This document shows positions 1-64,000 of a stretch of DNA of 64,000 bases, in pieces. How positions within the stretch are numbered: the stretch's first letter is position 1; each line of letters starts with the position of its first letter. The DNA is taken from the NCBI GenBank assembly GCA_902363675.1, contig CABJAV010000011.1:1-64000 (forward strand), written 5' to 3'. The notes beneath the pieces were generated by a model. It had not been told where the DNA came from and searched no databases. It was given only the letters and a program-made list of their open reading frames with translations. The DNA is from Lachnospiraceae bacterium. GTDB taxonomy: Bacteria > Bacillota > Clostridia > Lachnospirales > Lachnospiraceae. Both the position numbers and the translations under genes were made by a program.

Positions 1-2
1 GC

Positions 3-53
3 AGAAAAGAGCAGACCAATCTGTTCCGCGAGATTGGAGAAATATTTGCATAA
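3..53 (+). CDS. 3' end of an unidentified gene (partial)
   Basis: One frame at the left edge reads through to a TAA at 51-53 and ends in the peptide FREIGEIFA. It is followed a few bases later by a terminator hairpin, which is what one expects after a real gene. Only about 16 codons are inside the window, so no family can be named. Another frame stays open to about position 81, so the frame choice rests on the terminator position alone. Confidence 0.35.
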   Translation, partial: RKEQTNLFREIGEIFA

Positions 54-57
54 GAAA

Positions 58-100
58 ACCGATGGTTTTGACTACGATTAGTCTATACCATCGGTTCTTT
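58..100 (+). terminator. Rho-independent terminator
   Basis: A perfect 9-bp stem ACCGATGGT (58-66) / ACCATCGGT (87-95) is followed by TCTTTT. It closes the gene entering from the left edge. Confidence 0.75.
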
Positions 101-130
101 TGTTACAAGTTTACCTCTGAACAGTAACCT

Positions 131-415
131 CTATTTTTTTGCGCATTTACAGGTTTGGAGTATTCTTTTTTCCAGCTGTTCCTGTGCAACATCAGGCGGC
201 GTGGTTCGTCCGAGATACTGATTAAGATTCTCCTGTTTCCGCTTCAGATCACGCACCTCTTTTTCACAATTCTTATAGGTGGAGGTCAGCTCATTTTTCT
301 GTTTTGTCAGTTCCTCAAGCTCTGCTTTCAGTTTATCGACATTCAAAAGCAGTGTAGAAGATTGACAAGGTTGCTCTTGTAAACTGTGAGATTTTTGAAA
401 AATATCTGGAAACAT
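131..415 (-). pseudogene. Remnant of a relaxase/mobilisation protein C-terminal tail
   Basis: The 94-residue minus-strand reading frame is mostly a charged coiled coil (LKAELEELTKQKNELTS, then YKNCEKEVRDLKRKQENLNQ). This layout, with a Lys/Glu heptad stretch and a short basic end, resembles the C-terminal tail of relaxases from Firmicute mobilisable elements. The catalytic N-terminal part (HUH tyrosines) is absent and the preceding residues do not look like a relaxase. I read it as the scar of a lost mobile element; it could also be an unrelated small coiled-coil protein. It has no clear ribosome binding site on the minus strand. Confidence 0.4.
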
Positions 416-440
416 TCTTAAAAAAATACTACAAAACCTA

Positions 441-469
441 TTGACATACTAGGAATACAAGGATATAAT
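441..469 (+). promoter_or_regulatory. Consensus sigma-A promoter of the sulfur amino acid transport operon
   Basis: TTGACA at 441-446, a 17-bp spacer, and TATAAT at 464-469. Both hexamers match the consensus exactly. Transcription should start near 476, about 25 bases before the leader peptide start codon. Confidence 0.9.
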
Positions 470-501
470 ACGAAACATGAAATGAAAGGAGACATGACAA
501 A

Positions 502-615
502 ATGAGAAATGTATTTACTTTGAACAACATGTGTATGTGCTGTCGAATGCTGGACTCCCAGGCGGATCATATGGCCGGGTGTAGGGCTCGTTTGTCATGC
601 ACCTGTTTGCAATAA
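502..615 (+). CDS. Cys/Met-rich leader peptide (37 aa)
   Basis: A short open frame with a good ribosome binding site (GAAAGGAG, 10 bases before ATG) lies between a perfect promoter and a terminator. It encodes 37 residues with six Cys (11, 13, 14, 27, 33, 35) and five Met, including the run MCMCCRM at residues 10-16. Such codon clustering is typical of attenuation leader peptides, where scarcity of the cognate charged tRNA stalls the ribosome. The downstream operon carries MetNI-type and cystine-like transporters, which fits Cys and Met as signals. The peptide itself probably has no function. It is not a known annotated family that I recognise. Confidence 0.7.
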   Translation: MRNVFTLNNMCMCCRMLDSQADHMAGCRARLSCTCLQ

Positions 616-670
616 TTTGTGATACAGATTAATGTAAGCCATTGCCTGGGAGAAACATCCAGGCTTTTTC
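550..670 (+). promoter_or_regulatory. Transcription attenuator: antiterminator and terminator
   Basis: The terminator stem is GCCTGG (644-649) with CCAGGC (659-664), followed by TTTTTC. Its left arm lies inside GCCTGGGAG (644-652), which is perfectly complementary over 9 bases to CTCCCAGGC at 555-563 inside the leader peptide gene. That segment starts 12 bases after the MCMCC codons (529-543). A ribosome stalled on these codons would melt the small local hairpin and leave 555-563 close to its edge, so that the antiterminator could form. Free translation would favour the terminator. The arrangement is read directly from the sequence; the mechanism is inferred by analogy with amino acid biosynthetic leaders. 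Confidence 0.7.
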
Positions 671-742
671 TTTGCAAATGCAAGAGGGTGTGAAAAAGTA
701 AACTTACAGAATGCAAACAAATAATCTTAGAAGGAGAAAATT

Positions 743-2401
743 ATGAAAAAGAATTTTTTGAAGAAGTTAGTAACTGGCGTTTTAGCAGCAACCTTAGGAG
801 TGACAGCTCTGGCAGGCTGCGGATCAGCCAAGACTGCTGATAAAGGTGATCAGGTTTATCGTACATTAGATGAAATCAAAGACAGTGGAGAAATCAATAT
901 CGGGGTTTTCTCTGACAAAAATCCATTTGGTTATGTAGATGACAACGGTGATTATCAGGGATATGATGTATACTTTGCAGAGCGCCTTGGAAAAGATCTT
1001 GGTGTAAAGATCAATTATGTATCCACAGAGGCTGCAAACCGTGTTGAGTACTTAGAGACTGGAAAGGTAGACATTGTCCTTGCAAACTTTACCGTAACAG
1101 ACGAGCGTGCAGAAAAAGTAGATTTTGCACTTCCATACATGAACGTAGCACTTGGTGTGGTATCCCATGAAGATAACGTAATCAAGAGTCTGGATGAAAT
1201 CGGAGCAGATGATCAGGTAATCGTAATTTCCGGAACTACTGCAGAGACTTATCTGGAAAAGAATGAGCCGGATATCAAACTTCAGAAGTTTGATACTTAC
1301 GCAGCTGCAAAGACGGCTTTCGAGAACGGAACCGGTGTTGCATGGGCAAACGATAACACAGAGGTTATTGCTTATGCGAAGGAGAATGAGGGTTATGTGG
1401 TAGGAATTTCTTCCCTTGGTGATCAGCAGAGCATTGCCCCGGCAGTAACAAAAGGCAACAGCACACTCCTTAACTGGATCAACGACGAGATCAAGAGCCT
1501 TGGAAAAGAAAACTTCTTCCATGCAGATTATGAAGCAACATTGCTTGACACATATGGTGCAGACTATGAAGATACTCTGGTAATCGAAGGTGGCGGAGAC
1601 GCAGCAGACAAAACAGATACAGAAGCAACAACAGAGGAAGGTAAATTAGACATTACACCAGGAAATGGAGAAACCATTAAAGTAGCAGCATCTCCAATTC
1701 CACATGCAGAAATTTTAGCAAAAGCAGCAGATATTTTAAAAGATTATGGATATGACCTTGAAGTAACGGAATTTGATGATTATGTGCAGCCAAACCTTGT
1801 TGTAGAATCTGGCGAATTTGATGCAAATTATGTAGAGCATTTACCATACTTAAACAGCTTTAACGAGGAGCAGGGAACACACCTTGTAGATGCCGGTGAC
1901 ATTCATTATGAGCCATTCGGTATTTATCCGGGAACCAAAAGCAAACTTGAGGATATTGCAGACGGAGACCACATTGCGATTCCAAACGACACAACCAACG
2001 AGGCAAGAGCATTACTGTTACTTCAGGACAATGGTCTGATCAAGTTAAAAGACGAAACAAGTCTTACCGCAACCGTAAATGATATTGCAGAGAATCCTCA
2101 TAATCTTCAGTTTGTAGAGCTTGAGGCAGCACAGGTTGCAAGAGTTGTAAACGAAGTTGAATTTGTAGTCTTAAACGGAAACTATGCACTTGAGGCAGGA
2201 TATTCTGTAGGAAAAGATGCCATCGCATATGAGGCAAATGATTCCATCGCAGCAAAGACTTATGTAAATATCATCGCTGTAAAGGAAGGAAATGAAAACA
2301 GCGGCAAGATCAAAGCACTTGTTTCGGTTCTCAGATCTGACGAGATTAAGAAATTTATTGATGATACTTATGACGGTGCAGTTATTTTCTACGAAAAATA
2401 A
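743..2401 (+). CDS. Double-headed ABC substrate-binding lipoprotein (SBP_bac_3 domain fused to MetQ/NlpA domain)
   Basis: 552 residues. A lipoprotein signal with lipobox LAGC (Cys about 26) is followed by two complete binding proteins. Residues ~45-285 are a family-3 amino acid binding domain (GVFSDKNPFGYVDDNGDYQG, then GYDVYFAERLGKDLG), closest in style to cysteine/cystine binders such as CjaA. An acidic, Thr/Glu-rich linker (~285-305) leads to residues ~308-552, an NlpA/MetQ methionine-type domain (VAASPIPHAEILAKAADIL, YVEHLPYLNSFNEE). Single-domain relatives are about 270 residues each, so this is a true fusion of two unrelated binding-protein families. The downstream operon has both matching permease types, so the protein probably feeds two transporters from one anchor. 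The start codon has an AGAAGGAG site. A hairpin just after the gene may raise its mRNA level. Confidence 0.9.
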   Translation: MKKNFLKKLVTGVLAATLGVTALAGCGSAKTADKGDQVYRTLDEIKDSGEINIGVFSDKNPFGYVDDNGDYQGYDVYFAERLGKDLGVKINYVSTEAANRVEYLETGKVDIVLANFTVTDERAEKVDFALPYMNVALGVVSHEDNVIKSLDEIGADDQVIVISGTTAETYLEKNEPDIKLQKFDTYAAAKTAFENGTGVAWANDNTEVIAYAKENEGYVVGISSLGDQQSIAPAVTKGNSTLLNWINDEIKSLGKENFFHADYEATLLDTYGADYEDTLVIEGGGDAADKTDTEATTEEGKLDITPGNGETIKVAASPIPHAEILAKAADILKDYGYDLEVTEFDDYVQPNLVVESGEFDANYVEHLPYLNSFNEEQGTHLVDAGDIHYEPFGIYPGTKSKLEDIADGDHIAIPNDTTNEARALLLLQDNGLIKLKDETSLTATVNDIAENPHNLQFVELEAAQVARVVNEVEFVVLNGNYALEAGYSVGKDAIAYEANDSIAAKTYVNIIAVKEGNENSGKIKALVSVLRSDEIKKFIDDTYDGAVIFYEK

Positions 2402-2412
2402 ACATGGAAAGG

Positions 2413-2437
2413 AAAGGAGGGGGTAAAGCCCTCCTTT
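2413..2437 (+). other. Intergenic RNA hairpin after the binding-protein gene
   Basis: Perfect 9-bp stem AAAGGAGGG (2413-2421) / CCCTCCTTT (2429-2437) with a 7-base loop and no T-tract. It lies between the binding-protein gene and metN. Such stems protect the upstream mRNA end, giving more binding protein than transporter. The stem also contains an AGGAGG, so it could hide a ribosome binding site. Confidence 0.55.
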
Positions 2438-2452
2438 GTCACTGGTGAAAAG

Positions 2453-3466
2453 ATGAGCGAAATTGAAATTAGAAATCTGACAAAAACATTTGATATAAAA
2501 GGGCGCACGGTTCACGCATTAAAAAATATCAGTCTTTCTATCGAGCAGGGCGATATTTTCGGAATTATCGGAATGTCCGGAGCTGGAAAAAGTACGCTGG
2601 TGCGATCCATCAATTATCTGGAGAAACCAACGGAAGGACAGGTTTTGATTGATGGGGTGGATCTGGCAGATCTGACAGAGAAGCAGCTTCGCAAAAAGCG
2701 CAGCGATATCGGCATGATCTTTCAAAATTTCAATCTTCTGGAGCAGAAAAATGTTCTGGATAATATCTGTTTTCCACTTGAGATTGCCGGGGTTAAAAAG
2801 AAAGAGGCAAGAAAACGCGCCGAAGAACTTTTAAAGACGGTTAATCTGGAGGAAAAGGCAAAAGCGTATCCATCACAGTTGTCCGGTGGACAGAAGCAGC
2901 GTGTCGCTATCGCGCGTGCACTGGCTACCAATCCGAAGATTCTGCTGTGTGATGAGGCAACGAGCGCACTTGATCCACAGACGACAGCCGCAATCTTAAA
3001 ACTCTTAAAAGAGATCAATGAAACACTGGGAATTACCATTATTATTATTACGCATCAGATGTCAGTTGTTACAGAAATCTGTAAGCGTGTGGCAATCATA
3101 GACAGTGGAAATCTTGTAGAAGAGGGATTGGTTGAAAAGATTTTTGAAAATCCACAGTCTGACGCAGCGAAAGAATTGATATCCGGTAAAGCCATTCGTT
3201 ATACGCCGGTTGAGAATCTGGATGTAGAACGAAAGATTCGAATTGTATTTCAGGAAAATTCCGCATTTGAGCCAGTGATCTCGAATATTATTTTACAATA
3301 CCAGGTGCCGGTCAATATTTTGAAGGCAGATACCAGGAATGTAAGCGGAAAAGCCGTTGGTGAGATGATCCTTGGCTTGCCGACAGGAAAAGAAACACAG
3401 GATGAAATTATCGCTCATCTGAGAGAGCGTGGGTTAATAGTGACGGAGGTGACAGAAAATGTTTGA
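2453..3466 (+). CDS. metN: Methionine ABC transporter ATP-binding protein MetN
   Basis: 337 residues, the usual MetN length. The ATPase domain (1-240) has Walker A GMSGAGKST, signature LSGGQKQR and Walker B ILLCDEATSALD. The last ~75 residues form the NIL/ACT-like domain that in MetN binds methionine and shuts transport when the cell is replete (RIVFQENSAFEPVISNIIL to the end). It works with MetI in the cytoplasmic membrane and probably with the NlpA-type half of the upstream fused binding protein. Its ribosome binding site is weak (GGTGAAAAG), which fits lower expression than the binding protein. It overlaps metI by 8 bases. Confidence 0.92.
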   Translation: MSEIEIRNLTKTFDIKGRTVHALKNISLSIEQGDIFGIIGMSGAGKSTLVRSINYLEKPTEGQVLIDGVDLADLTEKQLRKKRSDIGMIFQNFNLLEQKNVLDNICFPLEIAGVKKKEARKRAEELLKTVNLEEKAKAYPSQLSGGQKQRVAIARALATNPKILLCDEATSALDPQTTAAILKLLKEINETLGITIIIITHQMSVVTEICKRVAIIDSGNLVEEGLVEKIFENPQSDAAKELISGKAIRYTPVENLDVERKIRIVFQENSAFEPVISNIILQYQVPVNILKADTRNVSGKAVGEMILGLPTGKETQDEIIAHLRERGLIVTEVTENV

Positions 3467-4121
3467 TAAACAAGTAATACAAATGATTGCAGAAGGTATT
3501 CGTGACACATTGTATATGACACTGTTTTCGACTATTATAGGATATGTGATCGGATTACCGTTCGGCGTGCTGCTTCACGTCACAAGTGAAAAGGGACTGC
3601 ATCCGAACCGGATCATTTACCGGATCGGAGATTTTATCTGTAATATCATTCGAAGCATTCCGTTCCTGATTCTGTTGATCCTGCTGATTCCATTCACACG
3701 ACTCATTGTAGGAAAAAGCTATGGTTCGACTGCAACTATCGTGCCGCTTGTTATCTGTGCAGCACCATACATTGCAAGGGTCGTAGAATCCTCTTTAAAT
3801 GAAGTGGATGCTGGTGTCATCGAGGCGGCAAAAGCCATGGGCGCAAGCAATATGCAGATTATTTTTAAGGTACTTCTTGTGGAGGCAAGAACTTCACTGA
3901 TCAATGGAGCAACCATCACAACCGGACTGCTCCTTGGATATTCAGCAATGTCAGGAACCGTCGGTGGAGGCGGACTTGGAGATATTGCAGTACGATATGG
4001 TTATTATCGTTGGCAGACCGATATCATGATTGTTACGGTCGTGCTGCTGATTGTTATTTTCCAGATTATCCAGAATCTCGGAACAAGGTTGTCCGGCCGA
4101 TTAGATCATAGAAAGCGTTAG
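3459..4121 (+). CDS. metI: Methionine ABC transporter permease MetI
   Basis: 220 residues with about five membrane segments. It has the EAA loop that contacts the ATPase (EAAKAMGASNMQIIFKVLL) and the MetI hallmark SAMSGTVGGGGLGDIAVRYG. Start ATG 3459 lies within the end of metN and has a strong GGAGGTGA site 6 bases upstream, implying translational coupling. With MetN and the NlpA-type binding domain it forms a complete D/L-methionine importer. Confidence 0.92.
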   Translation: MFDKQVIQMIAEGIRDTLYMTLFSTIIGYVIGLPFGVLLHVTSEKGLHPNRIIYRIGDFICNIIRSIPFLILLILLIPFTRLIVGKSYGSTATIVPLVICAAPYIARVVESSLNEVDAGVIEAAKAMGASNMQIIFKVLLVEARTSLINGATITTGLLLGYSAMSGTVGGGGLGDIAVRYGYYRWQTDIMIVTVVLLIVIFQIIQNLGTRLSGRLDHRKR

Positions 4122-4132
4122 GATGCGATAGC

Positions 4133-4792
4133 ATGAATTTTGATGTAATATTTAATTATATGCCGATGTATACAAAGGCATTCTTGTTGACAATAAAGAT
4201 AGGATGGATAGGAATTGCACTTTCAATCGGAATTGGAATTGTTGTAGCTTTTATTCTGCATTTTAAGATTCCGGTTCTGTCACAGATTGTTAAAGTGTAC
4301 GTGGAATTGTTCCGCAATACGCCGCTTCTGGTGCAGTTATTTTTTATCTATTTTGGACTTCCGAAGATTGGTCTTTCCATATCCGCAGAAGTATGCGGAG
4401 CCGTGGGATTAGGCCTTCTGGGTGGAAGTTATATGGCAGAGAGTTTCCGAAGCGGACTGGAGGCCGTGCCGCTTTCGCAGACGGAATCTGCGCTGGCATT
4501 GGGAATGAACCGGCTGCAGATGTTTGGATCGGTAATTCTTCCGCAGGCTTTTTCTATCAGTGTACCGGCAATTGTGGCGAATATCATCTTTCTGCTGAAA
4601 GAAACCAGTGTATTTTCTGCAATCAGTCTGATGGATCTCATGTTTACTGCAAAAGACCTGATTGGACAGTATTATAATACAACGGAATGTCTGTTTATGC
4701 TTGTTGGATTCTATATTGTCATGCTGCTTCCGGTATCTATTTTAGGAAGTCTGGTCGAGCATAAAGCAAGATATCGTATGTTTGGAGATTAA
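4133..4792 (+). CDS. Polar amino acid ABC transporter permease (HisM/GlnP family), first subunit
   Basis: 219 residues, about five membrane helices. The family signature VELFRNTPLLVQLFFIYFG and an EAA loop (ESALALGMNRLQMFGSVILP) place it in the HisMQ/GlnP permease family, not MetI. It begins 12 bases after metI. The next gene is a second permease of the same family, so the two probably form a heterodimer, as in HisQ/HisM. The likely partner binding domain is the family-3 half of the fused lipoprotein, and cystine/cysteine is a reasonable guess for the substrate. The ribosome binding site (AGGA) is weak. Confidence 0.88.
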   Translation: MNFDVIFNYMPMYTKAFLLTIKIGWIGIALSIGIGIVVAFILHFKIPVLSQIVKVYVELFRNTPLLVQLFFIYFGLPKIGLSISAEVCGAVGLGLLGGSYMAESFRSGLEAVPLSQTESALALGMNRLQMFGSVILPQAFSISVPAIVANIIFLLKETSVFSAISLMDLMFTAKDLIGQYYNTTECLFMLVGFYIVMLLPVSILGSLVEHKARYRMFGD

Positions 4793-4796
4793 TGAG

Positions 4797-5465
4797 ATGG
4801 GATTTGAAATTTTACTAAAAGGAAATAATATGATCCGGCTTTTGCAAGGACTCTGGGTGGCACTTCGAATCAGCTTGATCTCTGTTGTGCTCAGCATGGT
4901 GCTTGGAATTTTACTTGGAATGCTTATGACATCAAAGAACAAAGCCGTTCAGGTGATCACAAGAATTTATCTGGAGATTGTGCGCATCATGCCACAGCTC
5001 GTACTTTTGTTCATTGTGTATTTTGGAGCAACCAAAGCGATGGGCATCAATATGTCGGCAGAGACTGCGTCCATCATTGTTTTTGTATTCTGGGGAACTG
5101 CAGAGATGGCAGATCTGGTCAGAGGTTCTCTGATCAGCATTCCAAAGATTCAGTATGAAAGCAGTGAGTCACTTGGCCTTAGCCGCGGACAGACATATCA
5201 GTATGTGATCATTCCGCAGATCATTCGAAGAATGATTCCACTTTCCATCAACCTGATCACCCGTATGATCAAGACAACGAGCCTTGTCATGATGATTGGA
5301 ATTGTGGAAGTGTTAAAAGTGGGACAGCAGATTATAGAGGCAAACCGAAAGACCGCTCCAAATGCTGCGTTTGCTATATTTGCAACGGTCCTTCTTTTAT
5401 ATTTTATTGCCTGCTGGCCGATAAGCTGCCTTTCAAAATATCTTGAAAAACGATGGGAGAACTGA
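4797..5465 (+). CDS. Polar amino acid ABC transporter permease (HisM/GlnP family), second subunit
   Basis: 222 residues from ATG 4797, chosen because GGAG sits 9 bases upstream. A TTG at 4782 would add five residues and overlap the previous gene. It has the family motif EIVRIMPQLVLLFIVYFGA and an EAA loop (YESSESLGLSRGQTYQYVII). It pairs with the preceding permease. The two proteins are related but clearly different, consistent with an old duplication giving a heterodimeric channel. Confidence 0.87.
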   Translation: MGFEILLKGNNMIRLLQGLWVALRISLISVVLSMVLGILLGMLMTSKNKAVQVITRIYLEIVRIMPQLVLLFIVYFGATKAMGINMSAETASIIVFVFWGTAEMADLVRGSLISIPKIQYESSESLGLSRGQTYQYVIIPQIIRRMIPLSINLITRMIKTTSLVMMIGIVEVLKVGQQIIEANRKTAPNAAFAIFATVLLLYFIACWPISCLSKYLEKRWEN

Positions 5466-5466
5466 T

Positions 5467-6237
5467 ATGGACGAAATATTGCGCATCAAAAATTTAAGCA
5501 AACGATATGACGATATAAGTGTTTTGGAAAACATAGATCTTTCTGTGAAAAAGGGAGAAGTGGTCGTGATTGTCGGACCATCCGGCTGTGGAAAAAGTAC
5601 TTTGCTCCGCTGTCTGAATGGATTAGAGGAGATCCAGGAGGGAGAGGTTTGGCTTGATGACGAGGTCGTGAATCCAAACAAGAAGAACTTAAGCAAAAAC
5701 AGGGAAAAAATCGGCATGGTATTCCAGAGTTATGACCTCTTTCCGCATCTGACAATTCTGCAGAATGTGACACTTGCACCGATCAAGGTCAAAAAAAGAA
5801 AACGTACGGAAGTGGAGAAAGAGGCGCTTGAACTGTTAGAGCGCGTAGGTCTGGTCTCCAAGAAGGATACTTATCCAAGACAGCTTTCCGGTGGACAAAA
5901 GCAGAGAGTTGCTATCGTGCGTGCACTGATCATGCACCCGGAGGTGCTGCTTCTTGACGAGATTACCGCAGCACTGGACCCGGAGATGGTGCGGGAGGTT
6001 CTCGACGTTGTGCTGGCTTTGGCACAGGAGGGAAGAACCATGGTCATTGTCACACATGAGATGCAGTTTGCCAAAGCGGTAGCAGACCGTATGGTATTCC
6101 TTGAGGGCGGAAAAATCGTGGAAGAGGGAAATCCAAAAGAGTTTTTTGAAGATCCGAAAACAGACCGACTCCGGAAGTTTTTACAGACTTTTACTTATGA
6201 AAAAGGTGGAGAAGCCGGTGTGTTAGTAAAACGCTAG
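5467..6237 (+). CDS. Polar amino acid ABC transporter ATP-binding protein (GlnQ/HisP family)
   Basis: 256 residues from ATG 5467, with GGGAGA 7 bases upstream. An in-frame ATG at 5443 inside the previous gene is less likely. Walker A GPSGCGKST, signature LSGGQKQRVAI and Walker B VLLLDEITAALDPE are intact. It lacks the C-terminal NIL domain of MetN, so it belongs with the two HisM-type permeases. It is the last gene of the operon. Its 3' end overlaps the convergent Nudix gene by 15 bases. Confidence 0.9.
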   Translation: MDEILRIKNLSKRYDDISVLENIDLSVKKGEVVVIVGPSGCGKSTLLRCLNGLEEIQEGEVWLDDEVVNPNKKNLSKNREKIGMVFQSYDLFPHLTILQNVTLAPIKVKKRKRTEVEKEALELLERVGLVSKKDTYPRQLSGGQKQRVAIVRALIMHPEVLLLDEITAALDPEMVREVLDVVLALAQEGRTMVIVTHEMQFAKAVADRMVFLEGGKIVEEGNPKEFFEDPKTDRLRKFLQTFTYEKGGEAGVLVKR

Positions 6238-6684
6238 TTTTTTCTCCACCAGCAGATCCCCTTCATATACGAGTTTCAGAGTAAAAAAGCGAGGCTCATC
6301 TTCCAGAAGGAGACGTAAAAAGATTGCGTCACCTTCCCAGGTAGGAAGGTTGGGAACCTCGCTTTTGTCTACCCATTTTAAGTCCCCTTCGTTGCAGGTA
6401 ATAAGGTCGCCGGTAAATGCATCTGCGGTAAAAAGGCACATCATCTCAGGTTCCTGCTGGTCACTCACAAATGTGATCAGGGCACGAAAGCGGTACGAGG
6501 TAAGGGTGAGTCCGGTCTCTTCTTTTACTTCACGCAAAAGACAGTCTTCCGGGGATTCGCTTCCCTCGGCATGTCCACCCACACCAATCCATTTCCCTTC
6601 ATTGATATCATTTTTCTTTTTGGTGCGATGGAGCATCAGATATTTTCCATCCTGTTCGATGTAGCAGAGTGTTGTCATTTTCAT
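6223..6684 (-). CDS. Nudix hydrolase, 8-oxo-dGTP diphosphatase-like (MutT family)
   Basis: 153 residues. The Nudix box is complete (about residues 37-59: GHAEGSESPEDCLLREVKEE, then TGLT), with the REVKEE metal-binding glutamates. The protein also has the N-terminal strand pair and a GEGD-like acidic loop typical of MutT enzymes, which clean oxidised nucleotides from the pool. It is transcribed toward the transport operon and away from the helicase. It shares a short divergent promoter region with that gene. Confidence 0.85.
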   Translation of the reverse strand: MKMTTLCYIEQDGKYLMLHRTKKKNDINEGKWIGVGGHAEGSESPEDCLLREVKEETGLTLTSYRFRALITFVSDQQEPEMMCLFTADAFTGDLITCNEGDLKWVDKSEVPNLPTWEGDAIFLRLLLEDEPRFFTLKLVYEGDLLVEKKLAFY

Positions 6685-6707
6685 AATAAAATTCTCCAGG
6701 TTGTGTA

Positions 6708-6736
6708 TTGTTACAAGTTCGTTTAACGTTTATTAT
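6708..6736 (+). promoter_or_regulatory. Promoter of the WYL/helicase gene
   Basis: TTGTTA (6708-6713), 17-bp spacer, TATTAT (6731-6736). The spacer ends in GTTTAACGTT. The promoter of the zinc-ribbon gene 3.2 kb downstream has the same -10 and almost the same spacer end (GTTTAGCGTT), so the two promoters appear related. Confidence 0.55.
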
Positions 6737-6784
6737 AATTCATAGATAAACAAACAGCAATAGACCATTGTAGGAGCACAGTGT

Positions 6785-8443
6785 ATGAATCAGATTTGCA
6801 GAGACATTTTCAGGGCCATCCATGAAGGAAAATGGTTAAAAATAGAATACCGGAATAAAGCGGATCAGATTACAAAATACTGGATCGGTATTCGTGATCT
6901 GGATCCGGTAAAACGTACCCTGAAAGTGGACGGCCTGCATCTTGGCTTGTATACACTGGGGGAATACGACAAAATATATATTGATTCCATTTTGTCGACA
7001 GAGATTATTGAGGGAACATATTGTCCGGAAAATAAGCGGCTGATCGAAGATATCGAGATGCATCCGGAACGGTACAAAACGCTCTTTTCGAGTGCAGCAA
7101 ATCTAAAAATTCTGAATTATCTGGAACTTTGTAACCGGCTCGACACAACGCCATATATTACGGATTACGAGCTGATTCATTATGTTGATGGAGACCGTGT
7201 GAAAAGCGGACAGTATGTGCTTACGGATGAGCAGTTTCAGGAAGTTGTGTCAAATTTCCAATATACGTTGTCGCGGGAAAAGCGCAAAAGTGGGAATCTA
7301 AAAATCAAAAAGCTTGCTTTGAACGTGTTAAGCATTCACACGGCAAAGGGATTGTATGTACTCGCATATCGCAATCTGAATCTGGACGTGAAAAACAGAG
7401 TGTTTCAGCCGGACGAAGATATTACGGTCTGCACACAGTTTACGGTTGACGGGCAGCAGGAAAATGCGCGCAGATTTCTGGACGCGGATGAGTATGAATT
7501 ACTGGAAGACTTTGAGAAAAATCTGGAAAAGATCAAAGATGCAATTACCGGGCATGGCGGTGCGAGATCCGTCGTGGATGATATGCCTTATGTGCTTGGC
7601 CTTGGTATGGATGTGGTGCTGAATCTGCACGACGAATACAAAGCGATACTGGATATGTTCGAAAAGCAGCAGATTACCTATCCAATTAAAGCTTTTTTTG
7701 GAGAACTGCTGGAGCGACCACGCCGGACGAAAGCCTATCCGATCGCGTTGATCAACCAGAATATCAATCTCGATCAGTTGCTGGCAATCAACAATGCTAT
7801 GAAATATCCGCTTGCCTATATACAGGGACCGCCGGGCACAGGAAAAACAAATACGATAATAAACACGATAGTAACGGCTTTTTTCAATAATGCGACCGTT
7901 TTATTTGCGTCTTACAATAATGTTCCCATCGATAATGTGTTTGAGAAACTATCGACGTTGAAGTACCATGGAAAGAATATTCCGTTCCCCGTGCTTCGGC
8001 TTGGAAATATGGAAAAAGTCGAAGAGGCAATCCGCTACATTAATCGCTTGCGCAACCAGGTACAGTCTTTGAAGGTATTTGCTTCCACGCTGGATAAACG
8101 CAAAGATGATCGTATCGACCGCGCAAAAAGGCTTTCTGCGCGTCTGAAAGATTATGAGGAAATTCTGGATCTGAAGGAGCGGAAAGAGACGCTTTCTCAT
8201 CTGATGGAATATCAGGAACATATCAAAAATGCAATGAATCTGATTCCGTTTCAAGCGGACTTGCAGGGATATCAGATGCAGAAAATTGATGAGCGTATCC
8301 GGCAGATCGGGGAAATGTCCGATGAGGATGCCATGCTGTTGCTCGACCGGAATGAAGAAGAATTTTATCAATATCTGTTCTATACATCTGCACGCTATAT
8401 CAAGACAATCGAAGAACCGAAATATCAGGGCGTGAAATTTTAG
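6785..8443 (+). CDS. WYL-like/SF1 helicase, N-terminal part (gene broken by a frameshift)
   Basis: 552 residues. Residues ~5-80 resemble a WYL domain (AIHEGKWLKIEYRN ... YIDSILSTEI), a ligand-sensing fold common in defence regulators. At ~350 there is a Walker A (YIQGPPGTGKTNTI) of an Upf1/Dna2-like superfamily 1 helicase, followed by a charged helical insert. The frame ends at TAG 8441-8443 inside AAATTTTAG. Reading one extra T gives LDAGDDPLAQAQ and joins directly to the frame that carries Walker B and the remaining helicase motifs. So the true product was a single ~1010-residue protein. The lesion is one missing T, which could be a real mutation or a sequencing error. The start has an AGGAG site. 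Confidence 0.8.
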   Translation: MNQICRDIFRAIHEGKWLKIEYRNKADQITKYWIGIRDLDPVKRTLKVDGLHLGLYTLGEYDKIYIDSILSTEIIEGTYCPENKRLIEDIEMHPERYKTLFSSAANLKILNYLELCNRLDTTPYITDYELIHYVDGDRVKSGQYVLTDEQFQEVVSNFQYTLSREKRKSGNLKIKKLALNVLSIHTAKGLYVLAYRNLNLDVKNRVFQPDEDITVCTQFTVDGQQENARRFLDADEYELLEDFEKNLEKIKDAITGHGGARSVVDDMPYVLGLGMDVVLNLHDEYKAILDMFEKQQITYPIKAFFGELLERPRRTKAYPIALINQNINLDQLLAINNAMKYPLAYIQGPPGTGKTNTIINTIVTAFFNNATVLFASYNNVPIDNVFEKLSTLKYHGKNIPFPVLRLGNMEKVEEAIRYINRLRNQVQSLKVFASTLDKRKDDRIDRAKRLSARLKDYEEILDLKERKETLSHLMEYQEHIKNAMNLIPFQADLQGYQMQKIDERIRQIGEMSDEDAMLLLDRNEEEFYQYLFYTSARYIKTIEEPKYQGVKF

Positions 8444-8460
8444 ATGCTGGGGATGATCCG

Positions 8461-9819
8461 TTGGCACAGGCACAGGCGTTCAATAAGTACATGCAGAAAT
8501 CCGAAAACGTGAAGAAATTGCAGCGAGTGTTTCCAATCATCATTACTACCTGCATTTCGGCGCACAAGGTAGGACAGCCGGAGCCGTTGTTTGATATGAC
8601 TATCATGGACGAAGCCAGTCAGTGCAATGTGGCAATCTCACTTGTCCCGATCATTCGTGGAGAAAAGCTGATGCTGGTGGGAGATCCACAGCAGCTCAAC
8701 CCGGTCATTTTGCTTGGGGAGCTGACGAATCAGAAACTGCGCCGGAAGTATCATGTGGCCGATGAATACGATTACCGGAAGAATTCGATTTACAAAACAT
8801 ATCTCGCCTGCGATGCCGTAAGCGATGAAGTGCTTTTGCGCAATCACTATCGTTGCAACAAAGAAATTATAGGGTTCAATAATAAAAAATATTACAATTC
8901 CAAATTGCAGATTCAGTCGAAAAGCCGGGAAACGCATCCACTTGTGTATGTTGATGTAAAAAGTAATCAGCCACAAATCAAGAATACTTCCCCGGCAGAG
9001 GTGGACGAGGTTGTAGCGTATGCGCAGCAGAATCCGGACAAAAGCATTGCGGTCATCACACCGTTTGTAAACCAGAAGACATTGATCGAACAGGCAATCA
9101 AAGAGAATGAACTGGAGAATCTGGTCTGTGGAACTGTTCATGCTTTTCAGGGTGATGAGAAGGATGTAGTGCTTTTTTCTACGGCTCTGTCGGATCGCAC
9201 GAATACAGGAACATATCAGTGGTTGAAAAACAACAAGGAGCTTATCAATGTTGCAACCTCGCGGGCGAAGGACAAGCTGGTGCTGCTCGCGGATAGTAAT
9301 GAGCTTGAGCGCCTGCATGCCGGGCAGTTGGATGACGATCTCTATGAACTGGCGCAGTATATCAAAACGAACGGACAGTCAAAGATTACCGAGAAGCATA
9401 TCAGTTCCAGAGCTTTAGGGATACAGCCTTTTTCTACCGCCACGGAAAATGCGTTTCTGGAAAATCTGACGCATGCGTTGGAGAACATCTGGCTTTCTCA
9501 AAGTAAGTATGTGATTCACAAGGAAGTGGCAATATCACAGGTGTTTCATGATAATATTACGTATGATGATCTGTTTTACATGGGGCGTTTTGATTTTGTG
9601 GTATACGAAAAACAGGGGAAAAGCGAGCTTCCGGTTCTTGCAATCGAACTGGATGGGAAAGAACATTTTGAGGATGCGGTCGTGCAGGAGCGGGATCGAA
9701 AGAAGAATGCAATCTGTCAGGCACACAATATGGAAATCATCAGGGTGGAGAATTCTTATGCCAGAAGGTATAACCATATTAAAGGAATCCTGATGGATTA
9801 TTTTTCAAGGGTGCATTAA
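8461..9819 (+). CDS. WYL-like/SF1 helicase, C-terminal part with a nuclease-like tail (frameshifted)
   Basis: 452 residues in the -1 frame relative to the N-terminal part; the open frame extends back to the break at ~8440 and the first good in-frame start codon (TTG, 8461) has no convincing ribosome binding site. It has Walker B with the SF1 motif II (IMDEASQCN), motif III (LVGDPQQLNPV), motif V (GTVHAFQGDEKDVVLFS) and motif VI (NVATSRAKDKLVLLAD). The last ~100 residues look like a DUF2726/Vsr-type restriction-endonuclease fold (AIELDGKEHF ... RDRKKN ... IIRVENS). The downstream half shows no further lesion, so the frameshift is recent. The joined protein would be a sensor-helicase-nuclease, an architecture typical of antiphage genes. 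Confidence 0.8.
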   Translation: MAQAQAFNKYMQKSENVKKLQRVFPIIITTCISAHKVGQPEPLFDMTIMDEASQCNVAISLVPIIRGEKLMLVGDPQQLNPVILLGELTNQKLRRKYHVADEYDYRKNSIYKTYLACDAVSDEVLLRNHYRCNKEIIGFNNKKYYNSKLQIQSKSRETHPLVYVDVKSNQPQIKNTSPAEVDEVVAYAQQNPDKSIAVITPFVNQKTLIEQAIKENELENLVCGTVHAFQGDEKDVVLFSTALSDRTNTGTYQWLKNNKELINVATSRAKDKLVLLADSNELERLHAGQLDDDLYELAQYIKTNGQSKITEKHISSRALGIQPFSTATENAFLENLTHALENIWLSQSKYVIHKEVAISQVFHDNITYDDLFYMGRFDFVVYEKQGKSELPVLAIELDGKEHFEDAVVQERDRKKNAICQAHNMEIIRVENSYARRYNHIKGILMDYFSRVH

Positions 9820-9862
9820 TGGGAATAATAAAAAATTGGAAATTGTTCTCAAATGCAATTTC

Positions 9863-9878
9863 CGTATTTCGAAATACG
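9863..9878. promoter_or_regulatory. Perfect 16-bp palindrome next to a promoter
   Basis: CGTATTTCGAAATACG reads the same on both strands. It ends one base before the -35 of the zinc-ribbon gene promoter, a usual place for a repressor or activator site. No matching regulator gene is obvious nearby. Confidence 0.5.
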
Positions 9879-9879
9879 C

Positions 9880-9908
9880 TTGTTTCCAATCGGTTTAGCG
9901 TTTATTAT
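9880..9908 (+). promoter_or_regulatory. Promoter of the zinc-ribbon gene
   Basis: TTGTTT (9880-9885), 17-bp spacer, TATTAT (9903-9908), then AAAGGAGG before the ATG at 9935. Its -10 region closely resembles that of the helicase promoter at 6708-6736. Confidence 0.6.
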
Positions 9909-9934
9909 AGTGATAGAGATAAAAGGAGGTCGCT

Positions 9935-10309
9935 ATGTTTTTTATCATGGGAATTACGGATGGCAGGAAAGATTTTGATTTTACCCAGACGATCATCTGT
10001 AATCTATGCGGAAAATACGGAAGGTATCAGGTTTTTATGACGTACACAGTGCTTTCACTGTTTTTCATACCGTGCTTCAAGTGGAATAAGCATTATTATG
10101 TGCAGACGAGTTGCTGCAACACGTTGTATGAACTTGCCCCGGAGATCGGGAAAGCGATTGCCCGTGGGCAGCAGGTCGAAATTCAGCCGGAACATTTGAC
10201 AAGGGTTTCGAGAGGCAGTAGTAGCTTTATGTATAAACATTGTTCGCAGTGTGGGTACGAGACTGCTGAGGATTTTGAGTTTTGTCCGAAGTGCGGGAAG
10301 CGGTTTTAG
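9935..10309 (+). CDS. Zinc-ribbon domain protein
   Basis: 124 residues with a very strong ribosome binding site (AAAGGAGGTCGCT). The N-terminal part has a CxxC pair (CNLCGKYG), then one hydrophobic stretch (TVLSLFFIPCFKW), another pair of Cys (TSCCNTLY), and at the C terminus a classic zinc ribbon (CSQCGY ... FCPKCGKRF). This layout matches small zinc-ribbon proteins common in Firmicutes whose role is unknown. It may bind nucleic acid or protein partners at the membrane. It has its own promoter with an adjacent palindrome. Confidence 0.75.
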   Translation: MFFIMGITDGRKDFDFTQTIICNLCGKYGRYQVFMTYTVLSLFFIPCFKWNKHYYVQTSCCNTLYELAPEIGKAIARGQQVEIQPEHLTRVSRGSSSFMYKHCSQCGYETAEDFEFCPKCGKRF

Positions 10310-10324
10310 AGGAGTTGTGAGAGT

Positions 10325-10606
10325 ATGAAAGAAATTGAGGATGAGCTTTTGATGTGTGATCAGTTTCAAATTAGTGTGGCGTTTATCACACTGGGAGGGA
10401 TTGAACCACTACTTCAAACCTTAAAGGAATTAGAAAAGAAACATATTTCGGGAGAAATTCTTACAACAAATTATTTGAACTTTAGTGAACCAAAAGCTTT
10501 GGAGAAGCTGAACCAACTTCAGAACATTACCTTAAAAATGTATGATGTAGAAGCGGCAGAAGAGGGGGTTCATACAAAAGGATACATATTGAAATTACAT
10601 ATTTGA
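10325..10606 (+). pseudogene. Truncated N-terminal PLD domain of a DEAD/DEAH-box helicase (DUF3427-type)
   Basis: 93 residues beginning like the N terminus of large helicases that carry a phospholipase-D-like nuclease domain in front of the DEAD box: CDQFQISVAFITLGGIEPLL, EILTTNYLNFSEPKALEKL, and the HKD-type HTKGYIL. The full proteins are usually more than 900 residues. Here the frame diverges right after HTKGYIL and stops. No helicase motor follows, so the gene is a 3'-truncated remnant. The missing family is often encoded with or near Nudix genes, and two Nudix frames do lie within the next 4 kb. Confidence 0.65.
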
Positions 10607-10646
10607 AACGAGATCAAGAATAAAACAGAGATCGGAGGCAACAGCT

Positions 10647-10835
10647 ATGGAGAAGGTTATATGCAAAAAATGTGGTAAAGAATATGCTTATGAATTTTGG
10701 GGAACCGTTTATCCGGGAGGAAAAGATAAAGAATATGTTGATTGTCCGTATTGTGGAGAAACAGCATTTACGAGAATGACAAGTCAAAATGTATCATCAT
10801 ATAAATTGGATGCTAAAGGGAATCCAGTTAGATAA
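10647..10835 (+). CDS. Small zinc-ribbon protein
   Basis: 62 residues, ATG preceded by CGGAGG at 8 bases. Two CxxC pairs (CKKCGKEY near residue 6 and CPYCGE near residue 35) make a rubredoxin-like zinc ribbon. The end (SSYKLDAKGNPVR) is polar. Function unknown. It sits immediately upstream of the nuclease-like gene with a one-base overlap at a possible alternative start, so it is probably the first gene of that unit. Confidence 0.6.
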   Translation: MEKVICKKCGKEYAYEFWGTVYPGGKDKEYVDCPYCGETAFTRMTSQNVSSYKLDAKGNPVR

Positions 10836-10852
10836 TGAAAGGGGCGGAGACT

Positions 10853-12484
10853 ATGTTCTTATTTCAAACAAGATCTTTTTGGAAAATAATGAATATTCCG
10901 CATGCGGTAATAAGTAAAAAATATAAAGAATATTTTGGCGAAGATAAGGAGATAACGGATAGAAAAGAGGCAATAAGTATACTGAGGGGAATAACTGAAA
11001 ACATTCAGAACAAAATGGTTTTTAGGATTAAAAACGAAGATACGTATGCAATGTTGTTTAAATTACATTACATATTTGATGAAGTCCATTCTTTATATTT
11101 AATAGAAAAGAAAGAGAGGCTAGAGATAGTAAAGCAAAATGTAGATGCAACAGAATTGCTAGACGAATTCATTAAGAATTCTCAAATAGAAAGAAATATA
11201 ATTGATGCATGTAATATCTGGATAGAAAATTGCATTCTGCTGCAGCATGATGTGAATATAAAAAATGTGAATATAAAGAAACAGTTTGTAATGGACAATG
11301 AACTGATTATAGACATGTTTTTGTATGGTCTGATTTCGAGAAGCATTTCTTTATTGTCATTATCAAAGAATGTTGGAGATGAACATACATATTATGGATT
11401 AAAAATAACATTAAAGGAAGATAATCCGGTAGAAGTATTGAAATATCACCCGTTCATATTTTTTAATACTGCAATAGTAGGAAATCAGGATTCTTTGGAT
11501 GACAATATGTTTACTGTTGAAGCTGATAGTACAGAATTTGGAAAAGGTTTTTTTAAACAAATGAATGTCCATTTTTTACCGTTCCTTGCTGTGTTACAGA
11601 ATTTTGAAGATATTGTACTAAGAGGAGATGACAAGTCTCTTACAGTAATTTCAAAAAAAGACTTTATAGAAGCTGCTAGTTGTTACTCTACACCAGCAGT
11701 TGATGGAGAAGAATTTTATAATAGCTTTGTACTTACCAAGGATAAATTACAGAGCTTTGTAAGAAGAAAAGAATCTATTATATGGATTATGGGTGCGAAT
11801 AAGGTGAGGCATGAGATAATGCCTTTTATTGAATTGGATGATGGCAATATTTTCATTTCATATGGTGCAATTGAACAGGCAAAACAACTATGGTATTCAT
11901 ATTTCAATAATGGAGGAAGCTATTATACGATACCGGCCCAAACAGATGAATTGAAAATTGCTATGGAAAAGAGAAATAAACAGTTGTCAGATGTGTTACT
12001 TGAGAAGTTGCAGGGAATTTTGAGAGCAAACTATTCACCGGATGTTGATTTAAGAGATGTTGACTATGATAATATCTTTGGAAAAAAAGATGAAAACTAT
12101 GGTGATTACGATATTGTATTCTTTAGTAAAGATGCAAAGGAGCTTTTCTTGATTGAATCTAAGTACTTTTCAGATTCTTTAAATGCCAGTGGTGCTGTTA
12201 ATGATTACAATAAAATGTTTGGAGAAAATGGTTATTATGAACATTGTAGGAAACGTTATGATTTAGTTTTGGCAGAGCCGGAAAAATTAAAAGCATTTAT
12301 TGGAACTGAAGAAAAAATAAAAGTACATATGTTGTTTGTGTCATCGAAGCCGCTTGAAATGGAATTGCATGATAAAGATGGAGTGGTAACTTTTTTGTCC
12401 CTGAATATTTTTGAAAAATACATACAGGGCAAATTGATAAGCGGTGAGGATGATAGCATAATAGAAACAAAATTTGAAATATAA
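10853..12484 (+). CDS. Uncharacterised protein with a C-terminal PD-(D/E)XK nuclease-like domain
   Basis: 543 residues from ATG 10853, chosen because GGCGGAG lies 5 bases upstream; an ATG at 10835 would add six residues. The first ~390 residues match no family I know. Near residues 420-450 the pattern YGDYDIVFFSKDAKELFLIE followed by SKY fits the core of restriction-endonuclease-like folds: an Asp at the end of one strand and ExK at the end of the next. The motif is read from the sequence; nuclease activity is inference. Codon use is AT-rich compared with the flanking genes, suggesting transfer. It is followed after 13 bases by the Nudix-fusion gene. Confidence 0.6.
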   Translation: MFLFQTRSFWKIMNIPHAVISKKYKEYFGEDKEITDRKEAISILRGITENIQNKMVFRIKNEDTYAMLFKLHYIFDEVHSLYLIEKKERLEIVKQNVDATELLDEFIKNSQIERNIIDACNIWIENCILLQHDVNIKNVNIKKQFVMDNELIIDMFLYGLISRSISLLSLSKNVGDEHTYYGLKITLKEDNPVEVLKYHPFIFFNTAIVGNQDSLDDNMFTVEADSTEFGKGFFKQMNVHFLPFLAVLQNFEDIVLRGDDKSLTVISKKDFIEAASCYSTPAVDGEEFYNSFVLTKDKLQSFVRRKESIIWIMGANKVRHEIMPFIELDDGNIFISYGAIEQAKQLWYSYFNNGGSYYTIPAQTDELKIAMEKRNKQLSDVLLEKLQGILRANYSPDVDLRDVDYDNIFGKKDENYGDYDIVFFSKDAKELFLIESKYFSDSLNASGAVNDYNKMFGENGYYEHCRKRYDLVLAEPEKLKAFIGTEEKIKVHMLFVSSKPLEMELHDKDGVVTFLSLNIFEKYIQGKLISGEDDSIIETKFEI

Positions 12485-12497
12485 AAGAAGGTAATAG

Positions 12498-13982
12498 ATG
12501 AAGACGATTAGAGTAGTGGTAGCAGTTATCTGTGATTCCGTACAGGAAAAGCGTAAGATATTTGCTACAGCTAGAGGATATGGGGAGTTCAAAGGACAAT
12601 GGGAATTTCCTGGTGGAAAAATAGAAGAAGGAGAAACACCGGAGCAGGCGCTCAAGCGTGAAATAAGAGAAGAATTAGATACGGATATCGAAGTATATGA
12701 TTTGATAGACACCATTGAATACGATTATCCGAACTTTCATCTTTCTATGGACTGCTTTTGGTGCGAGACAATAACTGGAGAGCTGGTACTGAAGGAAGCA
12801 GAAGCTGCTAAGTGGTTAAGGAAGGATGAGCTGGATTCAGTTCAATGGTTGCCGGCTGATTTGACGTTGATTGAGAAAATTAGCGAGTTAATGAAAGAAT
12901 ACAATGAAATATCTTCAGTAGAAGAGATAGAAACTTTGGAGGGAGAGATTGTATTAGATAGCAAAGGCAATAAGTTTTTGAAAATACATGAAGGTATTAA
13001 AAATATAGATTTTGCCGGTGCAGTCAATAAATTAACTCAATATGTTAATATTGCAGAAATTACATCGAGAATAGAAAAAGGTGTTGAATACGTTGTTCAG
13101 ATTCCAGCGCAATATCAAAAGCAATATGAAGCGGGAGAATATTTTATTAACCAGAATAAAGCGACCGGAATAGAATGGCCAACTCTAATGAGAAAAGCAG
13201 AGAATGGTCAATATCGTTTTGTGGATGATTTACCAATTAAGCAGCAAGAATTTATACAGGGTAATCCATTCCAGGATATTTGTAACAGTTATCACAATAT
13301 ATACATGCAGCAGCAAATGGCTCAATTATCAGAAAAGATTGAAGAAACCTATCAAACAGTTAGAATGATTGAGTGCGGACAGCAGGATGATAGGGTTGCA
13401 TTGATTGAAGCCGGAAGAAAAGAAATTATGTTTGCGCTGCTGCTGCAAAATGAAAATGATCGCAATGAGCAGATGCGTTTGGGAATCCATAATTTGCTTT
13501 TAGGTCGAGAACAAATTGGCAAAGCAATGGTTCGAAGAATAGAGGCTTTTGAACCCTTACCAGAGAGCAGAGTAGTACTTTTCTTAAATATATTGGCTCA
13601 TAATAATTATCAGAGTAAAAAGGATGATGAGATAGAAAATATTCAGGAATGTTATGAAATGTATCTACAAGCTACAAAAATGATTGCAGGTGCTTACGCA
13701 TATAAAGGCGAAATGGCTGCTGTTGAACAGACATTTGAAGATGGTATTTCATTTTTAAAAAATATAAATTTTGGTAAACTTAAATCAATAAAGTTGGCTC
13801 ACAAGGGAGTTAATCTTGATGATATGTTTTATAATCAAGCCATAAAGTATGTGGAAATCGAGAAGCAACAATGTGTAGAAAGTGGCAAATCATATGATTA
13901 TGTTGCACTTGAAGTTACTGGGGATAAATTATTGGAGGTGTTGTCGGATGGCAGAGAAGTTTCAAAAGAAGAAGCTGAATAG
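12498..13982 (+). CDS. Nudix hydrolase fused to a large uncharacterised helical domain
   Basis: 494 residues. Residues 1-~133 are a complete MutT-type Nudix domain: the box begins WEFPGGKIEEGETPEQALKR and continues EIREEL, with the metal-binding glutamates intact. The remaining ~360 residues are not part of any Nudix enzyme I recognise. They include a short beta-rich part (to ~residue 250) and then mainly amphipathic helices with Gln/Glu-rich character. A stand-alone MutT is about 130 residues. The fusion suggests that a nucleotide or nucleotide-derived signal is hydrolysed or sensed and passed to the helical part. It follows the nuclease-like gene closely and overlaps the next small gene. 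Confidence 0.75.
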   Translation: MKTIRVVVAVICDSVQEKRKIFATARGYGEFKGQWEFPGGKIEEGETPEQALKREIREELDTDIEVYDLIDTIEYDYPNFHLSMDCFWCETITGELVLKEAEAAKWLRKDELDSVQWLPADLTLIEKISELMKEYNEISSVEEIETLEGEIVLDSKGNKFLKIHEGIKNIDFAGAVNKLTQYVNIAEITSRIEKGVEYVVQIPAQYQKQYEAGEYFINQNKATGIEWPTLMRKAENGQYRFVDDLPIKQQEFIQGNPFQDICNSYHNIYMQQQMAQLSEKIEETYQTVRMIECGQQDDRVALIEAGRKEIMFALLLQNENDRNEQMRLGIHNLLLGREQIGKAMVRRIEAFEPLPESRVVLFLNILAHNNYQSKKDDEIENIQECYEMYLQATKMIAGAYAYKGEMAAVEQTFEDGISFLKNINFGKLKSIKLAHKGVNLDDMFYNQAIKYVEIEKQQCVESGKSYDYVALEVTGDKLLEVLSDGREVSKEEAE

Positions 13983-14130
13983 AGATGATCATAAGAAAAT
14001 GGATAACGCTGCTAAGCATGTGAAAAAAAGTTGTGGTAGGTTATTAGCAGCGGGTATAGTGTTTACAGCGATAAAGAAGAATGGACCAAAACTCATTAGT
14101 GTAGCTAAAAACATTATTACAAAATCATAA
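13948..14130 (+). CDS. Small basic protein, function unknown
   Basis: 60 residues from ATG 13948, which has GGAGG upstream (TTGGAGGTG, 8-9 bases before). It overlaps the end of the Nudix-fusion gene by 35 bases, so translation is probably coupled. The N-terminal half is strongly basic (KFQKKKLNRDDHKK) and the middle has a weakly hydrophobic helix (LLAAGIVFTAIKK). This may be a membrane-associated or nucleic-acid-binding accessory protein. No family is recognised. Confidence 0.5.
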   Translation: MAEKFQKKKLNRDDHKKMDNAAKHVKKSCGRLLAAGIVFTAIKKNGPKLISVAKNIITKS

Positions 14131-14314
14131 GTACCCCGTTTTTATGAGATTGGCTCAAGAAGATGAGAACGCTAACTTTAGTGCGAAAACCGGAGAAAGC
14201 CCATAAATAAAGGATTTTCAAAAAAGGTTTTGCCATTTAATTGGGGTAATACCCCACGGAACACTAAATGTAGTATAGCTGCGCACATTTAATACGAAAT
14301 ATAGTGTTTCTGCG

Positions 14315-14449
14315 GGCTGGGAGTTTCCTGGAGGAAAGATCGAAACTGGGGAAACACCTCAGGAAGCATTAAAAAGAGAAATTATGGAGGAACTCGATAC
14401 AGAAGTTGTAGTTGGAGATTTGATCGATAAAATAAAAGATAAATTATGA
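14315..14449 (+). pseudogene. Fragment of a second Nudix (MutT-like) gene
   Basis: The frame reads GWEFPGGKIETGETPQEALK, then REIMEELDTEVVVGDLIDKI, and stops at TGA 14447-14449. It matches the Nudix box region of the fusion gene at 12498 almost residue for residue. No start codon, no N-terminal strands and no C-terminal part remain. The 170 bases before it hold nothing else that I can read. It is a dead relative of the fusion gene or of the MutT gene that often accompanies the truncated helicase at 10325. Confidence 0.75.
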
Positions 14450-14465
14450 GAGAGAGGTTTACACA

Positions 14466-15101
14466 ATGGACGTAAGAAAAATGAGAAATGAAGTACTGGG
14501 AAAGCGTGTGGTTGCAGCACTGGAATCCCGAAATATGGAAGCTTATTATGTGGAGACAAAAGAAGAGGCAGTTCAGAAAGCGCTTGAACTGATTCCAAAG
14601 GGCAGCAGTATCAATATGGGGGGAGCATCTTCGGTCAAGGAGTGTGGTCTCTATGATGCGGTTTGCAATGGAGATTATCAATTCTATGACAGGGATAAGG
14701 TAGAAACACCGGAGGAAAAAGCAGAAATTGCACTGAAAGCATTCAGTAGTGATTATTTTCTGGGCAGTGTGAATGCCATGAGTGAGGATGGCGTTTTTAT
14801 TAATATTGATGGAAATGCGAATCGTGTAGCTGCATATGCGTATGGACCAAAACATGTATTGCTGATCGTGGGCATGAACAAAATTGTGAAATCGGAGGAG
14901 GATGCTTTGCACCGTGCGCGAAATGAGGCCGCTCCGATCAATGCGCAGAGATTTGGAATCGATACACCATGTTCGAAAAATGGAAGCTGCTTTGACTGCA
15001 AAAGCCCGCAATGTATATGCTGCCAGATTTTGACAACCCGGTTCAGCAGAGTAAAAGGACGTTTTCAAATTATTTTAGTGGATGAAAATCTTGGATTTTA
15101 A
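14466..15101 (+). CDS. LUD domain protein (LutC/YkgG-like, lactate utilisation family)
   Basis: 211 residues, the typical size for the single-domain LUD (DUF162) family. Visible motifs are the SSINMGGASSVKECGLYDAV region, the glycine-rich ISEDG-like SVNAMSEDGVFINIDGNANR, and the C-terminal cysteine cluster (CSKNGSCFDCKSPQCICC) seen in many clostridial members. Family members work with LutAB in lactate oxidation or in related redox roles. No lutA or lutB lies here, so the exact role is open. The start has an AGAGAGG site. Confidence 0.85.
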   Translation: MDVRKMRNEVLGKRVVAALESRNMEAYYVETKEEAVQKALELIPKGSSINMGGASSVKECGLYDAVCNGDYQFYDRDKVETPEEKAEIALKAFSSDYFLGSVNAMSEDGVFINIDGNANRVAAYAYGPKHVLLIVGMNKIVKSEEDALHRARNEAAPINAQRFGIDTPCSKNGSCFDCKSPQCICCQILTTRFSRVKGRFQIILVDENLGF

Positions 15102-15127
15102 GAAGCAGAGTGGGAAGGAAAACTGAA

Positions 15128-16600
15128 ATGAGAAAATATGCAGGGATGAGAAGTATTGCATGTCTGGCAATCTGTGGAGTTTTGATGACCTCCGTGGTAA
15201 GTCCGGAAGCTGCAACACTTATGGTACAGAAAACAAATCAAAAGCACAATATTGCAACTGCAAAAGGATCGTATGCGAACTGGGATGGCGTATCGGATGG
15301 CACGCAGTTTTTGGATAATCAGGGCAATGTGTGCATTGCATATAATACAAAGAGCAACATTGTAATTGTGAAGACAAAAAATGGAAAGCCTGTCAAAAAG
15401 ACGATTACATTGAAGAAGAAATCCTCTGTTTTTGGCGATGTTACATGCGATTCTGACGGAAATTTTTATGTAGTTACGGGAAAGACAAATAAAACAAATA
15501 ATACAGAGACAAAAACGATTTTTGTTTCCAAGTATGATGCCAATGGAAAGCTTCTTGCAAGTGTGGGGGACAATGGTTCCTCGAGTCTGGCGCATTATTA
15601 TGGTGATAGTTTTTATACCCAAACTCCTTTTGGTGGAGGAAATTGTGATATTGCAGTAAATGGTGATTATGTTGCTGTCAACTATGCGAGAAAAATGTAT
15701 AGTGGTCATCAGAGCAATTCGCTTTTTCTTGTGAACCGGAAGACGATGCAGAAGGAAAGTGTGGAAAGTTACTATAATTCCCATTCCTTTGCGCAGCGTG
15801 TGGTTCCGTGGGGAGAAGGATTTCTTCTTGCCAGTGAGGGCGATTGTTATGACCGCGCATTTACCGTTTCAGAGTTAAAGATGCCGGGAACCGGTGATGG
15901 AATAAGTGATGATCTAATCAACAATACAGATTTTCCGGATGACTGGGAAATCATTTATGATAATACATATTCGGACGAGGCATCGAAAACATGGACATGT
16001 GATTCACAAAATATTTTCTCATTCTGGATCAGCAAAGGTGCATTTGACCGTTATGACATGTTTGAGGTAAATGATAACTTTGCCCGCATGGGTGGTATTG
16101 CGACGGGAGATGTGCATAACGCGGCTATGGTGGCGATATCAGCACCGTCTTTGAGCAGCAAGGCCAAAAAGGAAAATCAGCAGTTGTTTATTCAGATTTT
16201 TGACCCGAATGCGGATCTAACCACAGCGAATGGATATATTACATCCGGCACGCGCAGTGGCTTAAGTGGAAAAAATGGTGATGAAAATGCAACGGATTAT
16301 GGTGTAAAATGGCTCACAAATTATGACAAAACATATACCATCGAAAATCCGCAGGTTGTAGCTACAGATGCGGGAAATTATGTGATTTTGTTTGAACGTT
16401 ATAAAAAATACAGTTATCAGGGCGTGTATGCAATTGTTGTTGATGCCAAAGGAAATGTGATACAGAAGACGAAGAAACTTGCCGCTTCCGCTTATCTGAC
16501 CCCAAGCAGAATGCCGGTTTATTCCAAAGGAAAAGTATGGTGGGCTGGAAACAAAACGAAGGGGACAGATATCTATATTTATTCTTATGCGGTTAAGTAA
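15128..16600 (+). CDS. Secreted protein of unknown function, possibly a beta-propeller
   Basis: 490 residues from ATG 15128 (AAGGAAA 8 bases upstream). A Sec signal peptide (MRSIACLAICGVLMTSVVS, cleavage near PEAA) precedes a Gly/Asp/Tyr-rich, strand-rich body with repeated patterns like FLDNQGNVCIAYNTKSN, CDSDGNFYVVTGK and DAKGNVIQKTKKL, spaced about 60-80 residues apart. Such repeats suggest a beta-propeller or similar surface fold. There is no lipobox, sortase motif or S-layer domain. No catalytic motif is seen. Confidence 0.7.
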   Translation: MRKYAGMRSIACLAICGVLMTSVVSPEAATLMVQKTNQKHNIATAKGSYANWDGVSDGTQFLDNQGNVCIAYNTKSNIVIVKTKNGKPVKKTITLKKKSSVFGDVTCDSDGNFYVVTGKTNKTNNTETKTIFVSKYDANGKLLASVGDNGSSSLAHYYGDSFYTQTPFGGGNCDIAVNGDYVAVNYARKMYSGHQSNSLFLVNRKTMQKESVESYYNSHSFAQRVVPWGEGFLLASEGDCYDRAFTVSELKMPGTGDGISDDLINNTDFPDDWEIIYDNTYSDEASKTWTCDSQNIFSFWISKGAFDRYDMFEVNDNFARMGGIATGDVHNAAMVAISAPSLSSKAKKENQQLFIQIFDPNADLTTANGYITSGTRSGLSGKNGDENATDYGVKWLTNYDKTYTIENPQVVATDAGNYVILFERYKKYSYQGVYAIVVDAKGNVIQKTKKLAASAYLTPSRMPVYSKGKVWWAGNKTKGTDIYIYSYAVK

Positions 16601-16610
16601 AGGAGTACAT

Positions 16611-17162
16611 ATGAAGATAGCAGTATATTGTGGTTCTGATTTTGGAAACAATGAGGAATATGCAAAAGCCGCCAGAGAACTAGGACAGTGGATCGGTAAA
16701 AGTAAGCATACACTTGTATATGGAGGTGGAGAATCCGGATTGATGGGAGCTGTTGCAAAGGAAGTTCATGCAGAAGGCAGCGAGGTTATTGGTGTGATTC
16801 CGGGGAATGTGGAGTTTATTAAGTCACGCCCACAACCATATGTGACAAAATTGATTACTACAACGAATATGAGTGAGCGAAAGCAGAAAATGCTGGATCT
16901 CGCAGATGTGTTTATCGCCTTGCCGGGAGGTATCGGAACGCTTGATGAAATTTCAGAGGCAATAACACTTACGAAAATCGGTGTATTTCAGAAACCATGT
17001 ATTTTGTTCAATCGAAACAGTTTTTATGCACCGTTACAAGAGATGTTAAAGAAGATGGAACAGGCTGGATTTTTATGGGAAGAACATATGGGACATGTGT
17101 TGTTTTCGGATCATGTGAATGAGATTGAGGCGTTTATAGATAAGTTCAATAGTGCTCAATGA
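16611..17162 (+). CDS. LOG family protein (TIGR00730 Rossmann fold nucleoside-5'-monophosphate phosphoribohydrolase)
   Basis: 183 residues from ATG 16611, with AAAGGAG 6 bases upstream. It has the hallmark PGGIGTLDE and the N-terminal Rossmann strand (IAVYCGSDFG), as well as YGGGESGLMGAVA. LOG enzymes split nucleoside monophosphates into base and ribose 5-phosphate. In bacteria the physiological substrate is usually purine monophosphates. It starts 10 bases after the preceding secreted protein and is probably co-transcribed with it. Confidence 0.9.
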   Translation: MKIAVYCGSDFGNNEEYAKAARELGQWIGKSKHTLVYGGGESGLMGAVAKEVHAEGSEVIGVIPGNVEFIKSRPQPYVTKLITTTNMSERKQKMLDLADVFIALPGGIGTLDEISEAITLTKIGVFQKPCILFNRNSFYAPLQEMLKKMEQAGFLWEEHMGHVLFSDHVNEIEAFIDKFNSAQ

Positions 17163-17191
17163 ATCGATGAGTGAAAAAGAAGGAGATCGTG

Positions 17192-18019
17192 TTGAGAAAA
17201 CATAAAGGAATCATAATTACGGCCACGATTTTGCTGGCAGCCATTGCAGTAGTGGCAGGAAACCGTTTTGTAAAGAATCAGGATAATAACGAAAAGAATT
17301 CCAGGGAAACAGAGAAAGTTGACGTTGCCGAAAAGAAAGTCGAAGTGAAGAAGGAAACAAGTCTGCAGAAAGAGGCTACAGAGATTAGCGAGACAACAGA
17401 GATTACAGAGGTTGCCGTAAATACAGAAACACAGAAGACATCGGATTTCTACATTTCCAAAATTCCGGATGACATTTTTGAAAAAATGCAGGGAAAATCA
17501 TACAAAGCAGACTGCACAGTGCCACGGGACGAGCTTCGATATGTTCATGTCCTGCATATGGGATTTGACGGACAGACAAAGGAAGGCGAGCTGGTCGTAA
17601 ACAAAGCCATTGCAGATGACGTGCTTTCTATCTTTGAGGAATTGTATCAGGCAGACTATCCGATTGAAAAAGTGGAATTGGTAGATGCGTACAATGCTGA
17701 TGATGAGGAATCCATGAGCCATAATAATTCTTCAGCATTTAACTTCCGGTTCATCTCCCACACCACAAAGATCTCAAAACATGGTCTGGGTATGGCTGTG
17801 GATATCAATACGCTGTACAATCCGTATGTGAAGACGGTAGACGGAAAATTGTCCATTGAACCGGCCAATGCTACGGCATATGTAGACCGTAGCAAGGATT
17901 TTCCATACAAAATCGATCATGATGATTTGTGCTATAAGCTTTTTACAAAGTATGGATTTACCTGGGGTGGCGATTGGACGCATTCTAAGGACTATCAGCA
18001 TTTTGAGAGAGATTATTGA
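17192..18019 (+). CDS. D-alanyl-D-alanine carboxypeptidase-like protein, peptidase M15 family
   Basis: About 275 residues from TTG 17192, with AAGGAG 6 bases upstream; a GTG at 17171 is an alternative start. An N-terminal membrane anchor (IIITATILLAAIAVVAG) is followed by a Lys/Glu/Thr-rich spacer and a C-terminal catalytic domain. The zinc-site motifs of M15 are visible: KHGLGMAVDIN (His and Asp) and DYQHFER (second His). It should trim peptidoglycan peptides outside the cell. It is immediately followed by a T-box leader for the next gene. Confidence 0.82.
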   Translation: MRKHKGIIITATILLAAIAVVAGNRFVKNQDNNEKNSRETEKVDVAEKKVEVKKETSLQKEATEISETTEITEVAVNTETQKTSDFYISKIPDDIFEKMQGKSYKADCTVPRDELRYVHVLHMGFDGQTKEGELVVNKAIADDVLSIFEELYQADYPIEKVELVDAYNADDEESMSHNNSSAFNFRFISHTTKISKHGLGMAVDINTLYNPYVKTVDGKLSIEPANATAYVDRSKDFPYKIDHDDLCYKLFTKYGFTWGGDWTHSKDYQHFERDY

Positions 18020-18084
18020 GAATATTTTTCAAAAATACTCGAGAGATAAGAAGAAAGAGGTTTAAAAAATTCGAAAAAATAACC

Positions 18085-18112
18085 TTGACATATTTGTACA
18101 TGGGGCTATAAT
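18085..18112 (+). promoter_or_regulatory. Promoter of the T-box/BASS transporter unit
   Basis: TTGACA (18085-18090), 16-bp spacer, TATAAT (18107-18112). Confidence 0.85.
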
Positions 18113-18169
18113 AGCAAAAGAAAATATAGTTCACCAAAATTCGTTGATGAGAACAAAATCATAGCTATG

Positions 18170-18402
18170 ATTATTTGCAGAGAGTCTGTGGCTGGTGCGA
18201 ACAGACAATAATCGGATATTGATTATCCTCTCTAAGAAGCGGGCTGAAAGCAGTTAGTTGTAAGTAAACTTCGCCGGTCTCCTCCGTTATGGGATAGCAT
18301 ATGTTGGTATGTGAAGTGTCACAGAGATTTTCTGTGGAATTAGGGTGGTATCGCGGATTTTATTCGTCCCTTTCCAGTTTATTCTGGGAAGGGACTTTTT
18401 TG
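18170..18402 (+). promoter_or_regulatory. T-box leader (tRNA-sensing riboswitch) with terminator
   Basis: The T-box sequence AATTAGGGTGGTATCGCGG (near 18338-18356) precedes a terminator whose arms are GTCCC...GGGAC with TTTTTT (18366-18402). Upstream are the Stem I base (AGAGAG at 18179-18184 with CTCTCT at 18227-18232), a GGTGCGA apical loop, and the CCGTTA segment usual before stem III. The bases just before CTCTCT (GATATTGATTATC) should contain the specifier codon. I cannot fix the register, so the amino acid is not assigned; Ile codons are among the possibilities. It controls the downstream transporter gene. Confidence 0.85.
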
Positions 18403-18424
18403 TGAACAAAAAGGAGGAAATGTA

Positions 18425-19426
18425 ATGAAAGCATTACAAAAATTCAGTAAATTTTTATCGGATTACACATCTGTGGTGGTAATAGCCATTGCGATTGTAA
18501 CATTTATCGTTCCGGGCATGATGGGATGGGTAAACTATCAATTGTTTACGGATCCGGTTTCTAACAAGTTTACCTGTCAATCCATCATTATCGGTGTAAT
18601 TATGTTTAGTATGGGACTGACTTTGACTACAGAAGATTTTAAGATTCTGGCACAGAGACCATTTGATATTTGTGTAGGTGCATTGGCACAGTATCTGATT
18701 ATGCCGTTTCTGGCGTTTGCATTGACAAAGGCATTGCACCTTCCGGATGGCATTGCCCTTGGATTAATTCTGGTAGGATGTTGCCCGGGTGGTGTGTCAT
18801 CCAACATCATGTCCTATCTTTGTGGCGGGGATGTGGCTTTTTCTGTAGGAATGACAACAGTATCAACAATTCTTTCTCCGATTATGACACCGCTTATGGT
18901 TTCTCTGTTGGCGAGCGGAGCAAATATTTCCATCAAGGCGTTGCCAATGTTGATTTCCATTGTTGAAACCGTGATTCTTCCGGTTGCGCTTGGATTTCTT
19001 CTGAATTATTTGCTCGGCAAAAAGAAAACCTTTAGCGAGATACAGAAAGTAATGCCAGGAGTTGCGGTATTAGGATTGGCTTGTGTTGTAGGTGGTGTTG
19101 TTTCCTCACAGGGCGATAAATTCTTCCAGTCAGGTGCTGTCATTTTCATTGCGGTATTTCTTCATAATGGGCTGGGTTATCTGCTTGGTTATGGTGCAGG
19201 AAAGCTTGTTGGCATGAACACAGCAAAGAAGAGAACAATTGCTATCGAAGTTGGTATGCAGAATGCTGGATTGGCAACAAATCTTGCCACAACAACCGCG
19301 CAGTTTTCTGCAACACCGGAATCCGCTATCATCTGTGCTGTTTCCTGTACCTGGCATTCTATTTCAGGAACATTGCTTGCCGGCATGTTTGCCGCTTATG
19401 ATAAACATAAGAAAAAACAACAATAA
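18425..19426 (+). CDS. BASS family sodium-dependent transporter (bile acid:sodium symporter superfamily)
   Basis: 333 residues, about ten membrane helices. Family motifs include IMFSMGLTLTTEDFK, GCCPGGVSSNIMSYLCGGDVA (the substrate/sodium crossover region) and EVGMQNAGLATNLA. Bacterial members carry organic acids, including 2-keto acids and pantothenate precursors, not necessarily bile acids. Control by a T-box is informative: uptake or export rises when a specific tRNA is uncharged, so the substrate is likely tied to one amino acid, perhaps as its keto acid. The start has AAGGAGG. Confidence 0.9.
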   Translation: MKALQKFSKFLSDYTSVVVIAIAIVTFIVPGMMGWVNYQLFTDPVSNKFTCQSIIIGVIMFSMGLTLTTEDFKILAQRPFDICVGALAQYLIMPFLAFALTKALHLPDGIALGLILVGCCPGGVSSNIMSYLCGGDVAFSVGMTTVSTILSPIMTPLMVSLLASGANISIKALPMLISIVETVILPVALGFLLNYLLGKKKTFSEIQKVMPGVAVLGLACVVGGVVSSQGDKFFQSGAVIFIAVFLHNGLGYLLGYGAGKLVGMNTAKKRTIAIEVGMQNAGLATNLATTTAQFSATPESAIICAVSCTWHSISGTLLAGMFAAYDKHKKKQQ

Positions 19427-19445
19427 ACAAATATAAATATATAGG

Positions 19446-19506
19446 TTGACATATCGGAAATTAAGATGTAACATAACGGTGTTATCTAACATAACAACGT
19501 TATGTT
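19446..19506 (+). promoter_or_regulatory. Promoter with two tandem TetR-type operators
   Basis: TTGACA (19446-19451), 17-bp spacer, TAACAT (19469-19474). Two palindromes overlap the -10 and the start region: AACATAAC-GGT-GTTATCTA (19470-19488, imperfect) and AACATAAC-AAC-GTTATGTT (19488-19506, perfect 8-bp arms). The 18-base spacing places two repressor dimers side by side. The gene behind them is the TetR regulator, so autorepression is likely. Confidence 0.75.
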
Positions 19507-19556
19507 GCATTTTTATTTACAGGGAACTGAATATTTACGGTTCCAGGGAGAACACA

Positions 19557-20183
19557 ATGGCAGAAAAGAAGATACATGACAGCAAGACGAAGATCCAACT
19601 TATGAAATGCGCCAAGAAAGAATTTATGGAAAAAGGCTTTCAGGGAGCATCTCTTCGCAGTATCTGCCAGAAAGCGGGTGTTACAACCGGAGCATTGTAC
19701 TTCTTCTTTCAGGACAAAGACGATTTGTTCTGTGAAGTGGTTGGCGATTTTATGGATCGGCTCAATGCAATTATTCGTGAGCATTTTTCCTTCGAAGTAC
19801 AGGAAATGAAAAGCGGCAAGGCAACCGAACACGATGAAAGCAGCGATTTTGAATCGATGGCACAGATTGTGCATGAGCTGTATACCTATCGGGATGAAGT
19901 GCTTCTGGTACTGACGAAATCACAGGGATCAAGCATGGAACATATGCTGGATCGCCTGGTGGATCAGATGGATGAACACAATGCATTTATCTGTGAGGCA
20001 ATGTGTCAGGCATATGGCGTTCCGATGGTGGAGAAAAACGTTGTTCACTGGATGTCGCATTCGCAGATTGATATGTTCATATTTATGGTGACACATATTG
20101 ACAATGAGGAGGAAGCACTTCAGTTTGCAGAAAAGGGAGTAAAATATCTGCTGGCAGGCTGGTATGGTCTGGTAAAATCATAG
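19557..20183 (+). CDS. TetR/AcrR family transcriptional regulator
   Basis: 208 residues from ATG 19557 with CAGGGAGA 8 bases upstream; a longer frame upstream runs through the operators and is not used. The N-terminal helix-turn-helix is clear (AKKEFMEKGFQGASLRSICQ, then KAGVTTGALYFFFQDKDDLF). The C-terminal ligand domain is all helical. It probably represses itself through the tandem operators at 19470-19506 and regulates the ABC exporter that follows. The inducer is unknown. Confidence 0.9.
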   Translation: MAEKKIHDSKTKIQLMKCAKKEFMEKGFQGASLRSICQKAGVTTGALYFFFQDKDDLFCEVVGDFMDRLNAIIREHFSFEVQEMKSGKATEHDESSDFESMAQIVHELYTYRDEVLLVLTKSQGSSMEHMLDRLVDQMDEHNAFICEAMCQAYGVPMVEKNVVHWMSHSQIDMFIFMVTHIDNEEEALQFAEKGVKYLLAGWYGLVKS

Positions 20184-20206
20184 GTCTTTCGCGAAGAGCG
20201 GGAGAC
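20182..20206 (+). other. Hairpin between tetR and the ABC genes
   Basis: GGTCTTTCGC (20182-20191) pairs with GCGGGAGACC (20197-20206) with two G-U pairs and a 5-base loop. No T-tract follows, so it is not a standard terminator. It may be a processing or partial-attenuation site. Confidence 0.4.
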
Positions 20207-20280
20207 CTAAAAAAAGAACTGATGGTTAGATAAAACTAATAATGGTGCGGTAAGTAAAACTAAAAAGAAAGGGAGTAGCT

Positions 20281-20997
20281 ATGTCAGAAGAAGAAAGAAA
20301 GTTTTTGGAAATTGTAGATTTAAAGAAAGGGTTTGGAAGCGGTGAGACGCGTCAGGAGGTTCTTCGCGGTATGAATTTCTCTGTCGCAAAAGGTGAGTTC
20401 TGTGTGCTTTTAGGACCATCAGGTTCCGGAAAATCCACATTATTGAACATCATTGGAGGTATTGATAATGCAGACAGTGGTTACATCAATATTAATGGAG
20501 ATAAGCTGGAGGATATGAGTGAAAAAAAGCTCACACAGTACCGCAGAAAGCATCTGGGTTATGTGTTCCAGATGTACAATCTCATCGCAAACCTCAATGT
20601 AAAAGAGAATATTGAGGTAGGAGCTTATCTGTCAGACAATGCGCTGGATATTGACGATCTGCTTCATACACTGGGACTTTACGAACACAGATATAAGCTG
20701 CCGAATCAGCTTTCCGGTGGACAGCAGCAGCGTGTCTCCATTGGCCGTGCCATTGTAAAGAATCCGGATATTCTGCTGTGTGATGAGCCGACAGGAGCTT
20801 TGGACTACAATACTTCGAAGGAAATTTTAAAGCTGATTGAGGATGTAAACAGGAAATATGGCAATACCATTATCATGGTTACACATAATGAGGCAATCAA
20901 AAACATGGCAGATCACGTAATCAAGCTCCGTGACGGAGCGGTGCGTCATAACGATATAAATACAAACAAAATCTCTGCAGATGAACTTGAGTGGTAA
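20281..20997 (+). CDS. ABC transporter ATP-binding protein (MacB/LolD type)
   Basis: 238 residues. Walker [10 protein letters not shown], signature [15 protein letters not shown] and Walker [13 protein letters not shown] identify the FtsE/MacB/LolD class of ATPases that work with FtsX-type permeases. The gene has AAAGGGAG upstream. The next gene is the matching large permease, so the pair is probably an exporter or a lipoprotein/peptide-handling complex controlled by the adjacent TetR protein. Confidence 0.92.
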
Positions 20998-21007
20998 GGG
21001 GGCAGTT

Positions 21008-23713
21008 ATGAGTAAGAAAAAAGTGAGAAATCCCCTGATCAAGCGAATACCGAAAGAATTGATCGGAGACTGGAAGAAATATCTTGTTGTATTTTTATTC
21101 CTCGTGCTTACAATCGGTTTTGTGTCTGGTATGTATGTCGCAAATGAGAGTATGTTGAAGTCTGCTGCGGACGGCGTAAAAGAGTACAAACAGGAAGATG
21201 GACATTTCGAGTTGAAAAAGCAGGCGGATGATGCATTGCTGTCTGCAATTGAAACCGGAGAGAAAGCAGATGTAAAGCAGTATTATCTGGACGAAGCAAA
21301 AAAGAAGCTGGATAAAAAATTTCCAAAGAAATTTAAATCCACTTTCGATGAAAAGTTCAAAAGCAAGTTTGATGCTCAGTTCTCTGCACAGGTAAAACAG
21401 ACACTTGTAGCACAGGGAATGGATGAGCAGACCGTCGCAGCGATGCTGCCGGCCGCTGTAAAACAGGCAAAGGCGGATGGTACATACAAGAATGCTTACG
21501 ATAAGGCATACAGCAGTGCGTACACAGACGCTTACGACAAAGCCTATGATGAGGCATGGAAGAAAGCACAGGATAAGATCGAAGACAAATATGCCGATGC
21601 CGAAGAAAAGTATGAATTAAATGATCCGGACTTTAAGGCAACAAAGACAACCGTGTATGAGAATTTCTTCCGAAACGAGGAGGAAGATTATAATAACGAT
21701 GGCAAAAAGGATGGTACGATCCGTGTCTTTCCACAGACGGAAGATATCAACCTGGCATGCCTGTTAAAAGGAAGTTTTCCACAGACAAAAGACGAAATCG
21801 CCATTGACCGTATGCATGCAGACAATGTAGGTGTCACAGTTGGAGATACAATCACCATCAGCGGAGAAACCTATAAGATCGTTGGTCTGTTGGCATATGT
21901 CAATTATTCTACATTACATGAGAAAACGACAGATCTGATGTTTGATGCTTTGAAATTTGATGTGGCAATGGTCACACCAGAGGGCTTTGACCGTCTTCAT
22001 AAGAGTGTGCATTATACATATGCATGGAAGTATGAAAACGAGCCGGAAGATGATGCACAGGAAAAAATACAGTCCGACAATTTCATGCGTGCTCTGTTGA
22101 CACAGGTGGTAGTTGCGGACAACGAATTGGAAGATTACACACCAAAATATGGCAATCCGGCAATCAATTTTGCAACCGATGATATGGGATCGGATAAAGC
22201 GATGGGTGGCGTACTTTTGGATATTCTGATTGTAATTATCGCTTTTATCTTTGCTGTTACGATCAGCAATACCATTGCAAAAGAAGCTTCTGCCATCGGA
22301 ACACTGCGCGCTTCCGGTTATACGAAGGGAGAACTTATACGACATTATCTTTCCATGCCAGTGATCGTAACGCTTCTGGCGGCGATTGTGGGAAATATTT
22401 TGGGATACACAGTATTCAAAAATGTGGTAGTGTCCATGTATTATAACAGTTATAGTCTGCCGACATATTATACAATCTGGAATCCGGATGCCTTTTTCAA
22501 GACAACGCTGATTCCAGTAATTCTGATGCTTGTGGTCAACCTGATTGTCATTGTGCGGATGATGCAGCACACACCGTTGCAGTTCTTACGCCATGATCTG
22601 AAAAAGACAAAGAACAAAAAGGCCATGCGTCTGCCAAGATGGAAATTCTTAAGTCGTTTTCGTCTGCGTATCATGTTCCAGAATGTAGCGAATTATCTGA
22701 TTCTTTTTGTGGGTATTTTCTTTATCATGGTCATGCTTGCGATGGCAGTAGGAATGCCGGATACACTTGATTACTACAAGAATAATACAGACGGAATGAT
22801 GTTCGCCAAGTACCAGTATGTACTGAAGTCATACGAGGATGAAGACAACAATCTGATTACAACGGATAACAAAGAGGCAGAAAAATTCGACATGACTTCG
22901 CTGGAGAAAAAGAGCGATGCATTGAATGAGGAGATTTCTGTTTATGGAATTGAAAAAGACAGTAAGTATGTAAAGATCAAAAAGCTGAATTCATTGAAAA
23001 AGAATGAGGTTTACATCTCGGCATCTTTTGCGGATAAATATGGAATCCGTGTTGGTGATACTGTATCATTGGATGAGAAATATGAGAACAAGACCTACAA
23101 ATTTAAAGTTGCGGGACTCTATCATAAATCCCAGAGTCTTGCCGTCTTTATGTCCATCGATAACTATGGAAAGGTGTTTGATCTCAAAGAGAATGCGTTT
23201 AGCGGATTCCTTTCGGACAGCGAAATCATGGATATTGATGAGGACAATATCGCAACAACAATCACGATACATGATATTACCAAAATGGCAGATCAGCTCG
23301 ATCATTCCATGGGTTCGTATATGACCTATTTCCAGATTTTATGCATTCTTCTGGCAGCAGTCATGATTTATCTTCTGACAAAGCTGATTATTGAAAAGAA
23401 TGAGAATGCAATTTCCATGACCAAGATTTTGGGATATGAGAACAAAGAAATTGCCAGTCTGTATCTGCTTTCCACGAGTATTGTGGTAATTATTTCCGAT
23501 GCGGTCAGCGTAATTTTAGGAACCCTTGTTATGAATGCGGCATGGAGAATTATGCTGTTCTCATACAGTGGATGGTTCGCATTCCGCATAAAGCCATTGG
23601 GCTGTGCAAAGATGTTTGGATTTGTACTGATTGGGTATCTGATTGTTATGATCTTTGATTTCCAGAGAATCAAGAAGATTCCGATGGATCGGGCATTGAA
23701 AAATGTGGAATAG
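21008..23713 (+). CDS. FtsX-type ABC transporter permease with a long lysine-rich extracellular region
   Basis: 901 residues from ATG 21008 (GGGGG 5 bases upstream); ATG 20981 overlaps the ATPase gene. Membrane helices lie near residue 30, in a block at ~410-530 (first FtsX domain), at ~570 and in the C-terminal block ~775-890 (second FtsX domain). Between helix 1 and the first block is an unusual charged helical stretch of ~130 residues with Lys/Phe/Asp repeats (FKSTFDEKFKSKFDAQF) and Ala/Tyr/Asp repeats (YDKAYSSAYTDAYDKAYDEA). It is probably a coiled stalk outside the cell. The substrate is unknown; antimicrobial peptide or drug export is plausible. Confidence 0.88.
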   Translation: MSKKKVRNPLIKRIPKELIGDWKKYLVVFLFLVLTIGFVSGMYVANESMLKSAADGVKEYKQEDGHFELKKQADDALLSAIETGEKADVKQYYLDEAKKKLDKKFPKKFKSTFDEKFKSKFDAQFSAQVKQTLVAQGMDEQTVAAMLPAAVKQAKADGTYKNAYDKAYSSAYTDAYDKAYDEAWKKAQDKIEDKYADAEEKYELNDPDFKATKTTVYENFFRNEEEDYNNDGKKDGTIRVFPQTEDINLACLLKGSFPQTKDEIAIDRMHADNVGVTVGDTITISGETYKIVGLLAYVNYSTLHEKTTDLMFDALKFDVAMVTPEGFDRLHKSVHYTYAWKYENEPEDDAQEKIQSDNFMRALLTQVVVADNELEDYTPKYGNPAINFATDDMGSDKAMGGVLLDILIVIIAFIFAVTISNTIAKEASAIGTLRASGYTKGELIRHYLSMPVIVTLLAAIVGNILGYTVFKNVVVSMYYNSYSLPTYYTIWNPDAFFKTTLIPVILMLVVNLIVIVRMMQHTPLQFLRHDLKKTKNKKAMRLPRWKFLSRFRLRIMFQNVANYLILFVGIFFIMVMLAMAVGMPDTLDYYKNNTDGMMFAKYQYVLKSYEDEDNNLITTDNKEAEKFDMTSLEKKSDALNEEISVYGIEKDSKYVKIKKLNSLKKNEVYISASFADKYGIRVGDTVSLDEKYENKTYKFKVAGLYHKSQSLAVFMSIDNYGKVFDLKENAFSGFLSDSEIMDIDEDNIATTITIHDITKMADQLDHSMGSYMTYFQILCILLAAVMIYLLTKLIIEKNENAISMTKILGYENKEIASLYLLSTSIVVIISDAVSVILGTLVMNAAWRIMLFSYSGWFAFRIKPLGCAKMFGFVLIGYLIVMIFDFQRIKKIPMDRALKNVE

Positions 23714-23735
23714 AAAATATAAAATGATTTCATCC

Positions 23736-24278
23736 TTATACCTGTTCCTTAAGTGATGTTTTTTGCAATATTGCATAAATGATAACTGCATATACGCCAC
23801 CAATGAGTGCGGTAATCAGCTGTGTGACAGAAAACTGCAATTGCAGTGCATGGAGCATCGGCTGCATTTTTACCGGTAACATGTTCGGCAAAATAAGAAG
23901 AGAAATCAAAAACCCCATGAACAAAGCTTTTAATATGGCTCCGATACCGATTGAGACCGAAAGTCCGGCTGTCTTTCCGAACTTATTTCGAAGCAATGCG
24001 ACCATAACAACGAGAATGACATTTCCAATTATGATACATGGAAACAGGGCAGGGACAGCTGCCATAACAGGCATTCCGGTAATGAAAAAAGAAGTGATTG
24101 GTGTGATAATACTCAGAATGATACCGCAGGCAAGTCCGGCATAAATTGCAGTCAGGATCAGCGCGGCATTGATAACTGGTCCGGTGATATATACACTTAA
24201 ATTCTTAAAAAACTGGCTTATGATGCAGATGGCAAGCATAATGGCAGTAACAGTGATTTGTTTGGTTTTTAGTTTCAT
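23736..24278 (-). CDS. ECF transporter S component (substrate not assigned)
   Basis: 180 residues with about six membrane helices. The opening MKLKTKQITVTAIMLAICII and the internal pattern SFFITGMPVMAAVPALFP...GN are typical of the substrate-binding S components of energy-coupling factor vitamin transporters. No ECF ATPase or T subunit is adjacent, so it presumably shares a common module elsewhere. No riboswitch is seen in front of it. The start has AAGGAGGAAAG on the minus strand. It converges with the exporter gene with only 22 bases between them. Confidence 0.85.
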   Translation of the reverse strand: MKLKTKQITVTAIMLAICIISQFFKNLSVYITGPVINAALILTAIYAGLACGIILSIITPITSFFITGMPVMAAVPALFPCIIIGNVILVVMVALLRNKFGKTAGLSVSIGIGAILKALFMGFLISLLILPNMLPVKMQPMLHALQLQFSVTQLITALIGGVYAVIIYAILQKTSLKEQV

Positions 24279-24391
24279 AATTCTTTCCTCCTTAAAATTT
24301 ACACCATAGTAATGATACGCCTGTAAAAAGTGAAATGCAATGATTCTTGTTTTTTATGGAGTGCTAAATTATAATGAAATTGGAAACTCGC

Positions 24392-24437
24392 GTCAGCCCA
24401 TTTGTTGAAAGCAAATTTTGCATGGACTAATGTTCAA
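24392..24437 (+). repeat. Dispersed palindromic repeat, copy 1
   Basis: This stretch (GTCAGCCCATTTGTTGAAAG, then CAAATTTTGCATGGACTAATGTTCAA) is a slightly worn copy of the palindromic element at 25498-25544. It lies just before the ribosome binding site of the amidase gene. Confidence 0.65.
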
Positions 24438-24454
24438 ATGTCATGGAGAAAAAT

Positions 24455-25414
24455 ATGAAACGTAAAATAGATAGAAAAATGATAACATTTCTTATGGTGA
24501 TGGCTCTTATTCTGACAGCATCTTGTGGAGATGTAAATGTGCAGGCAGCAGCTAAAAAAGCCACAAAAAAGGAAGCTGCAAAAACAACAGAAACATCTTC
24601 CTTTTATAAAAATAAGCAAAAAATTTATCTGGATTCTTCATGGAAATATGCTGACCATGCCAAAATCACTTCTGGCTATGCAGTCATGTATACCGCTAAA
24701 AAGAACCGGAAAGATATTGTGATTGCAGTGAATGCAGGGCATGGAACAAAGGGTGGTTCTTCAGTAAAGACGCTTTGCCATCCGGATGGGTCTCCGAAAT
24801 TGACGGGAGGAACGACACAAGCGGGGGCCATTCAGGCAGTGGCGGTATCGGATGGTATGACTTTTCGTGATGGAACCGCGGAACGCGATGTGACACTTCG
24901 CATGGCAAAGATCCTTAAAAAGAAACTTCTGGCAGAAGGGTATGATGTGTTAATGGTCCGCGACGGGAAAGATGTTCAGCTGGACAATGTTGCCCGCACA
25001 GTCATCTGCAATAATGTGGCAGATTGTCATATTGCATTGCATTGGGACAGCGACGGACTTCGTTACGATAAAGGCGCTTTTGCAATTTCTGTGCCTAAGG
25101 GATTAAAGAAGAAAAAGCCGGTGTCATCTTATTGGGAACAGCACGAGGCATTGGGAGCTGCGTTGGTCAAAGGCCTCCGTTCCAACGGAGTGAAAATCAG
25201 TGGAACCGGTGCCACGGCAATTGATTTGACACAAACCTCCTACAGTACGATTCCTTCTGTCGATATGGAACTCGGCAATCAGTGCTCGGACCACAGTGAC
25301 AGGAAACTGGAAGTGCTTGCGGACGGTCTTGTGCAGGGTGTTAATAAATATGTAAAAAAGCATATAAAGATCGCATCTTTGCGTGATTATAAGAAAAATG
25401 GTGGACCGAAATAA
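24455..25414 (+). CDS. N-acetylmuramoyl-L-alanine amidase (Amidase_3 type), lipoprotein-like signal
   Basis: 319 residues from ATG 24455 (GGAG 7 bases upstream). A signal segment ending LTASCGDV suggests a lipoprotein or secreted protein. The zinc site of Amidase_3 is visible: AVNAGHGTKG (His), DGTAERDVTLRMA (Glu), IALHWDSD (His), and a late catalytic Glu in DMELGNQCS. It cleaves the lactyl-amide bond of peptidoglycan. A loop of ~50 residues after the first His is longer than usual. Its leader carries a dispersed palindromic repeat. Confidence 0.85.
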   Translation: MKRKIDRKMITFLMVMALILTASCGDVNVQAAAKKATKKEAAKTTETSSFYKNKQKIYLDSSWKYADHAKITSGYAVMYTAKKNRKDIVIAVNAGHGTKGGSSVKTLCHPDGSPKLTGGTTQAGAIQAVAVSDGMTFRDGTAERDVTLRMAKILKKKLLAEGYDVLMVRDGKDVQLDNVARTVICNNVADCHIALHWDSDGLRYDKGAFAISVPKGLKKKKPVSSYWEQHEALGAALVKGLRSNGVKISGTGATAIDLTQTSYSTIPSVDMELGNQCSDHSDRKLEVLADGLVQGVNKYVKKHIKIASLRDYKKNGGPK

Positions 25415-25497
25415 GAAAGCTGACATTCAAGGATAGTGTCAAGTTTTCTATGAAAACTTGATATGTAGGGGCAATGCATCTTTGATGCATTACAATC

Positions 25498-25544
25498 ATC
25501 AGCCCATTTGCTGAAAGCAAATTTTACATGGGCTGATGTTCAAT
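25498..25544 (+). repeat. Dispersed palindromic repeat, copy 2
   Basis: ATCAGCCCATTTGCTGAAAG continues AGCAAATTTTACATGGGCTGAT; the 10-base outer arms ATCAGCCCAT/ATGGGCTGAT are perfect inverted repeats and the inner TTTGCT/AGCAAA also pair. The same element occurs at 24392-24437. Both copies lie just upstream of a gene start. Confidence 0.75.
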
Positions 25545-25559
25545 AAGGGAGATTACAAA

Positions 25560-25733
25560 ATGGAAACATGGTATTATGAAGTAGTAAGTATTGATGGAGA
25601 TTATGCGAATTTAAAGCGAACTGACATTGAGAGTGATGATCTCAAACTGGTAGCGCGTGCATTGCTTCCACCGGAGATCATGGAGGGAAGCCGGTTGAAA
25701 TATGAGCTGATGCAATATTTTATGGTCGAATAA
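25560..25733 (+). CDS. Small protein, DUF3006-like
   Basis: 57 residues from ATG 25560 with AAGGGAG 9 bases upstream. The pattern SIDGDYANL ... VARALLPPEIMEGSRLKYEL resembles the small beta-barrel DUF3006 family, whose members are about 60-80 residues and of unknown function. It stands alone between a repeat element and a terminator. Confidence 0.55.
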   Translation: METWYYEVVSIDGDYANLKRTDIESDDLKLVARALLPPEIMEGSRLKYELMQYFMVE

Positions 25734-25839
25734 GGATCAGAAATAAAAAATAAATGGTTGGTATGCAGTATTTGGCATGCAATATTCAGTAATTCATGTT
25801 TAAGATAGCAGTTTAATTGATGATGAGTATCTATATAGA

Positions 25840-25999
25840 AAAACTGTCTCAAAATACCCCGATTTTGTTTGGAAATCGGGGTATTTTGGGGCAGTTTTTT
25901 TGCATATACCCATAGGTGGGGTATTTTGCAATGATTTTTTGGAATATACCCCCCGAACAGGGTATTTTAAGAGGATTTTTCTTCATATACCCCAGCAGG
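25840..25999. other. Terminator followed by a cluster of ATACCC/GGGTAT hairpins
   Basis: The first hairpin (25841-25897) has ~24-base arms including AAAATACCCCGATT/AATCGGGGTATTTT and ends in TTTTTTT, so it terminates the small gene upstream. It is followed by two short hairpins with the same ATACCC/GGGTAT arms (25906-25924 and 25946-25965) and a lone ATACCCC half near 25988. The 400 bases from 25734 to 26150 contain no gene that I can see. Confidence 0.6.
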
Positions 26000-26150
26000 A
26001 GTTTCCTACATAATTTTTAACAAATTTCAAATTCGCAAATTTTACAAAGGCCTTTATGGAACCAAAGTGATGTGTTTCCGGAAATAGGTATTGCAGTCAC
26101 GTATGCGTGATAGTTTATGCTTCAAAGTACGGAGAAAGGTAAAGGCCGTA

Positions 26151-26576
26151 ATGAAAAAAGTAAACGAAGTGAGTCAGCTGGCAGGAGTTAGTAAGCGAAC
26201 CTTGCAATTTTATGATGATGAGGGGTTGCTGCCGGCAGAAAGGTCAGAAGGGAACTATCGATTATACGATGATGCCGCGTTGGAACGTTTGTGGCAGATT
26301 CTGGTATATCGGGAAATGGAACTTGATTTGAAAGAAATTAAGTATCTGATGACTCTATCGGACAAAGAAAGAAATCAGTTTTTAAGGGAAAAAATTAAAA
26401 AACTCAAGCAACAGATCAAACATCTGGATGGACAGATGGAATTCATTTCTTATGTGCAGAACCATGGAATGTTACCCATTCCGCCGGAGTGTGAGAGGAA
26501 GAAGAAAACTTATGTCCAGAGTATTTCGGAGTTGAGGAAAATGAAAAACCAAAAAAGGGAGGAAAAAGAGAAATGA
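26151..26576 (+). CDS. MerR family transcriptional regulator
   Basis: 141 residues from ATG 26151. The MerR winged helix is plain (VNEVSQLAGVSKRTLQFYDD, then EGLLPAERSEGNYRLYDD), followed by a dimerisation helix rich in Lys/Gln. There is no cysteine metal site and no large ligand domain, so it may be an effector-independent or redox-insensitive regulator. It overlaps the following lipoprotein gene by 4 bases, which suggests that the two are co-expressed. Confidence 0.88.
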   Translation: MKKVNEVSQLAGVSKRTLQFYDDEGLLPAERSEGNYRLYDDAALERLWQILVYREMELDLKEIKYLMTLSDKERNQFLREKIKKLKQQIKHLDGQMEFISYVQNHGMLPIPPECERKKKTYVQSISELRKMKNQKREEKEK

Positions 26577-27400
26577 AAAAGAAAATAGTAATGATGTTAT
26601 TTATGCTGGTTGTTGTATGTTCCACTGGAGCGTGTGGATCAAGAGGTTCGACGCCAACAGCAGAGGAAAGCATAAACCAGGAGGAATTCAAGGAAATAAA
26701 ATGGCCAACAAGTGAAATTGTACAGTTGTTGCCTCAACCAAAGTCAAATATCGGGAAAATAGATATGGAAGCTTCGAGTGCGTTTTATGTATATATAGGT
26801 AATACTTCGGAGGATGAATACAATTTATACGTAGATGACTGTATGGAGAATGGTTTTACAGTAGATTATTGGCGCACAGATGATTCCTATTATGGAGATA
26901 ATAAGGATGGGTATCATGTCTCTGTAGATTATGAGGGAAATGATGTCATGTATATCAGCATTACAGAACCTTATGATACAGATACGGAGAAAGAAGAAAA
27001 TACAGAAGAGGTCAATAAAGCAGAAAAGGTAGAAAATACGCAGGAGAAAGAAAAAGTAAAGGATACAGAGAAAGACACGAAGAAAAAGGAAAAGAGTGAG
27101 AAAAAGAAAATATCCAAAAAGAAATCGGCAAAAGATAAGAGTGGAGTAAGTAAAGATTTCAAGAAAATGATGGATAGTTACGAGGCGTTTTTTGATAAGT
27201 ATGTGGATTTCATGAAAACGTATCAGGATTCCGATGATGCGATAGGAATGATGAGTGACTATGCAGAATATATGAAACAGTATGCTGATTATATGGAAAA
27301 ATTGGATGAGGTAAATACCGACGATTTGTCCGCAGCAGATCTTGCATATTACACGGAAGTGCAGGCGCGTATCATGAAGAAACTGGCAGAAATTTCGTAA
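26573..27400 (+). CDS. Lipoprotein with DUF6591-like C-terminal domain
   Basis: 275 residues. Signal and lipobox STGACG (Cys about 21). Residues ~35-130 form an acidic, strand-rich domain. A long Lys/Glu linker (~135-190: ENTEEVNKAEKVENTQEK and on) leads to a C-terminal helical domain (FKKMMDSYEAFFDKYVDFMK, then YAEYMKQYADYMEKLDEV), which is typical of DUF6591. The function of this family is unknown. It begins with ATGA overlap after the MerR gene. Confidence 0.8.
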   Translation: MKKKIVMMLFMLVVVCSTGACGSRGSTPTAEESINQEEFKEIKWPTSEIVQLLPQPKSNIGKIDMEASSAFYVYIGNTSEDEYNLYVDDCMENGFTVDYWRTDDSYYGDNKDGYHVSVDYEGNDVMYISITEPYDTDTEKEENTEEVNKAEKVENTQEKEKVKDTEKDTKKKEKSEKKKISKKKSAKDKSGVSKDFKKMMDSYEAFFDKYVDFMKTYQDSDDAIGMMSDYAEYMKQYADYMEKLDEVNTDDLSAADLAYYTEVQARIMKKLAEIS

Positions 27401-27428
27401 AAAATATTTAGAAAAGTGAGATAAAGAA

Positions 27429-27478
27429 ATCGGAAGTTTAATGTTGTCAAGTGATGATATTGAACTTCCGGTTTTTTA
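27429..27478 (+). terminator. Rho-independent terminator
   Basis: CGGAAGTTTAAT pairs with ATTGAACTTCCG (12 bp, one G-U), followed by GTTTTTTATT. It ends the MerR-lipoprotein unit. Confidence 0.8.
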
Positions 27479-27599
27479 TTAAATGATAAAAGAACAAATC
27501 TTGTTTATAAAGATTGTTTTTGCAATAGCGTTAGGCTATACTTTAGATAATTCATAAAATGCTTTAATTGATGAACAGAAGAATGGTGGAAAGGATAAA

Positions 27600-27725
27600 A
27601 TGAAAGACAAGTCAAAGAGTACACAGGGGAAAAAGGGAATGAAGAAAATAGGAAAAGTGGTTGCAATAATTGTTGCAATAATAGTTATATTTTACGCACT
27701 TGTACTTATAACAGCATGGCTATAA
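27600..27725 (+). CDS. Small single-span membrane protein (41 aa)
   Basis: ATG 27600 has GAAAGG 6 bases upstream. The 41-residue product has a basic cytoplasmic start (KDKSKSTQGKKGMKKIG) and one strong hydrophobic helix (VVAIIVAIIVIFYALVLITA). It lies 45 bases before the DUF4230 gene and may be in its transcript. Small proteins of this form often modulate larger membrane proteins. No family is recognised. Confidence 0.55.
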   Translation: MKDKSKSTQGKKGMKKIGKVVAIIVAIIVIFYALVLITAWL

Positions 27726-27770
27726 TAAGAAGATTACGGTAATTGAATTTAACTAAGAAAGAGAACACAT

Positions 27771-28406
27771 ATGAAAAAAATTAAAAAAATTGTGCTTGGA
27801 GTTGTATTAGCATTTTCGCTAACTGGGGTGGGGTTTATTCTTGGAAATATTGAAGATAGTGTCAAAGTAACAGATAATTCAAATTCTACTGAGTTTGACC
27901 TAAAGCTTCCGGGAGAAGTCGAGAAAAGAACTGTTACAAAAAGTGAAGTAGTATCACGTATTAGAGAAATTGGAGAATTGTCTACTTATTGCGGAGAGTA
28001 TAATTTTACGAAAACAGTTGATCAATCGAGATATTTTCTTGATGATGTGAAAATTCCAGGAACAAAAAATACGATTTCTATTGAAGGAACTGGGAATGTT
28101 AAGGTTGGATATGAAATGGCAGATATTAAGGTATCTGTAGAAAAAGAAACCATTTATATATCAATTCCAGAGGCGAAAGTAACGGACAATTATATTATTT
28201 GGGATAGCTTAAAGTATGATGAACAAAATAATATTCTTAATCCAATTCAATTTGATCAATACGAGACACTGATAGAAGAAATAGAGAAAGAAGGTCTGGC
28301 GGACGTGGAGAAAAAGGAAATTTATGAGAAAGCAGATGAAAATCTTGAGAATATAATATCCGTTTTTTTATCTGAGTTTAATGGATATAAGATTAAGTTT
28401 ATGTAA
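27771..28406 (+). CDS. Membrane-anchored DUF4230 protein
   Basis: 211 residues. An N-terminal membrane segment (IVLGVVLAFSLTGVGFILG) precedes an extracellular domain with the DUF4230 pattern: IREIGELSTYCGEYNFTKTV, IEGTGNVKVGYEMADIKVSV, TIYISIPEAKV. The function of the family is not known; it is common in gut Clostridia. It has an AGAAAGAG site upstream and ends just before the deformylase gene. Confidence 0.8.
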   Translation: MKKIKKIVLGVVLAFSLTGVGFILGNIEDSVKVTDNSNSTEFDLKLPGEVEKRTVTKSEVVSRIREIGELSTYCGEYNFTKTVDQSRYFLDDVKIPGTKNTISIEGTGNVKVGYEMADIKVSVEKETIYISIPEAKVTDNYIIWDSLKYDEQNNILNPIQFDQYETLIEEIEKEGLADVEKKEIYEKADENLENIISVFLSEFNGYKIKFM

Positions 28407-28449
28407 TGGCGGCATTAGAGAAGAAAAAATTAAGAATCGGAGAAAAACA

Positions 28450-28860
28450 ATGGTCAAAAATATTGTAAAAGGAGAACGTATTTTCTCAAAAAAGGCACAA
28501 CCGGCCACAGAGGCAGATAAGCAGGTCATAACAGACCTTTTGGATACGCTGAAAGCGAACAAAAATGTATGCGTTGGCATGGCGGCAAATATGATAGGAA
28601 TTAATAAAGCGATTATCGCTGTGTCCGCAGGACCGTTTCATTTTGCAATGGTCAATCCTGTGATCACGAAGAAGTCAGGGGAGTATCAGACAGAAGAAAG
28701 TTGTCTGTCAATCGACGGAGTGAGACCATGCACGCGTTATGAAGAAATCGAAGTGGATTATCTGGATCAGAATTTTAAAAAGCAACATGGAAAATATACA
28801 GGATGGACAGCACAGATTATTCAGCACGAAGTCGATCATTGCAATGGTGTTGTGATTTAA
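28450..28860 (+). CDS. def: Peptide deformylase family protein with a variant motif 1
   Basis: 136 residues from ATG 28450 with CGGAGAAA upstream. Metal-site motifs 2 and 3 are present: EESCLS (Cys ligand) and QHEVDHCNG (HExxH). Motif 1, normally GxGLAAxQ, reads GMAANMIG, with Asn-Met where the oxyanion Gln usually lies. Family members with this change exist as second deformylase copies in Firmicutes. It probably removes formyl groups or acts on a narrower substrate. It is short for the family (usually 150-190 residues) because the C-terminal helix is missing. Confidence 0.85.
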   Translation: MVKNIVKGERIFSKKAQPATEADKQVITDLLDTLKANKNVCVGMAANMIGINKAIIAVSAGPFHFAMVNPVITKKSGEYQTEESCLSIDGVRPCTRYEEIEVDYLDQNFKKQHGKYTGWTAQIIQHEVDHCNGVVI

Positions 28861-28885
28861 ATTATTGTTCTTAAGGAGGCATAAC

Positions 28886-31141
28886 ATGAATTTTGGAAAA
28901 AAGCAATCATACGAACAACAGGGGAATCAGGTAACATTACATTATGAGAATCAGGATGTAATCTTAACCATTCTAAAGGATGATATCATCCGCGTACTGG
29001 TGCCTTGTTGGATGAAAGACTATAAATCCAAGGCAATAGAGGGAGAAAAAGCGGTTCCGGCGAATTTTACAGTGGAAGATGTAGGGGATGCGACCGTGAT
29101 CAAAACGAAGAGCCTGACGTTGTACATTCACGACGGATTTTATATGGAGGCATACGATGCCAACGGTCATTTGCTGATGGAAGATTACCGGGGGCAGCGG
29201 GTTAAGAAAGTAGCGCTGGATCAGAAAGCAGCCGATCTGCTTGAGGCAGAAGGCCATGATGCATCAAAGTCAGAGGGTGGAGATTATGCGGTGCAGACAT
29301 TGAAAGTACTGGCACCGGAAGACAGTTTTTATGGACTTGGGGACAAAAGCGGATTTCTCAACAAACGTCACTATGAATATGAGAACTGGAACTCTGATCT
29401 GCCACAGGCGCATACAGAGGATTTCCATGCGCTGTACAAATCCATTCCATTTCTGATTTGTCTGCGTAAGGATTGTGTGTATGGTCTGTTCTTTGACAAT
29501 ACGTTCCACAGCTATCTGAATCTTGGAAAAGAGTCTGAGGAATATTTCTGTTATGGTGCGGATGACGGAAATCTGGATTATTACATTCTTGGCGGAGAGA
29601 CCATGCCAGAGGTCATCAAAAATTATACATACCTTACCGGAAGAACACCGCTGCCACAGCTTTGGACACTGGGCTATCATCAGTCCCGCTGGGGCTACAC
29701 ATCCGCAAAGGATATCATGGAAATTGCAGAGAAATATCGCAAACTGCAGATTCCGTGCGATGTCATTCATCTGGATATTGACTACATGGACAATTTCAAA
29801 GTGTTTACATGGGATGAAGAATATTATGATAAAAAAGGCGTGCTTTGCGACAAAATGGAACAGCTTGGTTTCAAGCCGGTGACGATTATCGATCCGGGAA
29901 CAAAAAAAGAGGACGGCTATTTCATGTATGAGGAAGGTGTTAAAAAAGGCTATTTTGCAAAAGACACCGAGGGAAATATTTATGTGAATGAAGTATGGCC
30001 GGGCGAATCCGTATTTCCTGATTTCGGCCGGAAAGAAGTGCGAGACTGGTGGGCGGATCATCATAAGGAACTTCTGGATATGGGCGTCCGGGGCATCTGG
30101 GATGATATGAACGAGCCGGCAAGTTTCCGGGGAGAACTTCCACAGGACGTACAGTTCCATGATGAAGAACGTCAGACAACACATGCAGAGATCCATAATG
30201 TCTATGGCCATAACATGAGCCATGCAACCTATGCCGGAATTCGCAAACATACCGGAAAACGCCCGTTTGTTATCACGCGTGCATGTTACGCCGGAAGCCA
30301 GAAATATTCTACGGTCTGGACAGGAGATAATCAGAGTCTCTGGTCACATCTGCAGATGATGGTGCCACAGATCTGTAACCTGGGAATGAGCGGTTTCACA
30401 TTTTGCGGAGCAGATGTTGGTGGTTTTGGTGCGGACTGTACACCGGAACTGTTGAGCCGATGGGTGGAAGCCGCGTGCTTTTCTCCGCTTTTCCGCAACC
30501 ATTCATGTCAGGGCTCAAAGCGTCAGGAACCATGGCAGTTTGGCGATGAAGTGGTTGCAATCAACCGTAAATATATTGAACTCCGTTACAAGTTCCTTCC
30601 ATATATTTATGATCTGTTTTACAAGGGACTTGAGACCGGTTTGCCGGTTATGCGGCCTCTGGTACTGCATTATGCGAATGACCCGGAAGTGCGCAATTTA
30701 AATGGTGAATTCCTTGTGGGTGAGCAGATGCTTGTTGCGCCGGTATTGGAGCAGGGCGCAACAAAGAAGATGGTTTACTTGCCGGAAGGTGTGTGGTATG
30801 ATTACTGGACTGGTGAAAAATTAGAGGGTAAGCAGTATCTTCTTCGGGAAGCACCGATTGATGTATGTCCGATTTACATTAAGGAAGGAAGCATTCTTCC
30901 GATGTATGATGTATGTCAGTATGTGGGAGAAAAGCCATATACGACACTGCATCTGCTAACAACACCGGGAGCTGCAACTTATGAGCATTTCCAGGATAAC
31001 GGAACGGATTATGCCTACGAAGAAGGTGCATACAACCTGTATCAGTTCACTATGGATAAAGATGGAAATGTTGTAACAGACATGCTTCATGAGAATTATC
31101 CGAAATATGAATCCATATGTGTGGAAACACTTGGAAAATAG
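28886..31141 (+). CDS. Glycoside hydrolase family 31 alpha-glucosidase
   Basis: 751 residues from ATG 28886, with a strong AAGGAGG site. The catalytic nucleophile motif GIWDDMNEPA lies near residue 405 and the acid/base motif WTGDNQSLW near residue 478. Other hallmarks are YHQSRWGYTS, DVIHLDIDYMD and FRNHSCQGSKRQEPW. No signal peptide is present, so it acts in the cytoplasm on short alpha-glucosides such as maltose or isomaltose. No sugar transporter is adjacent. It ends before a small membrane protein. Confidence 0.93.
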   Translation: MNFGKKQSYEQQGNQVTLHYENQDVILTILKDDIIRVLVPCWMKDYKSKAIEGEKAVPANFTVEDVGDATVIKTKSLTLYIHDGFYMEAYDANGHLLMEDYRGQRVKKVALDQKAADLLEAEGHDASKSEGGDYAVQTLKVLAPEDSFYGLGDKSGFLNKRHYEYENWNSDLPQAHTEDFHALYKSIPFLICLRKDCVYGLFFDNTFHSYLNLGKESEEYFCYGADDGNLDYYILGGETMPEVIKNYTYLTGRTPLPQLWTLGYHQSRWGYTSAKDIMEIAEKYRKLQIPCDVIHLDIDYMDNFKVFTWDEEYYDKKGVLCDKMEQLGFKPVTIIDPGTKKEDGYFMYEEGVKKGYFAKDTEGNIYVNEVWPGESVFPDFGRKEVRDWWADHHKELLDMGVRGIWDDMNEPASFRGELPQDVQFHDEERQTTHAEIHNVYGHNMSHATYAGIRKHTGKRPFVITRACYAGSQKYSTVWTGDNQSLWSHLQMMVPQICNLGMSGFTFCGADVGGFGADCTPELLSRWVEAACFSPLFRNHSCQGSKRQEPWQFGDEVVAINRKYIELRYKFLPYIYDLFYKGLETGLPVMRPLVLHYANDPEVRNLNGEFLVGEQMLVAPVLEQGATKKMVYLPEGVWYDYWTGEKLEGKQYLLREAPIDVCPIYIKEGSILPMYDVCQYVGEKPYTTLHLLTTPGAATYEHFQDNGTDYAYEEGAYNLYQFTMDKDGNVVTDMLHENYPKYESICVETLGK

Positions 31142-31178
31142 GCTGACGCTTGACGTTCAAAGATAGAGGGATAGATAG

Positions 31179-31379
31179 ATGACAAACAATGCAATTGATA
31201 TACTGATTCCGTCCGGAATGGTGATTATGTTACTCAGCGTGCTGGTTTTATTTATTCTTGTGATTTTGAGAAATGACCACATGAAAAAATATCAGGTCAT
31301 GGCAGTATTATTTGCACTGACCGGATATTCCGGCATGGCACTTGCAGTGATCGGAGTGCTTTATACGCTGGTTTTGTAA
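31179..31379 (+). CDS. Small two-span membrane protein
   Basis: 66 residues with two hydrophobic helices (IPSGMVIMLLSVLVLFILVI and VLFALTGYSGMALAVIGVLY) joined by a short basic loop (RNDHMKKYQ). The start follows GATAGAGGGATAGATAG, a modest ribosome binding site. No family is recognised. It lies between the glucosidase and the promoter of the cobalamin-riboswitch operon, probably read through from the glucosidase. Confidence 0.5.
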   Translation: MTNNAIDILIPSGMVIMLLSVLVLFILVILRNDHMKKYQVMAVLFALTGYSGMALAVIGVLYTLVL

Positions 31380-31386
31380 AACATTG

Positions 31387-31415
31387 TTGTAAACAAAAGC
31401 TGAATGTGCTAAGAT
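31387..31415 (+). promoter_or_regulatory. Promoter of the cobalamin-riboswitch operon
   Basis: TTGTAA (31387-31392), 17-bp spacer, TAAGAT (31410-31415), placing the start shortly before the riboswitch. Confidence 0.65.
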
Positions 31416-31436
31416 AGGGAAAGTTTCATAGGGAAG

Positions 31437-31640
31437 ATAGTTGGTGTCAGTTGAGACACATCTTAAGATGTGTCTCAACTGGTGAAAAGGGAAACAGGTG
31501 CAATTCCTGTACGATCTCGTCACTGTGATTAGGGAGTACACTTCCAAGAGGCGCACTGAACAATGTTTTGTTTGGGAAGGCGGAAGTGATGCGAGGATCT
31601 ATCAGCCAGGAGACCTGCCAATTATCTGGTACAGCACTCT
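31437..31640 (+). promoter_or_regulatory. Cobalamin riboswitch
   Basis: The class hallmarks occur in order: AAAAGGGAAACAGGTGCAAT near 31484, CTGTACGATCTCGTCACTGTGA, GGGAAGGCGGAAGTGATGCGAG, and the B12 box AGCCAGGAGACCTGCC (31605-31620). A clean leading hairpin GAGACACATCTTAAGATGTGTCTC lies at 31452-31475 (arms GAGACACATC/GATGTGTCTC). It should reduce expression of the following CbiK/ABC operon when adenosylcobalamin or a related corrinoid is plentiful. The loop that pairs with L5 is not resolved here. Confidence 0.93.
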
Positions 31641-31761
31641 GAACGGATAGCACAATTTCTTTCAGAGAGCAGATCACGAGTAATTGGTCGTACTGTTTAA
31701 GTCAAGGTAATGCAGGCTATTGTTTACCTCTCTTTTGTGATATGATTTAAAGACTGATTGC

Positions 31762-31796
31762 TCCGTCCGGAAGTCCCAGATGGAGCTTTTCTTTTG
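31762..31796 (+). terminator. Riboswitch-associated terminator
   Basis: GCTCCGTC pairs with GATGGAGC (one G-U) and is followed by TTTTCTTTT. It lies 120 bases after the riboswitch core and 115 before the first gene, so it is the likely expression platform. Confidence 0.7.
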
Positions 31797-31910
31797 CTAT
31801 CTATAGATACGTTATGACAGGAAAGCGTGTGATTTCTATGGAATATGTAGCATGAGGTTCAATGTATCGGAATTATAAAGATATTCTGATACGCAGGAAA
31901 AGGAGAAATT

Positions 31911-33518
31911 ATGAAGAAAAAGACACTTGCACTGTTTCTGTCATGTGCGCTTGCAGTAAGTATGCTCAGCGGATGTGGAAGCAAAGACAAAGACACAAAG
32001 GAAGCTACGGAGAGCTCACAGGCATCCGAGACAGATGATCAGGCAGCGGCAGATGAAGTTGCAAAACTGATCGATGACATTTATGTACAGGAGAGAACCG
32101 ATAAGACAGACGAGCAGTGTGCAGCAGCAAAAGCAGCATGGGATAAGCTGACAGATGCACAGAAACAGCTCGTAGAGGGAGAGAATGCAGATCCTGATTA
32201 TTTCGGAAGAGATACCGGAGATGCTTCCAAGGATGATCCTTTGAACGCAGATGATATTGGAGAGAACGAAATTCTCGTCGTAAGCTTTGGTACTTCTTTC
32301 AACGATAGCCGTGTTGCTGATATCGGTGGTGTTGAGAAAGCAATTCAGGAAGCAAATCCGGATTGGTCTGTAAGACGTGCATTTACTGCACAGATCATCA
32401 TCAATCATGTACAGGCAAGAGATAATGAGAAGATCGATAACGTAGATCAGGCATTACAGAGAGCTGTTGACAATGGCGTTAAGAATCTTGTCATCCAGCC
32501 AACACACCTGATGCATGGTGCAGAGTATGACGAGCTTGTTGGGGAACTCGAGGCATACAAGGACAAATTTGAAAAAGTTGTCGTTGCTGAACCTTTATTA
32601 GGAGAAGTTGGTGCAGACGCTACAGAAATTAATGCAGATAAGAAAGCCGTAGCAGAAGATATTACAGCAGAGGCTGTAAAGACTGCCGGATATGATTCTT
32701 TGGATGATGCAAAAGAAGATAGTACTGCATTTGTATTTATGGGCCATGGTACATCCCATACAGCAAAGGTCAGCTACAGCCAGATGTCTGCACAGATGCA
32801 GCAGCTTGGATATGACAACGTATTCATTGGAACTGTAGAAGGTGAGCCGGAAGAGACTGCATGTGAGAACGTCATTAATGCAGTAAAAGAGGCTGGTTAC
32901 AAAAAAGTAATTCTTCGTCCGCTTATGGTTGTTGCCGGAGACCACGCAAACAACGATATGGCAGGCGATGATGACGATTCATGGAAGAGCCAGTTTACAG
33001 CAAGTGGCAATTTCGACAATATCGATACACAGATTGCTGGACTGGGCGAAATCGAAGCAATCCAGAAGATTTATGTTGAGCATACAAAGAATGCGATTAA
33101 ATCTCTGGGCAAGGTTTCCAAATCTGCTTCTGCAAGTGCAAGTGATGCACTTGCAGACGGCACCTATGCCGCAAAGTTTAATACAGACAGTGGAATGTTT
33201 CATGTAAATGAAGCGAATGATGGATGTGGAACACTGACCGTAAAAGATGGAAAGATGACCATTCATATCAGCCTTGTATCAAAGAAGATTATTAATCTCT
33301 TTGTTGGAACAGCAGCAGATGCCGCAAAAGACGGAGCAAAATTACTTGAGCCAACAACCGACACTGTAAAATACAGCGACGGAACAACAGAAGAAGTATA
33401 TGGATTTGATGTTCCGGTTGAAGCATTGGATCAGGAGTTTGATCTTGCAATTCTTGGAACCAAAGGAACATGGTATGACCATAAAGTCAGTGTTTCTGAT
33501 CCGCAAGCAACAAAATAG
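31911..33518 (+). CDS. cbiK: Lipoprotein sirohydrochlorin cobaltochelatase (CbiK-type) with an extra C-terminal domain
   Basis: 535 residues, about twice the usual CbiK length. A signal with lipobox MLSGCG (Cys 22) anchors it outside the cell. Residues ~120-395 are the chelatase: VVSFGTSFNDSR, then QPTHLMHGAEYDEL (His 199/202) and MGHGTSHTAKVSYSQM (His 279), the metal and tetrapyrrole ligands. Residues ~414-535 form a separate strand-rich domain starting LADGTYAAKFNTDSG that resembles the N-terminal domain of the next gene product. Extracytoplasmic CbiK proteins are known in some sulfate reducers, where they bind haem. Here the location in a B12-riboswitch uptake operon argues for binding or metal exchange of tetrapyrroles at the cell surface, not for cobalamin synthesis. 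Confidence 0.88.
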   Translation: MKKKTLALFLSCALAVSMLSGCGSKDKDTKEATESSQASETDDQAAADEVAKLIDDIYVQERTDKTDEQCAAAKAAWDKLTDAQKQLVEGENADPDYFGRDTGDASKDDPLNADDIGENEILVVSFGTSFNDSRVADIGGVEKAIQEANPDWSVRRAFTAQIIINHVQARDNEKIDNVDQALQRAVDNGVKNLVIQPTHLMHGAEYDELVGELEAYKDKFEKVVVAEPLLGEVGADATEINADKKAVAEDITAEAVKTAGYDSLDDAKEDSTAFVFMGHGTSHTAKVSYSQMSAQMQQLGYDNVFIGTVEGEPEETACENVINAVKEAGYKKVILRPLMVVAGDHANNDMAGDDDDSWKSQFTASGNFDNIDTQIAGLGEIEAIQKIYVEHTKNAIKSLGKVSKSASASASDALADGTYAAKFNTDSGMFHVNEANDGCGTLTVKDGKMTIHISLVSKKIINLFVGTAADAAKDGAKLLEPTTDTVKYSDGTTEEVYGFDVPVEALDQEFDLAILGTKGTWYDHKVSVSDPQATK

Positions 33519-33539
33519 TCAAAGGAATTTATCAATATT

Positions 33540-35027
33540 ATGAGAAAGAAAATCATAACAATCGCATCTTTATGTGTGGCCGGTATGCTTTTATGTGCAT
33601 GCGGGACAAAGAATAACAAGGTGGAGACACAGACCCAGACGCAGCAGCAGACCGAGAGTGAAGCGGCAACTTTAGCTGACGGAGAATATACCGTAAATGT
33701 GACACTTGAGGGAGGAAGCGGCAGAGCGACTGTGGATTCCGAGGCGAAAGTCAAAGTCACGGATGGACAGGCATATGCGACGATTGTCTGGAGCAGTACG
33801 CATTATGATTACATGCTGGTAGATGATCAGAAGTATGAGAATGAAAATGAAGGTGGCAATTCTACATTCACATTCCCAATTTCCGGAGTTCCATGCAAGA
33901 TGGATGTCGTGGGTGATACAACTGCGATGAGTACGCCGCATGAGATTGATTATACATTGACATTTTCTTTTCCGGAGGACGTTAGTTTTAACGACCTCGA
34001 CTGTACCGGGCATATGGAACTTGCCTATGCGGATCAGTTTCAGATAGATACATATGGAAACTATAAGCTTATTACGATCGTGGACAACGGTCGTTTTTTG
34101 CTTGTACCGGCAGGTGTCGCAGTGCCGACCGGTCTGCCTTCGGATGTGATAGTGTTACAGCAGCCGCTGACCAATGTATATCTGGTATCGAGCGCAGTCA
34201 TGGATCTCGTCTGTGAGATCGACGGACTGTCGAATGTGAAATATACAGCACTGAAAGAAAAGGACTGGTATGTACAAAAAGCGGCCGATGCAATGAAGTC
34301 CGGAGATCTGATCTATGCAGGAAAATACAGTGCGCCGGATTATGAGCTGCTGCTTGCCGGAGGATGTAAGTTTGCAGTTGAAAATACCATGATCTCCCAC
34401 AATCCGGAAGTAAAAGAAAAACTGGAAGAGCTGGGAATGAAGGTATTTGTGGAGCGCTCCAGCTATGAGAAGCATCCGCTGGGACGGCTGGAATGGATCA
34501 AACTTTTTGGCGTACTGTTCGGAAAGGAACAGCAGGCCAAAGCGTATTTTGATGCGCAGGTAGAGCGGGTCAAGCCGATTTTGGAGAAGGAAAACACAGG
34601 AAAAACCGTAGCATTTTTTGCAGTGTCTTCCGACGGAACGATCACGGTTCGAAAAACAAATGATTATGTGGCCTCTATGATTGGTCTTGCCGGCGGAAAT
34701 TATTCCCTGGGCGGCTATACGGATGGGGAGAAAAATGCACTTTCCACCATGAAAATGCAGATGGAAGATTTTTATGCGGCAGAAAAGGATGCGGATATTC
34801 TCATTTACAATGGCACAATCGAGGGTGAACTGAAAACCGTCGATGAACTGATAAAGAAAAACAGTCTGTTTGCTGATTTCAAAGCGGTAAAAAACGGTCA
34901 GGTCTATACAACCGGAAGTAATTTCTATCAGCAGTCCACAGGAACCTGTGATTTTATCGAAGACTTGAACAAAATACTTACGGGTGATGCGGATACTTCC
35001 TACCGTTTTCTGAAAAAGATTGAATAG
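33540..35027 (+). CDS. ABC transporter substrate-binding lipoprotein (BtuF/FecB-like) with an N-terminal NEAT-like domain
   Basis: 495 residues. Lipobox LLCAC (Cys about 20). After a Thr/Gln linker, residues ~45-155 are a beta-sandwich-like domain: LADGEYTVNVTLEGGSG, AKVKVTDGQAYATIVW, and PHEIDYTLTFSFPE. The layout (xDGxY start, xVxDGx strand, YxxxF-type end) is reminiscent of NEAT haem-binding domains. Residues ~175-495 are a family-8 binding protein for iron-siderophore, haem or cobalamin (VLQQPLTNVYLVSSAVMDLV, ..., ADILIYNGTIEGEL). It would bring substrate to the FecCD permease encoded next. Confidence 0.85.
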   Translation: MRKKIITIASLCVAGMLLCACGTKNNKVETQTQTQQQTESEAATLADGEYTVNVTLEGGSGRATVDSEAKVKVTDGQAYATIVWSSTHYDYMLVDDQKYENENEGGNSTFTFPISGVPCKMDVVGDTTAMSTPHEIDYTLTFSFPEDVSFNDLDCTGHMELAYADQFQIDTYGNYKLITIVDNGRFLLVPAGVAVPTGLPSDVIVLQQPLTNVYLVSSAVMDLVCEIDGLSNVKYTALKEKDWYVQKAADAMKSGDLIYAGKYSAPDYELLLAGGCKFAVENTMISHNPEVKEKLEELGMKVFVERSSYEKHPLGRLEWIKLFGVLFGKEQQAKAYFDAQVERVKPILEKENTGKTVAFFAVSSDGTITVRKTNDYVASMIGLAGGNYSLGGYTDGEKNALSTMKMQMEDFYAAEKDADILIYNGTIEGELKTVDELIKKNSLFADFKAVKNGQVYTTGSNFYQQSTGTCDFIEDLNKILTGDADTSYRFLKKIE

Positions 35028-35060
35028 GTACAAATAATCATTATTAAAAGGAGTGCACCT

Positions 35061-36077
35061 ATGGCACAAAAGAATCGTAAAACAAGATATATAATTGCAT
35101 TTGCAGCGATGATCGTGTTGCTTGTGTTGCTTTTTTGCTGGAATGTAGGGGCAGGAAGTGTGGAGATGTCGTTGACCGATTTTGTACATTTGATGCAAAA
35201 GCGGGATGCCGATGACACCTTGTATCAGATTGTATGGAAAATACGTCTTCCCCGCATCCTTGCGGCGATTCTTCTTGGCGGAGCGTTGTCCGTTTCCGGC
35301 TTTTTGCTCCAGAGCTTTTTTCAGAATCCCATTGCGGGACCATATGTGCTGGGAATTTCATCAGGGGCAAAGCTTGTTGTGGCGCTTGTCATGATTTTTT
35401 TGCTGGGACAAGGCATCAATATCAGTTCGTTTGGCATGGTGGCGTCGGCTTTTGTGGGATCGCTTCTTGCCATGAGTTTTGTACTTCTCATTTCGTTTCG
35501 CGTTTCGCGGATGTCTCTGCTTGTAGTGTGCGGTATCATGATCGGATACATTTGTTCCGCAATTACAGATTTTTGCGTGACGTTCGCGGATGACTCGAAT
35601 ATCGTGAATCTGCATAACTGGTCCATGGGAAGTTTCTCCGGTATGACATGGGACAATATCCGGATGATGGCAGTGCTTGTAGGAATCACGATTGTTATTA
35701 CGTTTCTTCTTGCAAAGCCGATCGGTGCGTATCAGCTGGGAGAATCCTATGCGCGCAACATGGGAGTCAATGTCAAGGCACTTCGCGTTGCATTGATTCT
35801 GTTGTCCAGTTTATTGTCTGCCTGCGTCACGGCATTTGCCGGTCCGATTTCTTTTGTAGGAATCGCGGTTCCACATCTGGTTCGGATGGCAACAAAGACA
35901 GCCAAACCGCTGATTCTGATTCCGGGCTGTTTTCTTGCCGGTGCAGTAATTACCCTGTTCTGTGACGGAATTGCAAGGACGGTGTTTGCACCGACGGAAA
36001 TCAGTATCAGTTCTGTGACAGCAGTCTTTTTGGTACCGGTAGTTATCGTGGCGATGTTGCGGAAACAGAATCGATGA
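35061..36077 (+). CDS. FecCD-family ABC transporter permease (iron/haem/cobalamin)
   Basis: 338 residues with about ten membrane helices. Family motifs are RLPRILAAILLGGALSVSGF, QSFFQNPIAGPYVLGISSGA and FAGPISFVGIAVPHLVRM. The start has AAAAGGAG 7 bases upstream. As in BtuC it should form a homodimer. The cobalamin riboswitch at the head of the operon makes a corrinoid or another tetrapyrrole the likely substrate. Confidence 0.92.
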   Translation: MAQKNRKTRYIIAFAAMIVLLVLLFCWNVGAGSVEMSLTDFVHLMQKRDADDTLYQIVWKIRLPRILAAILLGGALSVSGFLLQSFFQNPIAGPYVLGISSGAKLVVALVMIFLLGQGINISSFGMVASAFVGSLLAMSFVLLISFRVSRMSLLVVCGIMIGYICSAITDFCVTFADDSNIVNLHNWSMGSFSGMTWDNIRMMAVLVGITIVITFLLAKPIGAYQLGESYARNMGVNVKALRVALILLSSLLSACVTAFAGPISFVGIAVPHLVRMATKTAKPLILIPGCFLAGAVITLFCDGIARTVFAPTEISISSVTAVFLVPVVIVAMLRKQNR

Positions 36078-36092
36078 TGAGGTGATCAGAGA

Positions 36093-37220
36093 ATGGATGA
36101 AAACAGCAATTTCAGAAAAGAAAACGAGGGAGAATTTTCTGCCTTTTCGACGGAGCATCTTACGGTAGGATATGATAAAATGCCGTTGATCAAAGATGTG
36201 AATCTGCAGGTACGGCCGGGCGAAATCCTTACGCTGATCGGACCGAATGGTTCCGGTAAATCCACTATTTTAAAAACAATTACACGGCAGTTGAAGCAGA
36301 TTGGTGGTACGGTATATCTGGGAAAAGAGACGATGCGTGGTATGGGGGACAATGAAGTTTCCCGGAGATTATCCATGGTCATGACGGAGCGCGTCCGGAC
36401 GGAACTGATGAGCGGACGGGAAGTTGTAGCATCGGGGCGTTATCCATATACGGGGCGGTTGGGAATTTTGTCCCCGGAGGACTGGGAGAAAGTCGATGAG
36501 GCAATTGCACTGGTACATGCGAAAGAAGTGCAGGAGCAGGATTTTATGAAGATCAGTGATGGACAAAGGCAGCGTCTGATGCTTGCGCGCGCCATTGCGC
36601 AGGACACGAAGATTCTTGTGCTGGATGAGCCGACATCCTATCTGGATATGGGATTTAAGCTGGACATTCTGGCGAATATCCGTCTGCTTGCAAGAGAACG
36701 CAATCTTGCAATCGTCATGTCACTTCATGAACTTGACCTTGCGCAGAAGATATCCGATACGATTGCATGCGTAAAAGGGGATCGGATCGATCGCATCGGC
36801 ACACCGGAAGAAATCTTTGCGGGAGACTATGTGCAGAAGCTGTATGGCGTGGCAAAGGAAAATTTTGATCCACTCACCGGACAGGTGTTTTTTCCGAAAA
36901 ATGCACAGGCGCCGAAAGTGTTTGTCATTGGTGGAGGCGGTGCGGGGATTCCGGTATATCATTGCCTGCAAAGACAGAATATTCCGTTTGCGGCAGGCAT
37001 ACTTCAGGAAAATGATGTGGAATTTGCAGCAGCAAAGGCGATGGCAGTACAACTTGTGTGGGAGAGAGCCTTTTACCCGATCGATGAAAAAAAGGTGTGG
37101 GAAGCAAAGAAAATTATGGATTCATGTAGCAAATGTATCTGTGCAGTGGAACAGTTTGGTCCGTTAAATGAGGCAAACCGGCAACTGGCAGAGTATGCAA
37201 AAGGGCTGCAATTTTTATGA
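36093..37220 (+). CDS. ABC transporter ATP-binding protein (BtuD/FecE-like) with a C-terminal extension
   Basis: 375 residues; the ATPase part (to ~residue 255) has Walker A GPNGSGKST, a variant signature ISDGQRQRLMLARAI (Asp for the first Gly of LSGGQ) and Walker B ILVLDEPTSYLD. The last ~105 residues add a Rossmann-like strand-loop (KVFVIGGGGAGIPVYHCLQR) and a short Cys pair (DSCSKCICAVEQ). This extension is not found in BtuD itself. It may sense a nucleotide or redox state. It is the last gene of the operon, with GAGGTGA 8 bases before its start. Confidence 0.88.
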   Translation: MDENSNFRKENEGEFSAFSTEHLTVGYDKMPLIKDVNLQVRPGEILTLIGPNGSGKSTILKTITRQLKQIGGTVYLGKETMRGMGDNEVSRRLSMVMTERVRTELMSGREVVASGRYPYTGRLGILSPEDWEKVDEAIALVHAKEVQEQDFMKISDGQRQRLMLARAIAQDTKILVLDEPTSYLDMGFKLDILANIRLLARERNLAIVMSLHELDLAQKISDTIACVKGDRIDRIGTPEEIFAGDYVQKLYGVAKENFDPLTGQVFFPKNAQAPKVFVIGGGGAGIPVYHCLQRQNIPFAAGILQENDVEFAAAKAMAVQLVWERAFYPIDEKKVWEAKKIMDSCSKCICAVEQFGPLNEANRQLAEYAKGLQFL

Positions 37221-37279
37221 ATTTGTCGAAAATGAGCGAAATCCAATGCAATTTTTTAAGTATTTAAGTACTTCTGACA

Positions 37280-37308
37280 TTGAACTTGAAGGCAATTAAT
37301 AGTATAAT
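37280..37308 (+). promoter_or_regulatory. Promoter of pgi
   Basis: TTGAAC (37280-37285), 17-bp spacer, TATAAT (37303-37308). Confidence 0.8.
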
Positions 37309-37365
37309 TTAGGACGATTGAGGAAATAAATGAATGAAATAATTAATAATAAGGAGGAAACTATA

Positions 37366-38946
37366 ATGGTTACCTGGAACAACTTAGATACTCTTGATTC
37401 TTTTGATAAGCTTTCAAAAGTAGAGCGTGTAAACCTTGCAGAGGTTATGTCCGGTGAGAACGGAGCAAACCGTGTAAAGAATTACAGCGTTCCGATGGCA
37501 GAGGGATTTACCTATAATTATGCCGCAAAAGCTGTAGATGACAATGTATTGGATGCTCTCGTAAAATTGGCAGAAGAAGCACAACTTGCAGAGAAATTTG
37601 AGGAACTTTACAATGGTGCAGTGATCAATACCGGTGAGAACCGTCTCGTTCTTCATCAGCTGACTCGTGGACAGTTAGGCAATGCAGTAGTTGCTGATGG
37701 CGTGGACAAGCGCAAGTTCTACGTTGAGCAGCAGCAGAGAATCGCTGATTTTGCAAACAAAGTACATGCAGGTGAGATCACAAACGCAGCAGGCGAGAAG
37801 TTCACAACAGTTGTTCAGATCGGTATCGGTGGTAGTGACCTTGGCCCTCGTGCTATGTATCTGGCACTTGAAAACTGGGCAAAGAAAAATAATACATTCA
37901 AGATGGAAGCAAAATTCATCAGCAACGTAGATCCTGATGATGCAGCAGCAGTACTGAACTCTGTTGATGTAGCACATTCTATCTTCGTACTTGTTTCCAA
38001 ATCAGGTACAACACTTGAGACTTTAACAAATGAGTCATTCGTAAAAGACGCATTAAAGAAAGCAGGACTGGATGCATCCAAGCATATGATCGCTGTAACA
38101 AGTGAGACATCTCCTCTGGCAAAGAGTGATGATTATCTTGCAGCATTCTTCATGGATGATTACATTGGTGGCCGCTATTCTTCTACATCCGCAGTTGGTG
38201 GAGCAGTGCTTTCTCTGGCATTCGGACCGGACGTATTCGCACAGTTCTTAGAGGGTGCAGCAGCAGAAGATAAGCTTTCTGCAAATAAGGATGTCTTAAA
38301 GAACCCTGAAATGCTTGATGCATTGATCGGTGTATATGAGCGCAACGTATTGGGATACCCAAGTACAGCCGTTCTTCCATATTCACAGGCATTGAACCGT
38401 TTCCCTGCACACTTACAGCAGGTAGATATGGAGTCTAACGGTAAATCCGTTAACCGTTTTGGTGAGCCGGTAAATTATCCGACCGGACCAGTGATCTTTG
38501 GTGAGCCTGGAACAAACGGACAGCATTCCTTCTATCAGTTGCTTCATCAGGGAACAGATATCGTGCCTCTTCAGTTTGTTGGATTCAAGAACAGCCAGAT
38601 CGGTACAGATGTTGTGATTCAGGACAGCACAAGCCAGCAGAAGCTCTGCGCAAACGTTGCAGCACAGATCGTTGCCTTTGCATGCGGTAAAGAAGATGAG
38701 AACCGTAACAAGAACTTCGAAGGTGGACGTCCATCCAGCATTATTATCGGAGACAGCGTAAATCCGAAGTCTCTGGGTGCATTACTTGCACACTTTGAGA
38801 ACAAGATTATGTTCCAGGGATTCTTATGGAATGTAAACAGCTTCGATCAGGAAGGTGTTCAGCTTGGTAAAGTACTGGCAAAACGTGTACTTGCACATGA
38901 GACAGATGGTGCATTAAAAGAGTTCAGTGATTTATTGAACATCTAG
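37366..38946 (+). CDS. pgi: Glucose-6-phosphate isomerase
   Basis: 526 residues from ATG 37366, which has AAGGAGG 9 bases upstream; an earlier in-frame ATG at 37330 has no site. Family motifs are IGIGGSDLGPRAMYLALENW, VLVSKSGTTLETLTNE and GGRYSSTSAVGGAVLSLAFG. The enzyme interconverts glucose 6-phosphate and fructose 6-phosphate in the cytoplasm. Codon use is strongly biased, as expected for a highly expressed glycolytic gene. It stands alone between its own promoter and terminator. It could also supply fructose 6-phosphate for the amino sugars used by the exopolysaccharide operon downstream. Confidence 0.95.
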   Translation: MVTWNNLDTLDSFDKLSKVERVNLAEVMSGENGANRVKNYSVPMAEGFTYNYAAKAVDDNVLDALVKLAEEAQLAEKFEELYNGAVINTGENRLVLHQLTRGQLGNAVVADGVDKRKFYVEQQQRIADFANKVHAGEITNAAGEKFTTVVQIGIGGSDLGPRAMYLALENWAKKNNTFKMEAKFISNVDPDDAAAVLNSVDVAHSIFVLVSKSGTTLETLTNESFVKDALKKAGLDASKHMIAVTSETSPLAKSDDYLAAFFMDDYIGGRYSSTSAVGGAVLSLAFGPDVFAQFLEGAAAEDKLSANKDVLKNPEMLDALIGVYERNVLGYPSTAVLPYSQALNRFPAHLQQVDMESNGKSVNRFGEPVNYPTGPVIFGEPGTNGQHSFYQLLHQGTDIVPLQFVGFKNSQIGTDVVIQDSTSQQKLCANVAAQIVAFACGKEDENRNKNFEGGRPSSIIIGDSVNPKSLGALLAHFENKIMFQGFLWNVNSFDQEGVQLGKVLAKRVLAHETDGALKEFSDLLNI

Positions 38947-38998
38947 TAAACGTTTATACATTAACCAGACCCGATAATAAATGAAATATATAATAACA

Positions 38999-39044
38999 AA
39001 CCCGCATTTTCAGTCCGTCAGGATTGAGGATGCGGGTTTTTTGT
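38999..39044 (+). terminator. Rho-independent terminator of pgi
   Basis: AACCCGCAT pairs with ATGCGGGTT and is followed by TTTTTGTG. The loop holds a second small stem. Confidence 0.85.
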
Positions 39045-39206
39045 GTGGAAATGGAATGTAAAAATATTGTGCAAATAGTAGAAATTTAAGGTCATAGTTG
39101 AAAATAATTGTAAAATTTGATATTATGAAGAAAATATATTGTAATTAATAGAATAATTACAATAAAGAAATTTTGGTGCGTTGAAGAACGGAAAGGAGAA
39201 CAGATT

Positions 39207-40619
39207 ATGAAAAAATATATAGTGAAGATGGTAGCATTATGTTCAACAATTTTTTTATCTCTAGCATCGCAAACAAATAATATTTGGGCAGGGGAAAGCT
39301 ATAAAATAAACAATACAGTAGCAAAAAATTATGAAGTTAAATATGAAAACATAACGAAGTTAGATCTTAAAACTGAAAAGCAACTTTCAAATAATAAAAT
39401 AAAGGACTATTTGACAGAACAGGTAAAAACTCAAAATTCAGAAGTGGCAGTGGAGGAAGATAGTACCAGTAAAATATATTATGGAACAATGACCGGAAAA
39501 TTATCGAAGACAAATGATTATTTAATGTATCCTGCAAAGCTGTCTGCGGGTGAATATCTTCAGGCAAAACTTACATTACCAACAGATCCACAGATAGATT
39601 ATGATTTATTATTGTTTGATTCTTCATTATCACTTATTAAATCAAGTGATTATGTGACTTGTACAACTAGTGAAATGGCAACTTTAGATGAATCAATAGG
39701 TTATATTGCAAATAAAGATGAGACAGTATATGTTTGTGTATATTCTGTAGGTGGTGGTAGTAACACAGAATCCTATACGCTGGATTATACGATAACAACT
39801 AACTTTTCAGATTCTTCAGAACCAAATGAAAATGCAAAAGAAGCAATAGATTTATCAATGAATGAAATGGGAGCAAATGTTTCTGCAAAATTGAATTCTC
39901 CATTGGATAATGATTGGTATCGTTTCATCGTTAAGGAGGGGGATTCATATGATAAAGTAAGATTGAATATTTCATCAAGCTCTACTACAAATGGATGCAA
40001 AATTGAGATATATAAAAATTTAGTGTCTGATTATTATGCTATGTTAAGAGTTGGATATGGAACAGGAGGAGAGGTTGCATTAGATGCTGGAACATATTAT
40101 ATTAGAGTTGTAAGTACTAATACAGTTGATGATTTTAATGCAGGAGATATACCTACTTATAAATTATCCGTTTCTCAGACAACAAAGGTAGACAAGATTA
40201 CTATTACCGATTATTCTGCATATCATGGAACTGAAAATGTAGATTATCCAGAAGGAAAATTCTATAGGGTAGATCAAAGCCTTACAAATGTGGTGACAGT
40301 AAAGGGGAGAGCTTACTATACAGATGAAAATGGCAGAAGCCAACCTATTGCCAATGCAACAATAATAGGCGAAGTTAAAGATCAACAATGGGAGAAACTG
40401 AATAGGCCAGATATGTCCACCGTTACAAGTACTGCTGTTACAGACAGTGATGGATATTATGAAATGACATTTTATTTAAAGACAGCAGTTGGAGGTCTGA
40501 GTCATTTTGTTACAGTTTCAACACATCATTATGATTTGATGGATGTGACGATTAAAGCAAGTTCGAACGATAAGGCTACTGCAAAGTCAAAGTTTTATTA
40601 TTTGAAGTATTGCGATTAA
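39207..40619 (+). CDS. Secreted protein with PPC-type domains and a C-terminal Ig-like domain
   Basis: 470 residues with a Sec signal (VKMVALCSTIFLSLAS, cleavage near QTNNIWAG). Two PPC/pre-peptidase C-terminal-like beta-sandwiches are suggested by the pairs DYLMYPAKLSAGEYLQAKLTL/DYDLLLFDSSLSLI (~residues 105-190) and NDWYRFIVKEGDSYDKVRL/GTYYIRVVST (~230-320). The last ~110 residues look like an Ig/CNA-like domain (TVKGRAYYTDENGR, VTDSDGYYEMTFYLKT). No protease domain is present, so it may be a surface adhesin or carrier. It is AT-rich compared with pgi, has GGAAAGGAG upstream, and is followed by an unknown gene. Confidence 0.7.
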   Translation: MKKYIVKMVALCSTIFLSLASQTNNIWAGESYKINNTVAKNYEVKYENITKLDLKTEKQLSNNKIKDYLTEQVKTQNSEVAVEEDSTSKIYYGTMTGKLSKTNDYLMYPAKLSAGEYLQAKLTLPTDPQIDYDLLLFDSSLSLIKSSDYVTCTTSEMATLDESIGYIANKDETVYVCVYSVGGGSNTESYTLDYTITTNFSDSSEPNENAKEAIDLSMNEMGANVSAKLNSPLDNDWYRFIVKEGDSYDKVRLNISSSSTTNGCKIEIYKNLVSDYYAMLRVGYGTGGEVALDAGTYYIRVVSTNTVDDFNAGDIPTYKLSVSQTTKVDKITITDYSAYHGTENVDYPEGKFYRVDQSLTNVVTVKGRAYYTDENGRSQPIANATIIGEVKDQQWEKLNRPDMSTVTSTAVTDSDGYYEMTFYLKTAVGGLSHFVTVSTHHYDLMDVTIKASSNDKATAKSKFYYLKYCD

Positions 40620-40637
40620 TGGAAAAGGGGAATCTGT

Positions 40638-41525
40638 ATGAAGAATCAAATTAATATCACTGCGAATTTTGTAAGTAGTAAATCTGTAGAAAATCAGTCA
40701 ATTTTTCATTGCGCAGATAAAACGAAGATAAAAATTTCTGGAATAGAGAATCAGGAACAGAAGGGCACAAAGAATACGGATACCGTCTTAAATTTGTCAA
40801 AGGAAGGAAAACTGAAGTATCAGAATCAGGAGAAGGTCACAGATAAGAAAACTTCGGGAATAACAAGTGCACGTGAGTTGTATGAGAATTTGTCTGATGA
40901 ATTAATAGATAGTTGGCGAGGATTTCGGACTGGTAAAGTTATCAACTTTATGGAGGTTATTCGTTTGGACGAGCCAGAAACATATACGAAACTTCTAGAA
41001 GCAGATGCACGAGAAAATGGAGAAACAGAGTATGATATATATAATGAATGGTATTTTAGACGGTGTTTCGATAAAGATGGCAATTGGAGAAATCCGGTAG
41101 CCGGACAAGGTGCAGTATTGGATACTCTTGACCAGTTGTATTCGGATGATCAGCATGACACAAGATTTAATTATTATAGTGACAATAGCGAAACAAATAT
41201 GTGGGGATTAAACTCTAAGTTTACGGTTCTATTACCGGTAGACATGTTAAATGATCTGGCAACGTTAGATAATATTCAGAAAATGCCAGAAGAAAAGTAT
41301 TCCGATATTCATAATAATGTAGAAAAAATAGATGAAGCAGTTAAAAAAATGAAAGAGGCAGAAAAGAACTATGAAGGAAACCTGGAGGAACTTCAGTTTG
41401 GTGTAAAATTGTGGAATAATGGAGATGTAACTTACCATGCAAATTATAAAGGATGTAAGGGTGGAAAAATTGGTATTATGGCAAATAGTGCCGAAGAGTT
41501 ATTACAAAAGTTGATGTCTGAATAA
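40638..41525 (+). CDS. Hypothetical protein
   Basis: 295 residues, no signal peptide or membrane segment. The first ~75 residues are low-complexity and polar. The central part (SARELYENLSDELIDSWRGF and EYDIYNEWYFRRCFDKDGNW) is folded and rich in aromatic residues. A helical Lys/Glu stretch (~210-250) precedes a short strand-rich end (GVKLWNNGDVTYHANYKGC). I do not recognise the family. It starts 19 bases after the secreted PPC protein, with AAAAGGGG upstream, and both share AT-rich codon use, so they were probably acquired together. Confidence 0.6.
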   Translation: MKNQINITANFVSSKSVENQSIFHCADKTKIKISGIENQEQKGTKNTDTVLNLSKEGKLKYQNQEKVTDKKTSGITSARELYENLSDELIDSWRGFRTGKVINFMEVIRLDEPETYTKLLEADARENGETEYDIYNEWYFRRCFDKDGNWRNPVAGQGAVLDTLDQLYSDDQHDTRFNYYSDNSETNMWGLNSKFTVLLPVDMLNDLATLDNIQKMPEEKYSDIHNNVEKIDEAVKKMKEAEKNYEGNLEELQFGVKLWNNGDVTYHANYKGCKGGKIGIMANSAEELLQKLMSE

Positions 41526-41532
41526 TGGGGCA

Positions 41533-41578
41533 AAAAAAGAAACTTCCCAACTGAAGAGGTATGGGAAGTTTCTTTTTT
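41533..41578 (+). terminator. Rho-independent terminator
   Basis: GAAACTTCCCA pairs with TGGGAAGTTTC, followed by TTTTTT. A-tract on the left side means it may also work for the minus strand. The ~200 bases to 41782 hold no gene that I can support. Confidence 0.85.
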
Positions 41579-41782
41579 AAAGTATATATGGTTGATTTTT
41601 CTATTACTAGTGTTTCATCTTTTGTAAGCGAGACACACAAAAGTTCAGATTTTATCAATCTGCTCATAAATCAAAGGAAACCAGAAACTTTCTTGCTTTC
41701 TTCAGTAAAATGACAAAGCAAATGCTCAAGGAATCCGTGTGGATTTCAAACAGAAATTCGAGGATCGCATCTATCTGGTTAT

Positions 41783-44221
41783 TTAATCTTTAAACAGATC
41801 AACAGGTGTCTTTTTATACAATTTTCTTATCGGTACAAGACTTGCAATACCACTGCACAAAAGCGTTATAAGAAATGCACTTATGATATTAAAAGGTGTA
41901 ATGCATACCAAAGGCGTTTTCATTCCAAATGCTGGCACGTAGGTTTGATTAAATAGCATTATTAAAAGAAAATATACGATTTCCTGTAAAATAAATGTTC
42001 CCAAACCAATAAGCAAGGCCTCGATGGAAAAGATCCGAATAATATCTTTTTGATTTGTTCCAATAGCTTTTAGTATACCGAGTTTTTTCTTTCCATCTAC
42101 AATACTGAAAGAGATAAAAGAGATACTGGCAAAAACTGCGCAAATTGTACCAACAAAAATAACTGCCCGAATCAGTGGGAGATAATCCTGACGCATGGAA
42201 TATAAGGAGTCTATATTTTGTGCGTCTGTAGTATCTACATGAATTCCACGATCATATAATTGCTGATAAGAATCTGCATTTGAAAATACCGGAATAAAAT
42301 AGCGGTCTGCAATTTGATCTACATACCCTTTCTTTATATCTTGGAACATTTGTTTATTAACCCAGACAGAGATGTCATTGTCAGAATATGGCTCAACGAT
42401 TCCTACGATTTTCGCAGATTGCAAATAATCATATAAATTTAACTGATTTTCATATGCACCATGGTATTTGGAGGCATTCAGATCGATAAATTCAATCGCA
42501 TCCGTGCTGATTTTGCCGTTTTTACTGACAAGGTCATTTTCTGATGCATAGGAGGCTGAGATAACAATTTCATTATCCTTTTGGGGAAGTCGACCGGCTA
42601 CGATCTCATCGGATGTTATGGTATCAGCATTTGCATAAAGCAGATTGCTTTCAAGATACGATTCATCCACGGTATCACTAAAGTCAGAAGCGTCAATTTC
42701 CAAAAAATCAGATTCGTTCAGAATACGATTTTTAAAGCCTTTTCCAACTTTGCACATCATATAAGTGTAGTCAATATCCTGGTTACTGCAGGTTTTCCAG
42801 TGACTTTCGTAATCAGTATTTAAAATTTCTTTAACTTTAAATTTTAGACCATAAATACAAATTGAATTTTGTTTCATATTCGTTTGACTGATATGAAATT
42901 GTTTGGCACAATAATCCGTAATAATAATCTCGTTATCTTTCAGATTGGAATCAGCGTCGATCAGCAGATTCATAGTGCCTTCATTTCCCAGCTCGTTATA
43001 GCCTTTGACATTATATAAGATTTCGGAATATTTCATATTCTGAATAAAATCTTTGATGTTGTCTGTTGTGCCGACAGAGACAGTAACATCATCAAACCAG
43101 TCACTTGTATACTCTTTTGGTTCGTATATGCTTATGTAGTTATCTTTGGATGCTTGCGTGGCCTTGTATACTGGCAGACCGGGTTTCATAAAAGCAGCGG
43201 TCATAAATAGCTGAACAACAAGAAACATTACTGTCATCAGAACTGTGGTGATACATAAGCGTATTTTCTTTTGCCGTAGGAAGCCAAAGGCTAATTTAAT
43301 CAGTTTTGCAGTTTTAATATTGCTTGTCTTTTTATCGGACGCAATGGTTGCAGAAACCGGCAGGGAATCCTGCATTTGCGGAGTGACCACTTCTTTTTGA
43401 ATAGAGATGGTATAATCTTTGTTGTCGGAACCTTTTGCTATAAAGTCGCGTATTTTATCCATGAGCCGCTGATAAGAAAGGTGAGTGAAATCGATAGAAG
43501 ATGATTTATCTCCTTTCATCTGCACCGAAAAATTATCAGTAGAATTTTGGCGAGAGATATCTTCGACAATATGTCCGTCGCTCAGCCGAATGATTCGGTC
43601 ACCCCACGATTCAGCCGCTTTTTCATCGTGTGACACAACAATCACAAGATGGTCTTTGGAAATATCTTTTAACAAAGCATAAATTTTTTGTGAGTTATCG
43701 GAATCCAAATTGCCAGTTGGTTCGTCTGCAAGAATAATTGCAGGGTTTTTCACAAGTGCACGGGCAATTGCAACGCGTTGCACCTGTCCGCCACTAAGCT
43801 CATCGATTTTTCGTTTTTGCAGGTCTTTTAAGCCAACATAGTCAAGAATACGCAGGACTTCTTCCCGCACAAGGGCTTCGTTTTTGTCCGGCCAGGTCTG
43901 TTGTTCTAAGGCCAGCTCAATATTTTCATATACATTCCATTCAGAAATAAGATTAAATCGTTGAAAAACGGTTCCGATTACTATATTCCTATAATATTCA
44001 TAGGAAGAGGATGAAATCATTTTGTCATCAATGGAAATGGTCCCTTCATCTGGAACATCCAATAATCCTAACATATTAAGGAGTGTTGTTTTGCCACTGC
44101 CACTTGGTCCAAGAATAAATAAAAGACCAGGAGAATCAATGGTAAGATTTACATGATCTAATGCAACGGTTGAACAATCACCATTATCGTATTTTTTATA
44201 TATATTATCCAATTTTATCAT
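41783..44221 (-). CDS. Fused ABC transporter: MacB-type ATPase joined to an FtsX-type permease
   Basis: 812 residues. Residues 1-~225 are the ATPase: Walker [10 protein letters not shown], signature [15 protein letters not shown], Walker [13 protein letters not shown]. Then comes a linker, a first membrane helix near 310-330 ([19 protein letters not shown]), a ~350-residue extracellular domain, and three helices at ~690-800 with the FtsX pattern. Such one-piece exporters usually handle peptides, bacteriocins or lipopeptides. It is the last gene of a minus-strand unit that begins with a GEMM-I riboswitch, a dead small peptide-like gene and two membrane-anchored paralogs. A role in export or immunity for that peptide is inferred. 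Confidence 0.88.
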
Positions 44222-44241
44222 AATTATAAACTTCCATCTTA

Positions 44242-44838
44242 TTATTTAGAACTGCTGGAATCTTTAAGATCATATACCTGTTCATGGCATAACAACATTG
44301 GGAGGTTATTTTCATCATCCTCTTCGTTGAACATGCCGAGTGTATTAATGATCTTTCCATCGTGATGGATCATACCCATGGACAGCATATTATCATTCAT
44401 GCCGGAACGTCCCGAAAAGTATCCTTGTTTTTCCATCACATCCCAGTCACTATTGCCAAGATACATACAATTTATGTGCGTATTGTTTTGAACGGTATCA
44501 ACAATGTTTTTCCATTGATCTTCATCAATCGGAGTATCATCATTTAAATCATTAATAACAAGCATCGCCCATTCCTTTTTGGCAGTTGTGATGTCGCCGA
44601 CTTCATCAGCTGTAATATTTTGGACTTTAATTGTATCATTAAGAGCAATCGTATCTCCGATAAAGTAAAACGTTGTTGGATAGGTTTCCGTTAATAGTTT
44701 TACATCATTATCCTCACTGGATAAGCTGTCATCTACATAGAAAAAGGCATAATAAATGCGTGGAGCTAAGAAGAGTACTGCAATCAATATAATTGCAATA
44801 ATAAGAGCTTTAATTATAACGTTACTTGTTTTTTTCAT
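44242..44838 (-). CDS. Membrane-anchored protein, paralog 2 of a tandem pair
   Basis: 198 residues. One N-terminal membrane helix (ALIIAIILIAVLFLAPRIYY), then an acidic extracellular domain. It shares long blocks with the neighbour at 44889: QTYPTTFYFIGDT-like TETYPTTFYFIGDTI, KKEWAMLVINDLNDD, QWKNIVDTVQNN and CMYLGNSDWDVMEKQGYFSG. The domain has a Rossmann-like rhythm but no known motif. A pair of copies in front of an ABC exporter could be partner subunits or immunity proteins. The function is not known. Confidence 0.7.
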   Translation of the reverse strand: MKKTSNVIIKALIIAIILIAVLFLAPRIYYAFFYVDDSLSSEDNDVKLLTETYPTTFYFIGDTIALNDTIKVQNITADEVGDITTAKKEWAMLVINDLNDDTPIDEDQWKNIVDTVQNNTHINCMYLGNSDWDVMEKQGYFSGRSGMNDNMLSMGMIHHDGKIINTLGMFNEEDDENNLPMLLCHEQVYDLKDSSSSK

Positions 44839-44888
44839 AAATAAATCCTTTCTTCAAAGGGGGATGCCCCTGAAATAATATTTTTTGG

Positions 44889-45482
44889 TCAAGTGCGCGA
44901 AGTTTGAAGATCGTACGCTTGTTCATGAAGTAAAAGAGCAGGGAGATCGTCCGGGTCATCATCAGCTTTAAGCATACCTAAAGTATTGATGACGGAAGTT
45001 TTCTGGTGAATAAGTCCCATAGAGAGATCCGTGTCATCGAGATCCTCTTTTCCGGAAAAATAGCCTTGTTTTTCCATTACGTCCCAATCGCTATTGCCAA
45101 GATACATACAATTGATATGGCTGTTGTTTTGCACCGTATCAACAATGTTTTTCCACTGTTCTTCACGGATTGGAAGGTCATCATTCAGATCATTAATAAC
45201 AAGCATCGCCCATTCCTTTTTGGAAGTTGTAATATTGCTGACTTCATCTACAGTTATATTTTTGGTAGTGATTGATTTATCAAGAGGAATGGTATCTCCG
45301 ATAAAATAAAAAGTCGTTGGATAAGTCTGGCTTAAAAGTAAGATATCAGTTTCTTCCGTTGTTAAATCAGTATCATTAGAATTAAAAAATTTGTAATAGG
45401 TTCTTATGCATAAGAAAATTACTACAATTGCAATTACAACAAACAGTATGCCTTTGAGTATGTGTTTTATTGTTTTGTTCAT
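44889..45482 (-). CDS. Membrane-anchored protein, paralog 1 of a tandem pair
   Basis: 197 residues, roughly 60% identical by eye to the next gene. N-terminal helix (GILFVVIAIVVIFLCIRTYY) followed by the conserved blocks TYPTTFYFIGDTI, KKEWAMLVINDLNDDLPI and CMYLGNSDWDVMEKQGYFSG. Differences concentrate in the stretch after the membrane helix and at the C terminus, as expected for diverged duplicates that bind different partners. It is the first intact gene behind the GEMM-I riboswitch. No family is recognised. Confidence 0.7.
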   Translation of the reverse strand: MNKTIKHILKGILFVVIAIVVIFLCIRTYYKFFNSNDTDLTTEETDILLLSQTYPTTFYFIGDTIPLDKSITTKNITVDEVSNITTSKKEWAMLVINDLNDDLPIREEQWKNIVDTVQNNSHINCMYLGNSDWDVMEKQGYFSGKEDLDDTDLSMGLIHQKTSVINTLGMLKADDDPDDLPALLLHEQAYDLQTSRT

Positions 45483-45494
45483 AAATCTTCACCT

Positions 45495-45690
45495 CTATTT
45501 TGCTTTTTTTGAATATTTTAAAGTACGTGTGGTTGAGCTACCGCTTGAGTAGTAATGGTAAGGGGCTAATGTTTCGCCACCAGATTTACCTTCATTTAAG
45601 CCAAACTTTGCAGTATTCAGAGTTTATATTAACATTACCAGAAACAGAGGCACTATCTGAGCCACCTGATATTTACTAGAATTCCATCAT
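45495..45690 (-). pseudogene. Dead small secreted-peptide-like gene
   Basis: A minus-strand AAAGGAG and ATG (45690) are followed at once by a stop. Downstream, one frame reads GGSDSASVSGNVNINSE and the next reads FGLNEGKSGGETLAPYHYYS, then SGSSTTRTLKYSKKAK and stop. The two frames join by a single shift, so the gene has at least one stop and one frameshift. The Gly/Ser-rich, Tyr-rich tail (PYHYYSSGSSTTRT) recalls lactococcin 972-like peptides, but the match is only by eye. Its position just after the riboswitch suggests that it was the main product of the unit. Confidence 0.5.
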
Positions 45691-45792
45691 AATAAACTCC
45701 TTTGAACATATTTATACATTATTTACTTGCTCGATTATTGAAAAATGAAAAGCACATCCTTGCGAAAAATTAGCAAGAAAAAAATGTTTTAA

Positions 45793-45828
45793 ACAAAAAA
45801 AGTTGCAATGAAATTGATTCATTGCAAC
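45793..45828 (-). terminator. Riboswitch-linked terminator (minus strand)
   Basis: On the minus strand GTTGCAATGAA pairs with TTCATTGCAAC (11 bp), followed by TTTTTTTG. It begins inside the 3' end of the riboswitch aptamer, a typical on/off expression platform. Confidence 0.8.
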
Positions 45829-45906
45829 CGAACTATCTTAGTAACATAAATTGTACCGTAGACTTCTAGCTTTGCGCCATTACATTTCTGCAACTTTGCC
45901 TTTGAA
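45823..45906 (-). promoter_or_regulatory. GEMM-I riboswitch (cyclic-di-GMP type)
   Basis: Read on the minus strand: AAAGGCAAAG, a 6-bp hairpin GTTGCA-GAAA-TGTAAT with a GNRA tetraloop, the conserved GGCGCAAAGCTA, GTCTACGGTA, a short stem around AATTTATG, and TACTAAGATAG with the closing GTTCGGTTGC. These correspond in order to the GEMM-I aptamer (GGCAAA, GAAA tetraloop, GACGCAAAGC, tetraloop receptor). The base at the ligand-pairing G20 position appears to be G, which favours c-di-GMP over cGAMP, but my alignment there is uncertain. The overlapping terminator makes transcription control likely. Confidence 0.75.
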
Positions 45907-45923
45907 ATTTAATAACGAAACAA

Positions 45924-45952
45924 ATAGTAACAGATGTCGAATTTTGTGTCAA
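45924..45952 (-). promoter_or_regulatory. Promoter of the GEMM-I unit (minus strand)
   Basis: TTGACA (45952-45947), 17-bp spacer, TACTAT (45929-45924). The start would lie about 10 bases before the aptamer. Confidence 0.8.
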
Positions 45953-46024
45953 CAGATTTTTCAAAAGAAAATTTACGAAATAAGCACGGCTTTATTCATT
46001 CAAAGTTTTTTCTTTTTCTTTATA

Positions 46025-46049
46025 AAAGGAGCATTTTGCTCCTTTTTTT
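46025..46049 (+). terminator. Hairpin terminator
   Basis: AAAAGGAGC-ATTTT-GCTCCTTTTTTT. A short perfect stem with a T-tract on the right and As on the left; it may act in both directions. What it terminates on the plus strand is unclear. Confidence 0.6.
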
Positions 46050-46114
46050 AAATGTTCCAAGACAGGAGAGTACAACATGAATCCCATAATCGATCCGTTA
46101 AGAATAGAGGAACA

Positions 46115-46294
46115 ATGGAAAAAGCGAAAGCCAGAATCCGCCGAAAGGCAAAGGCCTTAATGCGGTGGCAGAGAAAGAAAGGTTTGACAGCGGACAAAGC
46201 CGCAAAAGGAAACTACCGTATTTCCTATGAAACCCTCAAAGACTGGGGGTATTGCAGTATGGTCAATGCCTATTATAAAAAGGATATGTATTAA
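46115..46294 (+). CDS. Small basic protein, function unknown
   Basis: 59 residues from ATG 46115 (AGAGG 4 bases upstream); the frame is open to 46052. It is very basic at the start (KAKARIRRKAKALMRWQRKK) and ends in a Tyr-rich stretch (GYCSMVNAYYKKDMY). The ordered helix suggests nucleic acid or membrane binding. It converges with the next gene, overlapping it by 4 bases. Confidence 0.45.
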   Translation: MEKAKARIRRKAKALMRWQRKKGLTADKAAKGNYRISYETLKDWGYCSMVNAYYKKDMY

Positions 46295-47025
46295 TAGCGT
46301 GTATCCACATGGAATCCGGATTGCTTTAATTCGCGTTTGGTAATGACACGATTCCAGTGTACGGAAGCATTATAATTTCCTTCCACAACAGTAACGGAGT
46401 TATCTGATTTTTTTAGTACAATTACGGAATGATAATTGCCGATACGGATATGATCCCCGACTTTAATTTTGTCAAAGTTCTTATGGGTCTTTACCGGGGC
46501 ATATTTACCGAATACTTTGTCACTGAATTCTCCGACGAGAGCAACACAGCCATAACCATAGAGGTTTGCCGCTTCCCAGTAATAGCAGTTGTTTTCATTG
46601 GTCCAGGACATTCCTTCCGGATACTTGGATTTCAGGGAAAGAAGTTTTTTCTTAGCCTGTTTCTGGGAGATTTTCTTGCTGACAAAGACCTCACAGGAAA
46701 GGCTGCCGCATAAATATTCACCAGTAACCGTAATGATTGCCTTGCCGGGTTTGACGGCAGTAATCCTACCATTTTTATCCACTGTGACTACCGATTTTTT
46801 GGAACTTTTCCACGTCATCTTGCCAATCGGAACGTTGCACTTGATTTTTTTGCTTTTTCCAGCTCGCAAAAATACACGGGATTCACTGAGAGATGCGAGA
46901 ACAGTATCGTTATAACCAGAAGTCTCAGGAGCTGCATAGACAGTATGGATATTTGTAGTTGGGATGAGCATTGCCACAATCAAAAGGAAAGCGACAAGCT
47001 GCTTTGTCCGGAAAAACTTTTTCAT
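46291..47025 (-). CDS. Secreted BIG2 domain protein with a CHAP/NlpC-like C-terminal domain
   Basis: 244 residues from ATG 47025; a longer frame starts at 47097. A Sec signal (LVAFLLIVAMLIPTTNIHTV, cleavage near YAAPE) is followed by a BIG2 immunoglobulin-like domain (KMTWKSSKKSVVTVDKNGRI, then TAVKPGKAIITV; residues ~35-120). The rest resembles a papain-fold cell wall hydrolase: Cys in YGYGCVALVGEF, His in GNYHSVIVLKK and a polar residue in VVEGNYNAS. The order Cys-His-Glu/Asn fits CHAP or NlpC families. It may cut peptidoglycan or simply bind it. Confidence 0.72.
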   Translation of the reverse strand: MKKFFRTKQLVAFLLIVAMLIPTTNIHTVYAAPETSGYNDTVLASLSESRVFLRAGKSKKIKCNVPIGKMTWKSSKKSVVTVDKNGRITAVKPGKAIITVTGEYLCGSLSCEVFVSKKISQKQAKKKLLSLKSKYPEGMSWTNENNCYYWEAANLYGYGCVALVGEFSDKVFGKYAPVKTHKNFDKIKVGDHIRIGNYHSVIVLKKSDNSVTVVEGNYNASVHWNRVITKRELKQSGFHVDTRY

Positions 47026-47173
47026 AATAATATTTGTTGCCTTTCTGTAATAGTAAATTGCTACTTTTATCATAAAGTATAAGTGTTTGTCCGGCAATAT
47101 TCAATGCAAATAATCTTCTTTTTTAAGAAGAAATTTCCTATAGATTGAGCTTAAAAAAGAGTCGGAAAAAGAG

Positions 47174-47179
47174 TATAAT
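47174..47179 (+). promoter_or_regulatory. Probable -10 element of the gamma carbonic anhydrase gene
   Basis: TATAAT at 47174-47179, with only a weak -35 (TTAAAA at 47151). It is the best candidate in the 245 bases before the gene. Confidence 0.4.
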
Positions 47180-47269
47180 TGTCCAAAAAGAGTAACTATT
47201 CAGAACCTCGAATAGAGTTACCAAAACGAAAAGAAAATAATTATAAAAAAATAGAATGGAGACGAAGAA

Positions 47270-47737
47270 ATGTCAAAAAATTATATCGCAGAAGGCGCAG
47301 TCGTAAAAGGAAATGTGCAGATGGGAGAAGACGTCAGCATCTGGTACAATGCCACCGTTCGCGGAGATTCCGCCGAAATTAAAATCGGGGACCGGACCAA
47401 CGTACAGGATAATGCCGTCATACATGTAGATACACATTATCCGACAACCATCGGAAACGGAGTGACGATTGGGCATGGAGCCATCGTCCATGGATGTACC
47501 GTGGGCGACAATACTTTGATCGGAATGGGAGCCATTGTATTAAACGGAGCCAGCATTGGGGAGAACTGTATCATCGGCGCCGGGGCTCTCGTAACCCAAA
47601 ATACAAATATTCCTGCCGGAAGCCTTGCTTTTGGCAATCCTGCCAAAGTCATCCGCTCACTCACGCGCGAAGAAATCGAAAGTAATCAGCAAAACGCCCG
47701 GCACTACATCGCCGCCGCCGAAACCCAGCTTAAATAA
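47270..47737 (+). CDS. Gamma carbonic anhydrase family protein (left-handed beta-helix)
   Basis: 155 residues of hexapeptide repeats (VKGNVQMGEDVSIWYNATVR, IGNGVTIGHGAIVHGCTVGD). Metal-binding histidines are present in NAVIHVDTH and TIGHGAIVHG, with Arg in VRGDSAEI. The family (YrdA/PaaY/Cam-like) binds zinc or iron as trimers; not all members hydrate CO2. The start is preceded by a GGAGACG site. No clear functional link with the neighbouring exopolysaccharide operon. Confidence 0.9.
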   Translation: MSKNYIAEGAVVKGNVQMGEDVSIWYNATVRGDSAEIKIGDRTNVQDNAVIHVDTHYPTTIGNGVTIGHGAIVHGCTVGDNTLIGMGAIVLNGASIGENCIIGAGALVTQNTNIPAGSLAFGNPAKVIRSLTREEIESNQQNARHYIAAAETQLK

Positions 47738-47787
47738 AACGCGAGCAAACCCCTTTCATGAGAAACCGCCTTTTTCTGTTATCAAAG

Positions 47788-47816
47788 TGGAAAAAAAGGC
47801 CGAAATATTATATAAT
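47788..47816 (+). promoter_or_regulatory. Putative promoter of the exopolysaccharide operon
   Basis: TGGAAA (47788-47793), 17-bp spacer, perfect TATAAT (47811-47816), 33 bases before the first gene. The -35 is poor, so an activator may be needed. Confidence 0.5.
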
Positions 47817-47848
47817 GTAGATAATTATATTCACAAGGTAGAAATACA

Positions 47849-48109
47849 ATGAACACAACAAAAAACTATCAACTTCGACAAGCGGCAGGCGAATATTGGT
47901 TAATTCGAATGGACCAGCAACGATTTGTCTATGAGAAGCCGATTATGTTGAATGAAGTGGGAGCCATGATCTGGCAACAGTATATGCAGGGGCAGACAGA
48001 AAAAGAGATTGCGGCATTGTTGCAGCAGACATATGGAATTGATGACCAAGAGGCTTATCAGGATGTACAGCAATTTATAAGGCAGCTGAGGGAACAGGGG
48101 ATTATATGA
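47849..48109 (+). CDS. PqqD family protein
   Basis: 86 residues with the winged-helix pattern of PqqD: YQLRQAAGEYWLIRMD, LNEVGAMIWQQYMQGQTEKE, IAALLQQTYG...VQQFIRQLREQGII. PqqD domains bind the leader of a peptide being modified by a radical SAM enzyme, but no such enzyme or peptide is in sight. PqqD-like proteins also occur at the head of some polysaccharide clusters together with NTP_transf_5 proteins, as here (62233). It overlaps the next gene by 4 bases (ATGA), so it is certainly part of this operon. Confidence 0.85.
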   Translation: MNTTKNYQLRQAAGEYWLIRMDQQRFVYEKPIMLNEVGAMIWQQYMQGQTEKEIAALLQQTYGIDDQEAYQDVQQFIRQLREQGII

Positions 48110-50283
48110 ATATATTGCTTGTCGGTGGCAAAAGCCATTTCTTACAACTTTTAATTGAAAAATTAAATAAAGAAGGACATCGTATTTTTATTTTGACGGA
48201 CGAACCGAAAAGTGGTCGTCCTACCCGCAAAGTTTTTGAAACCTATCATTTCTCGTATGAGGAGTCTTGTATCCGGGAAGTCGTAGAAAGCATTCAGCCG
48301 GATGAAACCATTTTCCTGGGAGCGTTTGATACGAATTACAAATGGGCGGAATTAAAAAGTCATGCCGGCGCATTTTCTGCCGGTCTGATGAACGTGCTTT
48401 CGGCTTTTGTCGGCTGCTCAACGGGACGTTTTATTTATTTGTCATCGGAGGAAGTTTTTCAGCAGGAATTTACTGATGCGATTTCGGAAGATGAGACACC
48501 GGCAGCCGTGACGGCAAAAGGACAGGCGCTGGCAGTGGGCGAGGGCATTTGCAAATATTATCGGGACATGGGCAAAGATGTTGTTACTCTGCGTCTGGAT
48601 CATATGTATGGAATGCCGGAATCCGCACTGGAAGCAAAAAATATGATTGGTCGTATGTGTGTGGAAGCATTGGAAACAAGAGAGATTCTTGTTGGAAAAT
48701 GGCAGAGAGCCGCACTTTTGCATGAATCGGATGCGGTGGAGTTCATTTACCGCGTGGTGGCAGCGAAAGAACCAAAGTATGGCCTGTATCACATCTCTTC
48801 CGGAGAACCAATCAGTCAGCAGACGATGGCAGAGGCGTTGGTCAAAGGATTTGATGGTGAGATCGCAATCATGGAGAATCCGAAGGAACCACGATGGGAG
48901 CCGGTTTTATCAAATACAAGATATGCTGAGGAATTTGGAATCCGTATTTTCCATACACCGGAAAAGGAGCTTCCGCCGATTGCAAAGCATATAAATCGTA
49001 ATGCAACAGAATTTGCAAGAATCGAAGTAAGACCCAAGGGAATAACTGGAAAAATCCATAGATGGATCAAAGAGTTTCTGCCGGCAGTATTTCCGTTCCT
49101 TGAGAACATGGTCTGCTTTATTCCATTTTTTATGCTTAATAACCGTGCGGTTGGAAGAGAGTATTTTCAGAATATTGATTTTTATCTGCTCTATGTGCTT
49201 TTATTTGCAATCGTATATGGGCAGCAGCAGGCAACGTTTTCTTCACTTTTGGCAGTGGCAGGATATACGTTCCGGCAGATGTATCATCGAAGCGGATTTG
49301 ATGTTATACTCGATTACAATACATATATATGGATCGCGCAGCTTCTGATTCTGGGACTGGCGGTTGGTTACATGAGAGACCGATTGCGTGTGCTGGAGGA
49401 TGAAGGCAAAAATGAAGTCAAATTTCTTTCCAAACAGATTGACGATATTGCAGACATTAACGTCAGCAATGTGCGAATCAAGGAAATGCTGTCGACACAG
49501 ATCGTTAACCAGAATGACAGCTTCGGTAAGCTGTATGAAGTTACTTCGAGCCTTGATAAATACGAGCCGGGCGAAGTCCTTTTCTATGCGGCAGAGGTGC
49601 TGGCGCAGTTGATGGGAAGCAAGGATGTGGCAATATATTCAGTAGCCAACCGTTCCTATGCCCGTCTGTTTTCAGCAACCTCGCAGAAAGCACGCAGTCT
49701 TGGAAATTCTATTAACTATGTGGAAATGGAAGAAATGTACGAGCAGCTGCAGGAACGCAAAGTATACATTAATAAAAACATGGACGAGCGTTATCCATTG
49801 ATGGCAGATGCCATCTATTCTGAGGAAAATATGCAGCTGATCCTTATGGTCTGGGGTATTCCATGGGAGCGCATGACATTGGGACAGGCAAACATGCTTA
49901 CCGTTATCGGTTATCTGATACAGAATGCGGTGCTTCGTGCAAACCGTTACATGTCTGCTCTGGAAGAACAGCGTTATATCGAGGGTACCAACATCCTTGG
50001 TCAGGAAGCATTCCGTTCTTTGGTCAAAGCCTATATGAATGCAAGAAACAAAGAATTGACAGAGTGTGCTTTGATTTTGATTGATACAGGAGAAGTGCCA
50101 AAAGAAGAGGCTGGACATACCTTGAGCAAGATGATTCGTCAAAGCGATTTTCTTGGAGAACTTGAGGATGGCAATCTCTATGCACTTCTTGCAAATACCA
50201 ACGAGAAATCGGCAGAAATGGTTGAGACCCGTTTCCAGGAGGCTGGATTCGAATGTTCCATACAGGAGGATGATGTGGTATGA
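48106..50283 (+). CDS. pelD: PelD-like c-di-GMP receptor with an N-terminal degenerate SDR domain
   Basis: 725 residues. Residues 1-~300 have the shape of an NAD-dependent epimerase (MNILLVGGKSHFLQ, RFIYLSSEEVF, VVTLRLDHMYG), but the GxxGxxG loop is broken and the catalytic YxxxK is replaced (Lys138, Leu142, judged from Glu146). Four membrane helices follow (~325-425), then a short coiled coil, a GAF domain (~480-610) and a degenerate GGDEF domain. There the active-site GGDEF is replaced by EDGNL, while R678-x-x-D681 (RQSD) keeps the inhibitory-site motif at the right distance. That is the PelD layout, in which c-di-GMP binding turns on Pel polymer synthesis. Pseudomonas PelD lacks the SDR part. 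Confidence 0.85.
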   Translation: MNILLVGGKSHFLQLLIEKLNKEGHRIFILTDEPKSGRPTRKVFETYHFSYEESCIREVVESIQPDETIFLGAFDTNYKWAELKSHAGAFSAGLMNVLSAFVGCSTGRFIYLSSEEVFQQEFTDAISEDETPAAVTAKGQALAVGEGICKYYRDMGKDVVTLRLDHMYGMPESALEAKNMIGRMCVEALETREILVGKWQRAALLHESDAVEFIYRVVAAKEPKYGLYHISSGEPISQQTMAEALVKGFDGEIAIMENPKEPRWEPVLSNTRYAEEFGIRIFHTPEKELPPIAKHINRNATEFARIEVRPKGITGKIHRWIKEFLPAVFPFLENMVCFIPFFMLNNRAVGREYFQNIDFYLLYVLLFAIVYGQQQATFSSLLAVAGYTFRQMYHRSGFDVILDYNTYIWIAQLLILGLAVGYMRDRLRVLEDEGKNEVKFLSKQIDDIADINVSNVRIKEMLSTQIVNQNDSFGKLYEVTSSLDKYEPGEVLFYAAEVLAQLMGSKDVAIYSVANRSYARLFSATSQKARSLGNSINYVEMEEMYEQLQERKVYINKNMDERYPLMADAIYSEENMQLILMVWGIPWERMTLGQANMLTVIGYLIQNAVLRANRYMSALEEQRYIEGTNILGQEAFRSLVKAYMNARNKELTECALILIDTGEVPKEEAGHTLSKMIRQSDFLGELEDGNLYALLANTNEKSAEMVETRFQEAGFECSIQEDDVV

Positions 50284-51197
50284 GCATAAGCGAACAAGCT
50301 TTTATTGTAGTACTGATCCTCAATACTCTGGTCGCTGTGATCTATGGCATCTGGAACTTTATTCAATGCAGGATTCGGGAAAAAAGTGTCAAGGAATATA
50401 TGATTCGTATGGTGATCATGTTGATGTGTCCGGTGGTCGGCCCGATGTTTTTTGCGGTGATAAAACTTATTGGAGTATTGTTTTTCCGACAGAATGTGGA
50501 TTTGGCAGATGTCATCTTTTCGAAGGAACGTGTCACGACATATCTTCATGCGGATGAAGAGCAGGAAAGTAATGTTGTCCCTATTGAAGAGGCATTGGTT
50601 ATATGTGATAAGGGAAATCTGCGAAATCTTATGATGAATGTGGTGCGGGGAGATGTAGAAGAATCTCTGGCATCCATTGCGTTGGCATTGAACAGCGATG
50701 ATTCAGAGACTTCCCATTATGCAGCAACCGTTCTTCGTGATGTATTGAATGATTTCCGTGCCCACACACAGGAATTGTTTATTGTCATGAACCGGAATGA
50801 GAAAGATTCCTGTGAATATGCGTGTCTGTTGATTGAATATATGAATGGCGTCCTCAAACAGGAAGTTTTTCAGGAAGCAGAGCAGCGTTCCTTTGTGGAT
50901 ATGATGGAGAAAGCCTGTGATTATTTGTATGAGAGAGATTGGAGGAGACTCACCCCGCAGTATATTGGATGGCTTTGCAATCTGCTCTTGAAAATCCAAT
51001 CTTATGATAAAATGAAATTGTGGAGTGACAGAGGCCGTGATATGTATCCGGATGAATTGATCATCTATGTATGTTATTTGAAATATTATTTTACGGTCGG
51101 AAAGAAAAAGCAGTTTTTTGAAGAATTAGACCGATTGAAACAATCGGATATAGTCATTGACAAAGAGACACTGGAACTGATTCGTACATTCAGTTAA
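50280..51197 (+). CDS. pelE: PelE-like membrane protein
   Basis: 305 residues. Two N-terminal membrane helices (AFIVVLILNTLVAVIYGIWN; MVIMLMCPVVGPMFFAVIKL) are followed by a cytoplasmic helical-repeat region (~110-305) that looks TPR-like (SIALALNSDDSETSHYAATV ... MKLWSDRGRDMYPDELIIYV). PelE in Pseudomonas has the same order of parts and contacts PelD and PelG in the membrane synthase. The assignment rests on architecture and position between pelD-like and pelA/F/G-like genes. It starts by ATGA overlap with the previous gene. Confidence 0.7.
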   Translation: MSISEQAFIVVLILNTLVAVIYGIWNFIQCRIREKSVKEYMIRMVIMLMCPVVGPMFFAVIKLIGVLFFRQNVDLADVIFSKERVTTYLHADEEQESNVVPIEEALVICDKGNLRNLMMNVVRGDVEESLASIALALNSDDSETSHYAATVLRDVLNDFRAHTQELFIVMNRNEKDSCEYACLLIEYMNGVLKQEVFQEAEQRSFVDMMEKACDYLYERDWRRLTPQYIGWLCNLLLKIQSYDKMKLWSDRGRDMYPDELIIYVCYLKYYFTVGKKKQFFEELDRLKQSDIVIDKETLELIRTFS

Positions 51198-51219
51198 TTC
51201 TTTGTCGGAAAGGAGTGCT

Positions 51220-53109
51220 ATGGTATCGCGCCGTAATTATCTTACCGTCGCCATTATGATGCTGATTCTGTTTTTTATGTTTCAGTTTACCGGTGTAATG
51301 AAAAATCAGTTAAATGAATACGGAGTAAACGAGTACGACCAGAGCACGTATACGCATTTGAACGCGGAAAACACATTTTCCGACACAGTTTCAGGAAGTA
51401 GTGCATCAGCGGATGTCTTTTATGTCGGTGCGGTTGGTGGAGATGTCGCAAAAGTAGTATCCTCCTGGTGTGAGTATTCAAAGAGAACACTGCAGACATA
51501 CCAGACATTGTCTGCCTGTGAGACAGTCCCGGAAAATCAGTTGATCATTCTTGATGGACTTACAACAGTCAGAACAGATGCAGACATCCTCATTTTGCAG
51601 GAATGGATTGACAAAGGTGTCAATATTATTTTTGCCCGGATGCCGGATATTTCTGTAATCCAAAAAAGTGCTCAATTAGAGCAGATGCTTGGAATCAACC
51701 GCATTGCGAGTACAAATGTCACCTTAAATGGTATGCATTTGTTTTCCGGATTCTTTCTTGGTGGAGAGCAGATTTATGAGGCGCAGAACAAGGAAGACGA
51801 AAAGAGGCAGGATTTAGATCATAACATTCCGTGGTATGTGACCGGGGCAGGAACGAAAACGTATCTGGTGGGTACGCTTACTGATGAAGTCTTTGATCAG
51901 ACAGTGCCTCGAAGTTTGTTAGAAGAGTTTTCAAATATGGAGAAGACTTCTGTAAAAAATAATCTTTTGCCTGCTGTTATATGGCGGTATGGAACGACCA
52001 ATTCCAAGGTGTTCTGTGTGAATGATGATTTCCTTACGGATGTGTCAGGCATTGGCATTTTGTCAGCAATGACAGCACAGATCAGCGATTATGAAATTTA
52101 TCCTGTAGTCAATGCACAGAATCTGGTAGCGGCAGATATGTCTGCGTTCAGTTCGGAAAATGAAGAAAAAATGCAGGAACTGTATGCGCAGTCTGCATCA
52201 GCTGTATACCGTGAGATTATATGGCCGTCTCTTGTGGCACTGCAGGAGACAACAGGTGCAAAGCTTACCTGTATGGTTTCTCCACAGTTTACGTATGATG
52301 ATGAGCAGGAGCCGGATAGCTCAGAAGTAGCATATTATTTGAAGCAGTTAAAAGAGCAGGATGGGGAACTGGGCTGGAGTGCTACGAACCGTTCGAATCT
52401 GTCTGTTTCAGAAAAACTTATGTTTGACAAACCGTTCTGGAAAGACTATGGAGCTGATTATAAGATTACATCGGCCTACCTGAGGGATGGCAGCCAGAAA
52501 GCTGACGCAGTACAGGCCTTGAAAAATGAAGATGTCCGCACAGTTGTGGTGTCGGATGATGATAGTACGAGTCCGATTATTTCCTATGCGGGTGAAAATA
52601 TTACGCAGCAGAAAGTTATGAGTGCAGGAATCACACATACATTTTCGGACGATTTGAAACTTCGAAGTATGGAGACCGCGCTCGGTTATTCCAATATTAC
52701 GTTGGACTTACTTTCGGTTACATATCCGGAGACAGAGCAGGATTCCTGGGAAAAAATGCTAAGAAAACTTTCTCCGAATCTGACAACGTTCTGGAAGCCT
52801 TTTGAGGCTTTTACACATACAACACTATCGGAAAGTGACCAGAGAATCCGCCGTTTTCTTGCAATTGATTACGAGCAGGAGCGCCAGAATAACAACATTA
52901 CGGTTAAGGTGGACAACTTTGATCAGCAGGCATGGTTTGTACTGCGTTTGAATGGTGAGACTGTCAAATCGGTAAAAGGCGGGAAATCTACCAGAATCGA
53001 AGACGGTGCATATCTGATTTGTGCAGAAAAAGATACAATTACGATCAAAGTTGGCAGAAAGAGCGGTATGTATTACGGCAGCGGACAGAAAAGTGGTGAA
53101 CAGGAATGA
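51220..53109 (+). CDS. Membrane-anchored DUF2194/PelA-like polysaccharide deacetylase-like protein
   Basis: 629 residues from ATG 51220 with AAAGGAG 5 bases upstream (a TTG at 51202 is an alternative). One N-terminal anchor (YLTVAIMMLILFFMFQFTGV) is followed by an extracellular part. Residues ~60-260 have a receiver-like alpha/beta rhythm (DVFYVGAVGGDVAKVVSSWC, NQLIILDGLTTVR). The middle (~270-520) resembles the DUF2194 deacetylase-like domains that take the place of PelA in Gram-positive pel clusters. The end is a strand-rich domain. Classical deacetylase metal motifs are not obvious. Its place before pelF fits a modifier of the secreted polymer. Confidence 0.6.
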   Translation: MVSRRNYLTVAIMMLILFFMFQFTGVMKNQLNEYGVNEYDQSTYTHLNAENTFSDTVSGSSASADVFYVGAVGGDVAKVVSSWCEYSKRTLQTYQTLSACETVPENQLIILDGLTTVRTDADILILQEWIDKGVNIIFARMPDISVIQKSAQLEQMLGINRIASTNVTLNGMHLFSGFFLGGEQIYEAQNKEDEKRQDLDHNIPWYVTGAGTKTYLVGTLTDEVFDQTVPRSLLEEFSNMEKTSVKNNLLPAVIWRYGTTNSKVFCVNDDFLTDVSGIGILSAMTAQISDYEIYPVVNAQNLVAADMSAFSSENEEKMQELYAQSASAVYREIIWPSLVALQETTGAKLTCMVSPQFTYDDEQEPDSSEVAYYLKQLKEQDGELGWSATNRSNLSVSEKLMFDKPFWKDYGADYKITSAYLRDGSQKADAVQALKNEDVRTVVVSDDDSTSPIISYAGENITQQKVMSAGITHTFSDDLKLRSMETALGYSNITLDLLSVTYPETEQDSWEKMLRKLSPNLTTFWKPFEAFTHTTLSESDQRIRRFLAIDYEQERQNNNITVKVDNFDQQAWFVLRLNGETVKSVKGGKSTRIEDGAYLICAEKDTITIKVGRKSGMYYGSGQKSGEQE

Positions 53110-54530
53110 GAATTTGTATTGTAGCAGAAGGCTGTTATCCATATGTGGTTGGAGGTGTTTCTAGTTGGGTCAACAGTATGATAAAAACATTTCCGGATTA
53201 TCAGTATACGGTTCTTTCCATTGTCGCAAACCGTTCTTTTCGTGGAAAGTTTGTGTATGATCTTCCGGAAAATGTAGTGGAAGTTCATGAATTATATTTG
53301 GAAGATTATGATTTCCGTAGAACAAAAAGCAATAAAATGCGGAAAATTAAGATGACAGATACGGAATTTGAAGCAATGAAAAGTCTTCTGATCAATCAGA
53401 AGGTAGATTGGGATACACTGTTCCGCTTTTTTGGCGAAAAAGATTTTTCGTTGAATGATCTGCTAATGGGACCACAATTTTTGCGGGCGGTAAAAGACTG
53501 CTATCGTATCCGTTATCCGGAAGTTATTTTTTCAGATTTCTTATGGACCATGCGTTCCATGTATCTGCCACTTTTTCTGGCGTTGAAAATAAAACTGCCG
53601 AAAGCGGATTTATATCACTGTGTCGCGACAGGATATGCCGGGGTGCTTGGAGCGATGGCAAAGCAGAGATATGGTTGTGGTCTGCTGATCTCGGAACATG
53701 GTATTTATACGAGGGAAAGAGAAGAGGAACTTATCCGTGCAAAATGGGTAGAGGGAATCTACAAAAATATATGGATTGAGCAGTTTCGAAAGATGTCTCA
53801 GCTGGCATACGATCGTGCCGACAAAGTGACAAGTTTATACGAACATGCCAGAGAATTGCAGATTGAACTGGGATGTCCGGAGGAAAAAACGCAGGTGACA
53901 CCAAATGGTGTAGATCCTTCTCGTTTTGAGAATCTCGTGGTTCTTCCGGAAATGCAGGATGATAAAATACATATTGGAGCAATCCTTCGAGTGACACCAA
54001 TCAAAGATGTAAAGACAATGATTCGTGCATTTGCCTATGCAAAGAAAAAAGTTCCGTCTCTCAAGCTTTGGATTATGGGACCGACAGATGAGGATGAAGA
54101 GTATGCAAAGGAATGCTTTTCGATGGTGGATCTTATGGAAATTGAGGATGTGGTATTTACCGGAAGAATTAATGTTTCGGAGTATATGGGAGGACTGGAT
54201 ATGACAATACTGACAAGTATCAGTGAGGGACAGCCTCTGACCATTCTGGAAAGTTATGCAGCACATAAACCTGTAATCGCAACAGATGTGGGAAATTGCC
54301 GGGGACTCATATATGGGGAAGATGACGATTTTGGAGAAGCTGGTATTCTTACCCATATTATGAATGTAGAGGAAATCGCGGATGCAATGATTCAGCTTGC
54401 AACGCATCCGAATCGAAGAAAGCGCATGGGAGAAAATGGATATAAACGTCTGATGCGCAAATATAAAGTAGTGGATATGCAAAAGACATATGAGCAGATT
54501 TACTGGTCATTTGAAGATATTGAGTGGTAA
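53106..54530 (+). CDS. pelF: PelF-like GT4 glycosyltransferase
   Basis: 474 residues. It begins MRICIVAEGCYPYVVGGVSS and has the PelF pattern W..SMIKTFPDYQYTVLSIVA. In the C-terminal half the GT4 nucleotide site is clear: NGVDPSRFEN, ILRVTPIKDVKTMIRAFAYA, and the EX7E motif SEGQPLTILESYAAHKPVIA. PelF polymerises N-acetylated sugars from UDP donors in the cytoplasm and hands the chain to PelG. Pseudomonas PelF is about 507 residues. It overlaps the preceding gene by 4 bases. Confidence 0.92.
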   Translation: MRICIVAEGCYPYVVGGVSSWVNSMIKTFPDYQYTVLSIVANRSFRGKFVYDLPENVVEVHELYLEDYDFRRTKSNKMRKIKMTDTEFEAMKSLLINQKVDWDTLFRFFGEKDFSLNDLLMGPQFLRAVKDCYRIRYPEVIFSDFLWTMRSMYLPLFLALKIKLPKADLYHCVATGYAGVLGAMAKQRYGCGLLISEHGIYTREREEELIRAKWVEGIYKNIWIEQFRKMSQLAYDRADKVTSLYEHARELQIELGCPEEKTQVTPNGVDPSRFENLVVLPEMQDDKIHIGAILRVTPIKDVKTMIRAFAYAKKKVPSLKLWIMGPTDEDEEYAKECFSMVDLMEIEDVVFTGRINVSEYMGGLDMTILTSISEGQPLTILESYAAHKPVIATDVGNCRGLIYGEDDDFGEAGILTHIMNVEEIADAMIQLATHPNRRKRMGENGYKRLMRKYKVVDMQKTYEQIYWSFEDIEW

Positions 54531-54545
54531 GGAGCGAAGAAAACG

Positions 54546-56021
54546 ATGGCTGGAATAGGAGTCAGACTAAAAAGAATATATGAAAAACAGACTCTCGTGG
54601 CGCATCTGGTAGGATTTGCATACAGTATTATGGTTACCATTGCACCGATGCTGGTGGTCATCGGTACGGTGATGCTGATGAGCATTGTTCTGGGATATGA
54701 CCAGGTGGGATATGCCAGAAGAGGGCTTTTTGCAGGAACAATACTGTATATTTTCATCTTTTCTCTTTTGACGGCAGCGCCTTTTAATGCGGTGTTGTCC
54801 CGTTACATGTCAGATGTGATTTATGAGGAAAAATATGAAAATATATTGCCATGCTATAATATTGGTATGCTGTTGAATCTGATTTTAAGCTGTGCGCTTG
54901 GCATTCCGTTTTGTATCTGGGAACGAGTGGTAGGCGGTGTCAATCTGCTGTTCGTATTTACCGGATTTTGTGGATACATATCGCTTGTACTTGTATTTTA
55001 TTCGATGCTTTATTTGTCAATTTGTAAAGATTATCAGAAGATTTCTTTTTTCTTTATAGACGGGATGATATTCGCATTTTTATTTTCGGTAATTTTGGTA
55101 AAACTTCTTCATAGAGAAGTGGTGTACAGTATGGTCCTTTCGCTGTCCTGCGGTTTTTTTGTAACAGCAGTATTAGAAGGTGCGACGATCAAAAGGTATT
55201 TCAAGAAGAACAGCAACCGATACAAAGAAGTTCTTGCGTATTTCAAAAAATACTGGCAGCTTGTGGCAATCAATTTCCTGTATACATTGGGATTATATAT
55301 TCATAACTTTGTTTTCTGGAATACGGATATGAAAATGGTGGTAGCAAAGTCGTTTGTTTATGCACCATCGTATGACATGGCAACCTGTATTGCAATGTTT
55401 ACCAATATTTCCGCTACGATCATTTTTATCTCCCGTGTGGAGATGCATTTTCATGAGAGGTATCGGGCATACTCGGAGGCAGTCATTGGTGGGCGTTGGG
55501 AAGATATCCGTAATGCAAAGGATCGCATGTTCCGGCAGATTTCGTCGGAACTGCTCAACCTGGTACGTATCCAGTTTATTATTTCGGTGGTGATCTACAT
55601 TCTATGTGTGATTGTACTTCCTCGGTTTGGCTTTGCCGGACTGGTTATGCAGATTTATCCGTGCGTTGCAGCAGGATATTTTATCCTTTTTCTGCTATAT
55701 TCAGAAATTATTTTTCTGTACTATTTTAATGATATGGCAGGGGCAATGCTTTCTTCGCTGGTCTTTTGTGCTGTGGTCTTTGCGGGAAGCATTTTGTCGA
55801 GTCATTTATCAACAATTTGGTACGGACTGGGCGTTGTGCTTGGAAGCTTCGCCGGATTTACCGTAGCATATTTTCGTATTCGCTGGCTGGAGAGACATTT
55901 GGATGAGCATATTTTTTGTCGCGGAATTCTGTTCCCTGTGAAGAGAGGAAAGATGCCGGATTCCTGCGTATATAAACGTGATGATAAGAAAAAACGCAGA
56001 CGAAAGGAGAAAACAAAATGA
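54546..56021 (+). CDS. pelG: PelG-like polysaccharide transporter (MOP/MATE superfamily)
   Basis: 491 residues, about twelve membrane helices. The N-terminal MAGIGVRLKRIYEKQTLVAH and the segment VTIAPMLVVIGTVMLM are the typical PelG start. FWNTDMKMVVAKSFVYAPSY and NISATIIFISRVEMHFHERY are further family blocks. It moves the Pel-type chain across the membrane together with PelD and PelE. The C-terminal tail is very basic (YKRDDKKKRRRKEKTK). The gene follows pelF after 15 bases, with AAGGAG upstream. Confidence 0.9.
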   Translation: MAGIGVRLKRIYEKQTLVAHLVGFAYSIMVTIAPMLVVIGTVMLMSIVLGYDQVGYARRGLFAGTILYIFIFSLLTAAPFNAVLSRYMSDVIYEEKYENILPCYNIGMLLNLILSCALGIPFCIWERVVGGVNLLFVFTGFCGYISLVLVFYSMLYLSICKDYQKISFFFIDGMIFAFLFSVILVKLLHREVVYSMVLSLSCGFFVTAVLEGATIKRYFKKNSNRYKEVLAYFKKYWQLVAINFLYTLGLYIHNFVFWNTDMKMVVAKSFVYAPSYDMATCIAMFTNISATIIFISRVEMHFHERYRAYSEAVIGGRWEDIRNAKDRMFRQISSELLNLVRIQFIISVVIYILCVIVLPRFGFAGLVMQIYPCVAAGYFILFLLYSEIIFLYYFNDMAGAMLSSLVFCAVVFAGSILSSHLSTIWYGLGVVLGSFAGFTVAYFRIRWLERHLDEHIFCRGILFPVKRGKMPDSCVYKRDDKKKRRRKEKTK

Positions 56022-56392
56022 TGACAATAATAAGAATTTTGATGGTTGGAACCGGAATTTTGTTTTTGGTTCTTGCGTTCTGGGCATATACCAGACAGAA
56101 ACTAAATGACAGTATGGCATTGATTTGGGCGTTTGTTTCCATTGCCCTGGTGATTACGGGAGCAGTACCTGCAGTGTCAAAACATTTGAGCGAGAGCCTC
56201 TTGATCTTCATGTTTATTATTTGTCTGCTTTTATTGTTTTTGCTGTTTAAAGTAAGCAAGGCGGTGTCAGTGTTGAGTATGAAAAATCAGGAGCTGGCCA
56301 TGCAGGTATCGCTTTTGAATCAGGAAAATGAAAGAATTTTACACAAGCTGGGGATTTTGACGGATGAGAAAAAAGATTCTGTTCGTGATTAA
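56018..56392 (+). CDS. DUF2304 family membrane protein
   Basis: 124 residues with three membrane helices and a C-terminal coiled coil (SMKNQELAMQVSLLNQENER). The layout is typical of DUF2304, a small partner of GT2 enzymes that build lipid-linked sugars. Here the matching GT2 is two genes downstream (57583). It overlaps pelG by 4 bases and the following GT4 gene by 29 bases, so expression is tightly coupled. Confidence 0.82.
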   Translation: MMTIIRILMVGTGILFLVLAFWAYTRQKLNDSMALIWAFVSIALVITGAVPAVSKHLSESLLIFMFIICLLLLFLLFKVSKAVSVLSMKNQELAMQVSLLNQENERILHKLGILTDEKKDSVRD

Positions 56393-57566
56393 CACACTGA
56401 GTCGGGCGGGGGCCGAAATGGCACTGCTGGAATGGTTACGAAAATTGGATAAAGAAGATACTTACGAACTTTCACTGTTTGTTCTGATGGGGCAGGGAGA
56501 AATGATTGACCAGCTTCCGTCAGGAGTACATGTGGTGAATGAACGTTATATCAGAACCTCTGTATTAGAAGAGAATGGAAAAAAGCAGATGTATCGAACC
56601 ATCCGTCATGCGGCAGCCGTGCATGGAAATGCGTTGCGGTTAACTGTATATATGATTCGTGCATTAGGTCATATGATCAAAACAAAACGGATACAGCCGG
56701 ACAAACTCTTGTGGCGCATGATAGCGGATGGCGCAGAACGACAGAACGAAACCTATGATCTGGCAGTGGCATATCTCGAAGGCGGATCAGCTTACTATGT
56801 TGCAGATCATGTAAATGCAAAAAAGAAGGCGGCTTTTATACATATTGATTATACGCAGGCAGGATATACCAGACAGCTGGATCGTGATTGTTATACAAAA
56901 TTTGATGCGGTATTTCCAATTGGAGAGAACGTCGAAAAGAAATTTCTTGAAGTATATCCGGAGTGCAAATCATATACTCATGTTTTCCATAATGTGATCA
57001 ATCAGGATATGATTTGTCGAAAAGCGAAAAGTTATGGTGGTTTTTCCGATAATTATGATGGAATCCGGATTCTTACGGTAGGAAGGCTTACTCCACAGAA
57101 ATCATATCCGACAGCGATTGCAACCATGGAAAAACTAAAAAAAGCAGGACTTAAAGCGAGATGGTATGTTTTAGGAGAAGGACCGGAGCGAAGCAATTTG
57201 GAAAAACAGATTGAACAAGCGGGGCTTACCGAAGATTTTCTTCTCTTGGGAGCTGTGGATAATCCGTATCCGTATTTTGCACAGACGGATTTATATGTGC
57301 ATGCGACCATGTTTGAGGGGAAAAGTATTGCGATTCAGGAAGCACAGACATTAGGATGCGCAATCGTGGCATCAGACAGCAACGAAGAACAGATTACGGA
57401 CGGAGTGGATGGATTTGTCCGGCCGTTGAAGCCGGAAGCACTTGCGAAAGCAATTCTACAGCTTGCAGGAAATGCAAAGATGCGGGAAACTTTTGGAAAA
57501 GCGGCGATGCAGCACACAGTGACCTATGAAGAAGATAAAAAGTTATTGGATAATTTATTAAGATGA
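56364..57566 (+). CDS. GT4 family glycosyltransferase
   Basis: 400 residues. N-terminal MRKKILFVINTLSRAGAEMA is the acceptor-domain start of GT4 enzymes. The donor site has ILTVGRLTPQKSYPTAIATM, YVLGEGPERSNLEKQIEQAG, LLLGAVDNPYPYFAQTDLYV and the EX7E-like EGKSIAIQEAQTLGCAIVAS. It adds one sugar to a lipid-linked or chain intermediate; donor and acceptor are unknown. The start lies inside the DUF2304 gene. Confidence 0.92.
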   Translation: MRKKILFVINTLSRAGAEMALLEWLRKLDKEDTYELSLFVLMGQGEMIDQLPSGVHVVNERYIRTSVLEENGKKQMYRTIRHAAAVHGNALRLTVYMIRALGHMIKTKRIQPDKLLWRMIADGAERQNETYDLAVAYLEGGSAYYVADHVNAKKKAAFIHIDYTQAGYTRQLDRDCYTKFDAVFPIGENVEKKFLEVYPECKSYTHVFHNVINQDMICRKAKSYGGFSDNYDGIRILTVGRLTPQKSYPTAIATMEKLKKAGLKARWYVLGEGPERSNLEKQIEQAGLTEDFLLLGAVDNPYPYFAQTDLYVHATMFEGKSIAIQEAQTLGCAIVASDSNEEQITDGVDGFVRPLKPEALAKAILQLAGNAKMRETFGKAAMQHTVTYEEDKKLLDNLLR

Positions 57567-57582
57567 TAAATGAGGGACGGCT

Positions 57583-58374
57583 ATGGATAAAAAAGGACAT
57601 AAAGAATTACTCATTATTATGCCAGCCTACAACGAAGAAAAGAACATTGGAAAAGTACTCGAACAGTTGGAACGGGCGGGGGTATGTGAATATGCGGATG
57701 TTCTCGTAATGAATGATGCCTCTTCGGATGCTACGAACTGGCTGGTAAAGGCACGGGGATATACGTTAGTAACCCATGTTTTTAATCTGGGATATGGAAG
57801 CGCATTACAGCTTGGGTATAAATATGCAATCCGGCGCAAGTATCATTATGTCATTCAGATGGATGCAGATGGGCAGCATGATGTTTGCAATATTCCGGTG
57901 TTGTATAAAAAACTTAAGAAACAGGATGCAGATGGAAGATGTCCGGATATTGTGTTGGGGTCACGCTTTTTGAAAGAAAGTGAAGCTTATCCGACTTCTC
58001 ATAAAAAGAAGATTGCTTATCGTCTGTTCCGGTGGATGATTCGTGTCATTGCAGGAAAAAAGATTTCTGATCCAACTACGGGATTACAGGGACTGAATCG
58101 TAAGGCGGTGCTGTATTATTCCAAATACAAACATTTTGATGATAAGTATCCGGATGCAAATATGATTGTTCAGATGCTGCTTCTGGGATTTAAAATTGAG
58201 GAAGTACCGGCGGTTATGCATCCGCGTAACAATGGAGTCAGTATGCATCACGGATTGAAACCGATTATGTACATGTTTCGTATGGTGTTTTCTATTTTGG
58301 CGGTTACATTTCGTATAAAGGTTTTAAAAGTAGATGCGGGAGCAGGGATGCAGGATGTTTTTGAAAAAGAGTGA
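57583..58374 (+). CDS. GT2 family glycosyltransferase (DPM1/polyprenyl-phosphate type)
   Basis: 263 residues. Motifs: MPAYNEEKNIGKVLEQLERA (donor loop), MDADGQHD (DxD-like metal site), SRFLKESEAYPTSHKKKIAY and DPTTGLQGLNRKAV. It lacks the membrane tail of some relatives, and the DUF2304 protein upstream may provide the anchor. Such enzymes transfer a sugar to polyprenyl phosphate. The start has GAGGGACGG upstream. Confidence 0.9.
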   Translation: MDKKGHKELLIIMPAYNEEKNIGKVLEQLERAGVCEYADVLVMNDASSDATNWLVKARGYTLVTHVFNLGYGSALQLGYKYAIRRKYHYVIQMDADGQHDVCNIPVLYKKLKKQDADGRCPDIVLGSRFLKESEAYPTSHKKKIAYRLFRWMIRVIAGKKISDPTTGLQGLNRKAVLYYSKYKHFDDKYPDANMIVQMLLLGFKIEEVPAVMHPRNNGVSMHHGLKPIMYMFRMVFSILAVTFRIKVLKVDAGAGMQDVFEKE

Positions 58375-59623
58375 ATATAAATATAAGTTGCGACCGGCTT
58401 TGAATCGGGAGAACATACAACCGCAGCCATACTACAGTCCGGGGCGTGGCTGGTATCATATATATACATTCTGTCCGGGAAAGAAAGATGTGGAACAGTT
58501 AAAATGGCTTCCGTTGGAAGAACAGGAATCACTCGTTTTGTTACGGTTGGACATCGGGCAGTTTCGGGAAAAAGAAATTGACAGGGATACATTGCTTTTT
58601 ACAGAAATGATATTGAAACGGTTTCAGAATGCGAAAAAAGATATCATACTTCGTATTTGTTATGATACCAATGGAAATGGACTGGCTTCTGAACCATCCA
58701 CACTGATGCGTGTGATGGAACATATGAACCAGTTGGGACCGGTAGTTTCAACCTATGCAAAAAGCATTCTGGTGTCGCAGGGAATCTTTATCGGAAGCTG
58801 GGGGGAGATGCACTCCTCGAAGTTTATGCATCCGAAACAGATCCAGAAGCTTACAGAAACCTGGCGGCAGGCAACAAGCGGAATGATTCGTATTGCGTTG
58901 CGCAAACCGGCATTTACACGTATGCTGTATGCACCGGAAGAAAAAACGGATGTTTATGGACTTTACAATGACGCAATGCTTGCGAATGATACCGACATGG
59001 GGACATTCGGAACTGCATCAAGAGAAGAAAGTGGCTGGACGGACGCGTGGTGCATGGAGGATGAACTGCATTATATGCACAAGCAGATGACGCAGGTACC
59101 ATTAGGTGGAGAGGTTCTGTCTCCACAAGTGGAGAGAAATATTTCTTCGGAAGTGATATCTTATCTGAGAAAAATGCAGGTTTCTTATCTGAACAGTATT
59201 TATGATCCGCGATTTCTGGATATGTGGAAAGAAATTAAGGTGGAAGATGGAGAAAGCCTGTATGATTATGTGGGAAACCATCTGGGATACTGTCTGGAAG
59301 TAAAGCGGATGGTCTGGAAGAAAAGACAACTCATGTTTGTTGTAGTAAATACGGGGTTTGCGCCATTATACGATCGATGCAAAGCAAGAATCATTGCAAA
59401 AGGAACCGATGGGGATGTCGCGTATATGGATATTGGAATGGATTTTGGAAATATGTTGCCGGACGAACAGCGGGATGTTGTGATGGACTTTTCATGTCTG
59501 GTAAAAGATTCGGCATATGAGTTGTATTTAGAGACCAGACGAAGAAAAGACAATGCAAGAATCTGCTTTGTTGGACAGCAAAAGGACAGAGAGTTATATC
59601 TTGGCAGATTGGACGCTGTATAA
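58355..59623 (+). CDS. DUF4874/DUF4832 protein, probable TIM-barrel glycoside-hydrolase-like enzyme
   Basis: 422 residues from ATG 58355 (ATG 58334 is also possible and adds seven residues). No signal peptide is seen. Residues ~20-290 have the DUF4874 pattern: YYSPGRGWYHIYTF, RLDIGQF, DIILRICYDTNGNG and the IFIGSWGEMHSSKF block, where the Glu is a candidate catalytic acid in this TIM-barrel family. The rest (~300-410) is a strand-rich DUF4832 domain (LMFVVVNTGFAPLYDRCKAR). A role in trimming or editing the polymer is inferred from context. It overlaps the GT2 gene by 20 bases. Confidence 0.7.
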   Translation: MFLKKSEYKYKLRPALNRENIQPQPYYSPGRGWYHIYTFCPGKKDVEQLKWLPLEEQESLVLLRLDIGQFREKEIDRDTLLFTEMILKRFQNAKKDIILRICYDTNGNGLASEPSTLMRVMEHMNQLGPVVSTYAKSILVSQGIFIGSWGEMHSSKFMHPKQIQKLTETWRQATSGMIRIALRKPAFTRMLYAPEEKTDVYGLYNDAMLANDTDMGTFGTASREESGWTDAWCMEDELHYMHKQMTQVPLGGEVLSPQVERNISSEVISYLRKMQVSYLNSIYDPRFLDMWKEIKVEDGESLYDYVGNHLGYCLEVKRMVWKKRQLMFVVVNTGFAPLYDRCKARIIAKGTDGDVAYMDIGMDFGNMLPDEQRDVVMDFSCLVKDSAYELYLETRRRKDNARICFVGQQKDRELYLGRLDAV

Positions 59624-59651
59624 ATGGAAGTTATAGGGAATGGAAAGACAG

Positions 59652-60674
59652 ATGAAACAAAGTAATGAACCGATTGATTTCGTGATTGCATGGGTAGATG
59701 GCAACGATCAAAAGTGGAAAAGAGAAAAAGAATGGTATGCACGGAGAGATGCAAAGCAGAGTTTATGCGATAACCGGGAAGAACGATATCGTGATTGGGA
59801 TAATTTACAGTACTGGTTTCGCGGTGTAGAGAAGAATGCACCATGGGTTCATAAAATTTATTTTGTGACCTGCGGACATTTGCCAAAGTGGCTGGATACG
59901 AGTAATCCGAAGCTTGTTATTGTCAATCACAATGAGTATATTCCCGAGCAGTATCTTCCGACTTTTAACTCGCATACCATCGAACTGAATTTTCATAGAA
60001 TCCCGGGACTGTCTGAACATTTTGTGTATTTCAATGATGATGTATTTCTTCTGAAAAAGATAAAACCACAGGATTTTTTTGTAAATGGAAAGCCGAAAGA
60101 TATGCTTGCGTTGCAACCAGATGTGGCAAATACAGAGAACGACGTGATGCCGTATATCTATTTGAATAATGCGATGATGCTTGCAAAGTATTTTCGTAAG
60201 AGAGAGAATATAAGGAAACAGCCGTTGAAATACTTTCATGTGGGATATCCATTTTTATATTTCTGCTATAATTTTCTGGAACTTGCATTTCCATTGTTTA
60301 CCGGATTTTATACTGTACATGGCCCATCTCCGTTGTGCAAAAGCACTTACGAAACAGTATGGGAGAAAGAACCAGAACTGTTGGAAGAGACCTGCCAGCA
60401 CAAGTTCCGGAGCCGGGAGGATGTAAACCAGTATATTTTGCGGGAATGGCAGAAGCTTACAGGCAATTTTGTCCCAACAAATATTGAAAAGTATTGCAGA
60501 TATTTCAATGTTGATAATCAGAATATTCGATTGACAAAATGTATACAAAAGAAGAAATGCAAAGCAGTATGCATCAATGACAGCAATCAAAAGATCGATT
60601 TTGACAGAGCCAGAGAACAGCTACAGAAGGCATTTGAAAACATATTCCCGGAAAAATCATCATTTGAAAAATAA
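59652..60674 (+). CDS. Stealth family sugar-phosphate transferase (capsular polysaccharide phosphotransferase)
   Basis: About 340 residues from ATG 59652 (GGAAAG 5 bases upstream); ATG 59640 is close by. All four Stealth regions are visible: CR1 IDFVIAWVDGNDQKW, CR2 RYRDWDNLQYWFRGVEKNAP...YFVTCGHLPKWL...FNDDVFL, CR3 VHGPSPLCKSTYETVW, CR4 near the end (KAVCINDSNQKIDFDRA). These enzymes move hexose 1-phosphate from UDP-sugars to a growing chain, giving phosphodiester-linked polymers. Finding it in a Pel-type operon means that the locus can build a phosphodiester-containing glycan. Confidence 0.9.
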   Translation: MKQSNEPIDFVIAWVDGNDQKWKREKEWYARRDAKQSLCDNREERYRDWDNLQYWFRGVEKNAPWVHKIYFVTCGHLPKWLDTSNPKLVIVNHNEYIPEQYLPTFNSHTIELNFHRIPGLSEHFVYFNDDVFLLKKIKPQDFFVNGKPKDMLALQPDVANTENDVMPYIYLNNAMMLAKYFRKRENIRKQPLKYFHVGYPFLYFCYNFLELAFPLFTGFYTVHGPSPLCKSTYETVWEKEPELLEETCQHKFRSREDVNQYILREWQKLTGNFVPTNIEKYCRYFNVDNQNIRLTKCIQKKKCKAVCINDSNQKIDFDRAREQLQKAFENIFPEKSSFEK

Positions 60675-60698
60675 AAAGATGGAAAGGAGTGTATCATC

Positions 60699-62252
60699 GT
60701 GGGGGAAAAAAGCAGAACAGAATATTCCGCAATAAATACTACGGTTGCACTTATTTCCAGAATCATTGCAATTCTCATGGGGTTTGTTACCCGTGTGGTA
60801 TTCACACATGTTCTTAACGAAAATTATGTGGGAATTAACGGGTTATTCACTGACATTTTAAATGTATTGTCATTAACCGAACTAGGAGTAGGGACTGCAA
60901 TTACCTATGCATTGTATCGGCCAATTGCACAAAAAGATATAAAGCAGCAGCAGCAGTTGATGCGGATGTATCAGAATTTTTATAGAGCAACTGCACTGTG
61001 TGTTACGGTAGTTGGACTTGCTTTGATTCCGTTTATGGATGTTCTGATGAAGAATCGTCCGGATGTGGACCATTTAATACTGATCTATCTTCTTTATCTT
61101 GCAAATTCGGTGTTGTCTTATTTATTGGTATATAAAAGAACATTGATTGATGCGCATCAAATGAACTATATTGTATTGGTTTACCAGACAATTTTTTTGC
61201 TGATACAGGATGTGTGCCAGATCATTGTTCTTTTGGTTACCCGTAACTTCATACTCTTTTTAAGTATCTATATTATCTGCACAGTTTTATCGAATATTGC
61301 AATTTCATGGAAAGCGGATAAACTGTTCCCATATCTGAAGGAACTTTGCCATGAAAAAATGGGTAGGGAAGAAAAAAAGAGCATTTATCGCAATATCCGG
61401 GCAATGATGATGCACAAGATTGGCAATGTGATTGTGAACAACACAGACAATTTGTTGATATCTTCCTTTGTCGGAGTTGTAAGCGTGGGTATCTATTCGA
61501 ATTATTATTTGGTTATAGGTTCTGTGCGCCAGGTGTTGGATCAAATTTTTCAGGGCATTACGGCAAGTGTTGGAAATCTGGGAGCAACGGAAGATTCGGA
61601 TGCTATAAAAAATGTATTTGATATTGCGTTTTTTATCGGTCAGTGGTTATATGGATTTACAGCAATCTGTTTGTTTGAACTTTTAAATCCATTTATAGAA
61701 ATTGCATTTGGGAAAAATTATTTGTTTACAAAAGAAATTGTTTTGATTCTTTGCATTAATTTTTTTATTAACGGGACGCGAAAGGCAGCATTGACTTTTA
61801 GGGATTCCATGGGATTATTCTGGTTTGACCGTTATAAAGCAATTGTGGAGGCAGTTTTAAATCTGGTTATTTCTCTTGTTCTTGTATCGAAATTTGGCAC
61901 GTTCGGCGTTTTCGCCGGCACTTTTTTAAGTACGATGCTGACATCTGTGTGGGTAGAACCTTATGTTTTATACCGACATCGACTGAATCGTTCGCCGTTA
62001 GGTTTTTATCTGCAGTATTTTATTTATGCGTTGGGAATTGGTCTGGTATGGCTGATAACAGATGGAATCTGTAGAATAGTGCCGGGAAATGTTATTGTGC
62101 AGTTTGTTGCAAGATTGGGGATTTGTATTTTTATTCCAAATGTATTACTTTTACTGCTTTACTTTCGCAAAAAGGAATTTCAAAAAGTAATTGGGATTGC
62201 ACAGAGAATCATAAAAAATAGGAGACAGGTTCATGGAACAACTGTTGAATAG
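60699..62252 (+). CDS. Wzx-like polysaccharide flippase (MOP superfamily)
   Basis: 517 residues, GTG start at 60699 with AAAGGAG 9 bases upstream. About fourteen membrane helices; N-terminal RTEYSAINTTVALISRIIAI and FTHVLNENYVGINGLFTDIL are typical of Firmicute Wzx proteins, followed by NNTDNLLISSFVGVVSVGIY in the middle. It is a second exporter next to PelG and probably carries lipid-linked oligosaccharides made by the GT2/GT4/Stealth genes. It overlaps the next gene by 20 bases. Confidence 0.88.
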   Translation: MGEKSRTEYSAINTTVALISRIIAILMGFVTRVVFTHVLNENYVGINGLFTDILNVLSLTELGVGTAITYALYRPIAQKDIKQQQQLMRMYQNFYRATALCVTVVGLALIPFMDVLMKNRPDVDHLILIYLLYLANSVLSYLLVYKRTLIDAHQMNYIVLVYQTIFLLIQDVCQIIVLLVTRNFILFLSIYIICTVLSNIAISWKADKLFPYLKELCHEKMGREEKKSIYRNIRAMMMHKIGNVIVNNTDNLLISSFVGVVSVGIYSNYYLVIGSVRQVLDQIFQGITASVGNLGATEDSDAIKNVFDIAFFIGQWLYGFTAICLFELLNPFIEIAFGKNYLFTKEIVLILCINFFINGTRKAALTFRDSMGLFWFDRYKAIVEAVLNLVISLVLVSKFGTFGVFAGTFLSTMLTSVWVEPYVLYRHRLNRSPLGFYLQYFIYALGIGLVWLITDGICRIVPGNVIVQFVARLGICIFIPNVLLLLLYFRKKEFQKVIGIAQRIIKNRRQVHGTTVE

Positions 62253-63429
62253 CGAAGAAACAGAATTATGTAAAATATTATCTCTTGCGCTTCATGGTAA
62301 AAAAAGTTTTGATACTGATAGAAAAATTGACTGGAATGCATTGATTCAAATGGCGGAAAAGCATAAGGTATTGCCTTTTTTATTTGATATTTTACAGGGG
62401 GCAGATCTTCCACAGGAACAACAAAAGATTCTGCAGAAAAAGGGACAGCAGACTGTACAGCAAAGTTACCGGTTACTTTTCCTAAGTAAATCTATTATTG
62501 AGGAACTGAAGGAATACGGAATTGATGCAATTCTTTTAAAAGGAAGCGGCGTAGCTGCTTTATATCCGGTTCCGGAATATCGGAAATCGGGTGATATTGA
62601 TATTCTTATGAAAAATAAGGAAGAGGCGGAGCGTGCCTGTAAAATTCTTGAAAAGAGAGGATTTTGCAAAAAAGAGTATCAGGCAGCGCATCATCATATT
62701 GCGTGTAGTGGTGTTGATGGAATTGAAATGGAGCTTCATGTCACATTGGCGGAACCATTTGACAGCGAGAAGACAAATACCTATTTAAAACAGTGCCAGG
62801 CGTCTTTTTTTGAACATCGGAAATCGCAGGATGTCATGGGAGTTACATTTGAACTGGCGGCAGATGCATATCAGGCATTTTATTTACTGCTTCATATGTT
62901 ACAGCATTTTTTACGTGCCGGATTCGGATTAAAATTATTATGTGACTGGGTGGTTTTCTGGGAAAAGCCGGTGCGTAAAGAGGAAAAAGATACCTTTATA
63001 CAGCTTCTGGAAGGAAGTGGGCTGATTGGATTTGCTTCCATAATTACCGCTGTGTGTGTGAAATATTTACAACTCGACAGAGAAAAGGTTGCATTTCTTT
63101 TAGACAGGGAATCTTTTGATAAAAAAACAGTGTCTTCTTTTATGAAAGAAATATTTGAAGCTGAAGAGTTTGGACATTCCGATACAGACCGTATGGTTGT
63201 GCTTCGAGGAACGAAACTGACAGATTATATAAGGGAGTTTCATCATCAGATGAAACTGACATATCCGAAAGCCGGTCGGTGTGTAATTTTGTATCCGGTA
63301 TTATGGATTATGACATTATGTGGTTTTTTATACCGTAATCGAAAAGTCCGTGGAACATCCGGTCGGGCGATTATGAAGAAAGCGCATAAGCGCAGTAAAT
63401 TGATGGAACAGATTCACCTGTTTCGATAA
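62233..63429 (+). CDS. NTP_transf_5 family nucleotidyltransferase-like protein
   Basis: 398 residues. The motif ILLKGSGVAALYPVPEYRKS followed by GDIDILM is the characteristic core (G-S and D-I-D) of this minimal nucleotidyltransferase-like family. The N-terminal part is helical, the C-terminal part has an aromatic end and one hydrophobic segment (VILYPVLWIMTLCGFLY). The biochemical role is unknown, but members appear repeatedly in polysaccharide clusters together with PqqD-like proteins. It is encoded directly after the flippase. Confidence 0.8.
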   Translation: MEQLLNSEETELCKILSLALHGKKSFDTDRKIDWNALIQMAEKHKVLPFLFDILQGADLPQEQQKILQKKGQQTVQQSYRLLFLSKSIIEELKEYGIDAILLKGSGVAALYPVPEYRKSGDIDILMKNKEEAERACKILEKRGFCKKEYQAAHHHIACSGVDGIEMELHVTLAEPFDSEKTNTYLKQCQASFFEHRKSQDVMGVTFELAADAYQAFYLLLHMLQHFLRAGFGLKLLCDWVVFWEKPVRKEEKDTFIQLLEGSGLIGFASIITAVCVKYLQLDREKVAFLLDRESFDKKTVSSFMKEIFEAEEFGHSDTDRMVVLRGTKLTDYIREFHHQMKLTYPKAGRCVILYPVLWIMTLCGFLYRNRKVRGTSGRAIMKKAHKRSKLMEQIHLFR

Positions 63430-63493
63430 TGTGCTGGGAGAGGTCCAGAATATTTCATAGTAAAGAAATCCACAAGGAAAGGAGAAAAACCAA

Positions 63494-64000
63494 ATGAATA
63501 CAGCATATTGGGCTGGAGAGTTTGCGAAAGTATTATTGGCATATGTTGTTTTGATGTATGTATGGCCATCGGTATTATTTCGCAAACATTTGAAAGAAAA
63601 AAGTCGTACATATCGTTTTGCTTTTTGCTCTACGGTTTCCATTATGCTCATCAGCACTTGTGTATTGGGATTAGGTGTATTTCATATATTGCATAAGTGG
63701 CTTGTTTGTTTTTTGTTCTATGGCAGTGTCTTAATCTCCTTGTTATGGGGGAAAAAGTGGAGTGATACCGGACTTGTCCATCTGCATCAATTATTAATTG
63801 GAACAAGGGGATGGAAATTATATACTTTACGTGCAATGCAAAAAGCGGGACATTGCATAAAAAAATTTTTTAAGATGGCATCCAAAAAGCTGAAAGGACA
63901 CAAAATAGAATATTTTGTACTTTTGTGTATTCTGGTATTTGGCATGATATATTTTTCATACGGTGCTTTTATGGATCATTCGTATGGAGTTGGTGATATG
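63494..64000 (+). CDS. Polytopic membrane protein of the exopolysaccharide operon (partial, runs off the window)
   Basis: The frame opens at ATG 63494 (AAAGGAGAAAAACCAA, 9 bases) and stays open to the last base. At least four hydrophobic helices are visible in 169 residues (FAKVLLAYVVLMYVWPSVLF, STVSIMLISTCVLGLGVF, LVCFLFYGSVLISLLWG, YFVLLCILVFGMIYFSYGAF) with a basic, probably cytoplasmic loop. It starts 64 bases after the nucleotidyltransferase gene, so it is still in the operon. It may be a polymerase or ligase-type protein; the rest is outside the window. Confidence 0.7.
   Translation, partial: MNTAYWAGEFAKVLLAYVVLMYVWPSVLFRKHLKEKSRTYRFAFCSTVSIMLISTCVLGLGVFHILHKWLVCFLFYGSVLISLLWGKKWSDTGLVHLHQLLIGTRGWKLYTLRAMQKAGHCIKKFFKMASKKLKGHKIEYFVLLCILVFGMIYFSYGAFMDHSYGVGDM

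Follow-up and report, generated by a model that had tools for sequence, protein, structure and literature searches.

The question raised by this locus is which signal controls transcription of a transport operon (743-6237), predicted from domain matches, and by which means. The window, i.e. the whole stretch analysed, comprises 64,000 nt of a Lachnospiraceae bacterium contig (CABJAV010000011.1). The first protein of the operon, a lipoprotein of 552 aa, carries two substrate-binding domains of different families in one chain; three permeases and two ATPases are encoded by the other genes. Matches to NCBIfam models for a cystine-binding protein and for MetQ/MetN within the operon are all below the curated cut-offs, so that the transporter substrate (cystine, methionine or both) can only be proposed.

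The initial annotation had placed upstream of this operon a 37-codon leader gene with six Cys and five Met codons, clustered as MCMCC, between a perfect promoter and a terminator. This was confirmed from the sequence: the promoter matches the consensus at 12 of 12 positions and the leader product, MRNVFTLNNMCMCCRMLDSQADHMAGCRARLSCTCLQ, contains 6 Cys and 5 Met including the start. The exact complementarity of CTCCCAGGC (555-563, strand A) to GCCTGGGAG (644-652), which includes the left arm of the terminator, was also found as described. The terminator stem (644-664), followed by TTTTT, folds at -9.7 kcal/mol (z -3.3). In the window leader, the only one used for these controls, none of 5000 dinucleotide shuffles produced an exact complement of 644-652; 140 of the 5000 had three Cys in a stretch of four codons and 165 had six or more Cys, so that the number of Cys by itself is only moderately improbable. 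The case rests on complementarity and conservation and not on Cys content. A chance ORF followed by a constitutive partial terminator could account for the six Cys, as judged by the 165 shuffles, but this explanation is contradicted by the conservation, frame and covariation described below and is barely credible. The range proposed initially, 476-670, proved adequate for the element, although a second antiterminator helix (571-575/638-642) and a hairpin at 577-604 had been missed (Table 1).

Table 1. Features of the leader region and operon, in window coordinates
Feature	Position	Strand	Evidence
Sigma-70 type promoter, TTGACA-17-TATAAT	441-469	+	12/12 consensus match; promoter function predicted
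Shine-Dalgarno (SD) of leader ORF, AAAGGAG	485-491	+	Sequence; ATG at SD spacing in Cys-run frame in 102/105 leaders
Leader start region, CATGACAAAATGAG	493-506	+	Complementary to loop 587-599; 82% of cells paired, weak covariation
Leader peptide ORF, 37 codons	502-615	+	Sequence, conservation, frame
Control codons ATG TGT ATG TGC TGT (MCMCC)	529-543	+	Ribosome position scans
Boundary codon, last TGT of run	541-543	+	Cys in 104/118 leaders
CGA ATG directly after Cys run, nearly invariant	544-549	+	CGAATG in 113/118
Antiterminator 5' strand A, CTCCCAGGC	555-563	+	Pairs with 644-652; covariation
Antiterminator 5' strand, second helix, ATGGC	571-575	+	Pairs with 638-642; covariation
Segment B, GCCGGG	574-579	+	Alternatives: pairs with A (557-563) or opens B:C hairpin
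B:C hairpin, GGGTGT:GCACCT	577-604	+	Covariation; folding energy
Antiterminator 3' strand, second helix, GCCAT	638-642	+	Covariation
Antiterminator 3' strand, GCCTGGGAG, includes terminator left arm	644-652	+	Covariation
Intrinsic terminator, GCCTGG/CCAGGC + T run	644-669	+	Sequence, conservation, folding energy
Fused substrate-binding lipoprotein (SBP_bac_3 + NlpA/MetQ), first gene of operon	743-2401	+	Pfam PF00497, PF03180
Remaining operon: MetN-type ATPase with NIL domain, three permeases, second ATPase	2453-6237	+	Pfam; NCBIfam (MetN-type ATPase, below cut-off)

The 552-aa protein was aligned with 21 relatives and then used to scan public genomes. At least 80 homologous loci, mostly titled Lachnospiraceae, were kept, 75 of the 80 with at least 300 nt upstream. 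Among the matches listed, 54 of these 75 loci have the leader in front of the homologous gene, with a typical peptide MCMCCRML-x-SQAxxMAGCLAHLSC and counterparts of strand A and its partner. The same layout thus recurs upstream of homologous operons, and the Cys codons and complementary segments, whose lack of conservation the initial annotation had named as counter-evidence, are both conserved. In three of the 54 leaders (L048, L065 and L071) no clear terminator arm was found by score. The other 21 loci have no leader or only a degenerate one (L024 and L066 look degenerate and were counted as lacking), and an Rfam search of 12 of these 21 gave no listed element.

A covariance model, R1, built from 49 leaders (alignment A3), gave a clear match in the window only for 532-682. 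R1 matches were found in 12 of the 15 genomes behind named loci, with up to four per genome, in 35 of 250 family-sample and 16 of 391 class-sample genomes (E up to 0.01; two of the 16, L141 and L142, carry no leader), and in 13 of 196 order-sample and 5 of 398 phylum-sample genomes (E up to 0.001), these samples sharing some genomes and including the centre genome, and strict filters losing weak matches. The falling rates would agree with a family that has its centre in Lachnospiraceae and extends somewhat beyond. We collected 118 leaders: the window, the 54 first-scan loci and a further 63 that came from genome searches. Some of them are near-identical, and the set is not fully independent. 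Excluded from this set were L066 (Cys run, diverged strand A), L024 (degenerate), L141 and L142 (E 0.001-0.002), and L144, L161 and L162 (no anchor by pattern); L072, cut by a contig end, was excluded from alignments and counts. The anchor of L140 is misplaced by three codons in pooled counts. Alignments A2 and A3 contain 50 of 56 collected and 49 of 51 listed sequences, respectively.

An ATG at normal SD spacing was found in 105 of the 118 leaders (13 gave none), and in 102 of these 105 its frame was that of the Cys run. By a looser test, 96 of 117 were in frame and 94 were open through to the Cys run, many of the misses resulting from an overlapping out-of-frame ATG at 494 and its equivalents. 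This ATG opens a three-codon out-of-frame ORF, ATGACAAAATGA (494-505), which overlaps the leader start codon, has equivalents in several relatives and is perhaps a by-product of the conserved CATGACAAATGAG element. In the 94 peptides Cys and Met account for 12.6% and 11.2% of residues, respectively, start excluded. Gaps within the run come in whole codons in the alignment. The boundary codon, at the switch point described below, is Cys in 104 of 118 leaders; Cys occupies one of the last two run codons in 112, and at least one Met is present within the last six in 110.

Covariation was examined on the 50 leaders of A2, with antiterminator columns 554-563 and 571-576 set against 637-642 and 644-653. 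The antiterminator was paired in 83% of cells, with double changes in 12 of 16 pairs and 60 double-changed cells compared to 31 +/- 5 in shuffles (0 of 500 reached 60) and at most 28 in slid versions. The second helix was paired in 69% of cells, with double changes in all 6 counted pairs. For the B:C hairpin (577-582/599-604) 21 double-changed cells were counted compared to 2.4 in shuffles; the segment 576-606 folds at -14.7 kcal/mol (z -3.7). The terminator was paired in 94% of cells and the alternative A:B pairing in 90%. Covariation of A:B was looked for in the aligned leaders and none was found, as might be the case when both strands also pair elsewhere. A hairpin after the stop codon showed covariation by cells (34 versus 15.1) and not by number of pairs. 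In the window, a ribosome on the last Cys of the run would leave 554-670 free; this segment adopts the antiterminator fold at -47.2 kcal/mol (z -4.6), a value equalled by 0 of 200 shuffles.

The leader start region (493-506) is complementary to the B:C loop, with 82% of cells paired over the 50 leaders compared to at most 43% when slid. Covariation is weak here, slid versions having as many double changes as the actual structure. In the set before substrate-binding proteins, complementarity was 17.7, above the 12.8 of shuffles and in only slight excess over 16.1 for mismatched leaders; in the other set own pairs gave 16.2, mismatched ones 13.5 and shuffled ones 13.1. Closure of the leader start by the B:C loop may occur.

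Such strongly conserved structure, with the free RNA predicted in one of two exclusive folds, could also belong to a riboswitch or T-box-like RNA that binds its ligand directly, the ORF being incidental. In T-boxes, tRNA binds the RNA directly, without translation. This alternative is very improbable in view of the start codon lying in the frame of the run and of the whole-codon gaps. The initial annotation had noted that these pathways are usually controlled by S-box, T-box or CymR in Firmicutes. Rfam, searched at E up to 5, gave no plus-strand family for 400-760, T-box and S-box included; the only hit was a chance match of the minus strand to a different family (15 bits, cut-off 88), and neither the T-box nor the SAM riboswitch (S-box) covariance model matched this segment.

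To locate the switch, a ribosome footprint covering -15 to +12 relative to the A site was placed codon by codon and pairing probabilities were calculated with ViennaRNA, which gives a thermodynamic and not a co-transcriptional picture. Scans were obtained for 52 of 55 leaders in a first set and 56 of 63 in a second, the rest having no clear terminator or partner. When the A site was placed at the final run codon, the probabilities of terminator and antiterminator averaged 0.32/0.66 (first set) and 0.24/0.66 (second set). One codon further they were 0.58/0.32 and 0.41/0.34, and two codons further 0.89/0.05 and 0.69/0.07, respectively. From +3 to +11 they stayed at 0.91-0.93/0.00 in the first set; in the second, the codons sampled between +3 and +10 gave about 0.70/0.00. 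The terminator was favoured even at the last codon of the run in 33% and 30% of leaders, respectively. The position of the switch follows partly from the assumed footprint: a three-nucleotide change in the leading edge of the footprint displaces the switch by one codon.

Ribosome-free RNA was predicted to favour the antiterminator (0.34/0.62 and 0.32/0.53), and an untranslated leader might therefore read through. A ribosome at the stop codon gave 0.61/0.33 and 0.43/0.42, and codons +14 to +17 leaned back to the antiterminator in the first set, as did +14 and +16 in the second. Since the antiterminator is favoured without a ribosome and at +14 to +17, termination in well-fed cells would need a ribosome on or near strand A while the terminator is made.

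Taken together, these results argue for ribosome-mediated transcription attenuation that reads charged cysteinyl-tRNA, a reading to which we give a probability of about 0.88 from sequence comparison. The attenuation geometry claimed initially is supported by conserved Cys codons and by pairing segments with compensatory changes. As expected of a leader-peptide attenuator, the locus combines an SD-led ORF, a control-codon run at the switch point (with Met mixed in), an exclusive antiterminator and terminator, and pathway genes downstream, the transporter substrate being a proposal. As judged by comparison of leaders, the ORF and its frame, the Cys run, antiterminator, B:C hairpin and terminator recur together, with fixed spacing, before cysteine or sulfur genes. 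RNA polymerase would start near 476, as predicted, and a ribosome would load at 502. With Cys-tRNA in short supply the ribosome would stall on the Cys run, its leading edge ending just before strand A. The freed strand could then pair with 638-652, while the hairpin 577-604 would occupy the competing GGG and may thereby exclude A:B pairing; the antiterminator would block the terminator and the transporter operon would be transcribed. With plentiful Cys-tRNA the ribosome would move over strand A, destroying the antiterminator, and A could pair with B after its passage; 644-652 would pair with 659-664 and transcription would stop before 743.

Directly after the run, the codon is CGA in 113 of 118 leaders, and CGAATG is likewise found in 113 of 118. 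Its spacing to strand A is kept in 108 of 118. CGA is rare in the downstream ORFs (41 of 1340 Arg codons, ~3%). We would guess that a slow codon such as CGA could help keep the ribosome near strand A. The nearly constant Arg-Met could alternatively indicate that a small molecule such as cysteine, and not starvation for Cys-tRNA, triggers arrest of the ribosome by the nascent peptide. Sensing by the peptide alone would, however, not require the Arg codon to be held at the rare CGA. The run varies in length and composition, and a stall two codons further is modelled to cover strand A, favouring termination. We thus regard arrest by the peptide as improbable.

A pairing partner for CGAAUG was searched by a fixed-offset scan of 89 leaders and none was convincing. 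Pairing with CAUUUG before the terminator, noticed by eye, was dropped since this partner varies while CGAAUG is constant; mimicry of a T-loop by UGUCGAAUG was discarded because several leaders have a different nucleotide in place of the U that precedes CGA. A second CGA beside a Cys codon was seen in many leaders of MetY and MetQ type (L093, L094, L096, L129, L136 and others), which end in Arg-Cys-stop (CGA TGT followed by TGA, TAA or TAG). In L111 and L117 a similar CGATGT is out of frame or outside the ORF, as judged by eye.

The downstream genes bear on which amino acid is sensed. The nearest reference-like ORF after the 118 leaders encodes a substrate-binding protein in 65 cases (55 by selection), a MetY-like PLP enzyme in 41, MetN in 3, a permease in 2 and other proteins in 7. 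Among the 63 leaders not picked by their downstream gene, these numbers are 10, 41, 3, 2 and 7, respectively. The MetY-like enzymes include 33 close relatives and 8 at 33-42% identity; that of L093 passes the cut-off of TIGR01326 (O-acetylhomoserine/O-acetylserine sulfhydrylase) and the distant one of L115 does not. Three of the 41 are found in another layout: L146 encodes a cystathionine gamma-lyase-like protein (567 bits, cut-off 594) and, next to it, a cysteine-synthase-like gene that is truncated where the locus ends, and L147 and L148 show the same arrangement by eye. The cystine transporter TcyP is a member of the SDF family, and an SDF-family symporter lies downstream of L092. Other downstream products are a truncated sulfopropanediol dehydratase match below cut-off (L121), a cyclase-family protein (L103), an HD-domain-like protein (L106, by eye), and, for L130, a cysteine-synthase-like fragment (by eye) with a weak match to glutamate-cysteine ligase after it. 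The proteins after the cysteine leaders of L110 and L119 are presumably glutathione-transferase-like; that of L119 had no Pfam match at 1e-10 and no NCBIfam match. Most targets belong to cysteine or sulfur metabolism.

The initial annotation had left the signal as cysteine and/or methionine. Several observations suggest that the signal is methionine, or methionine and cysteine to the same degree, and not chiefly cysteine. Met is interspersed in MCMCC and is common in transporter-type runs (mean over seven codons of 2.1 Met, compared to 3.7 Cys), the operon has MetQ- and MetN-type parts, and MetY can serve methionine synthesis too. Before MetN the boundary codon is Cys in 0 of 3 leaders. Against this stand the boundary codon, Cys in 104 of 118 leaders, the 33 leaders before close MetY relatives, which average 1.0 Met and 2.1 Cys, and targets such as the cystathionine lyase and cysK-like operons and the truncated sulfopropanediol dehydratase match. 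Sensing of methionine, or of both equally, is thus rather unlikely; targets and boundary codon favour cysteine, narrowing the earlier proposal in this direction, with methionine as a possible co-signal. In one leader before MetN (L140, at ~1500), Met-Met replaces Cys before CGA-AUG and the run contains no Cys; this single case is possibly a methionine-sensing version. A diverged Cys/Met-rich leader, CCCMCMC by eye, with a terminator was seen at ~1480-1650 of L144, before a gene which we take to be MetK-like.

Attenuation by leader peptides is classical, as in the trp and his types of enterobacteria. Branched-chain amino acid (BCAA) leader peptides are reported in Staphylococcus aureus and Listeria monocytogenes (PMC6123439). 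These BCAA attenuators, like those of trp and his, share with the present leader a short ORF with control codons, an exclusive antiterminator and terminator, and genes for the same amino acid downstream. The present leader differs in its amino acid, cysteine, in forming one homologous family before several operons, in its nearly fixed CGA-AUG, in a freed strand that begins at the edge of the stalled ribosome, and in a long codon tail after the switch point. Runs of Cys codons upstream of cysteine genes are known from mycobacterial polycysteine short ORFs, which are leaderless and described as translation attenuators (Canestrari 2020 as cited in PMC13236596), and from actinobacterial cys leaders, without terminators and with Cys runs near the stop codon (PMC1262725). 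Here, in contrast, the ORF is SD-led, the Cys run precedes an antiterminator and an intrinsic terminator follows. The ORF is not leaderless, with the SD (485-491) and the promoter (441-469) upstream of it and a predicted transcription start.

The uORFC-8-2 motif upstream of cysS in Rhodobacterales (PMC8632094) is predicted to act by ribosome-mediated attenuation, with tandem Cys codons and a terminator; it differs from the present leader in belonging to Alphaproteobacteria, in having two tandem Cys codons within the first stem, and in serving only cysS. In Clostridium, cysteine-specific T-boxes control termination for cystine uptake, cysK-cysE and Met-to-Cys conversion by response to cysteine (PMC2940859); they serve the same kinds of genes as the leader, which has no T-box on 400-760. 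This C. perfringens study states that genes lacking a T-box may be under control of another kind. In bacilli, leader peptides for histidine have been predicted with hisS-paralogue and hisZ genes (PMC2965389); they likewise represent leader-peptide attenuation in Firmicutes replacing T-boxes, for a different amino acid. Among the matches listed in the open literature, with subscription papers mostly outside its scope, no recognisable cysteine leader-peptide attenuator in Firmicutes was found, and Rfam 15 contains no matching family. The kind of mechanism is thus known and the cysteine leader family appears new.

The leader provides a concrete candidate for cysteine control in Lachnospiraceae and some relatives and predicts cysteine regulons comprising sulfhydrylase, cystathionine lyase with cysteine synthase, and cystine/Met-type uptake. 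The usual view of leader peptides is that each was built for its own operon; here a homologous family recurs before different operons, and its nearly invariant rare codon raises a testable question on ribosome timing. A broader and tentative reading, doubtful as a whole, is that of a spreading regulatory class, T-box-like in role. One homologous cysteine attenuator would have been placed before many cysteine-regulon operons, a slow CGA-AUG would park the well-fed ribosome on the antiterminator strand, and, with the start codon shut by the hairpin loop, each transcript would be read by a single ribosome.

Four attenuator-bearing genomes gave 18 T-box matches, 9 of them above the gathering score. 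The first ORFs after these T-boxes, assigned by eye, are presumably aminoacyl-tRNA synthetase, trp and other genes; no recognisable cysteine gene was found among the first ORFs after the 18 T-boxes, as judged by these names. Elsewhere in the window, a T-box is located at 18135-18374, before a 333-aa ORF at 18425, together with a cobalamin riboswitch at 31425-31636 and a c-di-GMP-I riboswitch at 45820-45910 on the minus strand.
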